A DNA stretch of 64,000 nt from Acidobacteriota bacterium. GTDB taxonomy: Bacteria > Acidobacteriota > Terriglobia > Acidiferrales > UBA7541. Under the pieces are notes generated by a model. It made no database searches. It was given only the letters and a program-made list of their open reading frames with translations, and was not told where the DNA came from. Location: contig PMTV01000025.1 in the NCBI GenBank assembly GCA_003167215.1, positions 2,609 through 66,608 of the forward strand, in the 5' to 3' direction. Made by a program: the position numbers and the translations under genes. The first letter of the stretch is position 1. Each line of letters opens with the position of its first letter. Positions 1-64,000 of this stretch are shown one piece after another.

Positions 1-324
1 GGAGCGACCACAGGCAACGTCGTAGTTACCGTCGGCGGTGAAGCCAGCAACGGCGTCACGTTTACTGTTACTGTGGCCGGTGGCCCGACCGTCACCAATC
101 TCAATCCCAGCTCAGGGCCGGTGGCCACGCCGGTAACGATCACTGGCACGAATTTTGGTGCGACGCAAGGGACCAGCACTGTAGCCTTCAACGGCACCGC
201 AGCCACGCCGACCAGTTGGAGTGCAACGAGCATCGCGGCGCCGGTTCCCGCCGGAGCGACCACAGGCAACGTCGTCGTTACCGTCGGCGGCTTAGCCAGC
301 AACGGCGTAAATTTCACCGTGGGA
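1..324 (+). repeat. Coding tandem repeat of IPT/TIG modules, 252-bp period
   Basis: The segment at bases 1-72 recurs almost base for base at 253-324, a period of 252 bp or 84 codons. Both encode GATTGNVVVTVGG followed by a SNGV..FTV ending. Such near identity at the DNA level suggests recent duplication of an IPT/TIG module. More copies may lie upstream of the window. Confidence 0.85.
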
Positions 325-1821
325 TCGAACAGCCAGACAGCCGACGTGGCAACCTGGCACTACGACAATTCGCGAAGCGGCCTGAATCCCAGTGAAACGA
401 CGCTCACGCCAACCAATGTGAAATCCACGACCTTCGGAAAGGTGGGCCAGTTCACCGTCGACGGTTCCATTGATGGCCAGATTCTTTATCTCAGCCAGGT
501 GAATATCCCGGGTGTCGGGACCAAGAATGTCGTGTATGCCGCCACGGAGAACGACTCAGTCTATGCCATAGACGCGGACAGCATCACCGGTACCTCAGCC
601 ACGGTCCTCTGGAAAAAGTCCATGCTCCTCTCGGGTGAAACAACGGCCACCGGGCTGCCGTGTGGAAACATTGTTCCGAGTGGAATCCTGGCCACGCCGG
701 TCATCGACCGTTCGCGCAACGCCATCTACGTGATCGCCAATTCCGAGAACTCTGCTCACACCTTCTTCCACCGTATCCATGCACTTGATCTGACCACGGG
801 CGACGAGCTTTTCGGCGGCCCGACCACCATCGCTCCTACTTCACCCAGCCAAGCCGGCACGGTCACGTTCGATCCTTCCACTCAGCATGACAGGGCCGCG
901 CTCCTGGAGAGCGGGAGCACAATTTACTCTGTGTGGTCCGGGCTGGATGGCGATTGCGGAACGTATTACGCCTGGGTCATCGGTTTCAGCGCTGACACCC
1001 TTGCTCAAACCCGCGTCCTGAACCTCACTCCCGATGTAAAGGGCGGGGGCATTTGGTTGGGAGGCGGTGGTGCTGCTGCCGATTCGGCCGGAAGTATCTA
1101 TGCGATCACTGGCAACGGTTTCGGCACTACCGGTCCAAGCGGCAACGACTACCCAAATTCTTTTGTCCGTCTTTCGGCCTCGGGAGTTTTCAGTGTTGCG
1201 GACTTCTTCGCCCCGGACAATACGATTACGGATGACAACGACGACCTGGATTTCGGTTCAGCCGGTCCAATGCTGCTGCCTGATTTGGTGGCCGGTGGGG
1301 TCACTCACCACCTCGCCGTGGGAGCCGGCAAAGACGGAATTATGTACGTCTTGAACCGGGACAACATGGGCCAGTACAACAGCATGAACAATACCGTTTA
1401 CCAATCTTTCCAGATCAACTCGGGCGAAAATTTTTCGACCCCGGTTTACTTCAACAACACTGTTTACATCGCTCCGAGCAGTTCGCATCTCAAAGCCTTA
1501 CCCATCGCGAACGCGCTGCTGGCCACCACTCCGTCCTCTGTAAGCGCGCATCAGTTCCCGTCCTCTGGCACCGTGGCCAGCATTTCCTCGAATGGCACCT
1601 CGAACGGTATCGTCTGGGCGCTTGACGGCAGCGCTGGGGTTTTATACGCCTACGACCCCACGAATCTCGCGAATGAGTTTTACGACTCCACCCAGGCTGC
1701 CGGCTCCCGCGATAGCTTTGCTCCGCTCGGCAGCCATTTCATCACCCCGATGGTAAGCAATGGGAAAGTTTATTTTGGTACGCGCACAACCATCGTCGTC
1801 TTCGGCTTGCTGGCGCCCTAG
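1..1821 (+). CDS. Secreted IPT/TIG-repeat protein with PQQ-like beta-propeller, 5' truncated
   Basis: The reading frame is open from base 1, so the N-terminus and probably a signal peptide lie outside the window; 606 residues are visible. The GTG at 73 is an internal codon and not a convincing start. The N-terminal part holds at least two IPT/TIG immunoglobulin-like domains, with motifs such as NLNPSSGPVATPVTITGTNFG. A region of about 480 residues follows with repeated blades of the form VVYAATENDSVYAIDADS, typical of PQQ-like or quinoprotein beta-propellers. IPT/TIG plus propeller architecture is common in extracellular proteins of Acidobacteriota. The substrate or binding partner cannot be told. 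Quinoprotein catalytic residues were not identified, so it is probably a non-enzymatic surface protein. Confidence 0.75.
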   Translation, partial: GATTGNVVVTVGGEASNGVTFTVTVAGGPTVTNLNPSSGPVATPVTITGTNFGATQGTSTVAFNGTAATPTSWSATSIAAPVPAGATTGNVVVTVGGLASNGVNFTVGSNSQTADVATWHYDNSRSGLNPSETTLTPTNVKSTTFGKVGQFTVDGSIDGQILYLSQVNIPGVGTKNVVYAATENDSVYAIDADSITGTSATVLWKKSMLLSGETTATGLPCGNIVPSGILATPVIDRSRNAIYVIANSENSAHTFFHRIHALDLTTGDELFGGPTTIAPTSPSQAGTVTFDPSTQHDRAALLESGSTIYSVWSGLDGDCGTYYAWVIGFSADTLAQTRVLNLTPDVKGGGIWLGGGGAAADSAGSIYAITGNGFGTTGPSGNDYPNSFVRLSASGVFSVADFFAPDNTITDDNDDLDFGSAGPMLLPDLVAGGVTHHLAVGAGKDGIMYVLNRDNMGQYNSMNNTVYQSFQINSGENFSTPVYFNNTVYIAPSSSHLKALPIANALLATTPSSVSAHQFPSSGTVASISSNGTSNGIVWALDGSAGVLYAYDPTNLANEFYDSTQAAGSRDSFAPLGSHFITPMVSNGKVYFGTRTTIVVFGLLAP

Positions 1822-1900
1822 CTCACTTCGCTCGGCCCGCAGGCAGTGGAGTGCCTGGATGTTTCGCGTCGCCCGCGTTCGTACCGCTCGCCTTTGTGTC

Positions 1901-1944
1901 GGCCGCCTTCTTCTCCTGAGGAACGAAGGGCAGGGCGTCCTCCG
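1901..1944 (+). repeat. Intergenic repeat, copy 1 (CCTGAGGAACGAAGG type)
   Basis: The segment starts GGCCGCCTT, contains CCTGAGGAACGAAGGG and ends in a GCGTCCT block. A similar segment occurs at 2364-2410 on the other side of the small DUF1801 gene. It is non-coding in context. Confidence 0.6.
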
Positions 1945-1977
1945 TCAAAGCGAAAAAGGTGACGCCATCGCTTAATC

Positions 1978-2328
1978 ATGAAAAAACAATTCAAGACCAT
2001 CGACGAATATATCAGCGCCTCTCCCAAGGATGTTCAGCGTATCCTTGAAAAAATCAGGCGGACGATCCGCAAAGCAGCGCCAGAAGCCGTGGAAGCAATC
2101 AGCTATCAAATCCCTACTTTCAGGCTGAACGGCAAATCCTTGATCCATTTCGCCGCATTCAAAAATCACATCGCTCTTTTCCCGCCCGGGCCCGCCGCGT
2201 TCAAAAAAGAAGTGTCTCAGTACGCCGGCCCCAAAGGTAATCTCAAGTTCCCGCTCGATAAACCGATTCCCTTAGACTTAGTGAAGCGCATCGTCATATT
2301 CCGAACAAAGGACCACAAAAAGAATTGA
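1978..2328 (+). CDS. DUF1801 / YdhG-like small protein
   Basis: A 116-residue protein starting MKKQFKTIDEYIS. The pattern of an N-terminal helix, then a VEAISYQIPTFRLNGK segment, IHFAAFKNHIALFPPG, and a C-terminal LVKRIVIFR helix matches the DUF1801 (YdhG) family, whose fold resembles frataxin/CyaY-like proteins and some members of which have been proposed as iron chaperones. The length is usual for the family. It stands alone between two intergenic repeats (1901-1944 and 2364-2410), so context gives no job. The cellular role is unknown; the family call is fairly secure. Confidence 0.75.
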   Translation: MKKQFKTIDEYISASPKDVQRILEKIRRTIRKAAPEAVEAISYQIPTFRLNGKSLIHFAAFKNHIALFPPGPAAFKKEVSQYAGPKGNLKFPLDKPIPLDLVKRIVIFRTKDHKKN

Positions 2329-2954
2329 ACGAATTTGTCGCCGCGTGCCACTGCCTCTGTGGCGGCCGCCTTTTTATCCTGAGGAACGAAGGGTAGGCGG
2401 GCGTCCTTCGCCTTTCTTGTTTTTCGGGTTTTAACCTGTCATCCCGCCTGCCCTGAGTCAGGCGAAGGGCCTTTTCTTCTTCCCGTGCCTTAATCTGTCA
2501 TTCCGAGCATCGCGAGGAATCTGCTCTTGGCGGGTGCGCATCTTTCCACAACACACCGGACACCATTAGAGCCGAGTAGTTAATTTTCGGGTGCCGCATC
2601 CTTTGCGTTTTTCTTTTCTGCAAAGGGTGCGGATTTTGACGTCTTCCGTCCACTTCCATATAGAAATCGTCGTAACCAACTAAAACAAAGCACGTTAAGA
2701 ATTCTACCCGGGCCAGAACGCAAATTCGCGTCCCTTTACCCTGGAATGTAGCATCGGCGAAGGAAGGCGCTTCAGCCGAATTGCGTTCTTAGCGGTAAAA
2801 ACAAAGTGGCTTATATGCCCCTCATTGCATCTAACTATTTGTAGATTGAATAGGTTGCAACTTTTTCGCTTCGCCGGTGTTTCTAGTAATAGGCGTCTGC
2901 GGGAGACGCCTGCTCGCGGCGGCAGTTCCGGTACTACACAGTCGGAGGCTTCAT
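2329..2954. other. Gene-free spacer with repeat fragments
   Basis: About 620 bp without a convincing gene. The first part carries repeat copy 2. Around 2430-2535 there are two further repeat-like pieces, one reading CTGTCATCCCGCCTGCCC and one reading CTGTCATTCCGAGCATCG, which resemble short dispersed intergenic repeats. The stretch 2540-2870 is lower in GC and shows nothing recognisable. The small antisense ORF here lacks coding character. Confidence 0.5.
2364..2410 (+). repeat. Intergenic repeat, copy 2 (CCTGAGGAACGAAGG type)
   Basis: Second copy of the 1901-1944 element: it starts GGCCGCCTT, contains CCTGAGGAACGAAGGG, and ends with GCGTCCT. Together the two copies flank the DUF1801 gene as direct repeats of about 45 bp. 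Confidence 0.6.
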
Positions 2955-4559
2955 TTGTCGTTGAATAAACGCTCACTGGCCATCATCGCTTTTCTCGCCG
3001 TTCTGGCGTGCGCGCTTTCGTCCGCCGCCTTCGCCGATGCCGGAGTGATCCTGAACGAGTCGCTCGACACCAGCGTCGCCCGTATCACCGGCTCCGGCCA
3101 TAGCGCCGTTTATCTTTCGAATATCTGCCCTGACGACTCCCCGGTGAAAATGCGTCTTTGCCGCCCCGGTGAGCAAGGTTCGGTCATCAGCAACTACACC
3201 ACTCTGGGTGAAGACCAGCCTTACGAATGGAACATCGTTCCGCTCAGCGTCTATCTCTACGGCGTCGAAGATCCCCAGGACCGCCCGCTGCTCAGCTCCA
3301 AAGACATCAAGTCCGCGCTCGAAGAGCGCTATCGCGAAAAATATCTCGCAACGATTTGCACTGGCGCGCGCTGTCGCTATAGCAACGGCGCCGAATGGCG
3401 CGAAATGGTTGGCGCCACTCTCGAACGCAGCATGTACGTGTTCGTGGTCAACACTTCCATCGAGCAGGACCGCGCGCTGATTACCGAATTCAATTCTCAG
3501 CCCAATGTGAACCATTTCCACGGCCTCACCCGAAACTGCGCCGATTTCGCGCGCCGGGTCATGAATTTCTATTTCCCTAAATCCGTCAGACCCGACTACA
3601 TGAATGATTTTTTCATAACCACTCCCAAAGCCGTCGCGCATTCACTGACGAAATACGCGGAAGAGAATCCGGAGCTCAATTTCCGCGTTCTGCATTTTGC
3701 GCAAGTCCCCGGAACCATCAAACGCAGTAGTGAATGCCGCAGCGGAACTGAGCAGTTGTACCACTCGAAAAAGCTGGTAATTCCGTTGGCCGTTTTTGCC
3801 TGGCAGGGAATTCCGGCCGTTGCCGCTTCCTACGCTCTCACTGGCCGCTTCAATCCCGGACACCAGTTCGAAGCGCACCCGTCCACACAAGCCCTTGGAG
3901 CCGACGACTTTCTAAGCGCTCCTTCTGCGGGCGAGTTCACCGTCAGCATCCAACAGCTTGCCGCCGAAGAAAAGCTCCAGCGTGAAGAAATTGTCGGCAC
4001 CCAGGATGAATGGAAGCAGTATCGCGTTAATCTCGATGTAGCGGTGGACCAGGCGATCCACGACGAAATTATTCCCAATCGCAATTATTTGAAGCGTGTC
4101 TTCAAGATCCTGGGTGAAGGAACCTCGATTTCCGCCGATGAGCGCGGAGCGCTGTGGATGGCTATGCCGGATCAAGAAGCTCCCGTGCGCGTGGGCTTGA
4201 GCGTCAGCAATATCTTCGCGCCGGATTCAGACCTGCAGTTCGCTTACCAGATCATTCTCGCGCGCATGGAAAGTGAATTGAACAGCCCCAAGCACAGCCG
4301 CGAGACTGCCGTGGAATTCAGGCAAGATTGGTTCCCCGGGGAAGATAGCCGCGCCAGGCGTCAGATTTTCGCCGCCGCGCAAGTGCTGGCGAGCATATCG
4401 TCCTCTGCTCCGCAGCCGGTCGTGCCTGCCGTTGGCTCGGCCGAAGCGCAGCCTGTCTTTGTGCTGGGGATCGCGCCTAAAACCGTGCCGGAACTTTTCC
4501 CGTCGTATCCACGAACGGCAACCCCGGAGCCCTTCCTTAGCCAACCACTTTTGTTCTAA
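2955..4559 (+). CDS. Exported protein with circularly permuted NlpC/P60-like (papain-fold) domain
   Basis: The TTG at 2955 was chosen because a CGGAGG ribosome binding site sits 6-7 bases upstream and because it begins exactly at a signal peptide (KRSLAIIAFLAVLACALSSA, cleavage likely near AFADA). The frame stays open to 2877 but the extra residues look non-coding. The mature protein has GSGHSAVYLS near its start and NCADFARRVMNFYF about 170 residues later. A His motif preceding a Cys motif is the order in permuted NlpC/P60, YiiX and LRAT-like enzymes; the Cys is the candidate nucleophile. The C-terminal half is unrecognised and ends Pro/Ala rich. A role in envelope peptide or lipid hydrolysis is inference. 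534 residues. Confidence 0.6.
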   Translation: MSLNKRSLAIIAFLAVLACALSSAAFADAGVILNESLDTSVARITGSGHSAVYLSNICPDDSPVKMRLCRPGEQGSVISNYTTLGEDQPYEWNIVPLSVYLYGVEDPQDRPLLSSKDIKSALEERYREKYLATICTGARCRYSNGAEWREMVGATLERSMYVFVVNTSIEQDRALITEFNSQPNVNHFHGLTRNCADFARRVMNFYFPKSVRPDYMNDFFITTPKAVAHSLTKYAEENPELNFRVLHFAQVPGTIKRSSECRSGTEQLYHSKKLVIPLAVFAWQGIPAVAASYALTGRFNPGHQFEAHPSTQALGADDFLSAPSAGEFTVSIQQLAAEEKLQREEIVGTQDEWKQYRVNLDVAVDQAIHDEIIPNRNYLKRVFKILGEGTSISADERGALWMAMPDQEAPVRVGLSVSNIFAPDSDLQFAYQIILARMESELNSPKHSRETAVEFRQDWFPGEDSRARRQIFAAAQVLASISSSAPQPVVPAVGSAEAQPVFVLGIAPKTVPELFPSYPRTATPEPFLSQPLLF

Positions 4560-4578
4560 TATCTGCCAGGGAGATCAA

Positions 4579-4770
4579 ATGGCCTCGCCTCTACCAGAGG
4601 AATTTCAAAAAGAATTCAACACCTTGCGTAACAAGCAATTTGAAGTCTTTGACCGCCTCGGCCAACTCGAAGGCCAGATTACGCAACTCGTCGAACGCAC
4701 GCGTAAACTGGAAGAAGCCGTTGCGAGGATAGAAAGCAGTTCCCAAAGGCGCCCGCCCTACCAGCGCTAG
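4579..4770 (+). CDS. Small coiled-coil protein, unknown function
   Basis: A 63-residue ORF with ATG at 4579 preceded by an AGGGAG ribosome binding site (4568-4573). It lies 19 bp after the stop of the preceding gene on the same strand, so co-transcription is likely. The central part (FDRLGQLEGQITQLVERTRKLEEAV) has heptad hydrophobic spacing, a short coiled coil; the tail is basic and Pro-rich. A longer in-frame extension into the preceding gene lacks coding character. No family is recognised. Confidence 0.55.
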   Translation: MASPLPEEFQKEFNTLRNKQFEVFDRLGQLEGQITQLVERTRKLEEAVARIESSSQRRPPYQR

Positions 4771-4794
4771 CGCGCCGGCTGATGAAGCTAACGG

Positions 4795-6183
4795 CTAATT
4801 ATGGCCGGCGCTGCCGAGTTCGCGAACGATGTCTCCCACGAAAGATTTCGCGTCTCCGAAAAGCATCAGCGTTTGGTCCAGGTAGTAAAGGGGATTGTCG
4901 ATTCCCGCGAAGCCCGGGCTCATCCCGCGTTTGATCACCATCACCGTTCGAGCCTTATCGACGTCGAGAATCGGCATCCCGTAAATCGGGCTGCCCGGAT
5001 CGGTGCGAGCCGCCGGGTTGGTAACGTCATTCGCTCCGATCACCAGCGCGACATCTGTCTGCGGAAAGTCGCCGTTAATTTCGTCCAGGTCGAGCAGCTT
5101 GTCGTACGGAATGTCCGCCTCCGCCAGCAGAACATTCATGTGCCCCGGCATGCGCCCCGCAACCGGATGAATGCCGAACTTCACGTCGACCCCGCGCTTC
5201 GTCAGCGCGTCATACAATTCGCGCACTTTGTGCTGCGCCTGCGCCACTGCAAGACCGTACCCCGGAACGATTACGACTTTGTTAGCAGCGGAAAGAATCG
5301 CGGCAGCCTCTTCGGCGCTGGCGCTCCGCACGTTGCGCGTTTCCTGCGCGGCGGCGCCTGCCGCCTGTTCCTGCCCGAACGCTCCAAACAGCACGTTCGA
5401 GAACGAACGGTTCATGGCCTTTGACATATTCAAAGACAGAATGAAGCCGGAAGCGCCATCGAGTGCCCCAGCCACGATCAGCAGTTTGCTGTCGAGAACG
5501 AATCCCATCGCCGCCGCGGAAAGTCCGGCGTAGGAATTCAGGAGAGAAATCACCGTAGGCATGTCCGCGCCGCCAATCGGAATAATCATCAGCACGCCAA
5601 ACAGAAGAGGGATTCCTACGATGAAAGGGAACACGTGCGTGTGGCCCGGATGAATCACAACGTAGGCTGCGAGTCCAACAGCGATCGCCAGAACGCCAAG
5701 GTTGACCACGTTCTGTCCCTTATAGGTAATTGGCCGCTGCGGCAAAACTTCCTGAAGTTTTCCCGCCGCCATCAGGCTGCCGGTAAACGTGAGCGAGCCA
5801 AGAATCACTTCCATGCACAGAACGGACATGGTGAATCGTGAAACGTCCGTGCCGCGAAGATAAAATTCGGAAGTGCCGACTAGCGTCACGCAAAGCGCTC
5901 CAAACGCGTGGCTGAGCGCGGTTCGCTGCGGCACGGCGGTCATTTGCACCATCCCGAGCGGCACTCCGATGATCGTGCCCAACACGAGCGCGATCGCAAT
6001 CCACTTGTAGTCCACAATCCCGTGATTCAGCAGTGTCCCCGCAATTGCGAGAACCATTCCCAACTCGCCGGCCCACACGCCGTGCCGCGCGGTGCTGGGC
6101 GAGCTCATCCATTTCAGCGACAGAATGAAAAGCGCTGTGGCCACCAGATAAGTGATTTCAATAATGTTTTGGGAGGCCTGCAT
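4795..6183 (-). CDS. pntB: NAD(P) transhydrogenase subunit beta
   Basis: Subunit beta of the proton-translocating transhydrogenase, which drives NADPH formation from NADH using the proton gradient in the inner membrane. 462 residues. About nine hydrophobic segments fill the first 265 residues (domain dII). The soluble NADP-binding domain dIII follows, with VVIVPGYGLAVAQAQH (nucleotide-binding loop), VKFGIHPVAGRMPGHMNVLLAEA, and GANDVTNPAARTD near the C-terminus. These are hallmark PntB motifs. It is the last gene of a three-gene operon and starts 5 bp after pntAB. Confidence 0.95.
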   Translation of the reverse strand: MQASQNIIEITYLVATALFILSLKWMSSPSTARHGVWAGELGMVLAIAGTLLNHGIVDYKWIAIALVLGTIIGVPLGMVQMTAVPQRTALSHAFGALCVTLVGTSEFYLRGTDVSRFTMSVLCMEVILGSLTFTGSLMAAGKLQEVLPQRPITYKGQNVVNLGVLAIAVGLAAYVVIHPGHTHVFPFIVGIPLLFGVLMIIPIGGADMPTVISLLNSYAGLSAAAMGFVLDSKLLIVAGALDGASGFILSLNMSKAMNRSFSNVLFGAFGQEQAAGAAAQETRNVRSASAEEAAAILSAANKVVIVPGYGLAVAQAQHKVRELYDALTKRGVDVKFGIHPVAGRMPGHMNVLLAEADIPYDKLLDLDEINGDFPQTDVALVIGANDVTNPAARTDPGSPIYGMPILDVDKARTVMVIKRGMSPGFAGIDNPLYYLDQTLMLFGDAKSFVGDIVRELGSAGHN

Positions 6184-6188
6184 CTAGA

Positions 6189-6485
6189 TCACGGTTTCTT
6201 GGCGCGGCTGGATTTGAACATCTTGAGCATGCGGTCGGTAATCAGGAAACCGCCGACAACGTTGCTGGTGGCTGCAACGATTGCGATCGTGCCCAGCACC
6301 GTCGATAGCGTGCTCTTATGCGCCCCTACCAGGAGAATGGCGCCGACAACGGCGATGGCGTCCAACGCGTTCGTCAACGACATCAGCGGAGTGTGGAGTA
6401 GAGGTGATACGCGCCGAATCACTTCAAATCCGATGAAAGCTGCGAGCATAAAAACGTAAAGGTCAGTCATCAAATCTAATTTCAT
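6189..6485 (-). CDS. pntAB: NAD(P) transhydrogenase subunit alpha part 2 (membrane segment)
   Basis: A 98-residue membrane protein with about three hydrophobic segments (LYVFMLAAFIGFEVI, AIAVVGAILLVGA, TVLGTIAIVAATSNVVGGF). It corresponds to the C-terminal membrane part of the E. coli PntA chain, which in many bacteria is a separate gene. The ATG at 6485 is preceded by an AAGGAGGG ribosome binding site that lies inside the 3' end of pntA, indicating translational linkage. It completes the dII membrane domain together with PntB. Confidence 0.92.
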   Translation of the reverse strand: MKLDLMTDLYVFMLAAFIGFEVIRRVSPLLHTPLMSLTNALDAIAVVGAILLVGAHKSTLSTVLGTIAIVAATSNVVGGFLITDRMLKMFKSSRAKKP

Positions 6486-6487
6486 CT

Positions 6488-7669
6488 CTAGTGCCCTCCT
6501 TGTAGCGCCGCGAGGGCCGGCAATGAATAAAACTCGCGAACACGCGGGTTGACGATTTCACCTTGCCGGGTGACCAGCGTGCTGCGAATGATTTCGTCCT
6601 CCAGGTTCAGCCGCAGCTTTCCGTCCTGCACCAAATGCAAAAGAAACGCGCTGAGGTTGCGTCCGTAGAGTTGGCTGGCATGGTAAGGCACGCGCCCGGC
6701 GATGTTGATCCAGCCGATGATGCTGACGCCGTGCTCGATCACCACTTCACCGGTCTTAGTGAGTTCGCAGTTTCCTCCGCGTTCCGATGCTAGATCAACT
6801 ATCACGGAGCCCGGCGCCATGCGCGCCACCATTTCCCGGGTGACCAGCACGGGCGACTTCTGGCCCGGAATCACGGCAGCGGTGATCACGACATCACTCT
6901 CCGCAACCACGCGAGCGAGGAGTTCGCGCTGGCGGCGGTAAAAGTCTTCTCCCTGCGCCCGGGCATATCCGCCGGCATCCTGCGCATCCGTTGCCTCGAT
7001 CGGAAGCTCGACGAATCTCGCGCCCAGGCTATGGACCTGCTCTTTGGCAGCCGGCCTCATATCGTATGCAGACGTAACAGCTCCAAGCCTGCGCGCAGTG
7101 GCGATGGCCTGAAGTCCCGTGACTCCCGCGCCGATTATGAAAACACGTCCTGGAGTAATGGTGCCGGCCGCAGTCGTCAGCATGGGGAAGATTCTGGGCA
7201 GAGTGTCGGCGGCGATCAACACCGCTTTGTAGCCGCATATGGTGCCCATGGAAGAAAGCGCGTCCATGCTTTGCGCGCGCGTCGTTCGCGGCATCAACTC
7301 CAAGGAGAAGGAAGCGACGCCCGCGGCGGCAATTTCCTGTACCGTTTCTAGGCTGCCAAGAGGCCGCAGAAATCCGATCAGTATTTGATCGCGGCGGAAA
7401 AGCGGAAGATCGCCTTTGCCGGATTTATCATTGGAGCCGTAACACAGCACCTGAACGATGATGTCCGCGGTACGGAACACTTCGGCGCGCTGGGTGAGAA
7501 TCTTGGCGCCCTTCGAGACATAATCCGCATCGGGATAGCCGGCTCCCACGCCTGCGCCAGCTTCTAACACAACTTCGAGGCCCGCTTTTGCGAGACCTGG
7601 AACCACTGCCGGCGTTAGGGCCACGCGCAGCTCCCCAGGAAAGCTTTCACGGGGAACGCCGACAATCAT
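6488..7669 (-). CDS. pntA: NAD(P) transhydrogenase subunit alpha part 1 (NAD-binding)
   Basis: Soluble domain dI of the transhydrogenase, 393 residues, of the alanine dehydrogenase/PNT fold. The start MIVGVPRESFPGELRVALTP is the family's N-terminal signature. FIIGAGVTGLQAIATARRLGA is the NAD-binding Rossmann loop, and AAVIPGQKSPVLVTREMV is a conserved PNT block. No membrane segment is present, as expected for the split form in which the membrane part is the next gene. It is the first gene of the operon. The 299-bp spacer to the divergent formamidase gene must hold the promoters of both, but no clear -35/-10 pair was picked out. Confidence 0.95.
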   Translation of the reverse strand: MIVGVPRESFPGELRVALTPAVVPGLAKAGLEVVLEAGAGVGAGYPDADYVSKGAKILTQRAEVFRTADIIVQVLCYGSNDKSGKGDLPLFRRDQILIGFLRPLGSLETVQEIAAAGVASFSLELMPRTTRAQSMDALSSMGTICGYKAVLIAADTLPRIFPMLTTAAGTITPGRVFIIGAGVTGLQAIATARRLGAVTSAYDMRPAAKEQVHSLGARFVELPIEATDAQDAGGYARAQGEDFYRRQRELLARVVAESDVVITAAVIPGQKSPVLVTREMVARMAPGSVIVDLASERGGNCELTKTGEVVIEHGVSIIGWINIAGRVPYHASQLYGRNLSAFLLHLVQDGKLRLNLEDEIIRSTLVTRQGEIVNPRVREFYSLPALAALQGGH

Positions 7670-7968
7670 GAACGAGTCTCCGACGAGAGCGTCTCAAGAT
7701 TCGCGGCGAAGCGAGGCCCGGGCAAAAATCTCTTGATGTATGTCGCGGAAGAATCCATTCGCTTAGACTTCAGATCAAATTTGAATGCGAAAATTATTCT
7801 GACGAGGAGCGCCAGGCAGCAAAAAGAGTACGCACTCTAGAGCGCCGTTCAGAAGGCACATTCTATCTGCAAAGCCGCGAAAGTCCACAGACAATTGGGA
7901 CCTAGATTTTTCTGTCGATTCTGAAACCTTAGTGAGTGCAGAATCAGAGCCACCATGGTGACGCAAAG

Positions 7969-8850
7969 ATGAGTCCGAAGGACCAAGCCTGGCGCGATTG
8001 GCCGCTCGTGCGGATCGAGAAGGAATATTCTCCAAGCAGTTGTGTGCCCTCCATCGAGCCTTTTTTGACGGAGTACGCGATTCGAAGCCGGAAGGCGGAG
8101 CAATCGCTCGTTTGCCAAAAAGATTTGCGGTGGGGCGACAAGCCTGAAGAAACCTTGGATTATTTTCCAGCTGCTTCGCGCGACGCCCCGCTGCTGGTTT
8201 TTATTCATGGTGGCTATTGGCAGGAGTTGTCGAAGAATGAATCGCTGTTCTCCGCGCCTGATTGTGTGGCGAATGGCATCGCCTTCGCGGCCATCAATTA
8301 CACTTTGGCGCCGCACACCGGCGTGGAGATGATCGTCGATCAATGCCGGCGAGCGGTCGCCTGGCTTCACGCGCAGTCTGACGTGCTCGGCTTCCAGCGT
8401 GACCGCCTGTATCTTTCGGGCAGTTCGGCTGGGGCGCATCTAGGTGCGATGATGTTGGTGAAGGGCTGGCAGCACACGGCCGGCGTGACTGACAATGCGA
8501 TAGCCGGCGCGATTCTGCTGAGCGGAATCTACGATCTCGAACCCTTGGTGGGCACGCGCGTTGCGGCTCCCTTGAATCTAACGGCCACGGATGCCGCTGG
8601 ACTAAGTCCCATGCGCTTGGCCGTGGGCCGGCCGGTGCCGACGATTGTCGCTTGGGGCGAAAATGAGACGAGCGAGTTTAAGCGCCAGAGCAGGAGTTAC
8701 GCCGCGCGGCTGGAAGGTGCGGACTTTCCGGTTTCGGTATTGGAAGTTGCCGGGGCAAACCACTTCGATATTGTTTTTGGTTTGGCCGACCGCGCGAGCG
8801 CTTTAGGGCGTGCGACGCTGGAGTTGATCGGTAGCTCGGCGAAAAAATGA
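7969..8850 (+). CDS. Kynurenine formamidase, alpha/beta-hydrolase type
   Basis: About 293 residues from the ATG at 7969; an upstream GTG at 7936 is possible but weaker. Motifs FIHGGYWQELSKNE (oxyanion-hole HGG-W) and YLSGSSAGAHLGAM (nucleophile elbow, catalytic Ser) mark the alpha/beta-hydrolase arylformamidases related to the eukaryotic enzyme. GANHFDIVFG near the end supplies the catalytic His. The call as formylkynurenine hydrolase rests on the fold and on its position, converging with kynU (stops 6 bp apart) beside all other genes of the pathway. The common bacterial metal-dependent KynB is a different fold, and no such gene is visible here. Without the context one would say generic carboxylesterase. 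Confidence 0.8.
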   Translation: MSPKDQAWRDWPLVRIEKEYSPSSCVPSIEPFLTEYAIRSRKAEQSLVCQKDLRWGDKPEETLDYFPAASRDAPLLVFIHGGYWQELSKNESLFSAPDCVANGIAFAAINYTLAPHTGVEMIVDQCRRAVAWLHAQSDVLGFQRDRLYLSGSSAGAHLGAMMLVKGWQHTAGVTDNAIAGAILLSGIYDLEPLVGTRVAAPLNLTATDAAGLSPMRLAVGRPVPTIVAWGENETSEFKRQSRSYAARLEGADFPVSVLEVAGANHFDIVFGLADRASALGRATLELIGSSAKK

Positions 8851-8856
8851 AGCGAG

Positions 8857-10134
8857 CTAGCGGTGTATCGCAGCCAGGAATTTTTCCGCGAATGCGTGGA
8901 CATCTAAAAACGTGTTGTAAAGCGGCACGGGGGCAACGCGCATAATGTCTGGCTCGCGCCAATCGCAAATGATCCCGTCCTTCGCCAGAGCATCGCAAAT
9001 TGCGCGGCCATTTGCGTTTACGCGCAGAGAAAGTTGCGCTCCGCGGTGTGCGCTAGCGCGCGGTGTGATGATGGAAAACCTCTTCGAAGGCTTCTGGTCC
9101 AGCAAAAACTCCAAGTAGCCTGTGAGCGTCTCACTTTTTGCGCGCAGGCGTTCCATTTTCGCTTCATCGAAAATATCCACAGAGGCACGCAATGCCGCCG
9201 CCGACAGAATGGATGGATTGCTGAGTTGCCAACCCTCGGCTCCCGAAATGGCGTGAAAATCCGGCTGCATGCGGAAACGGTTTTCCTTGTCGTGGCCCCA
9301 CCAGCCCGCGAAGCGCGGCAATTTGGGATCACGGGCATGGCGCTCGTGCACGAAGCAGCCGGCGATGCCGCCCGGACCGCTGTTGAGGTATTTGTAGCTG
9401 CACCAGACCGCGAAATCAACGTTCCAGTCGTGTAACTTCAAGGGCACATTTCCGGCGGCGTGTGCCATGTCAAAGCCAACTATGCAGCCCTTCGCGTGCC
9501 CGGCATCGGTGATGCGCGAAAAATCAAAAGCCTGTCCTGTGTAGTAATTCACGCCGCCAATCATAACCAGCGCGATCTTTTCTCCTTCCGCAGCGATCCG
9601 TTTTTCGATGTCTTCCGTGCGAATCCAGGTTTCGCCCGGGCGCGGGGCTATTTCAATCAACGAATCTGCCGGCTCGTAGCCGTGATATTGAATTTGCGAT
9701 TTCACGGCGTACTGGTCGGAGGGAAACGCGTTGGCTTCGATGAGTATTTTGTTTCGTTGCGGGGTTGGGCGGTAAAACGAAACCATCATGAGGTGCAGGT
9801 TCACGGTGAGCGAATTCATTACAACCACTTCGGTGGGAAGAGCGCCGACTAAACGGGAAACAGGATCGGTCAGAATCTCGTGGTAGGGCACCCATGGGTT
9901 GCGCGCGTGAAGATGCGCATCCACGCCGAGCCGCGCCCACTCTTGCAGTTCCCGCTCGACGAATTCGCGCGTGGATTTCGGCTGCAACCCGAGAGAGTGG
10001 CCGCAAAGATAAACGCAGTCGGAGCCGTCCGGCTTTTTAGGGATGTGAAAGCGTTCGCGGAAGCTTGCGAAAGGATCGCAAGCGGCTTGCTCCGCGGCGA
10101 AATCCTTCGTCGAACTGAACTCAGTGGCAGGCAC
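8857..10134 (-). CDS. kynU: Kynureninase
   Basis: A PLP enzyme cleaving 3-hydroxykynurenine (or kynurenine) to 3-hydroxyanthranilate (or anthranilate) and alanine. 425 residues, usual length. VYLCGHSLGLQPKSTREFVERE is the N-terminal family block; GFDMAHAAGNVPLKLHDW and AVWCSYKYLNSGPGG contain the PLP-binding Asp and the Schiff-base Lys. The GTG start abuts the TAA of kmo with no gap, so translational coupling is likely. It is the last gene of the minus-strand tryptophan operon. Confidence 0.95.
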   Translation of the reverse strand: MPATEFSSTKDFAAEQAACDPFASFRERFHIPKKPDGSDCVYLCGHSLGLQPKSTREFVERELQEWARLGVDAHLHARNPWVPYHEILTDPVSRLVGALPTEVVVMNSLTVNLHLMMVSFYRPTPQRNKILIEANAFPSDQYAVKSQIQYHGYEPADSLIEIAPRPGETWIRTEDIEKRIAAEGEKIALVMIGGVNYYTGQAFDFSRITDAGHAKGCIVGFDMAHAAGNVPLKLHDWNVDFAVWCSYKYLNSGPGGIAGCFVHERHARDPKLPRFAGWWGHDKENRFRMQPDFHAISGAEGWQLSNPSILSAAALRASVDIFDEAKMERLRAKSETLTGYLEFLLDQKPSKRFSIITPRASAHRGAQLSLRVNANGRAICDALAKDGIICDWREPDIMRVAPVPLYNTFLDVHAFAEKFLAAIHR

Positions 10135-11499
10135 TTATAGTTGCTCCAATGGCCTTAGCTGATGGTGGATCATCGATTCCGCTTTTCCCCAGTCAAGATC
10201 CTCAATGCGATCGATCGAGCCGCACAATTCCGCCAGCATAGCATCTTGGACGAGTCCTCTAGAAAGAGCCAAAGAATAAGCAATGCGGTGGAATGTGACC
10301 ATCGCATATTTCGGCACGAAGAGTTGCGGGTATTTGGCTTCGAGAGCCAGTTCTACTTTTTTCTTGAAGAGGAAACGGGGATCGCCCACGCGGTCGCGCA
10401 TCTCGACAAAATTTTCGAGCGCCAGATCCGCGATGGCATCGGTATTGTCCTTGCGCGCGCGCTCAAACTCCGGAAAAACTTTCGGCCAGTCCGCGCCGTG
10501 ACGATCGAGAAGCTCCAGCAAAACCGTGCAGTCCTCAAATGCGCAATTCATGCCTTGCCCGAAGAAGGGAACGATGGCGTGGGCGGCGTCACCGATCAAG
10601 AGAGATTTTGCGTCCACATGCCATGGCGAGCATTTGATCGTGACCATCGAGCCGGTCGGGTTGTCGCGAAAATTGTCGCTAAGCTGAGGCATCAACGGTA
10701 CTGCGTCGGGGAAATTTGCCTGAAAAAATTTCAAGAACTTCGCTTCGGAATCGAGGCTGCCAAAACTCACTTCGTCTTCAACGGGCAGGAACAGAATGCA
10801 GGCAAAAGTGCCGTCAACATTGGGCAGTGCGATCAGCATGTGCGAGCCGCGCGGCCAGATGTGCAGCGCGTTCGTTTCAAGCACATGCTTGGCATTCGGT
10901 CCCGCCGCGATGGTCAGCTCCTTGTAGCCGTAATCGAGAAACTGCTGCGAAAGCGTGAACCCGCCAATCTTCAGCATGGCCACCCGAATTGCAGAAGATG
11001 CGCCGTCCGCGGCGATGACGGTGCTGGATTCGACCGAGGATTCGCGGCCGGGCTCTTCATTGCGGAAGCGCGCGGCTCCGGAATGCAAATCGAATCCCAG
11101 GCAGCGTTCGTTGAAATGAATATTGACGCCTCGCTTTTCAGCTTCATTCACCAGCGCGGCGTTCAAATCCGCGCGCGAAATCGAATTGATGACTTCGGTT
11201 TCATCCTTGCCGTAAGGCTGAAACGTGAGCGCGCCAGAGAGCGAGTGCATCATGCGGCCTTTCATGGGAATGATGATGTGGCGCATGGACTCCCACAGGC
11301 CGGCTTCCCGGAGCGCGTGAATTCCACGCACGGAAATGGCGAGATTGATCGAACGCCCAGCCGACAACTGCACGCGGCGCATGTCCGGGCGCCGCTCGTA
11401 AATCGCCACACGGAAACCGCGTTGAACGAGGGAAATCGCCAGCAGCGGACCGGTGAGGCCGGCGCCGACGAGCGTGATCGTGTCGGACGGGCTTGGCAT
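10135..11499 (-). CDS. kmo: Kynurenine 3-monooxygenase
   Basis: An FAD-dependent hydroxylase making 3-hydroxykynurenine with NADPH and oxygen. 454 residues. The N-terminus has the ADP-binding motif TLVGAGLTGPLLAISLVQRG; the family-typical YERRPDMR and GRSINLAIS blocks follow, and LLIGDAAHAIVPFFGQGMN is the second FAD motif. The C-terminal region has hydrophobic stretches but no evident anchor. It starts 42 bp after the ACMSD-TDO gene and runs directly into kynU. The assignment separates it from generic p-hydroxybenzoate-type hydroxylases through the RSINLAIS motif and the context. Confidence 0.93.
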   Translation of the reverse strand: MPSPSDTITLVGAGLTGPLLAISLVQRGFRVAIYERRPDMRRVQLSAGRSINLAISVRGIHALREAGLWESMRHIIIPMKGRMMHSLSGALTFQPYGKDETEVINSISRADLNAALVNEAEKRGVNIHFNERCLGFDLHSGAARFRNEEPGRESSVESSTVIAADGASSAIRVAMLKIGGFTLSQQFLDYGYKELTIAAGPNAKHVLETNALHIWPRGSHMLIALPNVDGTFACILFLPVEDEVSFGSLDSEAKFLKFFQANFPDAVPLMPQLSDNFRDNPTGSMVTIKCSPWHVDAKSLLIGDAAHAIVPFFGQGMNCAFEDCTVLLELLDRHGADWPKVFPEFERARKDNTDAIADLALENFVEMRDRVGDPRFLFKKKVELALEAKYPQLFVPKYAMVTFHRIAYSLALSRGLVQDAMLAELCGSIDRIEDLDWGKAESMIHHQLRPLEQL

Positions 11500-11541
11500 G
11501 TGCAGAGAGAATTTGAATCGCCGAAGATTAGGACCACCGGT

Positions 11542-13491
11542 TTAATCTTCCAGCAGCGACCGCGCTTCCCACAACTCCGGGAAGAATTTTTTCTCCAATG
11601 TGAGTTTCAGATACGAGGAGCCGGTGCTTCCGCCGGTACCCATGCGCACACCAATTGTGCGCTCGACCATTTGAATGTGACGCAGCCGCCAGCTCACAAC
11701 GAGCTCGTCGAATTCCGTCAAGCGCTCGCAGACATCAATCCAATCGCGGTGATTACGCTCGTCCTGGTACAACGCTTGAACGGCTTTCGCGCGAGAATCG
11801 AACCGCTCGCGGTCGGTGGCGTTGGCGCTCATCTCCGGAAGCTTTCCCAACGATTTCAGAGCCTGAAAGAAAACGTCGTGAAGCGAATCTTCGCTCAGAC
11901 GGCGGTGAAGAATGGCATGCGTTTCGGGCGTCAGTTGGTGGTAACGCAGCATCTTTTCGTCTTTCAAACCGCACAGGAATTCGATCTCTCGAAATTGCTC
12001 GGACTGAAAACCACTCGCCGGATTCAGTTTGCCGCGAAAAGCGAGAAAGTGAGAAGGCAGCATGGTTTCGAGAATGGTGAACTGCTCCACCAGTACGCGC
12101 ATGATTTCGGTGCAGCGGCGAAGCAAACGCGCGGCTTCGTAAACACCATCGCGAGAAGCAGGATCAGCGCCCGCGGCGCGAAGGTTGGCAACCACGGCGT
12201 CGAGATCGTGCAGCAACTCCTTGAACCAGAGCTCGTAAGTTTGATGAATGATAATGAACAGCAGTTCATCGTGATGCGGAGGGGAAGAGACTGGGTGATG
12301 CAGCGCCAACAGTTCCGGGATGCGAAGATAGGAGCTATAGGTCAATCGACTTTCGGACTCATTCGATTCGACGCTGGAAGGGAAGCCTCGCTCGTCTTTC
12401 GAAGACGTGCTGCTTCCAAATGGGCAGCCGGACGAAGTTTCTGCCTCCAGCACGTCTGATCGCGCCGGTGAAGCCGATGCGTTCGTGACCGCACTTGCAC
12501 TGGGCAAATTCAGAAATTTAACGGCGTTGCCTCCGAGCAACTTCGCTTTCACTTCCGGCGATGAACGGCTTTCGCGAATGAGCGTGCCGGCGCGCACTTC
12601 GCCCAGCGGAAAAGGATAATCGGACCCCAGAAGCACGCGATCTGTTCCCATTACCTCGACGAGAAATTGTAAAGTGCGCTGCTCGAAGACTGCGGAGTCG
12701 ACGCGAATGCGATCCAGATAATGGCTGGGAGCAAACTGTGAGACTCCCCGCGCGACTTCGTGATTTTTCCACGCGTTTTCCAGACGGCCCAGCAGAAACG
12801 CAAAACTTCCGCCGCCGTGCGCGAAACAGATTCGCAGGCTGGGCGGCAAACGGTCGAAAGCTCCGCTTAAAATCATGGATACGAGCGACAACTGCGTTTC
12901 GGCCGGCATGGCCACGGTCCAGGGCATCATGTAATTCGGCATGCGGTCGCCGGCCATCATGTCCCAGGGATGAACGAAGATCGCGGCTCCTTCCGCGTCG
13001 CAATGCTGCAAGAATTTAACGATGCCGGGATCGTCGAGGTTTTTTTGTCCGACGTGATTGCCGATCTGGACGCCCAGGTGTCCGTCGCGCATGCAGCGGG
13101 TAAGCTCCTTGCAGGCTGCATCGACATCCTGCAAGGGAACCTGGCAGAAAGATTTCAGCCTGCCTTTCCCGCGCTGGCACATTTCAAGGGCAACGTCATT
13201 GAACAAGCGCGCGCAATCGAGCGCGTGTTTGGCTTCGCGAGCATAAGCAAAGAGCACTGGCGTGGCGGAGATGATTTGCATGTCCACGCCGTTGCGGTCC
13301 ATGTTTTCGAGGCGCACGTTCACATCCCAGCAACCGGAAGTGACGTGGCGGAACATGCGATCGCCGAGCATGATGTCCGCTTTGCCCGGCCCCGTGTGTT
13401 TGATCGACGGCCAATCCGGCGTGCCGTAGCGTTTGGCGAGATCGGGCCAGGATTCCGGGAAAAAATGTGTGTGAATATCTATGACTGGCAT
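11542..13491 (-). CDS. nbaD-kynA: Fusion: ACMS decarboxylase + tryptophan 2,3-dioxygenase
   Basis: One uninterrupted 649-residue frame with two enzymes. Residues 1-330 are an amidohydrolase of the 2-amino-3-carboxymuconate-6-semialdehyde decarboxylase family: IDIHTHFFPESW gives metal ligands H7 and H9, IFVHPWDMM gives H174, FAHGGGSFA gives H225 and GSDYPFPLG gives D291. Residues 331-381 are a Ser/Ala/Glu-rich linker. Residues 382-649 are tryptophan 2,3-dioxygenase: FIIIHQTYELWFKELL (active-site H416), RLRHIQMVERTIG (heme ligand H605) and GTGGSTGSSYL. There is no Met codon between residues 281 and 464, so the dioxygenase has no ATG of its own; a GTG at residue 344 has no clear ribosome binding site. 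The protein would catalyse the first and the sixth steps of tryptophan breakdown. An AGGGA site precedes the ATG at 13491. A sequencing frameshift joining two genes cannot be excluded. Confidence 0.9.
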   Translation of the reverse strand: MPVIDIHTHFFPESWPDLAKRYGTPDWPSIKHTGPGKADIMLGDRMFRHVTSGCWDVNVRLENMDRNGVDMQIISATPVLFAYAREAKHALDCARLFNDVALEMCQRGKGRLKSFCQVPLQDVDAACKELTRCMRDGHLGVQIGNHVGQKNLDDPGIVKFLQHCDAEGAAIFVHPWDMMAGDRMPNYMMPWTVAMPAETQLSLVSMILSGAFDRLPPSLRICFAHGGGSFAFLLGRLENAWKNHEVARGVSQFAPSHYLDRIRVDSAVFEQRTLQFLVEVMGTDRVLLGSDYPFPLGEVRAGTLIRESRSSPEVKAKLLGGNAVKFLNLPSASAVTNASASPARSDVLEAETSSGCPFGSSTSSKDERGFPSSVESNESESRLTYSSYLRIPELLALHHPVSSPPHHDELLFIIIHQTYELWFKELLHDLDAVVANLRAAGADPASRDGVYEAARLLRRCTEIMRVLVEQFTILETMLPSHFLAFRGKLNPASGFQSEQFREIEFLCGLKDEKMLRYHQLTPETHAILHRRLSEDSLHDVFFQALKSLGKLPEMSANATDRERFDSRAKAVQALYQDERNHRDWIDVCERLTEFDELVVSWRLRHIQMVERTIGVRMGTGGSTGSSYLKLTLEKKFFPELWEARSLLED

Positions 13492-13506
13492 ATCGTCCCT
13501 GTGCCG

Positions 13507-14501
<995 letters not shown>

Positions 14502-14538
14502 TCCAGACCACCTCGGTTTGATGTCCGCGAGATTCCCG

Positions 14539-16005
14539 TCACAACTTGACACAAATATTGTTCAGTTCGGAATAAAAATTTAACGAGTGCAGGCCGCCTT
14601 CTCGTCCAATCCCCGACAGGCCCGCGCCTCCGAACGGCGTGCGCAGATCGCGCAGAAACCAGCAGTTGATCCAGGTGATGCCGACGCGCAATTTTTCCGC
14701 GATGCGATGTCCTCGTTTCAGATTCGTGGTCCACACGGAAGCGGCCAGGCCATATTTTGTGTCGTTTGCCATCGCAATAGCTTCTTCTTCAGTATCGAAA
14801 GGCGCGATGTGGCACACCGGCCCGAAAATTTCCTCCTTCACGCAGCGCGCGGATTCGGAAAGGCTGGTGAAAATGGTTGGCTGGATGTAGAAACCGTTGT
14901 CACGAGCGTCGCCAAATTTCGGCGTCCCACCGCCCGTTACGACCGTAGCCCCTTCCTTTTTCGCGAGTTCATAGTAAGAAAGCACTTTTGCACGGTGTTC
15001 TTTTGAAATCAGCGGACCTGTGGTCGTTTTGCTATCGGCGGGCCAACCCAGCGACAAGCCTTCAGCTTTTTGCTTCAGCGCCGAAACAAAACGACCGAAG
15101 ATTGAGCGTTCCACGTAAACACGCTCGGCGCAGAGGCAGACTTGTCCGGTATTGAGAAAAACAGCATCGGCGAGGCCGTTGACCGTTTCATCGAACTCAC
15201 AATCGGCAAAAACTATCGCGGCATTTTTGCCGCCTAGCTCGAATGAGATGGGCTTCACCGTGGGCGCAACAGCGCGCATGATTGCCGATCCTGTTTTCGA
15301 TTCGCCCGTAAATGTGATCGCATTCACGTCCGGGTGGCTGGTAAGGAATTCACCTGCCGAGCCGGAGCCGAAACCGTGAACCACGTTGAACACTCCAGGC
15401 GGCACGCCCGCCGATTGCATCACTTCTGCAAGTAGCGTCGCCGTTGCCGGAGTTTCTTCCGACGGTTTTACCACCACGCAATTGCCACAGGCCAGCGCCG
15501 GCGCAGCTTTCCATGTGAGCAGCAGCAGCGGCAAATTCCATGGAGTAATAATGCCGACCACTCCGAGCGCTTTGCGTACGCAATAATTGAGCGCCGAGGC
15601 GCCGTCAGAAGTTTCCGTCCGAAATGCTTCAATCCCCGCATTTTTAATCAGGTCCGCGAAGACGCGGAAATTCGCAGCGCCGCGCGGAACGTCAATCTTC
15701 GAGGCCAGCGCAACTGGTTTGCCCGTGTCTGCGACTTCGGCTTGAACGAAATCGTTGAAGCGTGCTTCGATGCCGTCGGCGATTTTGTGCAAAAGTGCAG
15801 CGCGGCTGGGAACGGGCAGCTTGCCCCAATTTCCGTTCAGCGCATTGCGTGCGGATTCGACCGCCTGGTTCACCAGCGATTCATCAGCTTCCGAAACTTC
15901 GGCGATCGTCGAGCCGTCCGCTGGATTGATATCGGCAAACTCGCGTGGGCCGCGTACGAAACGGCCGTTGATGTAGTTTTGGAAAAGCTTAGGGCCCGAT
16001 GTCAC
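14539..16005 (-). CDS. nbaE: 2-Aminomuconate 6-semialdehyde dehydrogenase
   Basis: An NAD-dependent aldehyde dehydrogenase, 488 residues, oxidising 2-aminomuconate semialdehyde to 2-aminomuconate. [18 protein letters not shown] includes the general-base Glu and [15 protein letters not shown] the catalytic Cys. The N-terminus [12 protein letters not shown] and C-terminus [13 protein letters not shown] match the hydroxymuconic/aminomuconic semialdehyde subfamily. The start is a GTG at 16005 with GGAGA five bases upstream; the ATG at 16009 is out of frame. It is the first gene of the operon, with a candidate promoter about 45 bp upstream. The context separates it from the 2-hydroxymuconate enzyme. 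Confidence 0.9.
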
Positions 16006-16051
16006 TCATTCTCCGAGAAGCGCGCAAAAAACGCGAAGCTCAAGCACGGGT

Positions 16052-16057
16052 ATTATA
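16052..16057 (-). promoter_or_regulatory. Candidate -10 box of the tryptophan catabolic operon
   Basis: A perfect TATAAT on the minus strand, 46 bp upstream of the first gene (GTG at 16005). No strong -35 box is visible at the proper spacing, which fits activator-dependent or weak transcription. Placed by eye only. Confidence 0.35.
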
Positions 16058-16120
16058 CTCAACTGCGGATGCTTAATAGCGGCTATGGCGGGTCTGGGTC
16101 CTGATGACCAATTGAATCCC

Positions 16121-16825
16121 TCAAACACGGAGACCAAATCGAGCTAGCATTTCGCGTCGTCCAAAACTTGTCACCCCAACGGCTCTGCTATCGAGATCCT
16201 GCGTCAGCCATTTCTTTTTCAGCGCGACTTTCAGAAGAGCTGCCCCCAGCGCGCCGCCGACATGAGGCCGCCGCTCACTCCAATCCAAGCAGGCGCAGGC
16301 GAACCGGCGGCGCAGCGTACGGGTGGCCTCAAGATCAATTCCCAGAGCCTCGAGCGCCTTCGTTCCAGCGGAGGTGAGGTCATATGCGTTGTCGCCGCGT
16401 TTCGAACTGGCTGAAAGCCAGCCCAGCGCTTTGAAGCGGTCGTGCAGCGACACGCCCACTGCGCCGGCCAGATGATCGTAGCAGGTCCGCGCGGCACGCA
16501 GCCGGCTTGGTGTGCTCGGCACGAACTTATCGCGCGATCCGCCGGCGAGAACAGTTAATCCTTCCAGCGCGCTGCCCACGTCGGGTCCTGTGAGACTGTA
16601 GAAGCGATGCTTTCCCTGGACGAGCACTTTCACCAGGTGCGCTGTCTTCAGCCGGTGCAGGTGCACGCTCGCGGTTGACGCACTCACTTCAGCCACCACC
16701 GAAAGCTCGGTGCTTGTTCGTGCATGGCCATCCATCAGGCAGAAAAGTATGCGCGCGCGCGCCGGCTCGCCGATGGCCGCTGCGATTCTGGAAACTCCAA
16801 CTTCGGCGTATTCTCTGACATCCAT
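16121..16825 (-). CDS. ArsR-family transcriptional regulator
   Basis: 234 residues. A winged helix-turn-helix fills the first 95 residues: [16 protein letters not shown], then the recognition region [19 protein letters not shown], then the wing HRFYSLTG. The roughly 140-residue C-terminal part is longer than in small metal-sensing ArsR proteins, as in the YdfF-like transcriptional regulators; it has several Cys but no obvious metal site. It lies 115 bp upstream of the tryptophan operon on the same strand and divergent from the NIPSNAP gene. It may regulate either, but no operator was identified. Confidence 0.8.
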
Positions 16826-16939
16826 ACTTTCATCGTAAACGAATCGTTCATGTTAAGCAACCAGCATACTGCCGCACATGGAGCCAACCAAGCCCCCCAC
16901 TTCGCTGCGGCGGCCGGATTCTCCACCGGGAGGATGTTC

Positions 16940-17284
16940 ATGACCATGACCTGTGTCATCCGTTACCAGATTGATCCGTTCCAGCGAGATGCATTCAAAA
17001 GGTACGCCGAGAATTGGGGGCGGATCATTCCCCGCTGCGGCGGCCACCTTATCGGATATTTTCTTCCTTATGAAGGCACGAATGACGTGGCTTGGGGTCT
17101 GATCGCATTCCACAGCCTCGCCTCTTATGAGGCGTACCGAGCGCGATTAAAGTCAGATCCGGAAGCGCGTGAGAATTTTGACATGGCGCAGAGCAAGCGT
17201 CTGATCCTGCGCGAGGAGAGAAACTTCGTGGAAGTAGTCGATGGAACGTTCGGCATTCCCTCAACACTTGCAGGAAAAGAGTGA
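16940..17284 (+). CDS. NIPSNAP-family protein
   Basis: 114 residues starting [14 protein letters not shown]. Of three close in-frame ATG codons, the one at 16940 has GGGAGG six bases upstream. The ferredoxin-like pattern with [33 protein letters not shown] and the later [11 protein letters not shown] helix match NIPSNAP domains. Members are found near aromatic and amino-acid catabolic genes, but their biochemical role is not settled. It is divergent from the ArsR gene across a 114-bp spacer. Confidence 0.75.
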
Positions 17285-17314
17285 TCGGATTATAACCAAC
17301 GCCGCGGTCGACAT

Positions 17315-18088
17315 TTAGTTGACGTGTTTGCTGATTGTATCTAGATATTCGCGGCCGCGCTCGAAGCCACGCTTGAAGGGCTCGCTCTCGTGCATGCGCG
17401 GGTGCAGATCACCCAGCACTTTGTGGCATTGCTCGTAAGTTCGATCGCGGTTTTTCAAATGCAGAGCGGCTTCGAAGCCGCAGCGAAAGTAGCGCTCGTC
17501 GTCTTCGAATTTGCGTCCAGTAGTCTCGTACTTTTCTTTTTCCGTGTCGCGCAGGCCGACCCACCACATATCACGGGCTCGATCTATGCTTTCGGCGCCG
17601 GCGTTTTCCAGAGCGCCGCGAACTGCGTCGGCCTCGTCGTTATCGGCCATCACCACAACGACCGAGCGGCCTTTACGCAAGGCATCCTCATAGACGAACA
17701 TCTCGTCTTCCGGCAGCCCCTCGAAGACGTTGCTCTCGATGGCCCCTCCCGCCGCGCCGCCACCAACCGCACCAATCGCGCCGAGCAGCACTCCGCCAAC
17801 AACTCCGATCGCGAGCACTTGTCCCACGCCCGGGATCAGAAAGCTCGCAAGCAACGGCACCAAGCCGACGCCGCCGGCGACACCGATGGCGCCTCCGACG
17901 GCGGCGCCCATAGCTTTACCCATGCCTGGTTGCTCCCCGGCAACAGTCGGAACCGCGGCAAGCTCTTCTTCGGTCGCGTTAGGAGTAAGAATCGTGATTC
18001 TATTCTTAGGTATGTCGAGCGGTCGAAGTTCCGCTACGCCCAGCTCTGCGTCCGATCTCGCTTTAAATACGCCTACGACGGCCTTCAT
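17315..18088 (-). CDS. Glycine-zipper stress-type membrane protein
   Basis: 257 residues. The first 40 residues form a small alpha/beta domain (MKAVVGVFKARSDAELGVAEL). A long Gly/Ala-rich hydrophobic zone at about residues 55-120 has repeated small-residue spacing typical of glycine zippers and could span the membrane twice. A second alpha/beta segment follows (MFVYEDALRKGRSVVVVMADN, then DEADAVRGALENAGA), like the general stress protein 17M-type domain. The C-terminal 90 residues are charged and soluble. GAGG precedes the ATG. The function is unknown; a stress or osmotic role is a guess from the domain type. Confidence 0.6.
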   Translation of the reverse strand: MKAVVGVFKARSDAELGVAELRPLDIPKNRITILTPNATEEELAAVPTVAGEQPGMGKAMGAAVGGAIGVAGGVGLVPLLASFLIPGVGQVLAIGVVGGVLLGAIGAVGGGAAGGAIESNVFEGLPEDEMFVYEDALRKGRSVVVVMADNDEADAVRGALENAGAESIDRARDMWWVGLRDTEKEKYETTGRKFEDDERYFRCGFEAALHLKNRDRTYEQCHKVLGDLHPRMHESEPFKRGFERGREYLDTISKHVN

Positions 18089-18204
18089 TAGGACCTCTCT
18101 TTCGATCCGTATAATATGACTCCAATTCCGCTAACGCAACCATACACTGATGACTGTAGGAAGCAGGAATATCGGATTGGCAGAGCAGACGGGAATTCAA
18201 TCCC

Positions 18205-19410
18205 TCAGCAGCGTTCGATGATTGTAGCGATCCCTTGGCCCACACCGATGCACATGGTGCAGAGAGCGTAGCGCGCTTTGATTGTCTGCAACTGATAGGT
18301 TGCTGTGGTTACCAAGCGGGCACCGCTTGCGCCCAGCGGATGTCCGATAGCGATGGCGCCTCCATTGGGGTTCACGTGCGCGGCGTCGTCCGCCAAACCC
18401 AGATCGCGCGTGACCGCAAGGGCCTGCGCCGCGAATGCTTCATTGAGCTCGATCACATCCATTTGCGAAAGTCTTAGTCGGGTCTTGTCGAGGATTTTTC
18501 GCGTGGCCGGCGCGGGAGCGAATCCCATGATGCGCGGCGCCACCCCGACGGCCGTGGTTGCGACGATGCGCGCGAGAGGAGTTAGACCGTATTTCGAGGC
18601 CGCCGTTTTGGAAGCGATGATGAGCGCGCACGCCCCATCGTTCACGCCGGAAGCGTTTCCCGCGGTCACCGTTCCATTCGGCCTCACTATGGGCTTGAGC
18701 TTGGATAGCGCTTCCAGCGTGGTGTCCGGCCGCGGATGTTCGTCCGTATCAAAAATCTTGGGATCGCCTTTTTTCTGCGGAAGCGGAACGGGAACGATTT
18801 CGTGTTTGAAGAAACCGGCTGCGTTCGCGCGAGCCCAGCGCTGTTGCGTCCGCAAAGCGAAAGCATCCTGGTCCACTCGCGAGACGTGAAACTCGTCCGC
18901 TACGTTTTCCGCGGTTTCCGGCATAGAGTCGACGCCATACTTGCTTTTCATCAGCGGATTTATGAAACGCCAGCCGATGGTGGTGTCAAACGTTTCCGCA
19001 GCGCGGCTAAACGCGCTGTCAGCTTTGCCCATCACAAACGGAGCGCGCGTCATGCTTTCAACTCCACCCGCGATGATTAAATCCGCTTCTCCCGATTTGA
19101 TGGCGCGAGCCGCGACGCCGATGGCGTCCATGCTGGAACCGCAGAGCCGATTCACGGTGGAACCGGAAATTTCCTTGGGAAGCCCCGCAAGCAGCAGAGC
19201 CATGCGCGCTACGTTGCGGTTATCTTCCCCCGCCTGATTCGCGCAGCCGAAGACGACGTCATCAAGCGCCATCCAATCCACTCGCGGATTGCGCTCGATT
19301 AGTCCGCGCAGTGCGATGGCCGCTAGATCGTCAGTACGAATTGAAGCCAGCGCGCCGCCGTATCGGCCAAAGGGCGTGCGAATCGCGTCACAAATGAAAA
19401 CCTCATTCAC
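18205..19410 (-). CDS. pcaF: 3-Oxoadipyl-CoA thiolase
   Basis: 401 residues from the GTG at 19410, preferred over a TTG at 19422 because TTTGGAG lies just upstream and the product then begins NEVFICDAIRTPFGR as in PcaF proteins. Catalytic Cys is in VNRLCGSSMDAIGVAARAI, the His in GGAIAIGHPLGASGARL and the second Cys in CTMCIGVGQGIA. The stretch KYGVDSMPETAENVADEF is characteristic of the beta-ketoadipyl-CoA branch rather than biosynthetic acetoacetyl-CoA thiolases. It cleaves 3-oxoadipyl-CoA to succinyl-CoA and acetyl-CoA, the last step of aromatic breakdown through beta-ketoadipate. No other pca gene is in the window. A palindromic operator candidate lies upstream. Confidence 0.88.
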   Translation of the reverse strand: MNEVFICDAIRTPFGRYGGALASIRTDDLAAIALRGLIERNPRVDWMALDDVVFGCANQAGEDNRNVARMALLLAGLPKEISGSTVNRLCGSSMDAIGVAARAIKSGEADLIIAGGVESMTRAPFVMGKADSAFSRAAETFDTTIGWRFINPLMKSKYGVDSMPETAENVADEFHVSRVDQDAFALRTQQRWARANAAGFFKHEIVPVPLPQKKGDPKIFDTDEHPRPDTTLEALSKLKPIVRPNGTVTAGNASGVNDGACALIIASKTAASKYGLTPLARIVATTAVGVAPRIMGFAPAPATRKILDKTRLRLSQMDVIELNEAFAAQALAVTRDLGLADDAAHVNPNGGAIAIGHPLGASGARLVTTATYQLQTIKARYALCTMCIGVGQGIATIIERC

Positions 19411-19450
19411 AGCAGTCTCCAAAAAGTTCGCTTCACGAATCGGTACATTG

Positions 19451-19468
19451 CTAACGACCGGTCGTTAG
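19451..19468. promoter_or_regulatory. Perfect 18-bp palindrome, likely TetR-type operator
   Basis: CTAACGACC followed by its exact reverse complement GGTCGTTAG. It lies 40 bp upstream of the pcaF start. A TATACT hexamer (minus strand, 19480-19485) sits 11 bases further up, so a bound protein would cover the transcription start region. ACCGGT-centred palindromes are usual for TetR regulators of acyl-CoA and aromatic genes. No TetR gene is within the window. Confidence 0.6.
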
Positions 19469-19585
19469 ACGACCGCTCCAGTATAGCTGACACTCGTCGA
19501 GTTTCTATTCGCGTCAGCCAGCGGAGGTCAGCGCTTCCCAAGCTGGATTTCTTGAAAACAGCTGCACCCGGTGTAAAATACATGC

Positions 19586-19990
19586 ATGAGCGAGAAAATT
19601 AAGAAGGACGACGCGGAATGGCGTTCGAAGTTGACGGAAGAACAGTATGAGGTGACGCGGAAGAAGGGGACTGAACCGCCGTTCACCGGCGAGTACGCAG
19701 ACACCGAAACGAAGGGCACATACGTTTGCGTTTGCTGTGGGCAGCCGCTTTTCAGCTCCGATGCGAAGTACCATTCCGGTTCAGGCTGGCCCAGCTACTA
19801 CCAACCCATCGCGGCGGAGAATGTCGAGATGGAGCGCGACAGCAGCCATGGAATGACGCGCACGGAGGCTATTTGCAGCCGCTGCGATGCGCATCTAGGA
19901 CATGTCTTCGAGGACGGTCCCAACCCCACAGGCCTGCGATATTGCATCAATTCTGCAGCCTTGCGCCTTGAGGAAGATAAGAAGAAATAG
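19586..19990 (+). CDS. msrB: Peptide methionine-R-sulfoxide reductase
   Basis: 134 residues, the standard length of a one-domain MsrB. The structural zinc ligands are the Cys pairs in [11 protein letters not shown] and [14 protein letters not shown]; the catalytic Cys is in [24 protein letters not shown] is the family substrate-binding block. No signal peptide, so it repairs R-Met-sulfoxide in cytoplasmic proteins. It stands alone and converges with the lipoprotein gene. Confidence 0.95.
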
Positions 19991-20036
19991 CGCGGCGAAC
20001 TCCGCAGCGCGCTTCCAAACTATTCCGCGAATATCT

Positions 20037-22811
20037 CTAGTGGTTGAGGAAAATGACTTGTGGATGGCCATTCCCCGGATTTGAATCCACGGGAATCATC
20101 CGCACGCTGCTCGGTGAAACAACATAGAGAACAAGATTCGACGGGAACCCCGCAATCAGAACCGGCGTCATAATCCCCCGACCGTCGGGCGTGACCGTGT
20201 AATTGGCCGAGAAGGGAAGGTCCGTGGACGGAGTGCTGGGCGGAATAAATTCGTCCAGGGTGCCCACCATGTTTCCGGCGCCCGCGGAGCTTAACTGGCC
20301 AATCATATTTACGGCTTGACTGTCCGCCTCCCTGGGCGCCGAGAGTACATAGCTGCCCTGAACGGACGAGACAGAATACGGCGAGTTGGTTTGCTGCTCC
20401 AGAAGCCCGTATGTCGCAGCCGAATCAGAACCAATGATGAATCCTTGATTGGGACCAGTGAGGTACGCCGCAGCGAGCCGGTTACCCAAATTCGTAAATC
20501 CTACGCGGCCGTTCTGCAACACTTGATAGGTACCAGAAAGCGAATTCAGCAGCGAGATGGTACCGCCATCATTTTGGTCGTAGCTTAGACTCGCGCTTCC
20601 ATCGCCGGAAGGCGACGCCAACAGACCCGCGAAAACGGTCGAGTTCAAGCCCGCGAGTCCCGTGCCCGCGAGTCCCGTGCCGGTTACAACGCCGGCGCCT
20701 TGCAATACCGACTGATTGAATTGGGTTGTCGTGTTCTGAAGCAACATCTCTCCGCTGAGTCTGGGAAGCGGATTCGTTGTAGTCGCAGTGTCAATCTCCG
20801 CGAACAAAATATCGTTGGAGGACGCGAAATAGAATGTAAAGGTGAGCGTCGTCGCGGCGCTCGTCGGCGGTTGAAAAGTCATGGTAGCGAGGCCCTTCGA
20901 ATTCGCGCTCCCTACGCTGAAGTTGCCGGTGAGAGAAAGGAGCGGAGAATACACGCCTCCGTCGTTAAAATCCGCGGTGCCCGCGCTGAAGTTCTGAAAG
21001 TTATCGGCAGTGACTGCACCGGCGAGTACGGTTGGCTCAGTCAAAAAATCCTGGCCTGTGAATTCAAACGCATAATTGCCAGCGAAGTTTGCCACTGTAA
21101 ACGTCCCGATAGCGGGTTTCATAATTCCTGAGCCGTGCGTAATTCCTACCCCGTTCGTGGGAGTCGTCTCATCCTCGATCACGTGAATGTTGCCGGCCGA
21201 ATCGAGCGCCAGTAGATAATTTGCGGTAAACACGGTGCCCGTTCCAGTCGACGCGACTAACTGCATGGTGCCGCGGCCATCCGTTCCAACCGAATAGCTC
21301 CCCGTCAGACCCGCGGCAACCACAACGCCGCTTACGCGATTGATGTCTTCCTGGCCGCTAGAGACCCCTCCGGCTCCATCCGTCAAAAAGTTACCCGCCA
21401 TAACCACCGTTCCATTCGCATCGAATCCGCTGAACAGGAAACTGTAGGATCCGTTGATCAGAGAATTGCTGCTCGTCGTACCGGTTGTAATGGTGATATG
21501 GAGCTGTTGCGTCGCCGTTGCCGGGCCGCCTGCGCCGACAGCGGAATCCCGCACCTGAACTGTGAAATTCGAAGTGCCCACGAGAACGGGAATTCCTGAG
21601 ATGTTGCCTGTTTGGGCGTTAAGGGTAAGTCCCGCCGGAAGTTGGCCGGTTATCACACTCCAGGTATAAGGCGGCACTCCACCAGTCGCGATCAAATTCG
21701 CACTGTAGGACGTTGCAGTCATTCCACCGGGCAGTGGCGCGGTGATGGCCTGCAACGGTTGAGGCGTTTGGATCAAGATGGTGAGCGGACCAGACGTTGC
21801 CGTTTGCACCGGAACCGAAGAGTCCCGCACTGTGGCCGTGAGCGGAAAGGAACCGACCGTCGTCGGAATGCCTGAAATTTGGCCCGTGGATGTATTCAAG
21901 GCTAGGCCGGGAGGCAAACTGTTCGCCGGCACGCTCCAGGTAAATGGAGTTGCTCCGCCCCTTGCCGCCAGCGCCACGTTATACATCTGGCCGATGGTTC
22001 CGGGAGGCAGCGAGGTTGTGCTGACCGACAGCGGCTGAGCCGGATTAATCGTCACGGTGAAAAGCGTGGACGTGACGGAAAACGGAGGGGGCTGGCCAAT
22101 TACGGGAACACCGCCGCGGTCGGTCGCTTTCACAAAAAATGTATATGTGCCGGACGTGGTAGGCGTTCCGAGAAGGAATCCGCTTTGATTCAAGGTCAAT
22201 CCCGGCGGGAGACAGCTCGTTTGGTTGTTCGGACAGACCACGCTGAAAACTAATGGCGCAACGCCGCCCGTTACTACGATTTGCTCGCCGTACTGCGCAC
22301 CGTTCGATCCGTTATTAAGAGTGATGGTCGTAAAACTGGGAGGGAGAACCACGCTTATCATCGTGGTTACATTAGCGCCGGAATTCCCATTGGCGACTGC
22401 CTCCAAACTGACCGTAAGCGCAATCGAACTATTAGTGGGTGCGGTGTAGGTCACCGAAGTTTTGGTGACGTTCGTTAAAGTGCCGCAACCGGTGCCCGCG
22501 CAGCCCGAGCCAGTGAGCGGTTTCCAGGTGACGCCCTGATTACCCGTGTCGTTGCCCAGAATCGCGGTAAATTGAATCGCCTGGCCTTGGTCCACTGTTT
22601 GCGCCGTGTTCGGCAGCACTTCCAACGTGATGGACGTGCCGCCGCCTCCGCAACCTCCGAGAAACCCAACGGCGAGAAAAGCCATCAGTGCGTAAGCAAG
22701 CAATCGCACCGGCGCCAGTCGAAAACTAGGAGACGCGACGTCAGCGAGACTCCTCTGCCGGATTCCGGCGTTTTCGAACATTTGGGCATACGCCTTCGAA
22801 ATTGTCATATC
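20037..22811 (-). CDS. Large surface lipoprotein with Ig-like repeats
   Basis: 924 residues from the ATG at 22811, preceded by AAGGTGAT; the frame extends to 22904 without better support. A roughly 35-residue soluble leader precedes a hydrophobic stretch ending FLGGCGGGG, which fits a lipobox with Cys as lipid anchor. Next come one Ig-like domain, then three cadherin-like putative-Ig modules marked by LPPGLTLNQSGFLLGTP, LPPGLALNTSTGQISGIP and LPAGLTLNAQTGNISGIP. The remaining 450 residues hold about three related beta-rich modules beginning like INGSYSFLFSGFD and FAGNYAFEFTGQD, of unrecognised type. It is probably displayed on the outer membrane; the ligand is unknown. Confidence 0.75.
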   Translation of the reverse strand, partial: DMTISKAYAQMFENAGIRQRSLADVASPSFRLAPVRLLAYALMAFLAVGFLGGCGGGGTSITLEVLPNTAQTVDQGQAIQFTAILGNDTGNQGVTWKPLTGSGCAGTGCGTLTNVTKTSVTYTAPTNSSIALTVSLEAVANGNSGANVTTMISVVLPPSFTTITLNNGSNGAQYGEQIVVTGGVAPLVFSVVCPNNQTSCLPPGLTLNQSGFLLGTPTTSGTYTFFVKATDRGGVPVIGQPPPFSVTSTLFTVTINPAQPLSVSTTSLPPGTIGQMYNVALAARGGATPFTWSVPANSLPPGLALNTSTGQISGIPTTVGSFPLTATVRDSSVPVQTATSGPLTILIQTPQPLQAITAPLPGGMTATSYSANLIATGGVPPYTWSVITGQLPAGLTLNAQTGNISGIPVLVGTSNFTVQVRDSAVGAGGPATATQQLHITITTGTTSSNSLINGSYSFLFSGFDANGTVVMAGNFLTDGAGGVSSGQEDINRVSGVVVAAGLTGSYSVGTDGRGTMQLVASTGTGTVFTANYLLALDSAGNIHVIEDETTPTNGVGITHGSGIMKPAIGTFTVANFAGNYAFEFTGQDFLTEPTVLAGAVTADNFQNFSAGTADFNDGGVYSPLLSLTGNFSVGSANSKGLATMTFQPPTSAATTLTFTFYFASSNDILFAEIDTATTTNPLPRLSGEMLLQNTTTQFNQSVLQGAGVVTGTGLAGTGLAGLNSTVFAGLLASPSGDGSASLSYDQNDGGTISLLNSLSGTYQVLQNGRVGFTNLGNRLAAAYLTGPNQGFIIGSDSAATYGLLEQQTNSPYSVSSVQGSYVLSAPREADSQAVNMIGQLSSAGAGNMVGTLDEFIPPSTPSTDLPFSANYTVTPDGRGIMTPVLIAGFPSNLVLYVVSPSSVRMIPVDSNPGNGHPQVIFLNH

Positions 22812-23340
22812 ACCTTGGATTTCTTTTTCAGATCCGCCCAGAGTGGTGGGACAGAACCCGTTGCCGAATCGCCAGCTAAGAATGCGAAACAAATTGAATA
22901 ACAAAACAGCTGCGATGTGTCAACGCACATCTCCCGACGCCCGTCTATCGGCGTCGCTCGTTTCATCCTTCCAGGCTCTCGCTGCACCTGGCTCAGCATT
23001 TAGGAATACGAACGATAAGCTGCATCTGTACGCAATGTGGATGCGCCGGATGACAAGGCCGTTGCCTGTTATGGGCTTCATTTTAAGGCAGACAATGAAT
23101 TATTAGCCAGTCCCATCTTCGGCGGCAAATTTGGCCCAGTGCAACCCAATACTGGCGAGCTCATTCGCAGGGGCAGTTCCATGACAACTCCCGGCGACAC
23201 CCGCTGCATCTCAATCGGGTGCACTGATCGCTCCTGTGGCCACAGTCTCGTGGATTTTCAATTTTCCCCCAACTTTAGTATAAAGATTGGTTTGGAAGCG
23301 CTCGGGAAACGCGTAGTGCGCCCTTGTTTGGAGGAGTACC
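22812..23340. other. Spacer between lipoprotein gene and ABC operon
   Basis: About 530 bp between divergent genes with no convincing ORF; 22812-22904 is only an in-frame extension of the lipoprotein gene. A TATAAA at 23279-23284 (plus strand), 56 bp before the ABC ATPase start, is a possible -10 box without a clear -35. No stable hairpins or riboswitch signature were noticed. Confidence 0.4.
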
Positions 23341-24300
23341 TTGATTGAAGTTCAGGACCTGACGAAATCGTACGGTTCAGTCACAGCCGTGGACCATGTT
23401 TCGTTCACAGTGAACAAGGGTGAGATTCTCGGTTTTCTGGGGCCCAACGGCGCCGGGAAAACGACCACGATGCGTATCTTGACGGGCTATATGCCGGCCA
23501 CCTCCGGGACCGCGCGCGTCGCGGGGTTCGATGTGTTCCGTGAATCCATGGAAGTCCGTCGCCGGATCGGGTACCTGCCTGAAAATCCGCCGCTATATCC
23601 TGATATGACGGTCGAGACTTACCTCGATTTTGTCGCCCGTATCAAAAACGTTCCGGCGGAGCGGCGTCCCGCCCGCATTGATGACGCTCTGAGAAAAACC
23701 AACCTGGAAGACCGGCGTTCCGAACTTATCAAACGGCTGTCGCGCGGTTACAAGCAGCGCGTGGGCATCGCACAGGCGCTGGTGCACGACCCTGACGTTA
23801 TCATTCTCGATGAGCCGACCGTCGGCTTGGACCCCAAGCAGATTATTGAAGTTCGCAATCTAATTAAAGGTCTGGCTGGGAACCACACCATCATTCTTTC
23901 CACGCACATCCTGCCGGAAGTCAGCATGACGTGCGACCGCGTGGTCATCATCAACAAAGGCAAAATTGCCGCGGTGGATACTCCGCAGAATTTGACTTCG
24001 CAGCTCAAAGGCGGCCAAAAAATTCACATTGAAACGGAGGCCCCGGAAAAATTGCTTCGCGACGTGCTGGCGCAAATTCCGGGAGCGAGCCGCGTGGTGA
24101 TCGAGCCGGCCCGTGCCGGAAGCCGTCAGACGGTTACCGTGGAGGCCGCGCAGGGGAATGACATTCGCAGCCAGGTCGCGGCGAAAATTGTGGAACATGG
24201 CTGGCCGCTTTTCGAACTGCACGGAGTGAGCCTGAGTCTCGAAGACATCTTCCTCGAACTCACAACCGACGACGCTTCCCACGCGCAGTCGTCTAGTTAA
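23341..24300 (+). CDS. ABC transporter ATP-binding protein, GldA-like
   Basis: 319 residues with a TTG start preceded by TTGGAGGAG. The Walker A is GPNGAGKTTT, the signature region LSRGYKQRVGIAQAL, Walker B VIILDEPTVGLDP and the switch His in STHILPEV. The roughly 95-residue C-terminal extension after the ATPase core is usual for GldA/NatA-type exporters. It is the first of four genes (ATPase, permease, GldG-like, DUF4340) found together in many Acidobacteriota. In Bacteroidetes the GldA/F/G set is linked to gliding; the role here is unknown. Confidence 0.9.
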   Translation: MIEVQDLTKSYGSVTAVDHVSFTVNKGEILGFLGPNGAGKTTTMRILTGYMPATSGTARVAGFDVFRESMEVRRRIGYLPENPPLYPDMTVETYLDFVARIKNVPAERRPARIDDALRKTNLEDRRSELIKRLSRGYKQRVGIAQALVHDPDVIILDEPTVGLDPKQIIEVRNLIKGLAGNHTIILSTHILPEVSMTCDRVVIINKGKIAAVDTPQNLTSQLKGGQKIHIETEAPEKLLRDVLAQIPGASRVVIEPARAGSRQTVTVEAAQGNDIRSQVAAKIVEHGWPLFELHGVSLSLEDIFLELTTDDASHAQSSS

Positions 24301-24329
24301 GGCCATCCGATAAAGGAGTGAACAGAACA

Positions 24330-25115
24330 ATGGGAAGTTTGTATGCAATTTATCGCAAGGAGATGGGGCATTACTTCGTTTCGCCCATCGCGTATATCTT
24401 CATCGGACTTTTCCTGATTTTGACCGCGTTCTTTTTCAACGTAATCCTGTCGGAAGTGATCAAGCAATCTTTTCAAATGGAAATGCAGGGAATGCGTTTT
24501 GGCGCGCCATCCGATTTCGACGTTCCGGCCGCTGTGATGCGCAACTTTTTCGGCATACTCTCGACGCTCGTTTTATTTTTTACCCCGATTCTGACCATGA
24601 GTGTCTATGCCGAGGAACGCAAGCGTGGCACGATGGAACTGCTGATGACCTCGCCGGTCAGCGAGCTGGAAATCGTGCTGGGAAAGTATCTGGCTTCGCT
24701 GTCTCTGTTCGCGCTCATGTTGCTGCCCACCGCGAGCTATATGATCTTCATGTGTCTCCGCAGCGATCCCAGGCCGCCATGGAGCATGTTGGCGGCGGGG
24801 TATGCCGGCGTGTTGCTGCTCGGCGGCTCGCTGCTGGCTCTTGGCTCCTTTGTGTCGTCCCTCACCGAAAACCAGCTGATTGCAGCAGTGATCACGTTCG
24901 CGGCTTCCTTGTTTATCTGGGTGCTGGACATTGGCCGCAGCACCGATAGCGGCGGAGGAGCAGTGCTTCAGTATCTTTCGGTGATACGCCATTACGAGGA
25001 TTTCACTCGCGGCGTTATTGATACATCCAGCCTGATTTATTACGCGAGCTTTATCGTTCTTTTTGTTTTCTTGACGGTGCGCTCCGTCGATTCGATGCGC
25101 TGGCGGCGAGCCTAA
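24330..25115 (+). CDS. ABC-2 type permease, GldF-like
   Basis: 261 residues starting MGSLYAIYRKEMGHYFVSPIAYIFIGLFLI, with AAAGGAG 11 bases upstream of the ATG. Six hydrophobic segments are visible. The SVYAEERKRGTMELLMTSPVSELEIVLGKY block is the conserved cytoplasmic coupling region of ABC-2 permeases. It would form the membrane channel for the ATPase 29 bp upstream. Confidence 0.88.
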   Translation: MGSLYAIYRKEMGHYFVSPIAYIFIGLFLILTAFFFNVILSEVIKQSFQMEMQGMRFGAPSDFDVPAAVMRNFFGILSTLVLFFTPILTMSVYAEERKRGTMELLMTSPVSELEIVLGKYLASLSLFALMLLPTASYMIFMCLRSDPRPPWSMLAAGYAGVLLLGGSLLALGSFVSSLTENQLIAAVITFAASLFIWVLDIGRSTDSGGGAVLQYLSVIRHYEDFTRGVIDTSSLIYYASFIVLFVFLTVRSVDSMRWRRA

Positions 25116-25158
25116 GCGGTTTTTTCTCGCGGTCGCAAATTATGGAGGAACTCGCAGG

Positions 25159-26682
25159 ATGAAATGGGATCGGGAGGAGTTGGCAAGATTCATCGGCACC
25201 ACCGGCATAGCCATGCTGGTGGCCGGGTATTTGCGTTATTCGATTCAGGGCGAGCTTCTGACGTTTAGCAAGGTTGTTCTGGCGATCGGTGCGTTGTCCC
25301 TAGTTGCATCGATCGTCATTGGGTTTGCCGGTATTCTTCGCTTTTTCTCCAAACGTTCTTCACAGCTTGGCACCAACACCACGATTCTCAGTGTGGTTGT
25401 AATCGCTTTGCTGGTGATCGTGAATTTCGTCGGGTTTCGCCATCATAAGCGTTTCGATCTGACCACCGAAAAACTGTACACGCTTTCCGATCAGACCAGG
25501 CAGATCGTTGGCGGCTTGCAGAAAGACGTCACCATCGTCCGCTTTGATAAGTCCCCGAATGCGGCTCTTGACGATCAAATGGCTGAGTACACCAGCTTGA
25601 GCCGCCATCTGAAATTTCAGAACATTGATCCGCAACAGAAGCCCGAGATCGCCCAGCAATATGGAGCCACGCGAATGGGCGACGTGATCCTCGCTTCAGG
25701 CCCGCGAAAAGAATACTTGGAAACCGGCGCCGCCTCGGAAGAAGACATCACAGGCGCCATTATCAAAGTCACGCAAGACAAGGTTAAAACGGTTTGCTTC
25801 GTCACCGGCCACGGCGAAAAATCCTTAACTGATGACGGTGAAAATGGCTACAGCCACCTCGACGCCGGCCTGAAAAAGGAAAACTACGTCACCAGGACCC
25901 TCAATCTCGTGTCTGAAAATGGCGTGGCCTCCGGTTGCAGCCTGGTAGTGATTGCCGGTCCCACTCAGCAATTCTTCCCGCAGGAAGCGCAAATGCTCGA
26001 GAAATATCTGGGGAGCACGGGCAAAGGCCTGATCCTCGTTGACCCCCAGACTGATCCGAAGCTTGGAGAAATTTTCCAGGCATGGAACACGAATGTGGAA
26101 GACAACGTGGTAATCGACGCGAGCGGAATGGGCCGCCTCCTTGGCGCCGGTCCCGCTATCCCGCTGGTAACGACGTTCGGCCAAAGCCCAATCACCAGGA
26201 ATTTTACGAACGTGATGGTTTTTTTCCCGTTGGCTCGCACCGTATCGATCGCGGACAAATCAAAGACGGATCCTCAGATTGTTGAACTCTTGAAGACTTC
26301 GCCGCAGAGTTTCACCGTTCCAAATTTGAAGCAGGGGCAAAATGAACTGACGTTCAATCCAAAGACGGCCGGTCCGCTTTCGCTCGGTGTGGCTGCTTCG
26401 CACAAAGCGGGAGGCGGCGAAGCTCGCCTGGTTGTGATTGGTAACTCGGCATTTGCCGCGAATCCGTATGTGGGCCTGCAGAAGAACGGTGACCTCTTCT
26501 ATAACACGATCGATTGGCTCGCACAGGACGAAAACCTGATCTCCATCCGCCCGAAATCGCAGACGAACCGGCGCGTCACGCTAACCGAAGGTCAAGCGAG
26601 CGCGCTCCGGTGGCTCGATCTTTTCTTTCTCCCCGGTATCGTGATTTTTTCGGGAGTTTATATCTGGTGGAAGCGCCGGTAA
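25159..26682 (+). CDS. GldG-like ABC transporter auxiliary protein
   Basis: 507 residues; GGAGGAA precedes the ATG at 25159. Two hydrophobic segments lie at the N-terminus (about residues 12-75) and another at 87-105, then a large periplasmic domain beginning RFDLTTEKLYTLSDQTRQIV, the signature of the GldG / ABC_transp_aux family, and one TM helix at the end (WLDLFFLPGIVIFSGVYIWW). The KTVCFVTGHGEKSL block and LVVIAGPTQQFFPQEAQML are conserved in the family. It acts with the permease and ATPase before it. Confidence 0.85.
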   Translation: MKWDREELARFIGTTGIAMLVAGYLRYSIQGELLTFSKVVLAIGALSLVASIVIGFAGILRFFSKRSSQLGTNTTILSVVVIALLVIVNFVGFRHHKRFDLTTEKLYTLSDQTRQIVGGLQKDVTIVRFDKSPNAALDDQMAEYTSLSRHLKFQNIDPQQKPEIAQQYGATRMGDVILASGPRKEYLETGAASEEDITGAIIKVTQDKVKTVCFVTGHGEKSLTDDGENGYSHLDAGLKKENYVTRTLNLVSENGVASGCSLVVIAGPTQQFFPQEAQMLEKYLGSTGKGLILVDPQTDPKLGEIFQAWNTNVEDNVVIDASGMGRLLGAGPAIPLVTTFGQSPITRNFTNVMVFFPLARTVSIADKSKTDPQIVELLKTSPQSFTVPNLKQGQNELTFNPKTAGPLSLGVAASHKAGGGEARLVVIGNSAFAANPYVGLQKNGDLFYNTIDWLAQDENLISIRPKSQTNRRVTLTEGQASALRWLDLFFLPGIVIFSGVYIWWKRR

Positions 26683-26706
26683 TCCGCGCTCGCTGAAAAT
26701 ACATCA

Positions 26707-28068
26707 ATGATTAAGAAGACGACCTTATTCTTGCTTCTCGGCGCCATTGCATTGGGCGCCGCTGTCTATTACTTCGACTGGCGCCGCAGCCAGAAGGAAA
26801 GTGAGAAGCCGCCCGCGGACGCGGCCAAGCTCGCGTTCTCGATTCAGCCCCAGGACATAACCTCGCTCGTTATCAAGCATCCCGGGAATCCCGCTGAGTC
26901 CACGCTGCAGTTTGAGAAGCGCGACGGGATCTGGCAAATCACTCAGCCGGTCGAAACACGGGCCGATCAGGCGTCCTTGGACGGAATAATTGACGGCCTG
27001 TCCAGCGCCCGTATTGCGCAAACGGAACCCGGCACGCCTGACCGGTTGAAAGTCTTTGGTCTTGACCCGCCGGCCATTTCACTGGAATTCCAGGCCGGGA
27101 GCGGCGCGAAGCACACCGTGGCATTGGGCAAAAAGGATTTTATTGGAGTTTCGGTCTACTCGATTGTGGACAGCGGCAAAGATGTCGCGCTCCTTCCGGA
27201 ATCGCTTCTGATCAGCTCCGACAAATCTCTTCAAGACTTGCGAGATCGTGACGTGTTACACGCCGCGAGCGATAAAGTCCTGTCCTTCGACCTTAAGAAT
27301 CCTTCCGGGCAGCTCGCGGCAAAGAGAACAAAGGATGAGTGGGAATTTACGAAACCCGCCGGCTCGCGCGGCGACGCCGGAAATATCAGCGCGCTTCTCG
27401 CCAGTGTTGGTTCGGCGAAATGGACTGCGGTTGCCAGCGAGTCGTCCGTTAATCTGGCGAACTATGGTTTAACTAGTCCGGCTGTCTCCCTGACCACCTT
27501 GGATGACAAAGGAAAGAGTGCCACGCTGATCGTCGGCAAAAAAGATGGCGATCAATACTTCGCGCGGGATGCCTCCCGGCCCGTGGTTTTCCGCATCTCT
27601 GAGGATCTCTACAAGAAACTGGCCGAAAATTACAACGATTTGCGCGACAAAAAACTCGCGCGCTTCGATCCCGCTGTGTTAAATCGCGTCGAAATACATA
27701 ATGCGAACGGCACGATTATCTGCACGCGCAAATCCGAATTTGAATGGATCATCGAGGAACCTGTCGATCAGAAGGGAAAAGCGGCCGATATTGCAAAGTT
27801 AATTACGCCCTTGGAAGAGGCGCGCGCGGAGCAAGTCTTTGACCAGCCTGCGCCGAATGTCCGCGCCCTGCTGGCTAAGCCCGAGTTCCAGGCTGTCTTA
27901 ACCGACAAATCCGCCAAAAAATTGACCATTCAGCTATCGAAAGAATCCGGCAGCTTCGTGTACGCCAGAACCAGCGAAAGTCCGGCCGTTTACAGACTCG
28001 ATAAGCAGATTCTGACCGAGCTGAACTTTAAGCCCGCTGACTTGATTCTCTCCGGCACACCCAATTAG
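26707..28068 (+). CDS. DUF4340 membrane-anchored protein
   Basis: 453 residues. One N-terminal membrane anchor (TLFLLLGAIALGAAVYYFDW) is followed by repeated units of the kind ITSLVIKHPG..STLQFEKRDGIWQITQPV and VLSFDLKNPSGQLAAKRTKDEWEFTKPA, the DUF4340 repeat. Three copies are visible, the third at VEIHNANGTIICTRKSEFEWIIEEPV. The family is regularly found after GldG-like genes; its biochemical role is unknown. The gene starts 24 bp after the previous stop and ends the operon. Confidence 0.85.
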   Translation: MIKKTTLFLLLGAIALGAAVYYFDWRRSQKESEKPPADAAKLAFSIQPQDITSLVIKHPGNPAESTLQFEKRDGIWQITQPVETRADQASLDGIIDGLSSARIAQTEPGTPDRLKVFGLDPPAISLEFQAGSGAKHTVALGKKDFIGVSVYSIVDSGKDVALLPESLLISSDKSLQDLRDRDVLHAASDKVLSFDLKNPSGQLAAKRTKDEWEFTKPAGSRGDAGNISALLASVGSAKWTAVASESSVNLANYGLTSPAVSLTTLDDKGKSATLIVGKKDGDQYFARDASRPVVFRISEDLYKKLAENYNDLRDKKLARFDPAVLNRVEIHNANGTIICTRKSEFEWIIEEPVDQKGKAADIAKLITPLEEARAEQVFDQPAPNVRALLAKPEFQAVLTDKSAKKLTIQLSKESGSFVYARTSESPAVYRLDKQILTELNFKPADLILSGTPN

Positions 28069-28079
28069 ACGTCACTGAA

Positions 28080-28337
28080 TCACGCTGATGCTCCCGCCTC
28101 ACAAACCAGGGCTTCCTCGTGTGGCCAGGCCGCAATTAGCAAAACCTTCCCCGTATCGGGTGAAATGTATATGTAATATAACTGTTCGCGGCGTTTCACC
28201 TCATAAAAGCCCGCCCGTTTCGGGTCAGGAGTTACAGTGGCACCGCCAGCCAAAGCATCGCGAAGCTGCATGATCATTTCCTGCGAGTGATTTCTCAAGT
28301 CTTCGATTTCTAACCCGCGCTCTAAGCACATCACCAT
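28080..28337 (-). CDS. Small hypothetical protein
   Basis: 85 residues, starting MVMCLERGLEIEDLRNHSQ; a GGAGGG lies just upstream of the ATG, and the second Met is also possible. It has a helical N-terminal half and a beta-rich second half (FYEVKRREQLYYIYISPDTGKVLLIA). No known family is recognised. It converges with the DUF4340 gene 11 bp away. Amino-acid composition and the ribosome binding site support it as real. Confidence 0.5.
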   Translation of the reverse strand: MVMCLERGLEIEDLRNHSQEMIMQLRDALAGGATVTPDPKRAGFYEVKRREQLYYIYISPDTGKVLLIAAWPHEEALVCEAGASA

Positions 28338-28555
28338 GGGTCCCTCCAGCGCTTTTATCGTCTCTCACTTGATATTACGTTAGCGCAAAGATGAAAGTTC
28401 CAGCTGTGCCTAGCCGTGCGGCCTAATAGTTTCGATATGGTGCAATCTCCGGGTTAAGACCGTACCAAAAAGTATTCTGGCGTTAACTCTTAACTAGTCA
28501 CTTGCGCGCCGCCCCTAAACTTGCAATAGTTTGGGGACGTGAGGGCCTGTTCATC

Positions 28556-28765
28556 GTGAAGAAGAAAAAGAAGAGAGCAAAGAAGTCGAATCGCATGCGC
28601 CATGATAGAAGGCGGAAACACCAGCACTGGCAGGTCACGGTGTTTTACCATGACGGCGAAAGATTCGCCCGTGTCTACATTGACCGCGACCGCGCTCAGC
28701 GTTTTGCCCAACGGCAGAAGAAATCTCCGATCGTCAAAGCCGCCCGGATTCTTGAGGTGGATTAA
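28556..28765 (+). CDS. Small basic protein, unknown function
   Basis: About 69 residues from a GTG at 28556; the frame is open to 28502 and the start is uncertain. The N-terminus is strongly basic (KKKKKRAKKSNRMRHDRRRK), then a beta-rich segment HWQVTVFYHDGERFARVYID. A nucleic-acid binder is conceivable from the charge, but no family is recognised. Confidence 0.4.
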   Translation: MKKKKKRAKKSNRMRHDRRRKHQHWQVTVFYHDGERFARVYIDRDRAQRFAQRQKKSPIVKAARILEVD

Positions 28766-28894
28766 GGACAAGTCGCGCATTTCCCCTGCGCGACCCGGCC
28801 TTCATATGTTCGTGCGACACCCCCTACGCTGGAAGCTTGTTCGAGTGTTTGCGCCATGCTATAAATAATTGGGAATTACAGGGTTCTCATCCGA

Positions 28895-28968
28895 GCGGGA
28901 TTCGTATAGTGGTAGTACGCCACCTTGCCAAGGTGGAGGCGAGAGTTCGATTCTCTTATCCCGCTCCA
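28895..28968 (+). tRNA. tRNA-Gly (GCC)
   Basis: Acceptor GCGGGAT pairs with ATCCCGC. The anticodon arm CCACC-TTGCCAA-GGTGG gives anticodon GCC. The T loop TTCGATT and an encoded CCA at 28966-28968 are present. 74 bases in total. Confidence 0.97.
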
Positions 28969-29253
28969 GATATTTTCGCCTCTTGAGACGCTTTCTATAC
29001 TTTGATGTCGAATTTGCACGTCTGCATTCCTGCCACATTTCCGCGGCACCCTCCCAGGCAAGGAGGTAATAGTTATTGTCCGCGACCGATTGGTTGGGTT
29101 ATGCTCCCTCGGCTGTTCCCCGGATTACACCGGGGCTTGGATCCAGCCCGTCTGACAAAATCAACCCCAACAAGAACGTCCGAACTCTCTCGGATGGCGT
29201 AGTAACAATTAGAAGCGGTTGCAGTCCAAACTCAATAGGAGGTAATTCGGGAA

Positions 29254-29541
29254 ATGACAAAATCGAAGAAAGCTCTAGTTGCTGGCGCCGCACTTGCAGG
29301 TCTCTTGGCTGGCACAGGCGCGACGATTCAAGCATCGAATCTTCTGTCCGGTGTGAGGCTTGCTGCTCAATCCGATCAGAAGCCCGCGGACAGCACGGCC
29401 AAGGAAAAGCATGCTTGCAAGGGTCAGAATTCTTGCAAGGGTAAGGGTGGATGTAAATCGAGCGACAACGGGTGTAAGGGCAAGAACTCTTGCAAGGGCA
29501 AGGGTGGTTGCGCAACAGACGGTTCAAAGATGCCGGACTAA
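29254..29541 (+). CDS. bufA: Bufferin-like RiPP precursor peptide
   Basis: 95 residues with a strong AGGAGGT ribosome binding site 10 bases upstream. The N-terminus (KSKKALVAGAALAGLLAGTGATIQASN) is a signal-peptide-like leader. After a short linker comes a low-complexity core with six Cys at residues 55, 61, 67, 74, 80 and 86, in two near-identical 19-residue units of type CKGxNSCKGKGGC. This composition and the directly following DUF692, DUF2063 and DoxX genes match the bufferin RiPPs, whose cysteines are oxidised by an MNIO enzyme (thiooxazole formation in Caulobacter) and which bind copper. Copper binding and the exact modification here are inferred. The leader is not clearly of the DUF2282 type. 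Confidence 0.82.
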   Translation: MTKSKKALVAGAALAGLLAGTGATIQASNLLSGVRLAAQSDQKPADSTAKEKHACKGQNSCKGKGGCKSSDNGCKGKNSCKGKGGCATDGSKMPD

Positions 29542-29557
29542 CGCTCTTCGGAGCGTT
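29540..29557 (+). other. UUCG-capped RNA hairpin between precursor and MNIO genes
   Basis: AACGCTC-TTCG-GAGCGTT: a 7-bp stem with the stable UUCG tetraloop, overlapping the bufA stop codon. No U-run follows, so it is not a simple terminator. It could protect the bufA mRNA or lower read-through so that precursor exceeds enzyme. Confidence 0.6.
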
Positions 29558-29640
29558 GGTACTAGCAAGAGTTGTCCTGCCTGGGGCCGGACTTCGTTGT
29601 ACCGGCCCTCGACACTTCTTCTGCATCTTCGGAGTCCCAA

Positions 29641-30492
29641 ATGCCGGCAAATCGGTTTAACAATTTTACTGATTATGGAATCGGGATTGGTCTGCGCGCG
29701 CCGCATTACCATCACATTCTCACGCGCAAACCGGTGGTTGACTGGTTTGAGATCATTTCCGAAAATTTCATGATCGATGGCGGGCGGCCTTTGCACATCC
29801 TCGATCAAATCCTGGAACAATACAAAGTGGTGCAGCACGGCGTTTCCATGTATTTCGGCTCGGCCGAGCGCCCGAACAAAGAACATCTTCGCCGCCTGAA
29901 GACCTTGGTGCAGCGTACCAAGACGCCCTGGCTATCGGACCATCTTTGCTGGGGAAGCGTCGATGGCCGCTACACGCACGATCTTCTGCCCATGCCCTAC
30001 ACTTTTGAAGCTGCGCGAATCACCGCGCAAAAAGTTCGCGAGGTCCGCGATTTTGTGGAAGTGCCCGTGGTGGTGGAGAACGTGAGCAGCTACGCGGAAT
30101 TTCACGTTTCCGAAATGACGGAGTGGGAATTCCTGAACGAAGTGGTCGAGCGAGCCGACTGCGGAATTCTCCTGGATGTGAACAACATTTACGTATCTTC
30201 GCGGAATCACAGCTTCGACCCGTACACCTACGTCAACAGCGTCCCGGCGGAGCGAGTCGCCCAGATCCACATCGCAGGTCATTCGAAATATAAAAAGTAC
30301 ATCCTGGATACACACGATCATCCCGTGATCGATCCCGTTTGGAAATTGTACGAGCGCGCCATCGAACGCGTCGGCCACACGGCAACTCTGCTCGAATGGG
30401 ACGACAGCATCCCTTCCTTTGACGAAGTTCACGACGAGGCTTTGAAAGCCAATCGATTCCTGGCAAGCGCATCGCTGGCGAAAGCGGTATGA
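29641..30492 (+). CDS. bufB: MNIO-family (DUF692) peptide-modifying iron oxidase
   Basis: 283 residues from the ATG at 29641, with GGAG six bases upstream. The start YGIGIGLRAPHYHHIL and the motif WFEIISENFM are typical of DUF692. Candidate metal ligands are H66 in QHGVSMYFG, D100-H101 in SDHLCWG, E146 in VVVENVSSY, D179/N181 in LLDVNNIYV, H210 and H214 in IHIAGH, and D223/H225 in DTHDHPV. This TIM-barrel family includes MbnB, TglH and bufferin-modifying enzymes, which use two or three iron ions and oxygen to change peptide cysteines. It lies between the Cys-rich precursor and a DUF2063 partner, whose start overlaps its stop (ATGA). Confidence 0.92.
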   Translation: MPANRFNNFTDYGIGIGLRAPHYHHILTRKPVVDWFEIISENFMIDGGRPLHILDQILEQYKVVQHGVSMYFGSAERPNKEHLRRLKTLVQRTKTPWLSDHLCWGSVDGRYTHDLLPMPYTFEAARITAQKVREVRDFVEVPVVVENVSSYAEFHVSEMTEWEFLNEVVERADCGILLDVNNIYVSSRNHSFDPYTYVNSVPAERVAQIHIAGHSKYKKYILDTHDHPVIDPVWKLYERAIERVGHTATLLEWDDSIPSFDEVHDEALKANRFLASASLAKAV

Positions 30493-31427
30493 AGCTGCTA
30501 AGCCTTCAACGCCGCATGGCTCGCGCGGTGATGACCCCGCTAACGCCTTCCGAACGCATGCGCCCGACCGCGCCCGATGGCCGCTCGATGCGCGCTGTAG
30601 CCTCTCAGATCATTAAGCCGAACTCTCGGCTGACGTCATTCGAACGCCTGGAAATCTATAATCGCCAGTATTGGTTCCGTGTGCTGGCAGGTCTTGCCGA
30701 GGATTTTCCTGGCTTGCGCGCCGTGCTCGGAGGAAATCGCTTCGATCGCATGGCGCAGGCCTATCTCACCGATTGCCCCTCGCAATCGTTTACTCTCCGC
30801 AACTTGGGTTCGCGCTTGGAATCCTGGCTGCGAAAAAAACCCGCCTGGACCGCCGGGCGCAGGAACCTGGCTCTCGATATGGTTCGCCTGGAATGGGCCG
30901 ATATTGAAGCCTTCGATGGCGGCGCCGAGCCCACGCTCAAACCGGAAGATCTCGCGTCAGCAAACCCCGCGAAACTGCGTTTGCGGCTGCAACCATATGT
31001 ACAGCTTCTCGACCTGCGTTATCCCGTTGACGACTTGTTGCTGGAAGTTCGCAAAGGGGACGATGACACCGAGGTCGCCAGCAATGCCTTCAGCGAGCGC
31101 CACCACCAGAAACGAGTTTCAGCCGTGGCGAAATTGAAACCCAGTCCGATCTTTTTGGTCGTGCATCGCATGGACGATTCCGTTTATTTTCGCCGGCTTC
31201 ATCGCGAGGAGTTCGCCATTCTGAGCGCTCTTCGCAGCGGCAAGCCGCTCAAGGCTGCGGTGGAAAGCGCTTTGAGAGCGAGCTCAATTCCTTCCGACGA
31301 ACGCGCAGCCAACGTGCAGCACTGGTTTCAAACCTGGGCGGTGCTCGGCTGGTTCTGCCGCTTCGACGGAAAAAAATCGAGACCGCATCGCTCGACAACA
31401 TCGCAGAAATCAAAAGCCCGAGCATGA
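30489..31427 (+). CDS. bufC: DUF2063 partner protein of the MNIO enzyme
   Basis: 312 residues. The first 110 residues carry the DUF2063 / putative DNA-binding domain features (ERLEIYNRQYWFRVLAGLAEDFPGLRAVLGGNRFDRMAQAYL). Despite that old domain name, MbnC/BufC-type proteins are the RiPP-recognition partners that present the precursor to the MNIO oxidase. The C-terminal part, with SPIFLVVHRMDDSVYFRRL, fits the longer members of the family. It overlaps bufB by four bases (ATGA) and the DoxX gene by four bases, so the three are translationally coupled. Confidence 0.87.
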   Translation: MKLLSLQRRMARAVMTPLTPSERMRPTAPDGRSMRAVASQIIKPNSRLTSFERLEIYNRQYWFRVLAGLAEDFPGLRAVLGGNRFDRMAQAYLTDCPSQSFTLRNLGSRLESWLRKKPAWTAGRRNLALDMVRLEWADIEAFDGGAEPTLKPEDLASANPAKLRLRLQPYVQLLDLRYPVDDLLLEVRKGDDDTEVASNAFSERHHQKRVSAVAKLKPSPIFLVVHRMDDSVYFRRLHREEFAILSALRSGKPLKAAVESALRASSIPSDERAANVQHWFQTWAVLGWFCRFDGKKSRPHRSTTSQKSKARA

Positions 31428-31936
31428 GAACTGAGGCGAATCCAATTCAGCGATTGTATGACGGCTTTGTAAGAGTCGTCTCCAGCCTCCAATCGCCATT
31501 TTTGCTGGCCATTCGTTTATATTGGGGATGGCAGCTCTCTCAAAATGGATGGGGTAAACTCCACAATCTGTCTCACGTCACGCAATTCTTCGTAAGCCTG
31601 GGACTGCCGGCACCGGCCTTCACCGCGACTTTTGTTTCGTCATTTGAATTTGTGGCCGGAATTCTGCTCGCCCTCGGCCTGCTGTCGCGAATCGCGGCTC
31701 TGGGCATCGTCATTGATATGTTCGTGGCGTATTGGGCGGGGGATAGGGCGTCGCTGCTTGCGTTCTTCTCGGATCCTGACAAGTTTTCCAACGCCGCCCC
31801 GTTTATCTTTCTGTTCGTGGGTCTGATCATTCTGATTTTCGGGCCGGGCAAACTATCCCTCGACACGCTCTTTGATCGGCTGATTCGGAAAAGAAAATAT
31901 TCAGAGTCCGGGGAGATCGGTTCCTCCGCTGTGTGA
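31424..31936 (+). CDS. DoxX-family membrane protein
   Basis: 170 residues, four predicted TM helices (PFLLAIRLYWGWQL, FEFVAGILLALGLLSRIAALGIVIDMFV, FIFLFVGLIILIFG and the region between). RLYWGWQLSQNGWGKL and the overall pattern match DoxX. DoxX genes are standard companions of bufferin operons (bufD). The redox or export role there is not established. Confidence 0.87.
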   Translation: MRTEANPIQRLYDGFVRVVSSLQSPFLLAIRLYWGWQLSQNGWGKLHNLSHVTQFFVSLGLPAPAFTATFVSSFEFVAGILLALGLLSRIAALGIVIDMFVAYWAGDRASLLAFFSDPDKFSNAAPFIFLFVGLIILIFGPGKLSLDTLFDRLIRKRKYSESGEIGSSAV

Positions 31937-31951
31937 CGGCCGCCGGATGAA

Positions 31952-32989
31952 ATGACGGCTGCCCGATTCATGAAACATCATGCGAACACGAATTCCAACA
32001 CGTGCCAGCGCGTAGTTCTTCTAGGCCTGTTCGTGTTCTTCTTGGTCGCCGCAGGCGCTTTTCCGGCTGACGACATGACCTCGACCATAGTTATCGGAAA
32101 TTCGCGAATAGATGTCGTCCTTGAGAAGGGCTCTCTTCAAGTCTCCAAGGAAGAACTGCTCAGGTGGGTTCAGTGGGCGGCGGAATCCGTAAGCGCCTAT
32201 TATGGCCATTTTCCAATCCCACATGTTTTGCTGCGCATTATTCCGGCTGATGGAAAAGGTGTTCGCAATGGCCGCACTTTTGGGGAAAAGGGCGGATTCA
32301 TAACCATTCACGTCGGCAGCAACACGACCTCCGAGGATCTCGGCACCGACTGGATGCTGACTCATGAAATGGTGCATCTCGCTTTTCCGTCCGTTGCCGA
32401 CAACCACCATTGGATTGAAGAGGGAATCGCAACTTATGTAGAGCCGATCGCGCGCGTAAGAGCGAAGCACATGGACGCGACGGAAATGTGGTTCGAACTG
32501 GTGAGAGACCTCCATCAGGGACTCCCCGCCGCTGGTGATAAAGGTCTCGACCACACGCATACCTGGGGACGAACGTATTGGGGCGGAGCGCTATTCTGTT
32601 TCCTCGCGGATATTGAGATCCATCAGAAAACGGCGAACCGAAAAGGTCTGGACGATGCGCTACGCGGCATTCTCGCTGCCGGCGGAGACATCCGGCAGGA
32701 CTGGCCCCTGGAAAAAGACTTGGATACTGGGGACCAAGCGACCGGCGTGCCGGTTTTGCGGCCACTTTATGAAAAGATGAAGGATCAACCCTACGACGTC
32801 GATCTCCCCGCGATATGGACGGAGTTGGGTGTCGAACGAGCCGACGGAAAAGTTCGCTTCCTGGATACTGCGCCGCTGTCGCAAACGCGTGTGGCAATCA
32901 CTTACGGCTCGGCTGGATCTGGATCGGCTGCCGCCTCGCCCATCAGCATACTTGCCGGCGACACGGCCATGAAGTTTCCGCAAAGGTAA
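31952..32989 (+). CDS. Exported gluzincin-type metallopeptidase (HExxH)
   Basis: 345 residues (339 if the second Met at 31970 is used). A signal peptide or anchor is present (VVLLGLFVFFLVAAGAFPA). The zinc site is MLTHEMVHLAF with a third ligand Glu in HHWIEEGIATYVEP, the order of M1-like gluzincins. YWGGALFCFLADIEI resembles the post-active-site helix of the same group. It begins 15 bp after the DoxX stop and so seems part of the RiPP operon. It could process the bufferin precursor or act on unrelated envelope proteins; there is no direct evidence for either. Confidence 0.75.
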   Translation: MTAARFMKHHANTNSNTCQRVVLLGLFVFFLVAAGAFPADDMTSTIVIGNSRIDVVLEKGSLQVSKEELLRWVQWAAESVSAYYGHFPIPHVLLRIIPADGKGVRNGRTFGEKGGFITIHVGSNTTSEDLGTDWMLTHEMVHLAFPSVADNHHWIEEGIATYVEPIARVRAKHMDATEMWFELVRDLHQGLPAAGDKGLDHTHTWGRTYWGGALFCFLADIEIHQKTANRKGLDDALRGILAAGGDIRQDWPLEKDLDTGDQATGVPVLRPLYEKMKDQPYDVDLPAIWTELGVERADGKVRFLDTAPLSQTRVAITYGSAGSGSAAASPISILAGDTAMKFPQR

Positions 32990-32998
32990 AGTTCAGAT

Positions 32999-35359
32999 CT
33001 ATTTCGTCTTCATCACGTACACGCCGTCCCAGCCCGCTTCCGGCGCTTCTTCCATAAATTCCACCGCGCGCTCTAGAAATGCCTGCGTGGGACCATCGTC
33101 GGGATACGTTGTCAGAACTTGCGCGAATCTGTCCGACGCTTCCTGCCAGTCTTGGTTTCGGTAAGCGGCCATGGCGTGGTCGAACTGAGTCAGCAGAGTT
33201 TCGTATTTATGCTTTTCTGCTATCACGTCCATTAGCTCGTAGATATTCACCGGCTGGTTCTTTCCCTTCACCTTTATTTTGTCGAGTTCGCGGCAGACAA
33301 ACTGCGATGCCACTTGCCTGTAAGTTGCCTCACTGATGACCAGCTTCGAATGATACAGCTTGGTGATTCCTTCCAGACGCGAAGCCAGGTTCACATTGTC
33401 ACCCATCACCGTCCAGGACAGCCGCCTCGCTGAACCCATGTTTCCGACGTTCACCGGGCCGGTATTCAGTCCGATTCCAACGGCGATCGGTGGCCGTCCT
33501 TCGCGCCGCAACTTGGCGTTCAGTTTTTCCAAGCCGCGCACCATTTGCAGCGCACAGTTGCAACTGCGGAAGGCATGATCGTGCTGCGGGTACGGCGAAC
33601 CCCAGAAGGCCATGATGGCGTCACCGATGTATTTATCCAGCGTCCCTTGATAAGAGAAAACAATCTCGGTCATGGCCCCAAAGTATTCGTTCAACAGTTG
33701 CACGAGTTCGTCCGGAGTCAGTCCCTCGGAGAGTGTCGTAAATCCGCGGATATCGCTGAACATGATGGTGAGCTCTTTCATCTCACCGCCGGGCCGGATG
33801 TATTTCTCAGGATCCTTTTCGATGAGCTCGATCACGCCAGGCGACAAATATTGCGAAAAAGTTTTGCGAATCAGCCGTTTTGCGCGCTCCTCGCGAATCA
33901 TCCGAAAACTCGTGATCACCGCGTAATTCAACGCCAGGGTGCCGGCCGGGATCACAAAACTGAGCCACCTTCCCTTATCGGCGAAGCTGAAATAAACGAA
34001 AACGGCGAACGCAGCCAGCGTTGCCAGCATTAGTATGGTGGAATACAGCGGCGTGATGCGGCTGAACAGAAAGCCAAAAAGCAGCCCGAAAATTAGGATA
34101 AAACTTATATCCACTATCTCCTCGTCAAATCCCCGCGTAAGAAATCCGCGGCCTTTCTCATCGCTATGCAGCAGGTTGTCGATAATGTTCGCGTGTACCT
34201 CGACCCCCATGTAATCCGCATCCAGCCAGGGAGTGTTGCGCACGTCCCCGATGGCCACGGCTGTAGCGCCAACCAGAACGATCTTGTCCCGAAATGCATC
34301 GGGCGGAGTAGCTCCGCTGATTACATCCGCCATCGAATAGTGTTGATAGGTGTTGTAGGGGCCGGTGTAATTGATCAGCGCGCTGCCGTTGCGCGACGGC
34401 CGCAGAAGGTGTCGCCCGAATTGGATGCGCTCCAGTCCATTTACCGAGATGTAGGCCACGATATCCTGATCTGGAATATTTTCGTATTCGCGTATGACCT
34501 GCAGCGGAAGAGAAGGGAAGAAATCCAGATCCCGGTAACGAATCACCAACGACCCGTGCCTCAGAGTCCCGTCAGCATCTGGATTAATGTTCAAGAAACC
34601 GTAAGAAGCCGCCGCTTCCGCAATTTTCGAAATATTTGCTTCCACACCTGCGGCAACTGTTCCACCGGCTTTGATCCACGCTTTACCCATGTCCACGGCT
34701 TTTCCGTCTTTGGACTTAGCCGGCACAACTTGGGGAAATGATTTGGCCCAGACGATGTTGTAATACTCTTCCGCTGACTTCGCACTAGCGGCTTTGGCCC
34801 GTTCCGGATCAAGGAATATGTGGCCCAGAATTACGTTGCCGCCGCTTTTCAGCGCCGCAGCGAAAGCCGCGTCCTGATCGCTGGCAATTTCCAGCTCTTT
34901 TACCTGCTTCAGGACATTCGGTGACAGGGAAGGACCGATGTTTTGCTGCAATTCTTTCAGCGCCTGCACCGCCGAGTTGCTTTCCGGGGTGGGGAATGTT
35001 GCGTCAAAGGCGATAACGCAAGCGCCGTCCGCATTCAACCGATTGACTAGCAGTGCGTAGTCCTTCCGTGGCAGGGGAAAAGAATTGATTTTTTGTAGCG
35101 TGTTTTCGTCAATACCTACAATCACGATGCGGCTGTCGGGCGGACGCTTGCCGCGCAACTCGAACCGCATGTCCAGCGAACTCTGCTCGATATTCTGGAG
35201 AAAAACGAAGCCGGCGCGGTTGTCCGCGCTGAGGCCCGAGAACGCGAACAGCGCGAGTCCCGCCAGCGTCACCAGCAGGGCCAGGCCCAAGTCGATTTGG
35301 CTACGCGAGAACTCTCTCAGCCACGCCGACCACCGCTGTGCCTTCAGTTTCATAAGCAT
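32999..35359 (-). CDS. CHASE2-domain adenylate/guanylate cyclase
   Basis: 786 residues. After an N-terminal TM helix (DLGLALLVTLAGLALFAF) comes an extracytoplasmic CHASE2 sensor (about residues 50-400, with IVIVGIDENTLQKI and VLVGATAVAIGD), then three further TM helices near residues 405-490. The class III cyclase domain follows: LTIMFSDIRGFTTLS and YIGDAIMAFWG give the two metal Asp, and VGIGLNTGPVNVGNMGS the conserved loop. The C-terminal 80 residues look like TPR helices. It converts ATP or GTP to a cyclic nucleotide in response to an envelope signal; which nucleotide cannot be decided by eye. It is downstream of a FecR gene on the same strand. Confidence 0.92.
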   Translation of the reverse strand: MLMKLKAQRWSAWLREFSRSQIDLGLALLVTLAGLALFAFSGLSADNRAGFVFLQNIEQSSLDMRFELRGKRPPDSRIVIVGIDENTLQKINSFPLPRKDYALLVNRLNADGACVIAFDATFPTPESNSAVQALKELQQNIGPSLSPNVLKQVKELEIASDQDAAFAAALKSGGNVILGHIFLDPERAKAASAKSAEEYYNIVWAKSFPQVVPAKSKDGKAVDMGKAWIKAGGTVAAGVEANISKIAEAAASYGFLNINPDADGTLRHGSLVIRYRDLDFFPSLPLQVIREYENIPDQDIVAYISVNGLERIQFGRHLLRPSRNGSALINYTGPYNTYQHYSMADVISGATPPDAFRDKIVLVGATAVAIGDVRNTPWLDADYMGVEVHANIIDNLLHSDEKGRGFLTRGFDEEIVDISFILIFGLLFGFLFSRITPLYSTILMLATLAAFAVFVYFSFADKGRWLSFVIPAGTLALNYAVITSFRMIREERAKRLIRKTFSQYLSPGVIELIEKDPEKYIRPGGEMKELTIMFSDIRGFTTLSEGLTPDELVQLLNEYFGAMTEIVFSYQGTLDKYIGDAIMAFWGSPYPQHDHAFRSCNCALQMVRGLEKLNAKLRREGRPPIAVGIGLNTGPVNVGNMGSARRLSWTVMGDNVNLASRLEGITKLYHSKLVISEATYRQVASQFVCRELDKIKVKGKNQPVNIYELMDVIAEKHKYETLLTQFDHAMAAYRNQDWQEASDRFAQVLTTYPDDGPTQAFLERAVEFMEEAPEAGWDGVYVMKTK

Positions 35360-35438
35360 CGCAACCGCGAAGCCGCCTTCGCGGAAGTTCTTCTTGGCCG
35401 ACTGAGGCGGTATTCCCGCGAACTACCCGCAAGACCTC

Positions 35439-36251
35439 TTATTTAACGCCGTTGGATGCGTTAGCCCTTGTTCTCGGCGGCGTAGTGTTGCCGGTGCCCA
35501 CTGCAAGACCCACGCTGAGCCCCACCGCGATGGCAGTTCCGATCAGAAGATTTCGCAGCACATGGCTATGAGCCTGATAAGTGGGAGGCGCATTCTCATT
35601 CGTATCCGTTGCCAACTGGCTGCTTTGTTTTACCGCTGGCGGCGTTGACTCGGTTTGAAAACCACCCGGAGGAATGTGTGAGACGATTTCAACCATTTGC
35701 CCCGCGCCCACGCTGATCGAATTTCCATTCGAACTTTGTCCCGAGTTATTCTGCGCTTGAGCGTTAGCCCGCGGCGTCACCAGGACCGTTCCTTCGTAAC
35801 AAATAACGGTTGTTTTGCCATGCTCGAACGCGGCGTAGAAGTGCGTGCCGATTACGCCAATGACGGCGTTGGGAGTCGTCACCTCGAATTTGCCGCCCGG
35901 CTTCGTGATCTTCACTACCTGGCTCCGCATCTTGCCAAAATTCATTTCAAGCGAAGTCTGCTGGGATGTGCCGTCGTGCTGCACGATGCGCAGCTCGGTA
36001 TCCGAACCCAGGCTCACAATCGAACCATCATCTAAACCGGCCCGGACGCGGCCGGAATGCGCAGTCTTTAGCAGGTCATTCCATTGCAGTTGGTCCTGCA
36101 CCTTGGCAGGCTGCGCGTTGCGGCTAGCTGCCGGAATAAGTGCATTGATCTGACCGGCATGCTGTCCTGCGGACTGCGGGCTGGCCTGCACCGGAAAGGA
36201 ACAGAGTAGCAAGCAAAGTGGCCCCACAAGGAGCTGTTTAAGTGAGTTCAT
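35439..36251 (-). CDS. FecR-domain periplasmic protein
   Basis: 270 residues with a signal peptide (LLVGPLCLLLCSFPVQASP). The FecR domain spans about residues 55-165, with SGRVRAGLDDGSIVSLGSDTELRI and GGKFEVTTPNAVIGVIGTHFYA. A disordered Gln/Ser/Asn-rich part follows, then a C-terminal TM helix (LLIGTAIAVGLSVGLAVGTG). In other bacteria FecR/CHASE2-cyclase pairs are frequent; FecR may feed the CHASE2 sensor. The 79-bp gap to the cyclase gene suggests one operon. Confidence 0.85.
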   Translation of the reverse strand: MNSLKQLLVGPLCLLLCSFPVQASPQSAGQHAGQINALIPAASRNAQPAKVQDQLQWNDLLKTAHSGRVRAGLDDGSIVSLGSDTELRIVQHDGTSQQTSLEMNFGKMRSQVVKITKPGGKFEVTTPNAVIGVIGTHFYAAFEHGKTTVICYEGTVLVTPRANAQAQNNSGQSSNGNSISVGAGQMVEIVSHIPPGGFQTESTPPAVKQSSQLATDTNENAPPTYQAHSHVLRNLLIGTAIAVGLSVGLAVGTGNTTPPRTRANASNGVK

Positions 36252-36433
36252 GTTATTTCCTATTTTGAAATGAGCTTCGTAACTCCAATTTTGGCAGAGG
36301 CCTTGGGGAAGTCAACGTGGGAAGAAGGGGAGTGTCGCCAAAACGCTCACATCGGATAAGAACGGTGGGTGGTCACTCTTCTTCGCGGGTGGCCAACACG
36401 CCGTCCGCGTGTTAGAGTCTCCCTCCCAACCCT

Positions 36434-36922
36434 ATGCTCGCGTATCTTTGCGGTCCCATCGAATTCGCCGAAGATGGCGGCAGACTCTGGCGTCGCAAGC
36501 TCGCGCCCTTCCTTCGGGACCAGCTCGGTCATCGCGTGTATGACCCGGCCGAAGACGAGCGAAAGAACCTTTCCGAGGAAGAAGCCGCTCACTTTCGCGA
36601 ATGGAAAACCGCTGACCTCGACCGCTTCCGCCGCGCCGTGCGCAAAATCATAGCCTTCGATCTGGATCTGATAGAGAACAAGGCGGACTACGTAATCTGC
36701 TATTGGCCGTCGGAAAATGCACACAGCGGCGGCACTTCGGCCGAGCTGACCGTGGCGCATCGTAAAGGCATTCCTGTGTATCTTGTCACGCCGATTGCAG
36801 TAGATCAGGTAAGCGGCTGGATGCTCGCATGTTCCGATCAGGTGTTCGCATCCATCGAGGGCTTGAAGGAATTTCTGGTAGCGCGATTCGCTCGCGAGAA
36901 ACAAACTCTACTCTGGAAATAG
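36434..36922 (+). CDS. Nucleoside 2-deoxyribosyltransferase-like protein
   Basis: 162 residues. The N-terminus LAYLCGPIEFAEDGGRLWRRKL is like the substrate loop of the NDT family, and SGGTSAELTVAHRKGIPVYLV is the active-site Glu helix-and-strand typical of these Rossmann-like proteins. The family exchanges bases between deoxynucleosides or hydrolyses nucleotide N-glycosidic bonds. The next genes also deal with nucleotides (house-cleaning NTPase, thymidine kinase). The substrate is unknown. Confidence 0.7.
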   Translation: MLAYLCGPIEFAEDGGRLWRRKLAPFLRDQLGHRVYDPAEDERKNLSEEEAAHFREWKTADLDRFRRAVRKIIAFDLDLIENKADYVICYWPSENAHSGGTSAELTVAHRKGIPVYLVTPIAVDQVSGWMLACSDQVFASIEGLKEFLVARFAREKQTLLWK

Positions 36923-37026
36923 CATGGCGTTCGCTCGGCCCGCTCCGAACGTCCTTCCTACCAACGAACCAGCGAGAAAGAGTACATCTCGTCAGCGGAT
37001 GCTGTCCCTGATAGAATCCGCGCCGC

Positions 37027-37629
37027 ATGGAGAAAATTATTATCGCCGTTGGCAGCACCCGCCGTCCGAAGCTGGACGCAGTCTCGGAAGCTCTCACATC
37101 GTTCGGCCTCTTTCTCAGTGAGAACGGACAATGTGAGGTTACCGGAGTCGAGGTTCCGAGTGGTGTCCGCCATACGCCGTTAACACGCGAGGACCTGATG
37201 GCTGGCGCACGTCAGCGCGCGGAAGCCCTCGAGCGCATCGCGAACCAAAAAAGCCAGCCTTGGACATACTTCGTCGGCCTGGAAGGAGGCCTTGACGTCA
37301 TTCGCGACGGCGACGCGCGTTGCGTCTTTCTCGAGAACTGGGCCTACGTAAAAGGTCGAAGCGGGAGGGGCTTTTTCGGCCTATCAGGCGGTGTGCTGCT
37401 CCCCGAGGCGCTCGCGAAGCGCGTAGTGGACGACGGCGTGGAGCTGTCCAACGCGATTGACGCTTTTGCCGGTGGCCACGGCATTCGCGACGCGCAAGGC
37501 GCTTGGGGCGTCCTTACGCGCAATATCATCACGCGTCAGGACGCCTTCCGCGTCGCCGTGATCAATGCCTTTGCGCCCTTTTTCAACCGCGCGATCTATT
37601 CGCCAAACGCGGAGCGCGAGTCGTTGTAG
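37027..37629 (+). CDS. Inosine/xanthosine triphosphatase, YjjX family
   Basis: 200 residues. KIIIAVGSTRRPKLDAVSEAL and the FVGLEGGLDV and LENWAYVKG segments match the YjjX/NTPase (DUF84) family, which hydrolyses non-canonical purine triphosphates such as ITP and XTP to keep them out of nucleic acids. GHGIRDAQGAWGVLTRNIITR is the usual C-terminal block. The length is slightly above the family's 170-180 residues. The ATG at 37027 was taken. Confidence 0.85.
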   Translation: MEKIIIAVGSTRRPKLDAVSEALTSFGLFLSENGQCEVTGVEVPSGVRHTPLTREDLMAGARQRAEALERIANQKSQPWTYFVGLEGGLDVIRDGDARCVFLENWAYVKGRSGRGFFGLSGGVLLPEALAKRVVDDGVELSNAIDAFAGGHGIRDAQGAWGVLTRNIITRQDAFRVAVINAFAPFFNRAIYSPNAERESL

Positions 37630-37686
37630 CCCCGGGGCAGTTATCCGATCTTCATATGTGCTAGCCTAATAAGACAAGGGGGAAGC

Positions 37687-38307
37687 GTGGATATCGTCAA
37701 GGGCAACATGGGCTGGATCGAAGTGGTCGTCGGGCCGATGTTTTCCGGGAAGAGCGAAGAACTCATTCGTCGCCTGCGACGCGCGGAAATTGCAAAACAG
37801 CGCGTTCAGATTTTCAAGCCGGTAATCGACCAGCGCTACGCCAAGAACGGAATCGTTTCCCACTCCGGCTTGGAGCTGGATTCGGAGCTGGTGCAAACCG
37901 GTGAAGATATTCTCTCGAAAGTCGCTTCGCGCACGGAAGTCGTCGGTATTGACGAAGCGCAATTTCTCGGTGAAAGCGTCGTGGAGAGCTGCGTAAAGCT
38001 CGCCGATCTGGGCAAGCGCGTGATCGTCGCGGGACTCGATACCGATTTCATGGGCCGCCCCTTCGAGCCCATGCCGCGCCTGCTGGCCGTTGCCGAAGAA
38101 ATTACAAAATTGCTGGCGATCTGCATGCGTTGCGGTAATCCTGCCGTGCATACGCAGCGGCTGGTGGCCTCGGAAGAGTTGATCGTCGTAGGCGCGGGCG
38201 GAATGTACGAAGCGCGTTGCCGGCGCTGCTTTGAGCCGCAGCTCGCATTGCAGAAGATCGAAGAGGGGAAATTGGCGCCGGTGCCGAAAGCTCGCGCAGC
38301 GGGCTGA
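37687..38307 (+). CDS. tdk: Thymidine kinase
   Basis: 206 residues from a GTG at 37687 with AAGGGGG upstream; an ATG at 37708 is an alternative. [23 protein letters not shown] is the P-loop, GIDEAQFL holds the catalytic Glu, and the C-terminal Cys pairs (CMRC and CRRC) form the zinc lasso of type II thymidine kinases. It phosphorylates thymidine in the salvage pathway. A full-length standard enzyme. Confidence 0.95.
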
Positions 38308-38400
38308 TTTGCCGTTCGCTCTGCAACCATCCGCCCCCGCGAAGAATCCATATTCACCTGAGCGGCAAAAAGCCCTAAAATAGGTGCTGGTCAGGCTGCC

Positions 38401-39282
38401 ATGTATATCCGCCAAATTATTCTCCTTGGGGCCGCGCTTGCTATCAGCGCGGATCGAGCGGACATCAATCGTTATCGCACGCCCGTGCTTCCCGACGCTC
38501 CCATCCCGAACTCTTTGCCCGCCTCCGGCCGCTCTACCGATTTGTTCGGCCCGGCCGTTTTCATCTCTGTGGTCGAGCAGTCGCCCAACAAGCAAACGTC
38601 GCTGCAACCCCAGTCGCGCCTGGAAATCGTCCGCTACGTCTCGGGGGAGTTTGCGAAAGTCGTGTCGCCGATTCCTGCGGGAAGAAAAGGATTCAGAATC
38701 CCGGTCGGCCAGAAACTGGATGACAGAGAACTTAGAAATGCCCTGCGTCATGACGGCGCCGCGGTAAATACAGGCGAAACCGTCCAAGTGACGAATATTG
38801 AATTTCGCGCCAAAGAAATAGTCGTGCAGGTGAACGGCGGCGCAAGAAAACATTTCAATTTGCGCGAGCACGTTCAGATCAGCGCCGGAGGTTCTACGAG
38901 CCCGCTGCCGTCCGGCCCGCAACAAAGGCCCGGTGGGACGTTGATTCTTGATTACGGCAAGCCTGTGCCGGACATGAGCGCCGATGATGTGATGACCGCG
39001 CTGCAAGCCTTCCTGAGTTTTTCAAAGGAGCAATCCGCCGCGGTGAACTGGGTAGATACATTGCCGCCGCAGTTTAGAGACGCAATCAAAGATCAAAAAG
39101 CGGTTGCGGGCATGGACCACGAGATGGTGCTTGCGGCCCTGGGCCGGCCGGATCACAAAGTCCGCGAGCGCGATCCGGACGGCACGGAGACGGAAGACTG
39201 GATTTACGGCAATCCTCCCGCACGCACAGTCTTTGTCACCTTTACCGGGGATAAGGTCATCCGCGTGAAGGAATTCGATTGA
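38401..39282 (+). CDS. Hypothetical exported protein with C-terminal SmpA/OmlA-like motif
   Basis: 293 residues with a short N-terminal hydrophobic stretch (IRQIILLGAALAIS) that may be a signal peptide. The middle has beta-rich segments (VQVTNIEFRAKEIVVQVNG). The C-terminal MVLAALGRPDHKVRERDPDG, EDWIYG and FVTFTGDKVIRVKEFD resemble the BamE/SmpA/OmlA fold in which a helix is followed by a three-stranded sheet. No specific family is recognised. It lies 102 bp upstream of gapA. Confidence 0.6.
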   Translation: MYIRQIILLGAALAISADRADINRYRTPVLPDAPIPNSLPASGRSTDLFGPAVFISVVEQSPNKQTSLQPQSRLEIVRYVSGEFAKVVSPIPAGRKGFRIPVGQKLDDRELRNALRHDGAAVNTGETVQVTNIEFRAKEIVVQVNGGARKHFNLREHVQISAGGSTSPLPSGPQQRPGGTLILDYGKPVPDMSADDVMTALQAFLSFSKEQSAAVNWVDTLPPQFRDAIKDQKAVAGMDHEMVLAALGRPDHKVRERDPDGTETEDWIYGNPPARTVFVTFTGDKVIRVKEFD

Positions 39283-39384
39283 CCGCGTTGACTTTTCTCG
39301 TTCTGCGCCCTAGCATCACCGTTCGTAAATACCTGCGGACGGATTTGTCTCTGTCCGTATCCATCGCGTGTGCCCGGAGGGCGA

Positions 39385-40389
39385 ATGTCGATTAAGGTCG
39401 GAATTAACGGGTTCGGACGTATCGGTCGCAATATTTTCCGCGCCGCGATGGAAGATCCTGCCATAGAAATTGTAGCCGTCAACGACATTACCGACTCCAA
39501 AACCCTGGCGCATCTGCTCAAATACGATTCAATTTTGGGCAACCTGCCTAATAAAGTCACGCATACGGAAGACACCATCGCGGTGGACGGCAAAGCATTC
39601 AAGGTTTTCCGCGTGAAAGACCCCGGGGAAATTGATTGGACATCCGTGGGCGCATCGATCGTTGTTGAATCCACTGGACTTTTCACTGCCGGCGCCAACG
39701 CGCGCAAGCACATCCGCGGCTCGGTGAAAAAAGTAATTATTTCCGCTCCGGCCACGGATCCGGACGCCACCTTCGTTCTCGGCGTGAACGACAAATCCTA
39801 CGATCCGGCGAAGCATCACGTCATTTCTAACGCGTCTTGTACCACAAATTGCCTCGCCCCCGTCGCGAAGGTGATTCATGAAACCTTCGGAATAAACGTC
39901 GGAACCATGACCACTATCCATTCCTACACCAATGATCAAAAACTTCTCGACCTGCCGCATCCGGATCTCCGGCGCGCGCGAGCCGCCGCGCTTTCCATGA
40001 TTCCCACTTCCACCGGCGCCGCGAAAGCTCTTCACCTCGTGATTCCCGAACTCAAGGGAAAGCTGGATGGTTTTTCGCTGCGCGTGCCCACGCCCAATGT
40101 TAGCGTCGTGGATTTGACGGTGATGACGAACAAGCCCGCGACGGTCGAGAGTGTAAACGCGGCACTGAAGAAGGCAGCCGAAGGGCCTATGAAGGGCATC
40201 CTGGCCTATACCGATGAAGAATTGGTCTCCATCGACTTCCGCGGCAATCCGAATTCTTCGATTGTGGATTCCGGCTACACGCGCGTGGTCGGCACGAACT
40301 GCGTGAAGATCCTCGCGTGGTACGACAACGAGTGGGGCTACTCGAGCCGCTGCCGCGACTTGATTAAACTTCTTGCCGCGCGGCTCTAA
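39385..40389 (+). CDS. gapA: Glyceraldehyde-3-phosphate dehydrogenase
   Basis: 334 residues, usual length. The ATG at 39385 follows GGAGGG; a longer frame to 39370 is less likely. IKVGINGFGRIGRNIFRAA is the NAD-binding loop, SNASCTTNCLAP holds the catalytic Cys and WYDNEWGYSSR is the C-terminal signature. It catalyses the NAD-linked oxidation of glyceraldehyde-3-phosphate in glycolysis. First of a gapA-pgk-tpiA-secG row, 45 bp before pgk. Confidence 0.97.
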   Translation: MSIKVGINGFGRIGRNIFRAAMEDPAIEIVAVNDITDSKTLAHLLKYDSILGNLPNKVTHTEDTIAVDGKAFKVFRVKDPGEIDWTSVGASIVVESTGLFTAGANARKHIRGSVKKVIISAPATDPDATFVLGVNDKSYDPAKHHVISNASCTTNCLAPVAKVIHETFGINVGTMTTIHSYTNDQKLLDLPHPDLRRARAAALSMIPTSTGAAKALHLVIPELKGKLDGFSLRVPTPNVSVVDLTVMTNKPATVESVNAALKKAAEGPMKGILAYTDEELVSIDFRGNPNSSIVDSGYTRVVGTNCVKILAWYDNEWGYSSRCRDLIKLLAARL

Positions 40390-40434
40390 TTTTCCTGACC
40401 ACAGACATTGCAACCCGTCATCAGCGCTGCAAGT

Positions 40435-41649
40435 ATGAATAAGCTATCCATTCGCGATCTTGAAATGTCCGGCAAACGCGTGTTCATCCGCGTGGACTTT
40501 AACGTCCCGATGGACGGCGCGAAGATCGAGGACGACACCCGCATCCGCGAGACCCTCCCCACGTTGCGCCTCGCAATCGACCGCGGCGCGCGGCTTGTTC
40601 TCGCATCTCATCTCGGCCGCCCCAAAGGCAAAATCGATCTGAAGTACAGTCTTGCGCTCGTCGCTGCCCGCCTGAGCGAACTTCTCGGCCGGCCGGTCGC
40701 GTTCGCCGGCGATTGTGTGGGCGCGGATGCCGAAGCGGAAAGCAAAGCGTTGCGCGACGGAGAAGTGCTGCTTCTTGAGAATGTCCGGTTTCACCCGCAA
40801 GAAGAAGCCAACGACCCGGAATTTTCGCGTCAGCTAGCGCAGTTGTGCGACCAGCTTTTCGTCTGCGACGCATTTGGTTCCTCGCATCGCGCGCATGCCT
40901 CCGTTGTCGGCATCACCAAATTTGTTCGCCAGGCCGCCGCGGGCCTGCTGATGGAAAAGGAACTCACTTACCTCGGGAAAGCGGTATCGAATCCGGACCG
41001 CCCGTTCGTTGCCATTCTCGGTGGCGCAAAAGTTTCCGACAAAATTGAAGTTGTGCAGAATCTGATGAAACTCGCGGACGCCATGCTGATCGGCGGCGCC
41101 ATGGCCTACACCTTTCTAAAATCGCAAGGCCTTCCGGTGGGGAAGTCCCTGGTCGAAAACGACAAGCTGGATCTTGCGCGGAATCTTCTCGAAGAAACGC
41201 GCCGCCGTAAATTCCGTTTTGTTCTCCCTGTGGATCATGTCCTCGCTGAATCGCCCGATTCGGCATCCTCTCGCGTGACGGACATCGCACAGACTCCGGA
41301 AAACTTGATGGGCCTCGACATTGGTTCGAAAACTATCGCGCTCTTCAATCAGGAAATTGCCGGCGCGCGCACGATTGTGTGGAACGGTCCAGTGGGCATG
41401 TTCGAGAAACCCGCATTCGCTCAAGGTACTCTGGCCATTGCGCGGGCCGTGGCTGCGGCATCCGCTGCCGGCGCTACCTCGATCGTCGGCGGCGGGGATT
41501 CCGTCGCCGCAGTCGAACGGTCTGGCCTCGCTTCAAAAATTTCCCACATCTCCACCGGTGGCGGCGCATCTCTCGAATTTCTTGCCGGCAAAAAACTTCC
41601 CGGCGTCGAAGCGCTTACGAACAAATCCGAAAGCCGGAAGGAAAATTAA
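40435..41649 (+). CDS. pgk: Phosphoglycerate kinase
   Basis: 404 residues from the ATG at 40435; no strong ribosome binding site is seen and a TTG at 40408 is an unlikely alternative. [15 protein letters not shown] is the N-terminal signature, [10 protein letters not shown] and [10 protein letters not shown] bind substrate, and [15 protein letters not shown] is the nucleotide-binding C-terminal block. It makes ATP from 1,3-bisphosphoglycerate. Confidence 0.97.
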
Positions 41650-41650
41650 A

Positions 41651-42403
41651 TTGTCCCGCCGCCCCGCAATCGCCGGCAATTGGAAGATGTACAAGACTCA
41701 GGCGCAAACGCGCGAGTTCTTTTCCGCCTTCAAACCGCTCGTGGCCAGCTCCCGGCATTGCGAAATCATCATTGCGCCTCCGTTCACGGCGCTTTCCGTT
41801 GCCGTGGAAGCCGCAGCCGGCTCCGCGATTGCCATTGCTGCGCAGAACGCACACTGGGAACGCGAAGGCGCTTTCACCGGCGAAATATCCATGTCCATGC
41901 TTGTGGAAGCAGGCTGTCGCGGCGTAATTATCGGCCATTCAGAACGTCGGCAATACTTCGGAGAGACCGACGAATCCGTGAATCGTAAGCTGCGCGCCGC
42001 GCTCCAGGCTGGACTCACTCCCATCGTTTGCGTCGGCGAAACAGCCGCCGAGCGCGACGCAAATCTGACCCACGCCGTGCTGAAACGCCAGTTTGAGGGC
42101 GGCTTGCTCGCGTTGACCGATGCGGACTTCTCGCGTATTCTCTTAGCTTACGAACCGGTCTGGGCCATCGGTACCGGGCGGACTGCGACGCCGGAAATTG
42201 CGGCCGCTGTTCACCGCTTTTTGCGCGAACTCGCCGCCAAGCAGTTTTCGCCGGAATGTGCCTCCGCACTTCGTATCCTCTACGGCGGAAGCGTCAAGCC
42301 TGACAACATAAAAGGGTTGATGGCGCAGGAGGAGATTGACGGCGCGCTGGTCGGTGGCGCGAGCCTGGATGCAAAGTCGTTCGCCGCAATCGTGAATTTC
42401 TAA
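41651..42403 (+). CDS. tpiA: Triosephosphate isomerase
   Basis: 250 residues from a TTG at 41651, one base after the pgk stop, with GGAAGGA about nine bases upstream. The frame is also open within pgk but without coding character. AIAGNWKMYKT carries the catalytic Lys, VIIGHSERRQYFGET the catalytic His, LLAYEPVWAIGTGRTATPE the catalytic Glu and flexible loop, and ILYGGSVKPDNIKG the phosphate site. The TTG start may tune the ratio to pgk. Confidence 0.96.
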   Translation: MSRRPAIAGNWKMYKTQAQTREFFSAFKPLVASSRHCEIIIAPPFTALSVAVEAAAGSAIAIAAQNAHWEREGAFTGEISMSMLVEAGCRGVIIGHSERRQYFGETDESVNRKLRAALQAGLTPIVCVGETAAERDANLTHAVLKRQFEGGLLALTDADFSRILLAYEPVWAIGTGRTATPEIAAAVHRFLRELAAKQFSPECASALRILYGGSVKPDNIKGLMAQEEIDGALVGGASLDAKSFAAIVNF

Positions 42404-42451
42404 ATGCCGCTAGCCAGCTGGAATTAGCGGCCGCACTTACTGGAGTGAGAA

Positions 42452-42898
42452 ATGTCATCGTGGACCAGATGGGGTTTATCGCTAATAGTCGCCATCGCCC
42501 TGATTTGGGTGGGTTGGCGGATTTCGTTTATTCTTGTAACGCTGCACGTAGCCGTTTGTTTCGTGTTGATCATCGTCATCATGTTGCAGAGCGGCTCGGC
42601 TGCGGATTTAGCCGGGGCTTTCGGCGGAGCGGGCAGTCAGACCGCGTTTGGTCCTCGCGGCGCGGCGACGTTCCTTTCGCGCGCCACCACATGGTGTGCC
42701 ATTGTCTTCATGATGACCTCGCTTACGCTATCAGTGAAGCGCGCTCCTTCGGAAGGAGCTGGCATTAATTCCATCATCGAGGACACGGAACACCCGGCAT
42801 CAAAGCCGGACAAGCCTGCGGCTCCTAAAGGCGTTCAGATACCGCTGGCTCCGCCTGCACAGGCGCCGGCGCAGCCCGCAGCGCCTCCGAAGAAATAA
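42452..42898 (+). CDS. secG: Preprotein translocase subunit SecG
   Basis: 148 residues. Two TM helices (LIVAIALIWVGWRISFILVTLHVAVCFVLIIVIM region and TWCAIVFMMTSLTLSV) flank the conserved MLQSGSAADLAGAFGGAGSQTAFG loop of SecG. The C-terminus is a Pro/Ala-rich tail of about 50 residues, longer than in E. coli. SecG assists the SecYE protein-export channel. Its place after tpiA is a frequent bacterial arrangement. Confidence 0.93.
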   Translation: MSSWTRWGLSLIVAIALIWVGWRISFILVTLHVAVCFVLIIVIMLQSGSAADLAGAFGGAGSQTAFGPRGAATFLSRATTWCAIVFMMTSLTLSVKRAPSEGAGINSIIEDTEHPASKPDKPAAPKGVQIPLAPPAQAPAQPAAPPKK

Positions 42899-42972
42899 TG
42901 CACAGACTTAAATCTTCGTGTCCGGGAGCGAACTTCTAAGAGTATTGTAGCTTTTGTACGTAGCCCCAAATT

Positions 42973-43059
42973 GCGGCTGTGGCGGAATTGGCAGACGCAC
43001 CAGCTTGAGGGGCTGGCGGTCGCAAGACCGTGGTGGTTCGAATCCACTCAGCCGCACCA
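42973..43059 (+). tRNA. tRNA-Leu (GAG)
   Basis: Acceptor GCGGCTG pairs with CAGCCGC. The anticodon arm CCAGC-TTGAGGG-GCTGG gives GAG. A long variable arm (GGTCGCAAGACC) as in class II tRNAs, T loop TTCGAAT, and encoded CCA at 43057-43059. 87 bases. Confidence 0.97.
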
Positions 43060-43205
43060 CTTCTTTTACAATCACTCCCGCCCATAGTCTTCCTTCTGCT
43101 TGAAACTAAAATTTCGCGATCAGCCGGGAGGTTGAGTCGAGGGGGAGAATCCGCGGTATACTTCCGCGCTCGGTATTGCAAAATCAAAATCCAGGTGGAC
43201 CACGA

Positions 43206-44225
43206 ATGGTTGCAGAGCGTCAAACTCCTCCCGCACATGTCGGCGTATTCCTGCTGTTAAATGGCGCTCACGTCGCAGGTGCTGTCTCCTGCCTGGCGCA
43301 ACTCGGAATCCCCGATCTCGTCGAAGCAGCTCCCAAATCTGCCGAGGAACTCGCAAAACAAATTGGTGCGGACCCGCAAGCGCTCTACCGTCTCATGCGC
43401 GCCACCGCCTGTGTGGGAGTGCTATCGGAGGATCCGGATGGAAAGTTTTCGCAAACGCCGATGTCCACCGTTCTGCGCACCAATGCGACTCCCAGTCTGC
43501 GGGCCCTTGCGATCATGGCGGGGAGAGAGTGGCACGGGCGCGGGTGGTCGCACCTGGAATATTGCGTCCGAGCCGGCAAGCAAGCGCTTGAGCAGATCTA
43601 CGGCGCTCCTGTCTTCGAATATCTGAAGCAAAATCCGGCGGAAGGACAAATTTTCAACGATGCCATGACCCAGATTTCCATGATCGATAGCCCCGCCGTC
43701 GCCGACGCCTACAATTTTGACGGCATTCATTCCATCGTGGACATCGCAGGCGGCCACGGACTTCTGCTGGCTACTATCCTGAAGAGGAATCCGCAGTTGA
43801 GAGGCACGCTCTACGATATGCCGCACGTTATTGAGGGAGCCAAAAACGGGCCGCTCAAGCCTGTGATGGAACGCTGCACCCTCACGTCCGGCGATATGTT
43901 TTCCTCCGTTCCAGCAGGCGCCGATGCTTACATCATGAAACACATCATCCATGACTGGCAGGATGATCGCTGCGTCCAGATACTCAAAGCCTGCCGAAAA
44001 GGCGTGAATTCCGGCGGCAGACTCCTCGTGGTTGACAACGTCATTCAGCCGGGCAACGACTTCTCCCCGAGCAAGTTCCTCGATCTGCAAATGCTTATTT
44101 TCCCCAGCGGATGCGAGCGAACCGAAAAACAGTTTCGTGACTTGTTTGCGGCGGCGGGTTGGAAGTTAAGCCGGATCACGCCCACGGTCGCTGCCGATTC
44201 GATCGTCGAGGGAGTTCCAGCGTAA
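43206..44225 (+). CDS. SAM-dependent O-methyltransferase (family 2)
   Basis: 339 residues; AGGTGGA lies six bases before the ATG at 43206. The N-terminal 90 residues form the winged-helix dimerisation domain of plant-type O-methyltransferases (SAEELAKQIGADPQALYRLMRA). The methyltransferase domain has SIVDIAGGHGLLLATILKRNP (SAM loop), LYDMPHVIEGA, and YIMKHIIHDWQDDRCVQIL with the His-Asp pair usual for the catalytic His. The substrate is a hydroxyl of an unknown, probably aromatic, compound. It stands alone after tRNA-Leu. Confidence 0.88.
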   Translation: MVAERQTPPAHVGVFLLLNGAHVAGAVSCLAQLGIPDLVEAAPKSAEELAKQIGADPQALYRLMRATACVGVLSEDPDGKFSQTPMSTVLRTNATPSLRALAIMAGREWHGRGWSHLEYCVRAGKQALEQIYGAPVFEYLKQNPAEGQIFNDAMTQISMIDSPAVADAYNFDGIHSIVDIAGGHGLLLATILKRNPQLRGTLYDMPHVIEGAKNGPLKPVMERCTLTSGDMFSSVPAGADAYIMKHIIHDWQDDRCVQILKACRKGVNSGGRLLVVDNVIQPGNDFSPSKFLDLQMLIFPSGCERTEKQFRDLFAAAGWKLSRITPTVAADSIVEGVPA

Positions 44226-44339
44226 CGCACCAAGACTACACGCCTGAGTTTTTAATCCGCCCGTTCAAGATCAAATAAATTTGTTTGTAGATTGCGATCG
44301 GCAGGACCGGCTTGTGCGTATAGCGGAAGTTTTCGGCGG

Positions 44340-44975
44340 TTAGTCCCAGAAATCATCGCGATCGAGAAGCTCGACTCCGATTTGTCTCCGGCCGTCTCCA
44401 TCGTACCGGCAGTAAACTACGCGTGCTTGCGCGCGGCTTCCTTTATCTCGACGGCAAAGCACCACGGTCCCGCCCGCTTCCACCGGGTGACGGCACACGA
44501 GCCCGGCCCCGTGCTGGCTGACGGTAACCGTCCAAGTTTCTTCCTCCCACGTCCGGCTGGGATCTTCCCGCCGAAGCCAGACAGGTACGGACGATGAAAG
44601 CCGCGGGCTGCGCCGCAAGCCCTTGCTCAATTGCGAGGCGCGCAAAAGAAATTCGAGAAGTTGGCTCTTGGTCTCCGAATCGGAGAATCGGTCGCACTCA
44701 GAGAGTTTTTGGACCTGTTCCACGCTTTCGCTCAAGAATTTTCTGAGGGACTCGGTTTCGGTGCTGGCAGGCTGGCTTTTCAACCTTTCGTTTCGCGCTT
44801 CAAGTTCCTGGAAGCAGACAACCAGAAAATGTTCCATGCACAGGCGCCGGGCATCGAAATCCGCAACTGCCGGTTCGCCGCAGGCCTCGGAGCTGCAAAA
44901 AATTCCTTGAACCGCCTTTGGCGCTTCCGGTGATTCCATTTGATTTTCCGTTGAGGGCCTGGCGATATTGAACAT
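44340..44975 (-). CDS. PilZ-like domain protein with N-terminal Cys/His motif
   Basis: 211 residues. The N-terminus has Cys and His spacing (CSSEACGEPAVADFDARRLCMEH) that could bind zinc, then a helical segment, then a C-terminal beta-barrel starting SPRLSSSVPVWLRRED with a later GRRQIGVELL strand, like the PilZ fold. The Arg-x-x-x-Arg c-di-GMP motif is not clean. It starts 7 bp after the larger PilZ gene; its AGGA ribosome binding site overlaps that gene's TAG. Confidence 0.6.
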   Translation of the reverse strand: MFNIARPSTENQMESPEAPKAVQGIFCSSEACGEPAVADFDARRLCMEHFLVVCFQELEARNERLKSQPASTETESLRKFLSESVEQVQKLSECDRFSDSETKSQLLEFLLRASQLSKGLRRSPRLSSSVPVWLRREDPSRTWEEETWTVTVSQHGAGLVCRHPVEAGGTVVLCRRDKGSRAQARVVYCRYDGDGRRQIGVELLDRDDFWD

Positions 44976-44982
44976 AAGTATC

Positions 44983-46383
44983 CTACTTGCTTTTAGGCGC
45001 TTTCCCTATTCCCTTGGCCAGATCGGAAATCGCGCCACCGACGAATTCCAGATGACTCTGGCTATAACTGGCGAGTTCGCCTGCGAACTGATGGGATGTC
45101 TCCGCGGCCTTTTCCTTTAGCGCGCTGAGAGCTTTATCCACGATAGGCTGAAACGCCTCGCGGAACACGCGCTCCGCCTCCGCCGAATGTTTCTGGCCGG
45201 CCACTCGCAGGCCGCTAAGCGCGATTTGGGCCACTTCCTTGCTCTGAGTTTCTAATTCCTCCCGAGCGGTATTGAGTCTCGCTCGAATCACTGCTTCAAA
45301 CTGTTTTTCATAACGAATGTAAGTCTCTTCGATTCGCGACGCCGATTTCTCTACCGTTCGCTCCAGAGACTTCTCGATCTCGTCTTTGCGCTTCGTCAGG
45401 TCCGATGTCACCTTCAGTGCGTTATCAATACTGGGAGCCATTTGCTCTTTCAGGCGGGTGACAATTCGGCCCACCCCTTCTTTGCGGGACGATTCCAGCA
45501 CTCCTTGGATGCGCTCCCCAGCCTTCGCCGCCAGACCTTGCGAGGACTCCTCGAGCTCACGGGTTCGCTGCTCCACTTGCTCCAGCGCTTGCTGAACATC
45601 TGCTTCAAGTTTCTTCTTCCACTGGGCGTAAAGGATTCGCGCGCTTTCTTGGCTGGCTCTATTTAATTGCTTGATGGACTGTTCGATCCAGGGGCCCGCT
45701 TGTGATGCGCTTGTTTCGGCCAAAACATTCTTCGCTTCTTCGCGAAGCGTGGCCCGCAACTCAACCAGTATCGATGCTGATTTGTCTCGAACGGCTGAAG
45801 CCGCTGCTTCCGCGAGCATGCCTTCCATCTGCTGCTGGAAATCACCCATGAGCTGGCCGGCCGGACGCCCTGCGGAGGACGACGATGGAGTCGCCTCGGG
45901 CTGGCGAGTGCTCGTGCCCTTCACGCGCTTGTCTTCGACTGCGGTGGTGGACGTTTCCGGACGCGGAACCGCAAAGGGCTTGGACTTCGACGTATCCGTA
46001 TCCAGATTGCGGGCGCCGCTGAACAGCAGCCAATCCTGCGGCGGCGCATCAATGCCCCAGATATTGCCGGGAGATTCCAACTCCACCGCCGTCTGAAACA
46101 GTCCATTGGGGTCCTTGGGCCTGTCCACCCACTTCACACGGCCGCGTGCGGAAATTGGCGGAGAATTCGGCTTTTTATTCTCGAGTTGCAAAACAACCAG
46201 CGCATTCGCCAACACCTGGTGTTTTGACAAATATTTGAAGCCGTGGCAACTGATGGTTTGAGTGGAAACTGCTTCGCTGTACGGACCACGGAAGGAATCG
46301 ACTCCTTCCACCTTCAAAGGAATGGCGTATTCTACGCGCGTGCTGCGCCGCGCTGGCCGGGATGCAGCCGAGCTATTCGACAT
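44983..46383 (-). CDS. PilZ domain protein with long coiled coil
   Basis: 466 residues. The first 125 residues are a PilZ-like barrel (ARRSTRVEYAIPLKVEGVD, then ARGRVKWVD and FQTAVELESPG). A disordered Pro/Ser-rich part runs to about residue 190. Residues 200-440 are almost wholly helical with heptads (VEQRTRELEESSQGLAAKAG, VARIVTRLKEQ-like), a long coiled coil reminiscent of apolipoprotein/MCP-like helices. A c-di-GMP-dependent scaffold is possible. First gene of a two-gene unit next to, and divergent from, the cox operon. Confidence 0.65.
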   Translation of the reverse strand: MSNSSAASRPARRSTRVEYAIPLKVEGVDSFRGPYSEAVSTQTISCHGFKYLSKHQVLANALVVLQLENKKPNSPPISARGRVKWVDRPKDPNGLFQTAVELESPGNIWGIDAPPQDWLLFSGARNLDTDTSKSKPFAVPRPETSTTAVEDKRVKGTSTRQPEATPSSSSAGRPAGQLMGDFQQQMEGMLAEAAASAVRDKSASILVELRATLREEAKNVLAETSASQAGPWIEQSIKQLNRASQESARILYAQWKKKLEADVQQALEQVEQRTRELEESSQGLAAKAGERIQGVLESSRKEGVGRIVTRLKEQMAPSIDNALKVTSDLTKRKDEIEKSLERTVEKSASRIEETYIRYEKQFEAVIRARLNTAREELETQSKEVAQIALSGLRVAGQKHSAEAERVFREAFQPIVDKALSALKEKAAETSHQFAGELASYSQSHLEFVGGAISDLAKGIGKAPKSK

Positions 46384-46602
46384 AATTGTCTCTCAGGGAC
46401 TGGAAGCTTAGGATAAGTCCTGCGGGCCGGAAATCGCGCCCAAATCGGCACTGGAATTTTCTAAGAGTTACTATCACAGGTCGGGGTCGCAGCGTGCTTA
46501 CCGCCGCGTTTAAAGTGTCGGTGCCTTGCGATCGAATTTCGCCTCGCGGCTGTTAATCGCGTCCCAAGTCTCACACGCTCAATATTTTCCTTACAATCAC
46601 TC

Positions 46603-46630
46603 TTGATATTCGGCACCGCTTGTATATGAT
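46603..46630 (+). promoter_or_regulatory. Candidate sigma-70 promoter of the cox operon
   Basis: TTGATA (46603-46608), a 16-bp spacer, and TATGAT (46625-46630), close to the consensus boxes. It ends 17 bp before the proposed coxB ATG, so the 5' leader would be short; the second Met at 46699 would have a longer one. Confidence 0.4.
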
Positions 46631-46647
46631 GCCGTTGGAAAATTAGA

Positions 46648-47538
46648 ATGCAATCCCATCGGGCGCTTCGCGCGCGCGAGGCCACGGGAGCCAGAGTGAT
46701 GCGACTCAGCAATCGCAACAGCAGTAGCGGTTCTGCGGCGCCGGCAGCCATGCTGGCGTCTCTTATAGTGATTATGGTTGCTGCGACCGTGTACGTTTTC
46801 GCCGCTAACCCTTTCCCATCCAGGCCGCCTGCGGCCATCACCAGCGTAGGCCTCCTGGTGGACCATCAGTACTTCCTCACCCTGTGCGTCACCGGCACGG
46901 TTTTCATTCTCTCTCAGCTCGGACTTGCCTACGCCATCTGGCGCTTCCGCGATCGCGGCCAGGCTGCTCATTTCACCCGCGGTAACAACACCATGGAGAT
47001 GATCTGGACTACCGCAACGATCGTCCTCTTCCTGGGACTGGGCCTCATGGGCCGTAAAGCCTGGGCCCAAGTGCGATTCACGCCTGCGGAAGCGAACGCC
47101 GTTCAAGTGGAAGTCACCACCAACCAATTCGTATTCAATTTCCGTTATCCCGGGCCGGATGGTCAATTCGGCAAGCTCGATCCCACGCAGGTGAGCGCCT
47201 CCACCGGCAATCCGCTCGGCCTCGATCCCAAGGATCCCGCCGGAAAAGACGACATCGTCGTGCCCACTCTAACGGTTCCAGTGGATCACCAAGTCGAGTT
47301 GCTGATCCGTTCGCAAGATGTGATTCACAATTTCTACGTTCGCGAATTGCGGCTTCAGCAGGACGCCGTGCCCGGAATGGTTATCCCCATCCACTTCACG
47401 GCAAACCAAATTGGGCATTATGAAATTATGTGCACCCAGCTATGCGGGCTGGGGCACTACCGCATGCGCAGCTTCCTGGACGTCGTGTCCGAAGCCGATT
47501 ACCAAAATTTCCTAAAACAACAGGGTGCCAGCCAGTGA
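46648..47538 (+). CDS. coxB: Cytochrome c oxidase subunit II
   Basis: 296 residues (279 if the start is the ATG at 46699). Two TM helices (residues 35-53 and 73-95) plus a third near 115-130, then the periplasmic cupredoxin domain. The CuA site is seen in CTQLCGLGHYRM with the first His in DVIHNFYVREL. No cytochrome c domain is appended. It takes electrons from cytochrome c and passes them to subunit I. First gene of the five-gene cox cluster. Confidence 0.95.
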   Translation: MQSHRALRAREATGARVMRLSNRNSSSGSAAPAAMLASLIVIMVAATVYVFAANPFPSRPPAAITSVGLLVDHQYFLTLCVTGTVFILSQLGLAYAIWRFRDRGQAAHFTRGNNTMEMIWTTATIVLFLGLGLMGRKAWAQVRFTPAEANAVQVEVTTNQFVFNFRYPGPDGQFGKLDPTQVSASTGNPLGLDPKDPAGKDDIVVPTLTVPVDHQVELLIRSQDVIHNFYVRELRLQQDAVPGMVIPIHFTANQIGHYEIMCTQLCGLGHYRMRSFLDVVSEADYQNFLKQQGASQ

Positions 47539-47566
47539 GCTCGACCCATCTGTCAGGAGGCCATGC

Positions 47567-49324
47567 ATGAGTTCGCACGCCCACACCGGGCACGCGGTGG
47601 TTGTTGAGCCCAGCGGGTTCATTCGTAAATATATCTTTAGCATCGATCACAAAGTCATTGGCATTCAATATTTCCTGCTCGCCCTGACCGCGGTATGCGT
47701 TGGAATTGTTCTTTCTCTTTTGATGCGTTTTCACCTGGTGTATCCCGGAGCGCACCTTCCCTTCGTGAGCGGCGGGATTATGACTCCCGAACAGTATCTT
47801 GCGCTCGTAACCATGCACGGCACCATCATGGTTTTTTTCGTCCTGACTACGGCTCCGCAAGGCGGTTTCGGCAATTATTTTCTGCCCATTCAAATTGGCG
47901 CCCCGGATATGGCTTTCCCGCGCTTGAACATGCTTTCCTTCTGGGTCACTTTTCTCGCGTTCGTGGCCATTATTGCAGCCTTCGTCGTTCCCGGCGGCGC
48001 GCCAATCAGCGGCTGGACCGGTTACACCCCGCTCAGCGGTATGGGTGAGGTCACCGGACCAGGCGAAGGAATGGGGCAGACGCTGTGGATCGTCAGCATC
48101 TCTCTTTTCTGTCTTGCTTCTCTGTTGGGCGCTCTGAATTTCATCGCCACCACGATTGATCTCCGCGCCCCGGGCATGACTCTGTTCCGCATGCCTCTCA
48201 CTGTCTGGGGTTGGTTCGTGACTGCAATTCTCGGCCTGCTGGCGTTCGGCGTCCTTCTGGCCGGCGGAATTCTGCTGCTTCTCGATCGCTCGGCTGGCAC
48301 CAGCTTCTTCCTCCCCGCAGGCCTTGTGGTAAACGACCAGTTGCAGCCTCATAGCGGCGGCTCTCCGCTGCTCTGGCAACACCTCTTCTGGTTCTTCGGC
48401 CATCCTGAGGTGTACATCGCAATATTGCCCGGCATGGGCGTTGCCTCGCACGTGCTCTCCACCTTTTCGCGCAAGCCCGTATTCGGATACCGCGCAATGG
48501 CCATGGCGCTTTGCGCTATTGGTTTCCTGGGCTTCATGGTCTGGGGCCACCACATGTTCCTCAGCGGCATGAGTCCCTATTCCGGTTTTGCGTTTTCCGT
48601 CCTGACCATGTCCATCGGTGTTCCCTCGGCCATCAAGACGTTTAATTGGATAGGAACTCTGTGGGGCGGGAAGATTCAGTTCAAATCGCCGATGCTCTTT
48701 GCCCTTGGATTCGTCTCGTTGTTCGTCAGCGGCGGACTTTCTGGTTTGTTTCTTGCGCAACCGGCGGTGGACAACATGCTCCACGCCACGTACTACGTGG
48801 TCGCGCACTTTCATCTGGTCATGGGCGTGGCCGCCATCTTCGGAATTTTCTCCGCCACCTATTTCTGGTTCCCGAAAATGTTCGGCCGCATGATGAGCGA
48901 GCCTTTGGCCAAGGTTCACTTCTGGATCACATTTGCGGGCGCCTACTGCATCTTCATGCCCATGCATTTCATCGGAATCGCGGGTGGCATACGCCGCTAC
49001 GCGGATGCTACCGGCACCAATTACGCCGCCGCTCTTCAACCCGTTCACGTGTTTATGACCTACGCGGCATTCATCACCGGTGCGGCGCAGCTCATCTTCC
49101 TGTTCAATTTTTTCTGGAGCCTGAAGCACGGCGCGGTCGCAGGCAAAAATCCTTGGAACGCCACTACGCTTGAATGGATTACGGACTCGCCGCCGCCCAT
49201 CGATAATTTCGGCGGCGATTATCCCAGTGTGTATCGCGGCCCGTATGAATTCAGCGTTCCAGGATATCGACAGGATTTCATCCCGCAGAATCTGACGCCG
49301 GAGCAAGCGGCGCTTTTGAAATAG
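47567..49324 (+). CDS. coxA: Cytochrome c oxidase subunit I
   Basis: 585 residues from the ATG at 47567, preceded by AGGAGG. About twelve TM helices. FFGHPEVYIAILPGMG holds a CuB His, the proton-channel Glu of A1-type enzymes and the cross-linked Tyr; VWGHHMFLSGM gives the other CuB His pair; HFHLVMGVAAIFG near residue 420 the heme ligands. THG-like MHGTIMVFFVL is the low-spin heme region. It is the catalytic subunit reducing oxygen with proton pumping. 28 bp after coxB. Confidence 0.96.
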   Translation: MSSHAHTGHAVVVEPSGFIRKYIFSIDHKVIGIQYFLLALTAVCVGIVLSLLMRFHLVYPGAHLPFVSGGIMTPEQYLALVTMHGTIMVFFVLTTAPQGGFGNYFLPIQIGAPDMAFPRLNMLSFWVTFLAFVAIIAAFVVPGGAPISGWTGYTPLSGMGEVTGPGEGMGQTLWIVSISLFCLASLLGALNFIATTIDLRAPGMTLFRMPLTVWGWFVTAILGLLAFGVLLAGGILLLLDRSAGTSFFLPAGLVVNDQLQPHSGGSPLLWQHLFWFFGHPEVYIAILPGMGVASHVLSTFSRKPVFGYRAMAMALCAIGFLGFMVWGHHMFLSGMSPYSGFAFSVLTMSIGVPSAIKTFNWIGTLWGGKIQFKSPMLFALGFVSLFVSGGLSGLFLAQPAVDNMLHATYYVVAHFHLVMGVAAIFGIFSATYFWFPKMFGRMMSEPLAKVHFWITFAGAYCIFMPMHFIGIAGGIRRYADATGTNYAAALQPVHVFMTYAAFITGAAQLIFLFNFFWSLKHGAVAGKNPWNATTLEWITDSPPPIDNFGGDYPSVYRGPYEFSVPGYRQDFIPQNLTPEQAALLK

Positions 49325-49349
49325 CATCGAATCGATGCAGGAGTGATGT

Positions 49350-50015
49350 ATGCCAGGCAGCACTGTTACAGATGAAGTCGAGCTAATCGGCACCGGAAAG
49401 GGCGGAGGCTCCTCCGGCGACGATGGAAGCTTTGGTGGGGGAGGCGACGATTGGAAAGGGCCGTCTGGCTCCGCTCGTGTACCGCAACGCGCCTACGTCA
49501 CCGGAATGACCATCGCGCTCGCCGGCATCCTGATGTTTTTCATGGCGCTGGTCAGCGCTTACATCGTCCGAAAGGGCATGCCCAACAGCGCATGGGTACC
49601 ATTCAATGTTCCGCGGATCCTGTGGCTGAACACGCTGATTCTCATCGCCAGCAGTTTCACGCTCGCTCGTTCCCGCTCACGCTTTCTCGCCAACGACAGC
49701 GAAGGTTTTCGCCACTGGTGGGGCGTCACCACCATTCTCGGAATTTTCTTCCTGGCCGGCCAGGTGATCGCTTGGCGGCAACTCGCTGCGGCCGGTCTTT
49801 TTCTCTCTACGAACCCTGCCAGCAGCTTTTTCTACGTTTTCACTGCCGCGCACGGCCTCCATCTTCTCGGCGGAGTCCTCGCGCTCCTATTTATCGCTTT
49901 CAGGCCGACCCATCGGCTGACGAAGGGTACCGCCACGGAAGTCGTTTCGATGTACTGGCATTTTATGGATGGGCTTTGGGTTTTTCTGTTCTTACTTCTC
50001 CTTTTGGGACGGTGA
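49350..50015 (+). CDS. coxC: Cytochrome c oxidase subunit III, first copy
   Basis: 221 residues. A Gly-rich soluble N-terminus of about 45 residues (GTGKGGGSSGDDGSFGGGG) precedes five TM helices. AAHGLHLLGGVLALLF and VSMYWHFMDGLWVFLF are the hallmark subunit III blocks. Directly followed (3 bp) by a second, different subunit III gene. Confidence 0.9.
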   Translation: MPGSTVTDEVELIGTGKGGGSSGDDGSFGGGGDDWKGPSGSARVPQRAYVTGMTIALAGILMFFMALVSAYIVRKGMPNSAWVPFNVPRILWLNTLILIASSFTLARSRSRFLANDSEGFRHWWGVTTILGIFFLAGQVIAWRQLAAAGLFLSTNPASSFFYVFTAAHGLHLLGGVLALLFIAFRPTHRLTKGTATEVVSMYWHFMDGLWVFLFLLLLLGR

Positions 50016-50018
50016 AAA

Positions 50019-50651
50019 GTGAGTGAAGCGGAATTCGAAGGCATAGTTGAATCGCGATGGTCTGGAGGCGCCTCTCCCTTTGCGATCAACTCCAAAAAGC
50101 TGGGGATGTGGCTTTTCATCGTTTCCGATTCGCTGACCTTTTCAGCCCTGTTGATCAGTTACGCCTACGTTCGACTCGAAACTCCCAACTGGCCCAGGCC
50201 GTTTGAAATCTGGCCGGCCATCGCGAAATCGTCATTCATGACATTCGTCCTGCTCTCCAGCAGCTTGACCATGGTCTTGGGCGTAAATGCTGCCTTCAGA
50301 GGCGACCGCAAGAAAACCGTCCGCTACCTGATCGCAACCATTATCTTCGGAATCGCGTTCGTGCTCATCCACGCCACGGAATGGGTAACGCTGTTCAGCG
50401 AGGGCGTCACTCCGTGGGGAAATCCCTGGGGCGTGCCGCTGTTTGGCGGCACGTTTTTCGGCCTCACCGGCCTTCACATGCTTCACGTCACGATCGGTGT
50501 CGCTTATCTGGCAATCATCGCCTGGGGTTTTGGAAAAGGGAAGTACACCGCCGAGCATGTGGAAGTGAGCGGCCTGTACTGGCATTTCGTTGATCTCGTT
50601 TGGATGTTCATTTTTCCCATGGTTTATTTGCTGAGCGTGAATCCGAAGTAA
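50019..50651 (+). CDS. Cytochrome c oxidase subunit III, second copy
   Basis: 210 residues with a GTG start. Five TM helices. KLGMWLFIVSDSLTFSALLISY, ATEWVTLFSEG, GLTGLHMLHVTIGVAYLAII and VSGLYWHFVDLVWMFIF match subunit III / CyoC, as in the first copy but with clearly different sequence. It keeps the TEW-type motif lacking in copy one. Tandem subunit III genes suggest either both are used together or are alternatives. Confidence 0.88.
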   Translation: MSEAEFEGIVESRWSGGASPFAINSKKLGMWLFIVSDSLTFSALLISYAYVRLETPNWPRPFEIWPAIAKSSFMTFVLLSSSLTMVLGVNAAFRGDRKKTVRYLIATIIFGIAFVLIHATEWVTLFSEGVTPWGNPWGVPLFGGTFFGLTGLHMLHVTIGVAYLAIIAWGFGKGKYTAEHVEVSGLYWHFVDLVWMFIFPMVYLLSVNPK

Positions 50652-50669
50652 CAAGGAGAGCACTTCATA

Positions 50670-50999
50670 ATGAGCGCGCACGGACACGCCGAACTCACGC
50701 ACGAGCATTCCGTAGGCACCACTAGACTCTTCTCTATCGTTTGGGTCTGGTTGCTGCTCCTGACCGCCGTCGAAGTTTTTCTCGCCTACGAACGCCTTGA
50801 AGTTCACCTGATGATCACAATTTTGGTCGGCCTCTCGCTGATCAAGGCGGCCTTGATCATGTCCTACTTCATGCACTTGCGCTTCGAGCGCCTGGGACTC
50901 TTTCTGCTCCTCGTCCCAGCCATGGTATTCTGCATTTGCATGATGCTGATCATGTTCTTCCCGGATAGCATCCGGCTCATGAACCTGCGCCCGCACTAG
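50670..50999 (+). CDS. Cytochrome c oxidase subunit IV-like protein
   Basis: 109 residues with three TM helices (FSIVWVWLLLLTAVEVFL, MITILVGLSLIKAALIMSYFMHL, FLLLVPAMVFCICMMLIMFF). The LIKAALIMSYFMHLRFE motif is typical of prokaryotic COX4 (CtaF/CyoD-like). An ACAAGGAG ribosome binding site precedes it. Last gene of the cox cluster. Confidence 0.85.
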   Translation: MSAHGHAELTHEHSVGTTRLFSIVWVWLLLLTAVEVFLAYERLEVHLMITILVGLSLIKAALIMSYFMHLRFERLGLFLLLVPAMVFCICMMLIMFFPDSIRLMNLRPH

Positions 51000-51018
51000 C
51001 GTTACGGAGTCTTTGTGG

Positions 51019-51083
51019 GTCGTGGCTTTAGCCGCGACATGAACGCACTAAGCAGAATGGGCTTTAGCCGCTGAAGTTCCGCT
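51019..51083. repeat. Intergenic palindromic repeat (GGCTTTAGCC type)
   Basis: The stretch 51019-51038 folds as GTCGTGGC-TTTA-GCCGCGAC, an 8-bp stem with one wobble. A second short palindrome GGCTTTAGCC lies at about 51060-51069. Such elements recur between genes in Acidobacteriota genomes and may also act as a transcript end for the cox operon. Confidence 0.5.
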
Positions 51084-51133
51084 TTTGTCGCTGGCGAAAC
51101 CGCGGTCGCACCATTTGGCGATTTGGCAAGCAT

Positions 51134-51379
51134 ATGAAGAGGAACCTTACAATTCGCTCCGCGGTGTTTCTAGTTTTCAGTTTTATCGCGCTCCTGGCGC
51201 TTCTCGCGCCCTCCGCGGTAGCCCAAGGCTGCGCGATGTGCTACCAGAACGCTTCCGCTTCCGGCCCCCAAGGAGCTCAGGCTCTTCGTCATGGCATCCT
51301 GATCCTTATGCTTCCCACGCTAAGTCTTTTTATCGGCATTTTCGCCCTCATCTACCACCGCCGGAATGTCGCGCGCTGA
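51134..51379 (+). CDS. Small membrane protein with CxxC near its signal/anchor
   Basis: 81 residues. Hydrophobic N-terminal segment (VFLVFSFIALLALLAPSAVA) with likely cleavage after AVAQ, then QGCAMCYQNASASGPQGAQALRHG, then a second TM (ILILMLPTLSLFIGIFALIY) and a short basic tail. The CAMC motif faces the periplasm side. It follows the cox cluster by 134 bp on the same strand; a role in copper or redox assembly is possible but unproven. Confidence 0.65.
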   Translation: MKRNLTIRSAVFLVFSFIALLALLAPSAVAQGCAMCYQNASASGPQGAQALRHGILILMLPTLSLFIGIFALIYHRRNVAR

Positions 51380-51389
51380 GCCGCGCTAA

Positions 51390-52547
51390 ATGTTTGCCGG
51401 CCGCACGAACTGGAATCTGAAATCCAATCGTTTGAGCGAAGCTCTCGCCCAGCATCGTGCCGCGGGCGAACCGTTGCTTGATCTCAGCGCCTCGAATCCC
51501 ACCGAATGCGGTTTCGAAAATGACCGCCGGGCCATCCTGCAAGCCCTATCAAACCCAGGTTCTCTCTCGTATGACCCCGATCCCAAAGGCATACTTTCCG
51601 CTCGCCGCGCAGTCGCCGATTATTATTCAGCGCGCACGATCGTGGTTCCCGCGGAAGACATAATCCTTACCACCAGCACCAGCGAAGCCTACTCATTTAC
51701 GTTTCGCCTTCTTTGCAATCCTGGCGACGAGCTTCTGATACCCGAGCCCAGTTATCCGCTCTTTCGTTTTCTGGCGGATATTCACGACGTAAGACTCGTC
51801 GGCTATCCATTGCTGTACGACCACGGATGGCAAATTGATTTTCACGCTCTGCAACAGACGATCACCGCGCGCACGCGTGGACTCATTGTCGTCAATCCCA
51901 ATAATCCCACGGGGCATTTCTGCAAGTCCGGCGAGATGGAAAAACTCAATGAAATTTGCTCAACTCGCCAAATTGCCATCATCGCCGACGAAGTCTTCCT
52001 GGATTTTCACCTCGCTGCGGCCCAGCCGCGCAGTTTCGCGGCGAATGCCGGAAGTCTTACTTTTACCCTGAGTGGCCTCTCCAAAATTTCCGGCCTGCCT
52101 CAAATGAAAGCTGCCTGGCTGATTGCGAGAGGTCCCGCGGAATTGAAATCCTCGGCGCTCGCGCGGCTCGAACTGATTGCTGACACTTTCCTTTCGATGA
52201 ACGCACCGGTACAGCTCGCCCTGCCCGTGTTTTTGGATCTTCGCCATGGGTTTCAAAAACAGTTGATGGCGCGCGTACGCAAGAATCTCGCGCAGCTCGA
52301 TAAGCAATTATCGGCACAGAGTTCCTGCGCCCGCTTGGAAATGGAAGGAGGCTGGTACGCCGTAGTCCGCGTCCCGGCAATTCGCTCTGACGAGGATTTA
52401 GCCATCGAGCTTCTGACTACGCAAGGGGTTTACGTCCATCCCGGACACTTCTACGATTTCCCGACCGATGGCTACTTAATTGTCAGCTTGATCGCGCAAG
52501 AGCGCGATTTCAACGAGGGGATAAAACGCTTGCTCTCGATGTTCTAG
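51390..52547 (+). CDS. Class I/II pyridoxal-phosphate aminotransferase
   Basis: 385 residues. TTSTSEAYSFTFRLLCNPGDELLIPEPSYPLF is the PLP and substrate binding start, VVNPNNPTGHFC is the fold-I signature, IADEVFLDF holds the PLP Asp, and LSGLSKISGLPQMK holds the Schiff-base Lys. C-terminal HPGHFYDFPTDGYLIVSLI includes the substrate carboxylate region. The substrate amino acid cannot be assigned. It starts 11 bp after the small CAMC protein. Confidence 0.88.
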   Translation: MFAGRTNWNLKSNRLSEALAQHRAAGEPLLDLSASNPTECGFENDRRAILQALSNPGSLSYDPDPKGILSARRAVADYYSARTIVVPAEDIILTTSTSEAYSFTFRLLCNPGDELLIPEPSYPLFRFLADIHDVRLVGYPLLYDHGWQIDFHALQQTITARTRGLIVVNPNNPTGHFCKSGEMEKLNEICSTRQIAIIADEVFLDFHLAAAQPRSFAANAGSLTFTLSGLSKISGLPQMKAAWLIARGPAELKSSALARLELIADTFLSMNAPVQLALPVFLDLRHGFQKQLMARVRKNLAQLDKQLSAQSSCARLEMEGGWYAVVRVPAIRSDEDLAIELLTTQGVYVHPGHFYDFPTDGYLIVSLIAQERDFNEGIKRLLSMF

Positions 52548-52804
52548 CGCAAACGTCCCGGCGGGTCCGCCGTTTCCGGCGTTTCCAGCTTCAATTCGGG
52601 TCCTTCATGGTCCGGTAATTTCGAAGGAGGCAATTGCGGAATTCCCACTCCCCGATTCAGCTCGAAATGTTCTTTCGCGCAGCGCGGGCAATATCCCTTT
52701 CCCGTTTCTTCGTCGCGCTGGCTGGCGAGTTCGTAGCAATCGCAAATGCAATCGCAATACCCGGTGGTCGAAGCGGTCTTGATTGGCACCAGTCCCATCT
52801 GCAA
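52544..52804 (-). CDS. Small Cys-rich putative zinc-binding protein
   Basis: 86 residues. The Cys cluster CDCICDC followed 20 residues later by CPRCAKEH suggests a zinc ribbon. The rest is Pro-rich and polar. It overlaps the 3' end of the aminotransferase gene by four bases on the opposite strand. No family name is recognised. Confidence 0.5.
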   Translation of the reverse strand: MQMGLVPIKTASTTGYCDCICDCYELASQRDEETGKGYCPRCAKEHFELNRGVGIPQLPPSKLPDHEGPELKLETPETADPPGRLR

Positions 52805-52919
52805 TTCCTCCGTCGCAGGATACTACCCGGGAGCGTTTCGTAGCGCAAGGCAGGAACGTCGGATAAAATCTAGCGGCACCTGGCCAACCTTGGACAAACA
52901 GCTTGAAAAACACTGGAAG

Positions 52920-52978
52920 GGCGGGGTTTCAACCCCGCCGTAAGTCGCTCGCTTCTTCAGGGGTTTTAACCCCTGAAG
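52920..52978. repeat. Two adjacent intergenic hairpins
   Basis: GGCGGGG-TTTCAA-CCCCGCC at 52920-52939 and CTTCAGGGG-TTTTAA-CCCCTGAAG region at 52955-52978. Both have perfect stems of 7 and 9 bp. They sit near the 3' end of the HD-GYP gene and could act as transcript ends or be dispersed palindromic repeats; no U-run follows. Confidence 0.6.
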
Positions 52979-53006
52979 TCTCCAACCGAGTTTTCAGCAG
53001 TCTCGA

Positions 53007-54212
53007 CTAAACGTGTTCGAGCTGTGCCAGCCGGAACGGGTCGCCAACTTTATCGTGCAGTTCTAGCCAGACGCTGTCCGCTTGCGACAAAAATACTTCC
53101 ACGACGCGCGGATCGAATTGGCGGCCCGAATACCGGCGAATTTCTTCACGCGCGGCGGAAATCGGCATGGCTTTGCGGTACGGACGGTCGGAAATCATCG
53201 CATCGAGCGTATCCGCCACCGCGAATATTCTTGCGCCCAGCGGGATCTGTTCGCCCTTTAATCCTCGGGGATATCCCGAGCCGTCGAAACACTCCTGGTG
53301 CGTTAACACGATTTCGGCCGCATCTTTCAGGAAGGGAATTCGCTTGAGCACTGCAAATCCGATATCGCAGTGCGTGCGCATGATTTCCCGCTCTTCGTTT
53401 GTCAGAGGACCGGGCTTTCGAAGAATGTTGTCGGGGATCCCCATTTTGCCGATGTCGTGCAGGAACGCGCCGCGCGCGATGTGCCGCAGCAGCCCTTTAT
53501 CCACTCCCATGATTCGCGCCATGGTGATCGTGAATGCAGTAACGCGTTGGCAATGGCCCTCAGTCTCCGCGTCCTTCGCATCCAGTGCGCCGCCCAGCGC
53601 TTCCAGTGTGTAGTCGTAGGATTGTTCCAGATCCTGCAGCGCAATTGATAGCTGCTGCGTGCGCTCCGCCACCAAATGCTCCAGGTCGCTCTGGTAGGTC
53701 CGGTTTTCAAGCACGAGCTGCCGGTGTTCCAGCGCCCGCCGCACGCTCAGGTGAAGCTGGTCCTTCTCGAACGGTTTCAGAATGTAGTCGTAGGCTCCCG
53801 CTCGGATCGCTTCCAGCGCGATGGAGATATCGTGCATCGCGGTAACCATAATCACCGGCACGTCCGGGTCTTCGGAGCGCAACTCGGAAAGCAGGCGTAT
53901 CCCGTCCATTTCGGGCATTACGATGTCGCTCAACACCAGGTCGAACGAATCGTTTCCGAAAGCCTCGAGCGCAATTACCCCGTTCGGGCACACGGTACAC
54001 TTGTACCCCTGTGCATCGAGCAGGGTCGAAACGACCTCTCGAATCGCCTCTTCGTCGTCTACTACCAGGATTTTCTCTCGCTCCACCGGCGGCTCCGAAC
54101 TATCCCTATCGTAAGTATAAGCTGCGCGACAATCTCGGGCAGGCGACTTGTTTCGTCCGCGTGCTAGTTTGCACAATGCCTCGCCCATAGGCTCCTGGTC
54201 CGGCCGCCGCAT
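53007..54212 (-). CDS. Response regulator with HD-GYP phosphodiesterase domain
   Basis: 401 residues. A receiver domain starts at KILVVDDEEAIREVV; phospho-acceptor Asp is in DLVLSDIVMPEMDG and the Lys in YILKPFEKD. A short coiled linker (residues 165-205) leads to the HD-GYP domain with FLHDIGKMGIPDNIL, IVLTHQECFDGSGYPRGL and GARIFAVADTLDAM. Such proteins hydrolyse c-di-GMP after phosphorylation by a sensor kinase. The first 45 residues are disordered; the start could be as far in as the Met at residue 9. No cognate kinase is adjacent. Divergent from the metalloprotease gene. Confidence 0.88.
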   Translation of the reverse strand: MRRPDQEPMGEALCKLARGRNKSPARDCRAAYTYDRDSSEPPVEREKILVVDDEEAIREVVSTLLDAQGYKCTVCPNGVIALEAFGNDSFDLVLSDIVMPEMDGIRLLSELRSEDPDVPVIMVTAMHDISIALEAIRAGAYDYILKPFEKDQLHLSVRRALEHRQLVLENRTYQSDLEHLVAERTQQLSIALQDLEQSYDYTLEALGGALDAKDAETEGHCQRVTAFTITMARIMGVDKGLLRHIARGAFLHDIGKMGIPDNILRKPGPLTNEEREIMRTHCDIGFAVLKRIPFLKDAAEIVLTHQECFDGSGYPRGLKGEQIPLGARIFAVADTLDAMISDRPYRKAMPISAAREEIRRYSGRQFDPRVVEVFLSQADSVWLELHDKVGDPFRLAQLEHV

Positions 54213-54305
54213 AGCCTCGGGTCCTCCGAAGAAACCCGGGGAAACCTGCTATTCTTCATTGACATCCAAATCCAATATGTTCCGTCTAATTCTTTGGAGG
54301 TGGAG

Positions 54306-55718
54306 ATGAAGCGGTTTGCAGTTTTGTTACTCGCGTTTTCGTTGGGAATGGCGGTGGCCGCTCAGCAGGCCGCATCGCCGAAAATCGCCGCTCCTGCCCA
54401 AACGCCTCCGCCCGCTCAAGTCCCTTCAACCTCCAACCCGGAATTCTTGAAAGCCGCGGACGAAGTGCTCGCGCAGATGAGCCAAATCCTGGCCCTGCCG
54501 ATCAAAGAGCCGCTTAAAAAGAGCCTTCGCTCCAAACAGGGAATCCGCGAGTATCTGATCCGCGAGGAAAAAGAGGACAGGACCGACGCCGAGCGCTATA
54601 ACGACGAAAAGACTCTGGAAGCTTTTGGCTTGATCCCCAAGGATTTTCCGCTCGATGCTTTCATGCTCGACGTTCTCACCGATCAGGTCGCCGGCCTTTA
54701 CGACCCCAAAGCCAAGGAATTCTACATCGCGGACTGGATCCCGGCCGACGAGCAGCGCGAGGTAATGTCTCACGAATTGACTCATGCTTTAGAGGATCAG
54801 TCCTTCCACATCGATCCGTGGATCAAAGCTGCTCGGCCCAACGATGACGCTGAGCTAGCGCGCCAGTCGGTCAGCGAAGGCTCGGCGCTCGCCGCCATGG
54901 TGGACTACTCCATGAAAGACCAAAAAGTCGGCGTCCGTGACCTGCCCGATGTCTCGCTTCTCATCCGTTCCGGCGCTGTCACTGAAATGGACAAAGATCC
55001 TAAACTCTCCAAGGCTCCTCTCTTCATCCGTGACGAGCTGCTTTTCCCCTATCTCGCCGGCACCGGCTTTTCCCAGCAGTTTCTGAAAGCTCATTCCGGC
55101 TGGAAGGACCTTCACTTGATTTTCGAAAATCCTCCCGTCTCCACCCAGCAAATCATCCATCCGGATCTTTATTTGTCCAACGTAAAGCCGGAAACCGTCA
55201 CTTTGCCTGATTGGAAAGGTTTGGCGCCGGAGGATTGGAAGCTGCTGGAAGAAAACGTCCTGGGTGAATTCGGTCTCGGCGAGGTTTTAAAACAATTTCT
55301 CGGGCAGGAGCGCGCCGATAGGATTTCTCCGGCGTGGAAAGGCGATCGCTACGCTACTTTCGAAAACGCCTCGACCAAGAAAACTTCGCTGGTGTTCCGC
55401 GTCGCGCTGGACAACCCGGACGATGCCGCGCGTTTTTTCGGCCAGTATAGTGAAGTGTTGGAACTAAAACACACGGATCGCAAGGAACTTTTCCGCCGCC
55501 CCAATTTTTTCCAGTTTCAGACCGACTCCGGCGGAGTCTTCCTTCATTGCGCCGCAACCACCTGCCTGATTGTTGAAAACGCCGGCCGCGATACATTCGA
55601 CAAAATCAACCGCGCGATCAGTCTCCCCGCCGCGCCGGTTCCCACCGACGCGGATGCCAAGCCTCCGCAGGCCATCACCAGACTAATTCAACACGTCGCT
55701 ATTGGTTTTGGTGGTTAG
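54306..55718 (+). CDS. Exported HExxH metalloprotease
   Basis: 470 residues from the ATG at 54306, preceded by TTGGAGGTGG; a TTG at 54294 is less likely. Signal peptide MKRFAVLLLAFSLGMAVAAQ. The zinc motif is VMSHELTHALEDQ. A downstream Glu in QSVSEGSALAAMVDY may be the third ligand. The rest has no recognised domain. It is probably periplasmic or secreted; substrate unknown. It is divergent from the HD-GYP gene. Confidence 0.72.
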   Translation: MKRFAVLLLAFSLGMAVAAQQAASPKIAAPAQTPPPAQVPSTSNPEFLKAADEVLAQMSQILALPIKEPLKKSLRSKQGIREYLIREEKEDRTDAERYNDEKTLEAFGLIPKDFPLDAFMLDVLTDQVAGLYDPKAKEFYIADWIPADEQREVMSHELTHALEDQSFHIDPWIKAARPNDDAELARQSVSEGSALAAMVDYSMKDQKVGVRDLPDVSLLIRSGAVTEMDKDPKLSKAPLFIRDELLFPYLAGTGFSQQFLKAHSGWKDLHLIFENPPVSTQQIIHPDLYLSNVKPETVTLPDWKGLAPEDWKLLEENVLGEFGLGEVLKQFLGQERADRISPAWKGDRYATFENASTKKTSLVFRVALDNPDDAARFFGQYSEVLELKHTDRKELFRRPNFFQFQTDSGGVFLHCAATTCLIVENAGRDTFDKINRAISLPAAPVPTDADAKPPQAITRLIQHVAIGFGG

Positions 55719-55773
55719 AAAACGGAAGGTCAGCCGCCGCCGCGGTTTCTTATCACAAGTCCGCCCGCGAGTT

Positions 55774-56856
55774 TCAGTCGTTGAGCGATAAACCTGCCGA
55801 ATCCGTACGGTGAATCACCATCATAGTCTGGTCGTCAGCCTGTCGCGTGCCTGACGAAAAACTGTTCACGTCCTTCAGGCAAGCCGCCAGCAGCTCTTGT
55901 GGCACCCATCCGTGCCGTTCGCCCGCCACGCGCATGATCCGCGCGACACCGTATTCCTCGCCCTTCGTGTTTGCCGCTTCCGAAATTCCATCGGTGTACA
56001 GAATCAGGCTGTCTCCCGGTTCCAGAAGCACCCGCTCGATCGTGTAACGGCTCTTCGCAAACATTCCGAGCGGCACTCCCGTCGAGGCAATCTTCCTCAC
56101 CCCATTCTTCTCCACCACCAGCGCAGGAAAATGTCCGGCGCTGGCGATTTCAAGTTCACCGAAGCCGCCCGCGCGCCCGCAAATCAGCGTCGCGTACTGC
56201 CCCGCAATCGTGCTCTCGCAAAACACGTGATTCGCCCGTTCAAGAAGCCCGTCCAGTTCCAGTCCCAAGCCGGAAAGACTGCGAAACATTGCGTGCAAGT
56301 GCGACATCAGAAGCGCAGCAGCCACTCCTTTGCCCGCCACATCGCCGAAGAGAAACACCAGCTTCCCATCCCCGTTCGATGGCGAAATCAAATCGCAGTA
56401 ATCGCCGCTCACCAGGCCCGCCGGCTTGTATTGGTAGTGGACCTGCCAATCGCTAAATCGCAGATTCGTTTCCGGCAGCAGACCCCGCTGGATTTTCGCC
56501 GCCAATTCCATATCTCGCTCGAGAGCGCGTTGCTCGCCGCTCGAAAGATGATCGAGGCAAAATTGCACCAGCGGATCGGCCAGCAGGCGTTCCTTCTCCA
56601 CCGTATCATTGCAAGTCGGGCAAATGCCGTACGTTCCGTCGTCCATCCTCTGCAGTGCGGAGTTCACCTCCACCAGAATCTCCAGGAACGGCGCTGCCGG
56701 AATCTCCGGCGTTGCCGCCGAAACCGCGGAATTCAGCTCGGTACGTCGCTTTTCAAGTTGCTCGCGCAGGTAAGGATCGGTTACTCCAGGCATGGTGATG
56801 GCCTCCAGTTCAGAGCTTCTGGCAAGTCTCGCCGCGGTGCTATCCGATTCGGGCAT
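55774..56856 (-). CDS. SpoIIE-type PP2C phosphatase with DksA/TraR-like zinc finger
   Basis: 360 residues from the ATG at 56856, chosen because GAGGAG lies six bases upstream. Residues 40-120 have the helical hairpin and MDDGTYGICPTCNDTVEKERLLADPLVQFC finger of DksA/TraR proteins (CxxC plus downstream Cys). The SpoIIE phosphatase part follows with VSGDYCDLISPSNGDGKLVFLFGDVAGKGV (metal Asp), ASAGHFPALVV, LYTDGISEAAN and QADDQTMMVI. It likely dephosphorylates an anti-sigma antagonist or similar protein. The start lies 17 bp inside the 3' end of mrfB, suggesting coupled translation. Confidence 0.85.
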   Translation of the reverse strand: MPESDSTAARLARSSELEAITMPGVTDPYLREQLEKRRTELNSAVSAATPEIPAAPFLEILVEVNSALQRMDDGTYGICPTCNDTVEKERLLADPLVQFCLDHLSSGEQRALERDMELAAKIQRGLLPETNLRFSDWQVHYQYKPAGLVSGDYCDLISPSNGDGKLVFLFGDVAGKGVAAALLMSHLHAMFRSLSGLGLELDGLLERANHVFCESTIAGQYATLICGRAGGFGELEIASAGHFPALVVEKNGVRKIASTGVPLGMFAKSRYTIERVLLEPGDSLILYTDGISEAANTKGEEYGVARIMRVAGERHGWVPQELLAACLKDVNSFSSGTRQADDQTMMVIHRTDSAGLSLND

Positions 56857-58264
56857 GGGAACTCCTCTTTTTGTCTCTTCCATCTGATTCCGCAGCTTGG
56901 GCCGGAGATTCCTCAACTATCGGCTCCAGCGGCAGACGCCCCGCCTTTCGCTCCAGCCTTGCCAGGCGATGCTCGAATCGCGCGCGTATCTGTTGGTAGC
57001 GTGCCCGCGCAATCGTGCCCAAGCGCTTCGCCCGCTGGAGCTCGGTAAGCGCATCGCGCGAAATCGACGCGGCGCGTTGAGGCTCGCGGATGTAGCGCTC
57101 GTAATAAATCGCCAGTTGTTCGTAGGCTTCAAATCCTTCGCGCGAATTCCCCAGCATCCCTTCCCATAAATCGCGCGCCTTCGAATGATCGCCCTCGCGC
57201 TTCGCCAGCCGAGCCAGCGAGTGCCGGGCCACTCTATCTGTTTCCGCAGGCAATTCATCTGCCGCGAGCGACTGTTCGTAGTGTTTGCGCGCCCGCGTCG
57301 CGTCTCCGCGTCGCTCGCATATGCGCGAGAGTCCGAAAAGCTCGAATCCATCTTTGCCCGCCAGATCCGCCTCGGCCAGCAGCGAAACGATGCGGCTCGA
57401 AAGCGCCGCCAGTCCCCGAAGATCCATTTGATTGTGCAGAAAAATCGGGACCAGCGGCTCCGGCGCCCCTCCGCGCAGAAAATCAAAATATATTTCGGGG
57501 ATGAATTCCGACGCCACGTCCGCCCCGCGATTCCACCCCAGCACGTGGCGCTCGAGTTCCTGCAAACGAACCGACCCAATCCGCAATCGCCACAAGTTTC
57601 GCGCTGGATGCAGAAAATCCAGATGCGCGCGCGGTGCAGGCGGCCGCAGCGTTCGCGTCATCCGATAGCGCGTTTCCAGTAGCGGCCAATCGAACGACTT
57701 GCCGTTGAACGTCACCAGCACCCGGCGCTCTGCCATTCGCTCCGCCAGGGTTACCAGCAGCGCATGCTCCTCGCTGTGATCGCGCATGAAAAATTGTTCC
57801 ACTTCCAGGCCGCCGGCGTCCCACCACGCAATCCCCACCATGAACGCGTAGGTTCCGCTCCCGCCCATGATCCCCGTAGTTTCCGTATCCAAAAAAAGCC
57901 ATTGCCGAGGGTCTCCCGCTTCCTCCGCAGCATCCGGCAGCAGAAGCCGCAGCGCCGACGCATCCATTCTTTCGTCAGCCAAGCCGTGGCCCAATGGCGA
58001 GCAATCCGTTTTCACACCGTCCGCCACATCGGAGAACCATTTCCGCAGCGCAAGATGCTCGCCAAATTCATTTCGCAATGGCGCCGCACCCAGAAGTTCC
58101 GCCAGTCGCCCCGCGCCTTCAGGAATGTTGGCTAAAAACCCGCGCGGTTCTCCAGCCGCACTTTCGCCTTTATCGAAATCCTTCGGCAGCGTCGAGTTCG
58201 AAACGCGCGCCGCACCGTTCAGCGGTTTCTGCAACGCCTTCACTCGCCAGAACCGATCTAGCAT
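56840..58264 (-). CDS. mrfB: RNase H-like exonuclease of the MrfB/YprB family
   Basis: 474 residues from the ATG at 58264, 8 bp after mrfA; a GTG at 58276 overlapping the mrfA stop is also possible. The exonuclease domain starts at WLFLDTETTGIMGGSGTYAFMVGIAWW (DxE metal site) with VTFNGKSFDWPLLETRYRM and HLDFLHPARNLWRLR. The C-terminal 200 residues are TPR-like helices. In Bacillus subtilis MrfA and MrfB act together in a mitomycin C repair pathway. Position directly after the helicase gene supports this name; the N-terminal 120 residues are not recognised. Confidence 0.75.
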   Translation of the reverse strand: MLDRFWRVKALQKPLNGAARVSNSTLPKDFDKGESAAGEPRGFLANIPEGAGRLAELLGAAPLRNEFGEHLALRKWFSDVADGVKTDCSPLGHGLADERMDASALRLLLPDAAEEAGDPRQWLFLDTETTGIMGGSGTYAFMVGIAWWDAGGLEVEQFFMRDHSEEHALLVTLAERMAERRVLVTFNGKSFDWPLLETRYRMTRTLRPPAPRAHLDFLHPARNLWRLRIGSVRLQELERHVLGWNRGADVASEFIPEIYFDFLRGGAPEPLVPIFLHNQMDLRGLAALSSRIVSLLAEADLAGKDGFELFGLSRICERRGDATRARKHYEQSLAADELPAETDRVARHSLARLAKREGDHSKARDLWEGMLGNSREGFEAYEQLAIYYERYIREPQRAASISRDALTELQRAKRLGTIARARYQQIRARFEHRLARLERKAGRLPLEPIVEESPAQAAESDGRDKKRSSHARIG

Positions 58265-58272
58265 GGTTTTGC

Positions 58273-60702
58273 TCACGCGCAGAGTTGCTCCAGGATTTTT
58301 AGTGCCGCTTCTTTCGCTCGTTCGCTTTTTTCTCCTACTGGTCCCACGCAGGAAGGGCACCCCTGCTCGCACGGGCAAGCCGCGATTAGCTCGCGCGTCC
58401 GCCGCAACAGCAAATCGTGCACGCGAAAAAGTGGCTCGCTGAATCCAATCCCGCCCGGATACGCATCGTAAAGGTATAAATTCGGCTCGAAGAATTCCTT
58501 CATCTGCGATGGATCGTTCATCGCCGTGGTGAACTCCTGCCAATCCGTTTCGATTCCGGGGCTAGCCGGCCGCTCGCCCACGGCAGTTCCCAGATCGCGC
58601 CGGTCGCACATCAGCAACAGCGTTGCCATGGATTCCAACGCGTACAGCAAGCCGAAAATTCCGCTCTGCCGGTCGGACAGCGCAAAAGGCAACCCAGCCA
58701 GCAGCCCGCGTTCGAGCGTGATCCAGAACGACGTTGTGTGCATTTCGTTTTCCGGCAATTCGAGTTTTCCCGCGCCCACATTCTCGTTGGTAAAAAATTT
58801 GATCTTCTTGAATCCCACCACCTGTGAGCGCACTAGCACGTCGCCATGCGCGCGAGCGGCGGGTCCCGCAATGCGCTCCTCCTCGGCGATCTCCAGCACG
58901 CGCACTTGCGTGTAGCGAATCGCGTCTGTGAAATAATCCACGTTCACGCGCTTCACATACGCCTTGCGCTGCTCGAAATCGAGCCGCTCCACGTGATACT
59001 GCTGTCCCTGGTGAATGTAAATCGCCTTCGGATGCACTGTCGTGAGCGCCGAAGAAAAATCAACTTCGCCAATCACTTCAGGCTCGCCTTCGTTCTCTCC
59101 CGTCACATGAATGATTACAAAATTGTCGGACGTCACCGATCGCAAGCTCACCGTGTCCGCCGGATACGCCTGCTGCACCCAGTGCCAGTTTCCGCCGCTG
59201 CGATGAAGATATCCCGCCTCCGCCAGTCGCTCGCACACTTGCTGCAAGTCAACGCTCCCGATTCGTTCGTCTGGTGAAAGAGGCAGCTCAAACGCCGCGC
59301 ATTTCAGATGGTTGACTAGAATTTCCAGATTGTCCGGCTGAACGTAGGCGTGTTCCGGCGAGCGCCCGAAAAAATAATCCGGGTGCTGCACGATGAATTG
59401 GTCCAGCGGCGCGGACGACGCCACCAGCACCGCGCAGGACGCGCCGCTTCGCCTCCCCGCGCGCCCGGCACGCTGCCATGTGGAAGCGATCGAGCCCGCG
59501 TATCCCGCCATCACCGCTGCGTCGAGTGAGCCAATGTCGATACCCAGTTCCAGTGCATTTGTCGCTACAACTCCGCGCACTCGCCCTTCACGCAGCCCGC
59601 GTTCGATTTCGCGCCGCTCGCCCGGCAAATATCCCCCGCGATATCCGCGCACCGGCTCCGGCTGTCCGGGTTGTGGGCGGTTGGCTTGCTGCAAATATGT
59701 CAGCAGCACCTCGGTATGCAATCGGCTGTTCGCGAAAACAATCGTCTGAAGTTTCCGCGCAAGTAGCTCCTTCGCCACTCGCGTGGTCTCGTTCAGATAG
59801 CTTCGCCGAATCCCCAGGTTGCGGTTCACCATCGGCGGGTTGTAAAAAACAAAAAGCTTCTCCGCCGACGGCGCTCCATTCTCTTCCACCACTTCCACTT
59901 CGCGCTCGATGAGCTGCGCCGCAAGCTCGCCGGGATTCGCAATCGTCGCCGAGCAGCAAATAAATCGCGGCTTCGACCCGTAAAACTCCGCAATCCGCGC
60001 AAGCCGCCGCAACACATTTGCCAAATGGCTCCCAAACACGCCGCGATACGTGTGCAGCTCGTCCAGCACCACGTACTTCAAATTCTCAAACACGCGCGTC
60101 CACTTCGTGTGGTGCGGCAGGATTCCGGTGTGCAGCATGTCCGGATTCGTCAAAATCACGTGCCCGCGCTCGCGCACCGCCTTCCGCGCGTCGCTCGGCG
60201 TATCCCCGTCATACGTAAACACGCCAAAACAGTCGTCCAGCCGCGTCGCCAGATCGTGCAATTCGGAAAGCTGGTCTTGCGCTAGCGCCTTGGTGGGGAA
60301 CAGGTAAAGCGCGCGAGTATCCGCGTCTTCGAGAATCGCGTTCAACACCGGTAGGTTGTAACAAAGTGTCTTCCCCGAGGCAGTTGGCGTCACCACCACA
60401 AAGTTTTTGCCGCTTCGTGCCAGCTCCGCCGCCGCACCCTGATGCGAGAAAAGTTGCTCGATCCCCTTGCCGCGGTAGGCCGTAGCCAACTCCGGCCGCA
60501 CCCAGCTAGGCATCGGAACGAACCGCGCCTCACGCACCGGAATGTGCCTTACCGCGGTAAGCACTTCGTCCGTCCTATATCGCCCCGCCAGAGCGCTCAG
60601 AGCATCCTGCACCGTATCAATCGTCGTGCGAGGATTGAGTGCCGGGACTGTCCCAGTCGCTCGCTCTAGCGCAAGACCATGCCCCGATCCTGATGCGGTC
60701 AT
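58273..60702 (-). CDS. mrfA: DEAD/DEAH helicase of the MrfA/YprA family
   Basis: 809 residues from the ATG at 60702, which has GGAGGA six bases upstream; the frame is open to 60795. Helicase motifs: VVTPTASGKTLCYNLP (Walker A), VVLDELHTYRG (motif II), CCSATIANPGE (motif III) and TWQRAGRAGRRSG (motif VI). The C-terminal zinc-binding region has four Cys in ACPCEQGCPSCVGPVGE, as in the MZB (DUF1998) domain of MrfA. It would unwind damaged DNA and recruit the MrfB nuclease encoded next. Confidence 0.82.
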   Translation of the reverse strand: MTASGSGHGLALERATGTVPALNPRTTIDTVQDALSALAGRYRTDEVLTAVRHIPVREARFVPMPSWVRPELATAYRGKGIEQLFSHQGAAAELARSGKNFVVVTPTASGKTLCYNLPVLNAILEDADTRALYLFPTKALAQDQLSELHDLATRLDDCFGVFTYDGDTPSDARKAVRERGHVILTNPDMLHTGILPHHTKWTRVFENLKYVVLDELHTYRGVFGSHLANVLRRLARIAEFYGSKPRFICCSATIANPGELAAQLIEREVEVVEENGAPSAEKLFVFYNPPMVNRNLGIRRSYLNETTRVAKELLARKLQTIVFANSRLHTEVLLTYLQQANRPQPGQPEPVRGYRGGYLPGERREIERGLREGRVRGVVATNALELGIDIGSLDAAVMAGYAGSIASTWQRAGRAGRRSGASCAVLVASSAPLDQFIVQHPDYFFGRSPEHAYVQPDNLEILVNHLKCAAFELPLSPDERIGSVDLQQVCERLAEAGYLHRSGGNWHWVQQAYPADTVSLRSVTSDNFVIIHVTGENEGEPEVIGEVDFSSALTTVHPKAIYIHQGQQYHVERLDFEQRKAYVKRVNVDYFTDAIRYTQVRVLEIAEEERIAGPAARAHGDVLVRSQVVGFKKIKFFTNENVGAGKLELPENEMHTTSFWITLERGLLAGLPFALSDRQSGIFGLLYALESMATLLLMCDRRDLGTAVGERPASPGIETDWQEFTTAMNDPSQMKEFFEPNLYLYDAYPGGIGFSEPLFRVHDLLLRRTRELIAACPCEQGCPSCVGPVGEKSERAKEAALKILEQLCA

Positions 60703-60855
60703 ATCTTTCCTCCCCACGCTCATCGTCTGCGGTGCGCAGGCTTCCGCCCACTCTGGCCTATTCGCTTTTTGTTCGCTTACCCTAACATAGGTCAAGCGGG
60801 TAGCACAACACCGCTATTCGGTAAGTTTTCAAGGCATCTTAACTTGCGGTCCACT

Positions 60856-61200
60856 CTAATTATGCGACCGATAAAGAATCACGCGAACTTTCTCTAACGT
60901 CACCAGCCCGCCGCTAATCATTTCATCGAGCTGCGGCAGCATTTTCTCGATGCGTTCCGCTAATTCCACCACTTCGATCACGATGGGCAAATCCTGCGAA
61001 AGCCTCATGATTTTTTCGGTATGGTACACGCTGGAAGAACCGAAACCGCCCACACCGCGCAGCACCGTAACTCCGCTGAATTTTTCTCTCCGCAGTAATT
61101 CCACGATCGCATCGTACAGCGGCTTTCCATGCCAGCGGTCGGACTCGCCGATATGAATGCGCATCAGCGTTCTCTCACCTTCGAATCGTTCGTGCTCCAT
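60856..61200 (-). CDS. DUF190 protein
   Basis: 114 residues from the ATG at 61200, preceded by AGGAGG; an in-frame extension to 61299 overlaps crcB and lacks support. MRIHIGESDRWHGKPLYDAIVELLRREKFSGVTVLRGVGGFG is the DUF190 core, a small ferredoxin-like, PII-like fold. DUF190 genes are often next to crcB. It starts 8 bp after the crcB stop and is therefore under the same fluoride riboswitch; function unknown. Confidence 0.88.
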   Translation of the reverse strand: MEHERFEGERTLMRIHIGESDRWHGKPLYDAIVELLRREKFSGVTVLRGVGGFGSSSVYHTEKIMRLSQDLPIVIEVVELAERIEKMLPQLDEMISGGLVTLEKVRVILYRSHN

Positions 61201-61208
61201 CGCGCCTC

Positions 61209-61580
61209 CTAGATCCGGTCCGCCAATCGCATTCCGGCCAATATTGCCAGTATTCCGCCCACTACGCTCGCCATCAGATAAGTCCCTGCGCGCGCCCATT
61301 CTCCGTCTTGAATCAGTCGAACCGCCTCAAACGTGAAAGTCGAAAATGTGGTGAACGCGCCAAGAAACCCCACAGTAATCCCGATGCGCCATTCGGGTGG
61401 GATGGAGAGATGCGTCAGCGCGTATTCCGCCACGCCGCCGAGTAGAAAGCATCCGAGTATGTTGACGACGAGGGTCCCTGCGGGGAAACTCGAGCCCGTG
61501 CGCTCTTGCACCAGCCCCTGCAATCCGTAGCGCGCCAGAGTGCCTAAAGCCCCGAAAACGATCAGCAATGATATGCGCAA
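61209..61580 (-). CDS. crcB: Fluoride channel CrcB/Fluc
   Basis: 123 residues starting with TTG at 61580; AAGGGGG lies just upstream. Four TM helices. RYGLQGLVQ, FPAGTLVVNILGCFLLGG and TVGFLGAFTTFSTFTFE are the family signatures; the phenylalanine-rich motif FTTFSTFTFE lines the fluoride pore. It exports fluoride as a dimer. The leader contains a fluoride riboswitch and a terminator, which fits induction by fluoride. Confidence 0.95.
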   Translation of the reverse strand: MRISLLIVFGALGTLARYGLQGLVQERTGSSFPAGTLVVNILGCFLLGGVAEYALTHLSIPPEWRIGITVGFLGAFTTFSTFTFEAVRLIQDGEWARAGTYLMASVVGGILAILAGMRLADRI

Positions 61581-61615
61581 AGTATCCCCCTTCTCTGCGC
61601 GCCGCTCCGTCCAAC

Positions 61616-61650
61616 AAAAAAACTCCTGGCGCCGGGCGGCGGCCAGGAGT
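61616..61650 (-). terminator. Intrinsic terminator of the crcB riboswitch
   Basis: On the minus strand a stem ACTCCTGGC...GCCAGGAGT (61622-61650) is followed by a run of seven T. The left arm ACTCCT is shared with the 3' end of the fluoride aptamer, so aptamer and terminator exclude each other, the usual on-switch design. Confidence 0.85.
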
Positions 61651-61695
61651 CATCAGTCCGTATGGCAGACGGTTTAGGCGAACTCCATCGCCTTT
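61645..61695 (-). promoter_or_regulatory. Fluoride riboswitch (crcB motif) aptamer
   Basis: Read on the minus strand: GGCGATGGAGTTCGCC, AAACCGT...ACGG and CTGATGACTCCT in order. GGCGATGG and GTTCGCC form the first stem, CCGT/ACGG the second, and CTGATGACTCCT is the conserved 3' strand. It sits 65 bp upstream of crcB, the classic fluoride-channel target. Fluoride binding should free transcription from the following terminator. Confidence 0.92.
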
Positions 61696-61807
61696 CGATC
61701 TTCAGCTGTATTCTACCATCGTCGCCGCATCGAATTTCAAGCTTCCTTTTTTGTTTCCTTCCCAATGTCTCTTGACACACAGGGCCGACTGCCGATATAG
61801 AAGATGC

Positions 61808-62293
61808 ATGGCTCACTCTTACTTAATTTTCGATTTCGGCAAAGACGAAGAAACCGCTCAGCACGCTCGCCACAAAGTGGAAAGTTGGAAACAAGGCTTT
61901 CGTCTCGGCAATAAACTCACCATTAAATTTGAACGCGAGGAACCCGAAGAAGAGAACGCCGCCGCGGAAGAAAACGCCGAAGCTTCCGCTAAGCCTTCCG
62001 CGGAAAAGCATACCGCCGCCTCGAAACATGCTGGCGGAGAAGGGAAGCGCGGCGGAAAGAAAAAATCATCCGCAAAACGCGCGAAGGCTGCCGAAGGCGT
62101 CGAAGACGAAGCCAACGCAAAAGTCCGCGTGATCGTTCGGCTCGATTTCTCCGACCACGAAAAGCTTTCTCTTCAGCGCTGGCTCGATCGTATTCCCACC
62201 GAGGAGCCGTTCAAGTCCGTGGAAGCCACAATCATTCGCCAGGGCGACCCCGAATTCAGTAAGACCAATGAACTGTTTGAAACGCTTGGGTAG
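61808..62293 (+). CDS. Hypothetical protein with charged central linker
   Basis: 161 residues from the ATG at 61808; the open frame before it runs through the riboswitch and is not coding. N-terminal 45 residues (YLIFDFGKDEETAQHARHKVESWKQGFRLG) and C-terminal 60 residues (VRVIVRLDFSDHEKLSLQRWLDRIP) look folded. The middle is a low-complexity stretch of Glu, Ala and Lys. No family recognised; probably cytoplasmic. Confidence 0.65.
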   Translation: MAHSYLIFDFGKDEETAQHARHKVESWKQGFRLGNKLTIKFEREEPEEENAAAEENAEASAKPSAEKHTAASKHAGGEGKRGGKKKSSAKRAKAAEGVEDEANAKVRVIVRLDFSDHEKLSLQRWLDRIPTEEPFKSVEATIIRQGDPEFSKTNELFETLG

Positions 62294-62725
62294 TCGCCAC
62301 ATCGCTGCTCCGTCCCGGTGGCTCAAGCGCCGCCGTCAAAACACAGCCTAGGACGGCGTGGTATTGGCCTGCTCGCGTGGGCCTGTTGAAAACCACTGAA
62401 AAACATGCATATCCGCAAAATCTCGAGATCAATATTCAAAAATACAGCAAATCTGGTATGTGACACGCCAATCGGGCTCCGGACGCTCTTTTCCATGCCA
62501 TTTCAGGCTCCAACTCCTTTGTTCGCCGCAAGTTCGCTAGGGTCACCACCTCGAGTCACCATAGCTCGCCGCATTTGGAGCGTAGGGTGTTCCTAAGTGT
62601 CTTCTTATCTTTCTTTTACGCGACTTGGAAACGGTTTCGTAATCACACTTGAGCTTTTGCCCCTCCTGCGGTACTATATCCCTGCAGTTCGTGCAACCTG
62701 CGTTTAGTTCTCGCATCAAACTACT
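62294..62725. other. Spacer without recognised features
   Basis: About 430 bp, lower in GC than its surroundings near 62390-62470. No credible ORF, RNA gene or repeat was seen. Confidence 0.5.
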
Positions 62726-62995
62726 ATGACCGAAAAAGTTAAAGGCCGGGGACGTTTAGTTCCCGCACAAGCAACAGGTGTGGAATATAAGGTGGAGTTC
62801 GGAATCGACGTGGCACCCGAGACGTCGCAATACGGCCGGGGTCTTAAACCGACTCGTTGGGCCAAGTGCTCCGTTCGCTCGGCCCATGCCCAGGTATTTC
62901 CGGATGGGACGTATTTCCTGCATGCCGACGACGGTCGAGTGCACCAGCTGAAGGCCATCGGCGGCAAGTGGCATTGTCTCGCCTTGGCTGCTTAA
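62726..62995 (+). CDS. Small hypothetical protein
   Basis: 89 residues starting MTEKVKGRGRLVPAQATGVEYKVEFGIDV. Beta-rich with CSVRSAHAQVFPDGTYFLHADDGRVHQLKAIGGKW in the second half, which suggests a small barrel. No family recognised and no strong ribosome binding site, but codon use and composition resemble real genes. Confidence 0.5.
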   Translation: MTEKVKGRGRLVPAQATGVEYKVEFGIDVAPETSQYGRGLKPTRWAKCSVRSAHAQVFPDGTYFLHADDGRVHQLKAIGGKWHCLALAA

Positions 62996-63091
62996 ACTCT
63001 CTCCCGCGACGGCTGCGAAAGATTTCTCCTTCGTCCGTCGCGCAGCAGTATCCCCGGCTGTCCCTCAGTTCGAAACTACTGCGTTGAGAAA

Positions 63092-64000
63092 TTAGCTCCT
63101 GGGGAATGCTGCGGCTTGGCCGTCTTCCGCGTTCTCGTTGGACGAAAGGGGCATGCCGACTTCGATCGCCGTCCCACTTTCGTCTGAGAGGATCTCAAAC
63201 TGTCCGTTCTGCTCTGCCACGCGTTCGCGCATCCCCGCCAGTCCTACACCGACATGCGTCCCATCGTGGAGAAAACGCTCGAGCGTCTCGCGCGGAATTC
63301 CCTGGCCGTAATCCCGTACGCGAAGCACCGCGCGATCCTTCAGCAAGTGCAGCGAAACTGCGGCGCGGGAGCTTTTGGCGTGCCGGTGAATATTGGTTAA
63401 GGACTCTTGTAAAACGCGAAACAAAGCGAGTTCCATCGCGCGCGGCATTCGGCTGTCGCTATCCGGTATGTCCGCTGAAACCTCAATTCCGCTGCGTTTT
63501 GAGAATCCTTCCAAATACCAGCGCGCCGCGGAAGCGATTCCTATGTCGTCCAGCAGCGGCGGGTGCAGCAGGTAGGAGATCGTGCGAGCTTCCGCCAAAG
63601 ATTCGTCAATTAATTTAAGGCAATCGGCCACCACAATGTCATTCGGGTTCGAATCCGCTAAATTGGACAACGCCAGCTTGGCGGCCACCAGATTCTGCCC
63701 TAATCCGTCGTGAAGCTCCCGTGAAAGCCGTCTGCGTTCCTCGTCCTGAAGCCTCAATACGCGGGCGCTCAGCCGGTGTGCGCTGGCCTCTGCTTTTTCC
63801 CGTGCGCCAAGCTCTTCAAGGAGCAAACGATAATGGATCCACAAGAAGGCCACTGCCACCACGAACGCCGCGCCTACGATAAACAGAAAAATCACAAAAA
63901 GCGTTCTTGACCGGCGCGAGCGCCGCTGGAAGAGCATGCCTTCTTCCCGTTCCATTTGCTGCATTACATTGTCGATTTCCTGGGCGATGACTACGTTATC
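63092..64000 (-). CDS. Sensor histidine kinase (HisKA_3 type), 5' truncated
   Basis: The frame is open to the window edge, upstream of an ATG at 63964, so the sensor part is cut off. Visible: a basic juxtamembrane segment, one TM helix (LFVIFLFIVGAAFVVAVAFLW), then LQDEERRRLSRELHDGLGQNLVAAKL with the phospho-acceptor His, and a GHKL ATPase end (VLRVRDYGQGIPRE, HVGVGLAGMRERV). This is the NarX/DegS-like class that pairs with LuxR-type regulators. The residues before the TM (MQQMEREEGMLFQRR) resemble the end of a CHASE3 sensor. Confidence 0.9.
   Translation of the reverse strand, partial: DNVVIAQEIDNVMQQMEREEGMLFQRRSRRSRTLFVIFLFIVGAAFVVAVAFLWIHYRLLLEELGAREKAEASAHRLSARVLRLQDEERRRLSRELHDGLGQNLVAAKLALSNLADSNPNDIVVADCLKLIDESLAEARTISYLLHPPLLDDIGIASAARWYLEGFSKRSGIEVSADIPDSDSRMPRAMELALFRVLQESLTNIHRHAKSSRAAVSLHLLKDRAVLRVRDYGQGIPRETLERFLHDGTHVGVGLAGMRERVAEQNGQFEILSDESGTAIEVGMPLSSNENAEDGQAAAFPRS

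Follow-up and report, generated by a model that had tools for sequence, protein, structure and literature searches.

Introduction

Tryptophan 2,3-dioxygenase (TDO) and ACMS decarboxylase (ACMSD) act in the breakdown of tryptophan via the kynurenine pathway, as its first and sixth enzymes, five steps apart. TDO is a tetramer, and in the Xanthomonas campestris enzyme (XcTDO) an N-terminal segment (Tyr24, Tyr27 and Leu28) contributes to the active site of the neighbouring subunit. For ACMSD the monomer is inactive, the dimer is active and higher oligomers are more active still (PMC10143591, PMC11650718). Arg239, supplied by the neighbouring subunit and hence written R239*, is essential together with R51 for the decarboxylation of ACMS (PMC11650718). 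Quinolinate forms from ACMS non-enzymatically, and a 2023 review calls the steadiness of quinolinate despite this enzyme-free formation perplexing and proposes enzyme complexes (PMC10143591).

Here we describe a gene in which ACMSD and TDO are joined, located in a 64,000-nucleotide stretch of acidobacterial DNA (the window). No description of an ACMSD–TDO fusion was found in the open-access papers searched, and the fusion appears to be a new, previously undescribed arrangement of two known enzymes.

Results

The fusion gene lies on the minus strand, where an uninterrupted frame of 649 codons extends from an ATG at 13491 to a stop at 11542 (Table 1). A complete ACMSD is followed by a 54-residue linker and a complete TDO, and Pfam places Amidohydro_2 at residues 4–329 of the 649-aa product and Trp_dioxygenase from residue 377 onwards. 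The initial annotation of this DNA had likewise read two complete enzymes in one 649-codon frame, which the open frame, the Pfam matches and the relatives bear out; the strand can now be added. Both domains thus share one open frame that is conserved among species and lacks a separate start, the properties expected of a gene fusion. A second copy of ACMSD or TDO was not found in the genome of the window at E ≤ 1e-3. With a probability of roughly 0.7, we take the gene to encode one bifunctional ACMSD–linker–TDO polypeptide with both enzymes active, within a complete tryptophan catabolic operon.

Table 1. Coordinates of the fusion gene, its parts and the neighbouring genes in the window
Feature	Coordinates	Strand	Basis
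ACMSD–TDO fusion gene, 649 aa	11542..13491	minus	single ORF; Pfam; same fusion in relatives
ACMSD domain, residues 1–328	12508..13491	minus	P. fluorescens ACMSD 2hbv (phmmer, E 5e-110)
Linker, residues 329–382, fast evolving, serine-rich	12346..12507	minus	alignment of fused relatives
TDO domain, residues 383–649	11545..12345	minus	X. campestris TDO 2nw7 (phmmer, E 3e-53)
3-Hydroxyanthranilate 3,4-dioxygenase (HAO)	13507..14052	minus	PF06052; NF009763 above cut-off
RidA-family protein, by fold and position a probable 2-aminomuconate deaminase	14052..14552	minus	PF01042; conserved position
2-Aminomuconate/2-hydroxymuconate semialdehyde dehydrogenase (AMSDH)	14539..16005	minus	TIGR03216 above cut-off
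Kynurenine 3-monooxygenase (KMO), assigned from its FAD monooxygenase fold and its place in the operon	10135..11499	minus	PF01494; no equivalog model at cut-off
Kynureninase (KYNU)	8857..10134	minus	TIGR01814 above cut-off
Divergent alpha/beta hydrolase, candidate kynurenine formamidase (putative function)	7936..8850	plus	PF20434/PF07859; in nearest relatives
ArsR-type regulator upstream of operon, candidate regulator	16121..16825	minus	PF01022

Conservation was assessed in an alignment of 27 distinct fused proteins, one per species-level genome; further fused genomes exist outside this set. In the ACMSD half, the metal-binding set of the family (HxH, H and D; here the zinc ligands H7, H9, H174 and D291) and the catalytic H225 are invariant in all 27 proteins, as are W191 and the substrate arginines R48 and R236, the counterparts of R51 and R239*. 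The TDO half is equally well preserved. Its heme ligand H605, the distal H416, F412, the substrate arginine R486, S493, the GTGG loop (G618-T619-G620-G621) and the N-terminal residues Y385, Y388 and L389 do not vary among the 27 sequences. All seven residues named in the initial annotation (H7, H9, H174, H225, D291, H416 and H605) were therein correctly placed. Against Pfam PF03301 the TDO half scores 191.8 bits, far above the gathering score of 34.9 bits. Against NCBIfam TIGR03036 it reaches 235.8 bits over residues 381–646, nearly the full model and below the equivalog cut-off of 390.7; by these scores it is assigned to the broader TDO family and not filed in the narrow TIGR03036 subgroup. 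Judged by their residues, both enzymes are likely active.

The gene is embedded in a kynurenine operon on the minus strand, with the tightly spaced order AMSDH, RidA, HAO, ACMSD=TDO, KMO and KYNU. Together with the divergent hydrolase, and counting KMO, the formamidase and the deaminase by their inferred roles, the predicted products cover the full route from tryptophan via ACMS to 2-aminomuconate, i.e. catabolism. Among the few other loci examined that far, an ArsR-type regulator also adjoins the operon in L059. The pairing of ACMSD and TDO had been called unexpected, which is fair; the background is ordinary, since both belong to one pathway in one operon.

The same fusion was found in species-level genomes of Acidobacteriota assigned to Sulfotelmatobacter, Acidobacteriaceae and Bryobacterales, and in other MAGs. 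In a 399-genome sample of the class, 12 genomes carry a close TDO; 11 of these have it fused, in frames of 618–679 aa, and in the twelfth (G019) a contig end truncates the TDO to a fragment. The gene order AMSDH-RidA-HAO-ACMSD=TDO-KMO-KYNU is common to every fused locus as far as the contigs reach, three loci (L055, L058 and L099) being cut by contig ends. Most of these genomes are MAGs and one fused relative (L056:5929-7816) carries a frameshift within its ACMSD part, both of which could be taken as signs of an assembly or frameshift artefact. That frameshift lies outside the linker, however, and independent assemblies from different projects agree, including G270, a single 5.65-Mb contig at 100% completeness with the fusion within the same operon. 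Its occurrence in many independent genomes, this one among them, therefore excludes an assembly artefact in practice, and we assign that explanation a negligible probability. The fusion is real, and it has been conserved in at least 27 species-level genomes of soil Acidobacteriota.

The fusion was observed only in Acidobacteriota, in a non-exhaustive scan of other phyla, and no plasmid record covers 80% of it. Within the genus of the window 6 of 20 genomes have it, a patchy distribution consistent with acquisition by transfer or with repeated loss. Long TDO frames in four further genomes (G680, G688, G618 and G701) were considered as other TDO fusions and rejected, as they hold no second Pfam domain and are merely open upstream frames. 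A distant TDO-like family of ~250–340 aa, 29–42% identical over parts, is widespread in the family to which the window belongs (loci L117–L140).

The linker was considered as a place where the TDO could obtain a start of its own. The ~50-residue Ser/Ala/Glu-rich segment proposed earlier is confirmed at 54 residues, of which 16 are Ser and 6 each are Ala and Glu, and the translation indeed holds no Met from residue 281 to 464. The linker of the window contains no ATG, one TTG (residue 329) and one GTG, which is located at residue 347 rather than at 344 as first reported. Across the 27 fused proteins the linker measures 11–55 residues (median 28), and its indels preserve the reading frame. No stop occurs in the 827 linker codons of these 27 species-level genomes. 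At that base composition P is ~2e-11 on the assumption of independent codons, an assumption that does not hold for related genomes. In eight close pairs, dN/dS is 0.03–0.07 for ACMSD and 0.02–0.04 for TDO, indicative of strong purifying selection on both domains. For the linker, seven of the pairs give 0.24–0.87, and the eighth, a very close pair that differs by few changes, gives 3.25. The low values in both domains and high values in the linker imply that the enzymes are kept while the tether drifts, the frame across it being kept as well. Its poor conservation fits a mere tether.

A long frame need not correspond to one functional protein if the TDO is produced separately, by an internal start or by cleavage. 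The window offers GTG347 and a TTG at codon L383 as possible starts, and a GCP motif with a cysteine, confined to linkers from the genus of the window, is compatible with cleavage; the linker could be cleaved post-translationally. Still, 12 of the 27 linkers contain none of the codons ATG, GTG and TTG, nor is any start conserved among the fused proteins. GTG347 is not preceded by an obvious Shine-Dalgarno sequence. Codon L383 is TTG in 5 of 27 proteins and mostly CTC, a TTG share no higher than among all leucines. Separate production of the TDO is accordingly rated as quite improbable, and the TDO probably does not start independently of the fusion. Relatives that are always encoded as two genes, with a TDO read from the GTG, had been named as the outcome that would refute the fusion; the relatives are instead fused and conserve neither that GTG nor any other start. 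By eye, a 10-bp inverted repeat (AGACGTGCTG / CAGCACGTCT) was noticed in the linker coding sequence at 12403–12457. It was considered as a palindromic or mobile element and rejected, as the region is single-copy in the genome and the linkers of relatives are different.

The origin of the fusion was addressed via unfused relatives. The nearest standalone TDOs are 67–77% identical to the fused TDO domain; their operons pair TDO with a kynureninase and come from another acidobacterial family, from Nitrospira and from a deltaproteobacterial MAG. TDOs this similar in Nitrospira and other groups suggest transfer between phyla. A simple loss of a stop codon between neighbours in place was rejected: ACMSD and TDO were not seen as unfused neighbours in any locus examined, and the closest TDOs that stand alone belong to another operon. 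Because they lie there next to a distant kynureninase, the TDO was probably brought in and not joined in place. A quick TDO tree nests standalone TDOs inside the fused ones, whereas a careful tree sets the fused rows apart on one side of a weakly supported branch (59/80); the ACMSD tree is compatible with a single origin. The simplest account would be that a standalone-type TDO was attached once to the end of ACMSD. Later release of the standalone TDOs from the fusion (fission) is a possible alternative on these trees.

A further observation concerns NAD metabolism. The genome of the window gave no match to NadA (quinolinate synthase). Ten of the 12 fused genomes have no NadA, compared to 46 of 387 genomes of the class without the fusion (Fisher p 7e-8); within the own genus the enzyme is missing in 6 of 6 fused and 2 of 14 unfused genomes (p 7e-4), both of the latter being incomplete MAGs. 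Neither p-value takes account of common descent or of gaps in MAGs, and this comparison was selected once the first result was known. As the fused genomes mostly lack NadA, the operon may be tied to a rewired NAD metabolism. Two genomes (G270 and G339) carry the fusion and NadA together. For NadB, the window's genome and several other fused genomes show no match above a ubiquitous one of ~275 bits, probably succinate dehydrogenase; G282 and G381 have a stronger match. NadC is retained in G002, G010 and the NadA-less fused genus g51; there is no match in the window's genome, G012 or G015, and only a weak one in G019.

One explanation of the fusion builds on these patterns: a 1:1 ratio of TDO (entry) and ACMSD (diversion) would keep a constant leak of ACMS to quinolinate where the aspartate route has been lost. 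The enrichment of NadA absence in fused genomes, class-wide and in the own genus, agrees with this explanation, as do the retention of NadC in NadA-less fused genomes and the non-enzymatic formation of quinolinate from ACMS (PMC10143591), and tryptophan may serve some of the fused bacteria as a source of NAD. However, the genomes without a NadC match, among them that of the window, and the two with both fusion and NadA do not follow the pattern. Moreover, several unfused NadA-less genomes also carry TDO, so that the NadA link may be to the pathway and not to the fusion. The window's genome encodes a nicotinate phosphoribosyltransferase-type protein (NAPRTase), hence nicotinate salvage is more likely there; its organism probably salvages NAD and uses the operon only to break down tryptophan. 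Overall, we regard supply of NAD as an unlikely reason for the fusion.

Discussion

Why ACMSD and TDO are joined can be approached from the assembly of either enzyme. Substrate channelling between the two active sites was rejected; it is unlikely because ACMSD and TDO share no intermediate. Our preferred mechanism is a scaffold. Both halves are expected to be obligate oligomers whose active sites take in residues of an adjoining subunit (Arg239* in ACMSD; Tyr24, Tyr27 and Leu28 in TDO), so four ACMSD chains would be gathered on each TDO tetramer and their local concentration raised. Chains held in this way would be pushed into the active dimer or tetramer state even at low concentration, and the fusion would fix a 1:1 ratio between entry into the pathway and diversion of ACMS away from quinolinate. 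Among the functional ideas offered in the initial annotation, namely fixed stoichiometry, flux control and a multi-enzyme assembly, that of an assembly is the most specific, on account of the published oligomer dependence of ACMSD. As a mechanism on its own the scaffold is put forward tentatively, at odds well short of even.

The main rival is a neutral fusion, in which two genes of the same pathway became joined, the product works, and purifying selection acts on the enzymes and not on the joining. The fast-evolving linker, with its dN/dS mostly at 0.24–0.87 and its variable length, is what such a history would leave behind, and the two enzymes belong to the same pathway and operon. Conversely, fission needs just one stop and one start, and yet no split or adjacent-but-separate version exists among the loci examined. 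One origin with long persistence is compatible with the tree, and the TDO was probably brought in, its closest standalone relatives occupying a different operon. We give neutrality a chance somewhat below one half.

The scaffold could be extended to a control device in which the TDO tetramer sets the oligomeric and active state of ACMSD, physically coupling tryptophan entry and ACMS diversion in bacteria that are mostly without aspartate-route NAD synthesis. This combined proposal is speculative and rather improbable. Still, a natural tie between ACMSD and the entry enzyme of its pathway makes one form of the enzyme-complex idea directly testable, and the fusion offers a tool for ACMSD, an enzyme whose activity depends on its oligomeric state. 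The finding further draws attention to a group of soil bacteria whose NAD genes are unusual.

Comparison with known systems

The first half of the fusion matches the ACMSD of Pseudomonas fluorescens (2hbv, EC 4.1.1.45) over its full length (query 2–329; Table 1), and the equivalents of its zinc ligands and of H228, R51, R239* and W194 are all present in the fused proteins. The P. fluorescens enzyme is free-standing, its end being where the linker starts in the fusion, and the equivalent of its R247 is His or Gln in fused proteins. The second half matches XcTDO (2nw7, EC 1.13.11.11), again over the full length, with the equivalents of H55, H240, R117, F51, S124 and T254 and of the N-terminal Y24, Y27 and L28 conserved. 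The latter segment is the exact point where the linker enters. XcTDO is free-standing, whereas the fused TDO begins inside a longer protein, and Y113 of XcTDO is replaced by Phe in the fused proteins, as in the standalone relatives.

At the level of gene clusters, the standalone TDO-kynureninase operons (L060–L064, L150–L152) share a closely similar TDO, have no ACMSD nearby and adjoin a kynureninase that is only distantly related (26–31%). Unfused clusters with the same enzymes were found in Flavobacteriales, Planctomycetota and Niveispirillum. AMSDH-RidA-HAO-ACMSD(-KYNU-KMO) clusters (for example Flavobacteriales L077 and L081, Bacteroidetes L091, Niveispirillum L166) hold these enzymes in near-identical order; in contrast to the fused operon, ACMSD is a gene of its own, and TDO lies elsewhere or outside the stretch seen.

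Follow-up and report, generated by a model that had tools for sequence, protein, structure and literature searches.

The closest described relatives of the locus studied here are the bufferins of the second family, Buf2 (Buf_6/12Cys), whose peptides carry six Cys in 90% of cases and whose genes lie with genes for an MNIO, a DUF2063 protein and a DoxX protein (PMC12452194); a second group has named these peptides Cys-Lys captophorins (PMC13097082). Characterised bufferins bind copper (PMC12452194), and the characterised pairs of MNIO and DUF2063 proteins all make 5-thiooxazole (PMC13097082). At the place of FonB-Phe250, the MNIOs of the Lys-Cys group have Phe and those of the Cys-Lys group have Asp, which has been modelled as contacting the substrate Lys (PMC13097082). 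Thiooxazole metallophores rank among the largest classes of RiPPs, and published work has left it open whether these peptides, above all those of the EGKCG group, persist intact or undergo proteolytic cleavage (PMC13097082). Additional conserved genes were reported only in extremely low proportions in the main survey (PMC12452194), one related cluster is described as having no protease nearby (PMC12538549), and the published bufferin surveys, the founding PNAS 2024 paper and supplements aside, mention no peptidase in bufferin operons.

Here, we describe a Buf2 operon of a soil acidobacterium, which lies in a window of 64,000 nucleotides (the whole stretch of DNA analysed). The operon is a divergent Buf2 member, and with its linked gluzincin gene it is a variant absent from those surveys (again aside from the founding PNAS paper and supplements). 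This gene, for a predicted secreted metallopeptidase that has so far gone unnoticed, accompanies the Buf2 peptide system across several bacterial phyla, which raises the question of whether the bufferin has a protease dedicated to its cleavage or recycling.

The operon, its precursor and its putative maturation enzymes

The features of the operon, with the evidence for each, are as follows.

29237..29242, + strand: AGGAGG, strong ribosome-binding site in front of the precursor gene (sequence)
29254..29541, + strand: bufA2-like precursor gene, 95 aa (NF050166, below cut-off)
29583..29609, + strand: GC-rich hairpin in the precursor-MNIO gap (MFE z, covariation)
29641..30492, + strand: bufB, MNIO (DUF692) maturase (NF050167 and PF05114)
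30489..31427, + strand: bufC, DUF2063 partner (PF09836)
31424..31936, + strand: DoxX membrane protein (PF07681)
31952..32989, + strand: predicted secreted gluzincin, M1/M61 fold (AlphaFold2, Foldseek, linkage, co-occurrence)

The initial annotation had described a signal-bearing peptide, an MNIO, a DUF2063 protein and a DoxX protein in a row with a bufferin-operon layout, and all four open reading frames were found at these coordinates, the layout being borne out by a BufB profile above its cut-off and by the PF09836 and PF07681 matches. The 4-bp ATGA overlaps that it listed are real at the MNIO/DUF2063 (30489-30492) and DUF2063/DoxX (31424-31427) junctions, and the precursor and MNIO genes are 99 bp apart. 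Loss of the precursor from beside the MNIO gene in relatives had been named in advance as evidence against the operon; the precursor is kept there. The fifth co-directional gene lies outside the range first described, starts 16 bp past the DoxX stop and belongs with the operon. A search of the window's genome found one MNIO only and one such precursor only. The Rfam search of the operon gave no element, the sole match being an upstream tRNA-Gly, and a scan for consensus promoters and terminators gave no clear excess over shuffled sequences. When the upstream regions were aligned in search of a conserved operator, among those listed only the ribosome site was common to most; a GGAG-type site lies upstream of most homologous precursors.

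The precursor consists of an apparent Sec-type signal segment (about residues 1-27), an acidic/Lys spacer and the core HACKGQNSCKGKGGCKSSDNGCKGKNSCKGKGGCATDG. By eye, its N-terminus shows a Lys-rich start, a hydrophobic run and an IQA-S site, all conserved among homologues. Its Cys are at positions 55, 61, 67, 74, 80 and 86, and Lys follows five of the six. The six Cys are invariant and the core is kept nearly letter for letter in 20 homologues of the precursor family, and the number of Cys drops to five or four in more remote relatives (L073, L079, L085, L119, L138). NF050166 (BufA2) was the sole significant family (6e-11), and because the score of 42.4 bits is below the cut-off of 60 and the profile aligned only up to position 64 of 79, we call the precursor a divergent Buf2-type peptide rather than an equivalog member; judged from sequence, it is not a new class either. 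Shared with Buf2/BufA2 are, next to the apparent signal segment, the six Cys, the CKG units and the Cys 1-5 spacing (C-x5-C-x5-C-x6-C-x5-C, identical to that of the canonical peptide of L107, a Binataceae contig, 87.8 bits), followed by the MNIO, DUF2063 and DoxX genes. In contrast, Cys 6 lies 6 residues from Cys 5 in the window peptide (CKGKGGC) and 14 in L107, some relatives of this variant have only 4 or 5 Cys, and a peptidase gene is linked. Thus, the earlier suggestion of a possibly new product holds as far as a divergent form below the NF050166 cut-off is concerned but not as a new class, since the six-Cys Cys-Lys core is that of the published Buf2/BufA2. A group of precursors from Acidobacteriota and Verrucomicrobiota escapes the curated NF050166 model.

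Buf1 of Caulobacter vibrioides (DUF2282) shares maturation by an MNIO and a DUF2063 protein, export and an expected role in copper buffering, whereas its precursor is unrelated in sequence and has four Cys; sigma/anti-sigma genes are found in Buf1 operons and not in Buf2 operons (PMC12452194). Our precursor had no match to DUF2282 (PF10048) in Pfam up to E 1, so that Buf1 membership was rejected and the core is, as had been noted before, unlike the DUF2282 bufferin of Caulobacter. A conotoxin match in Pfam (E 0.66) was attributed to chance.

The MNIO scored 358.5 bits against PF05114 and 348.8 bits against NCBIfam BufB NF050167 (cut-off 310). The initial annotation credited it with all expected metal residues, and alignment with the solved relatives 3BWW, 8HCI and 7DZ9 agrees: the motifs QHG 65, SDH 99, VEN 145, LDVNN 178, HIAGH 210, DTHDH 223 and EWD 252 are all kept. 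The protein reads LLEWDD, with a second Asp right after that of EWD, as in all intact family members aligned; the equivalent of FonB-Phe250 was placed by the EWD motif rather than by an alignment to FonB. Since this Asp is the residue described at that place in Cys-Lys enzymes, and BufB is well above its cut-off, the new modification proposed initially is unlikely, and by analogy with the characterised pairs the expected modification of the core Cys is the usual 5-thiooxazole. The oxazolin/fontiphorin peptides (EGKCG, Lys-Cys group) share the type of enzyme pair and the expected 5-thiooxazole but have Lys before Cys, and their MNIO has Phe where that of the window has Asp (PMC13097082).

The DUF2063 protein scored 54.3 bits against PF09836 (cut-off 27.2) and 44 bits against HvfC, under the cut-off of 142; by its N-terminal domain the bufC product is of PME type 1, and a PDB sequence search with it gave no match. 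The DoxX protein scored 69.5 bits against PF07681 (cut-off 23.6) and 55 bits against HvfX, under the cut-off of 80. A comparison of the window's genome with the close genome of L026 gave identities of 100% for the MNIO, 95% for the DUF2063 protein and only 62% for the DoxX protein, which suggests that DoxX was swapped by gene replacement.

A hairpin between the precursor and MNIO genes

The precursor-MNIO gap has an MFE z of -2.15 and holds a hairpin found in 14 loci (the window and at least 13 relatives), in which base changes keep the pairing. There are 23 two-sided changes, and the covariation score was 0.39 compared to 0.24 in shuffles and was reached by 0 of 500 of them, a signal that may partly reflect relatedness and that comes from the same sequences in which the structure was read. 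Pairing was 81% in register and at most 60% once the hairpin was slid. In addition, several relatives have a T-rich stretch 3' of the hairpin. The natural reading is a leaky terminator or an mRNA end-protector that would favour the precursor over the enzymes, and we infer that the hairpin probably lowers enzyme expression relative to the precursor.

The predicted gluzincin and its association with bufferin genes

The fifth gene encodes 345 aa with an apparent signal segment (an alternative start is possible at 31970) and a zinc site made up of HEMVH at 138 and EEG at 156 (within WIEEG). A strict pattern of HExxH and the downstream Glu matches 106 of the 107 homologues, and HEMFH stands in the one that it misses. 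No Pfam family was above its cut-off, with PF05299 (M61) at 15.4 bits compared to 22, and a PDB sequence search gave no match. As judged from an AlphaFold2 model (pLDDT 80), whose best Foldseek matches are M61/M1 aminopeptidases (7XYO: E 1.7e-6, probability 1.00, TM 0.51), the product is predicted to be a secreted gluzincin of the M1/M61 fold. The aminopeptidases 7XYO, 4FGM and 1Z1W share the predicted fold and the HExxH...E zinc site, whereas identity to them is about 11-15% and the gluzincin has about 340 aa compared to 520-900 aa. In addition, the corresponding stretch of the sequence, GGFITIH, shows no Glu like that of GxMEN, the M1 exopeptidase motif; exopeptidase activity is therefore not to be assumed. 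Adjamnio-III (11 sequences) also has an HExxH protein beside the MNIO gene, but it comes from a set without signal peptide and with MNIO/nitroreductase fusions (PMC12452194), whereas the gluzincin of the window has an apparent signal segment and its operon is of the Buf2 type.

The gluzincin gene is adjacent to and co-directional with the operon in about 14 loci whose surroundings vary, and the block precursor-MNIO-DUF2063-DoxX-gluzincin is found in L028, L031, L034-L038 and L046, where the flanks differ from those of the window. Of the best 80 gluzincin matches in named genomes, 32 lie with a precursor, MNIO or DUF2063 gene within the flank retrieved and 48 do not. In most of the 32 linked loci, the gluzincin lies 3' of the operon; it is 5' of the precursor on the same strand in L110 and L119 (Granulicella mallensis), upstream too in L137 and L138 (from the phylum search), and divergent from the operon in L088, L098, L101 and L127. 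Among the named hosts are Acidobacteriota, Verrucomicrobiota and a Binataceae contig, with metagenome bins keeping their deposited names. In three verrucomicrobial loci (L070:8265-10028, L072, L074), a thioredoxin-fold DUF255 protein (DsbH-like, WCHWCH) is encoded between DoxX and the gluzincin. Operons without a nearby gluzincin also occur (L030, L032, L033, L045); those of L030 and L033 are second copies, and they share downstream genes for an NDH-2 type NADH dehydrogenase and a membrane protein.

At the order level, the gluzincin was found in 18 of 95 genomes, and a close BufB was present in 17 of these 18 compared to 21 of the 95 overall (p 4e-14); the exception, G005, has a contig on which DUF2063 and DoxX genes precede the gluzincin (L058). 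Across 396 Acidobacteriota genomes, the gluzincin occurs in 27, and a BufB-type MNIO was present in 27/27 compared to 108/396 overall (hypergeometric 4e-17) and a BufB above cut-off in 26 compared to 61/396 (hypergeometric 8e-23), p-values that, like that at the order level, ignore the relatedness of the genomes. Even where gluzincin copies are distant or unlinked, a BufB-type MNIO was present in 46 of 49 genomes from several phyla, above cut-off in 39. The gluzincin is absent from 35 of the 61 Acidobacteriota genomes with an above-cut-off BufB, and so many BufB genomes without it mark it as accessory rather than essential.

The unlinked gluzincin genes share no neighbours beyond lineage synteny, with msrB in four or five cases. 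This gene (methionine sulfoxide reductase B, named by eye) adjoins the gluzincin in several Acidobacteriaceae (L106, L113, L114, L121). In the complete genome CP085323 (L095, L135), a bufferin-type DoxX gene adjoins the gluzincin, and the BufB gene is located far away.

Model, alternatives and metal function

We assign a probability of roughly 0.6 to the reading that this is a five-gene operon of the Buf2 bufferin (captophorin) type, which makes a periplasmic copper-buffering peptide along with a dedicated peptidase for its trimming or recycling. The reading builds on the observed gene content, family membership, core conservation and hairpin, and on the linkage and co-occurrence of the peptidase. 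The precursor would be produced in excess over the enzymes by way of the hairpin 3' of its gene. BufB (MNIO) and BufC (DUF2063) would turn core Cys of the CKG units into 5-thiooxazoles in the cytosol, and the putative Sec signal would export the peptide so that excess copper is bound in the periplasm, as published relatives lead us to expect for both the modification and the function. DoxX would be a membrane partner in this system. For the secreted gluzincin, we infer an action on the exported peptide, by which the spacer would be trimmed or the peptide cut and recycled. That the mature thiooxazole peptide has a secreted gluzincin dedicated to its processing or recycling in Acidobacteriota, Verrucomicrobiota and some other phyla is a broader proposal that we advance tentatively. 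If true, bufferin would be no static metal sponge but would be cut into smaller metallophores or cleared once metal-loaded. With a peptidase family that goes along with Buf2 operons in many lineages, the cut-or-whole question becomes directly testable.

It is also conceivable, if somewhat unlikely, that the operon is an ordinary Buf2 operon and the gluzincin a mere frequent neighbour, a general periplasmic protease or stress-response chaperone that does not act on the peptide. The many gluzincin copies far from an operon and the many BufB genomes without one favour this explanation, and the few genes beside msrB fit a wider role in envelope stress; against it, the linkage recurs in at least three arrangements and the co-occurrence with BufB is near-perfect across phyla. 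That the locus represents a novel RiPP class, in which the CKGxNSCKGKGGC units would carry a novel Cys modification, we regard as very improbable. The sub-cut-off BufA2 score and the shifted last Cys point that way, but the spacing of Cys 1-5 is canonical for Buf2, BufB scores well above its cut-off, the Asp specificity residue is that of Cys-Lys enzymes, and the characterised MNIO and DUF2063 pairs make 5-thiooxazole without exception (PMC13097082).

Either view of the peptidase would fit a peptide that serves another metal (e.g. Hg, Zn or Au) or oxidative stress instead of copper, an explanation that we consider improbable. Mercury operons with MerC-Buf fusions have been published, as has a gold/copper response (PMC12452194, PMC8692599), no copper regulator was found in the operon of the window, and no copper gene was identified beside it; copper binding by the characterised bufferins (PMC12452194) and the surroundings of one homologue argue the other way. 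This homologue (L040:80-5075), a second precursor in one relative, lies near a contig start with a DoxX gene of its own and no MNIO beside it, and downstream lie genes for a CN-hydrolase, a multicopper oxidase and an outer-membrane efflux protein. The oxidase resembles CopA-type copper resistance oxidases (with a score below cut-off), and this neighbourhood supports a copper role.
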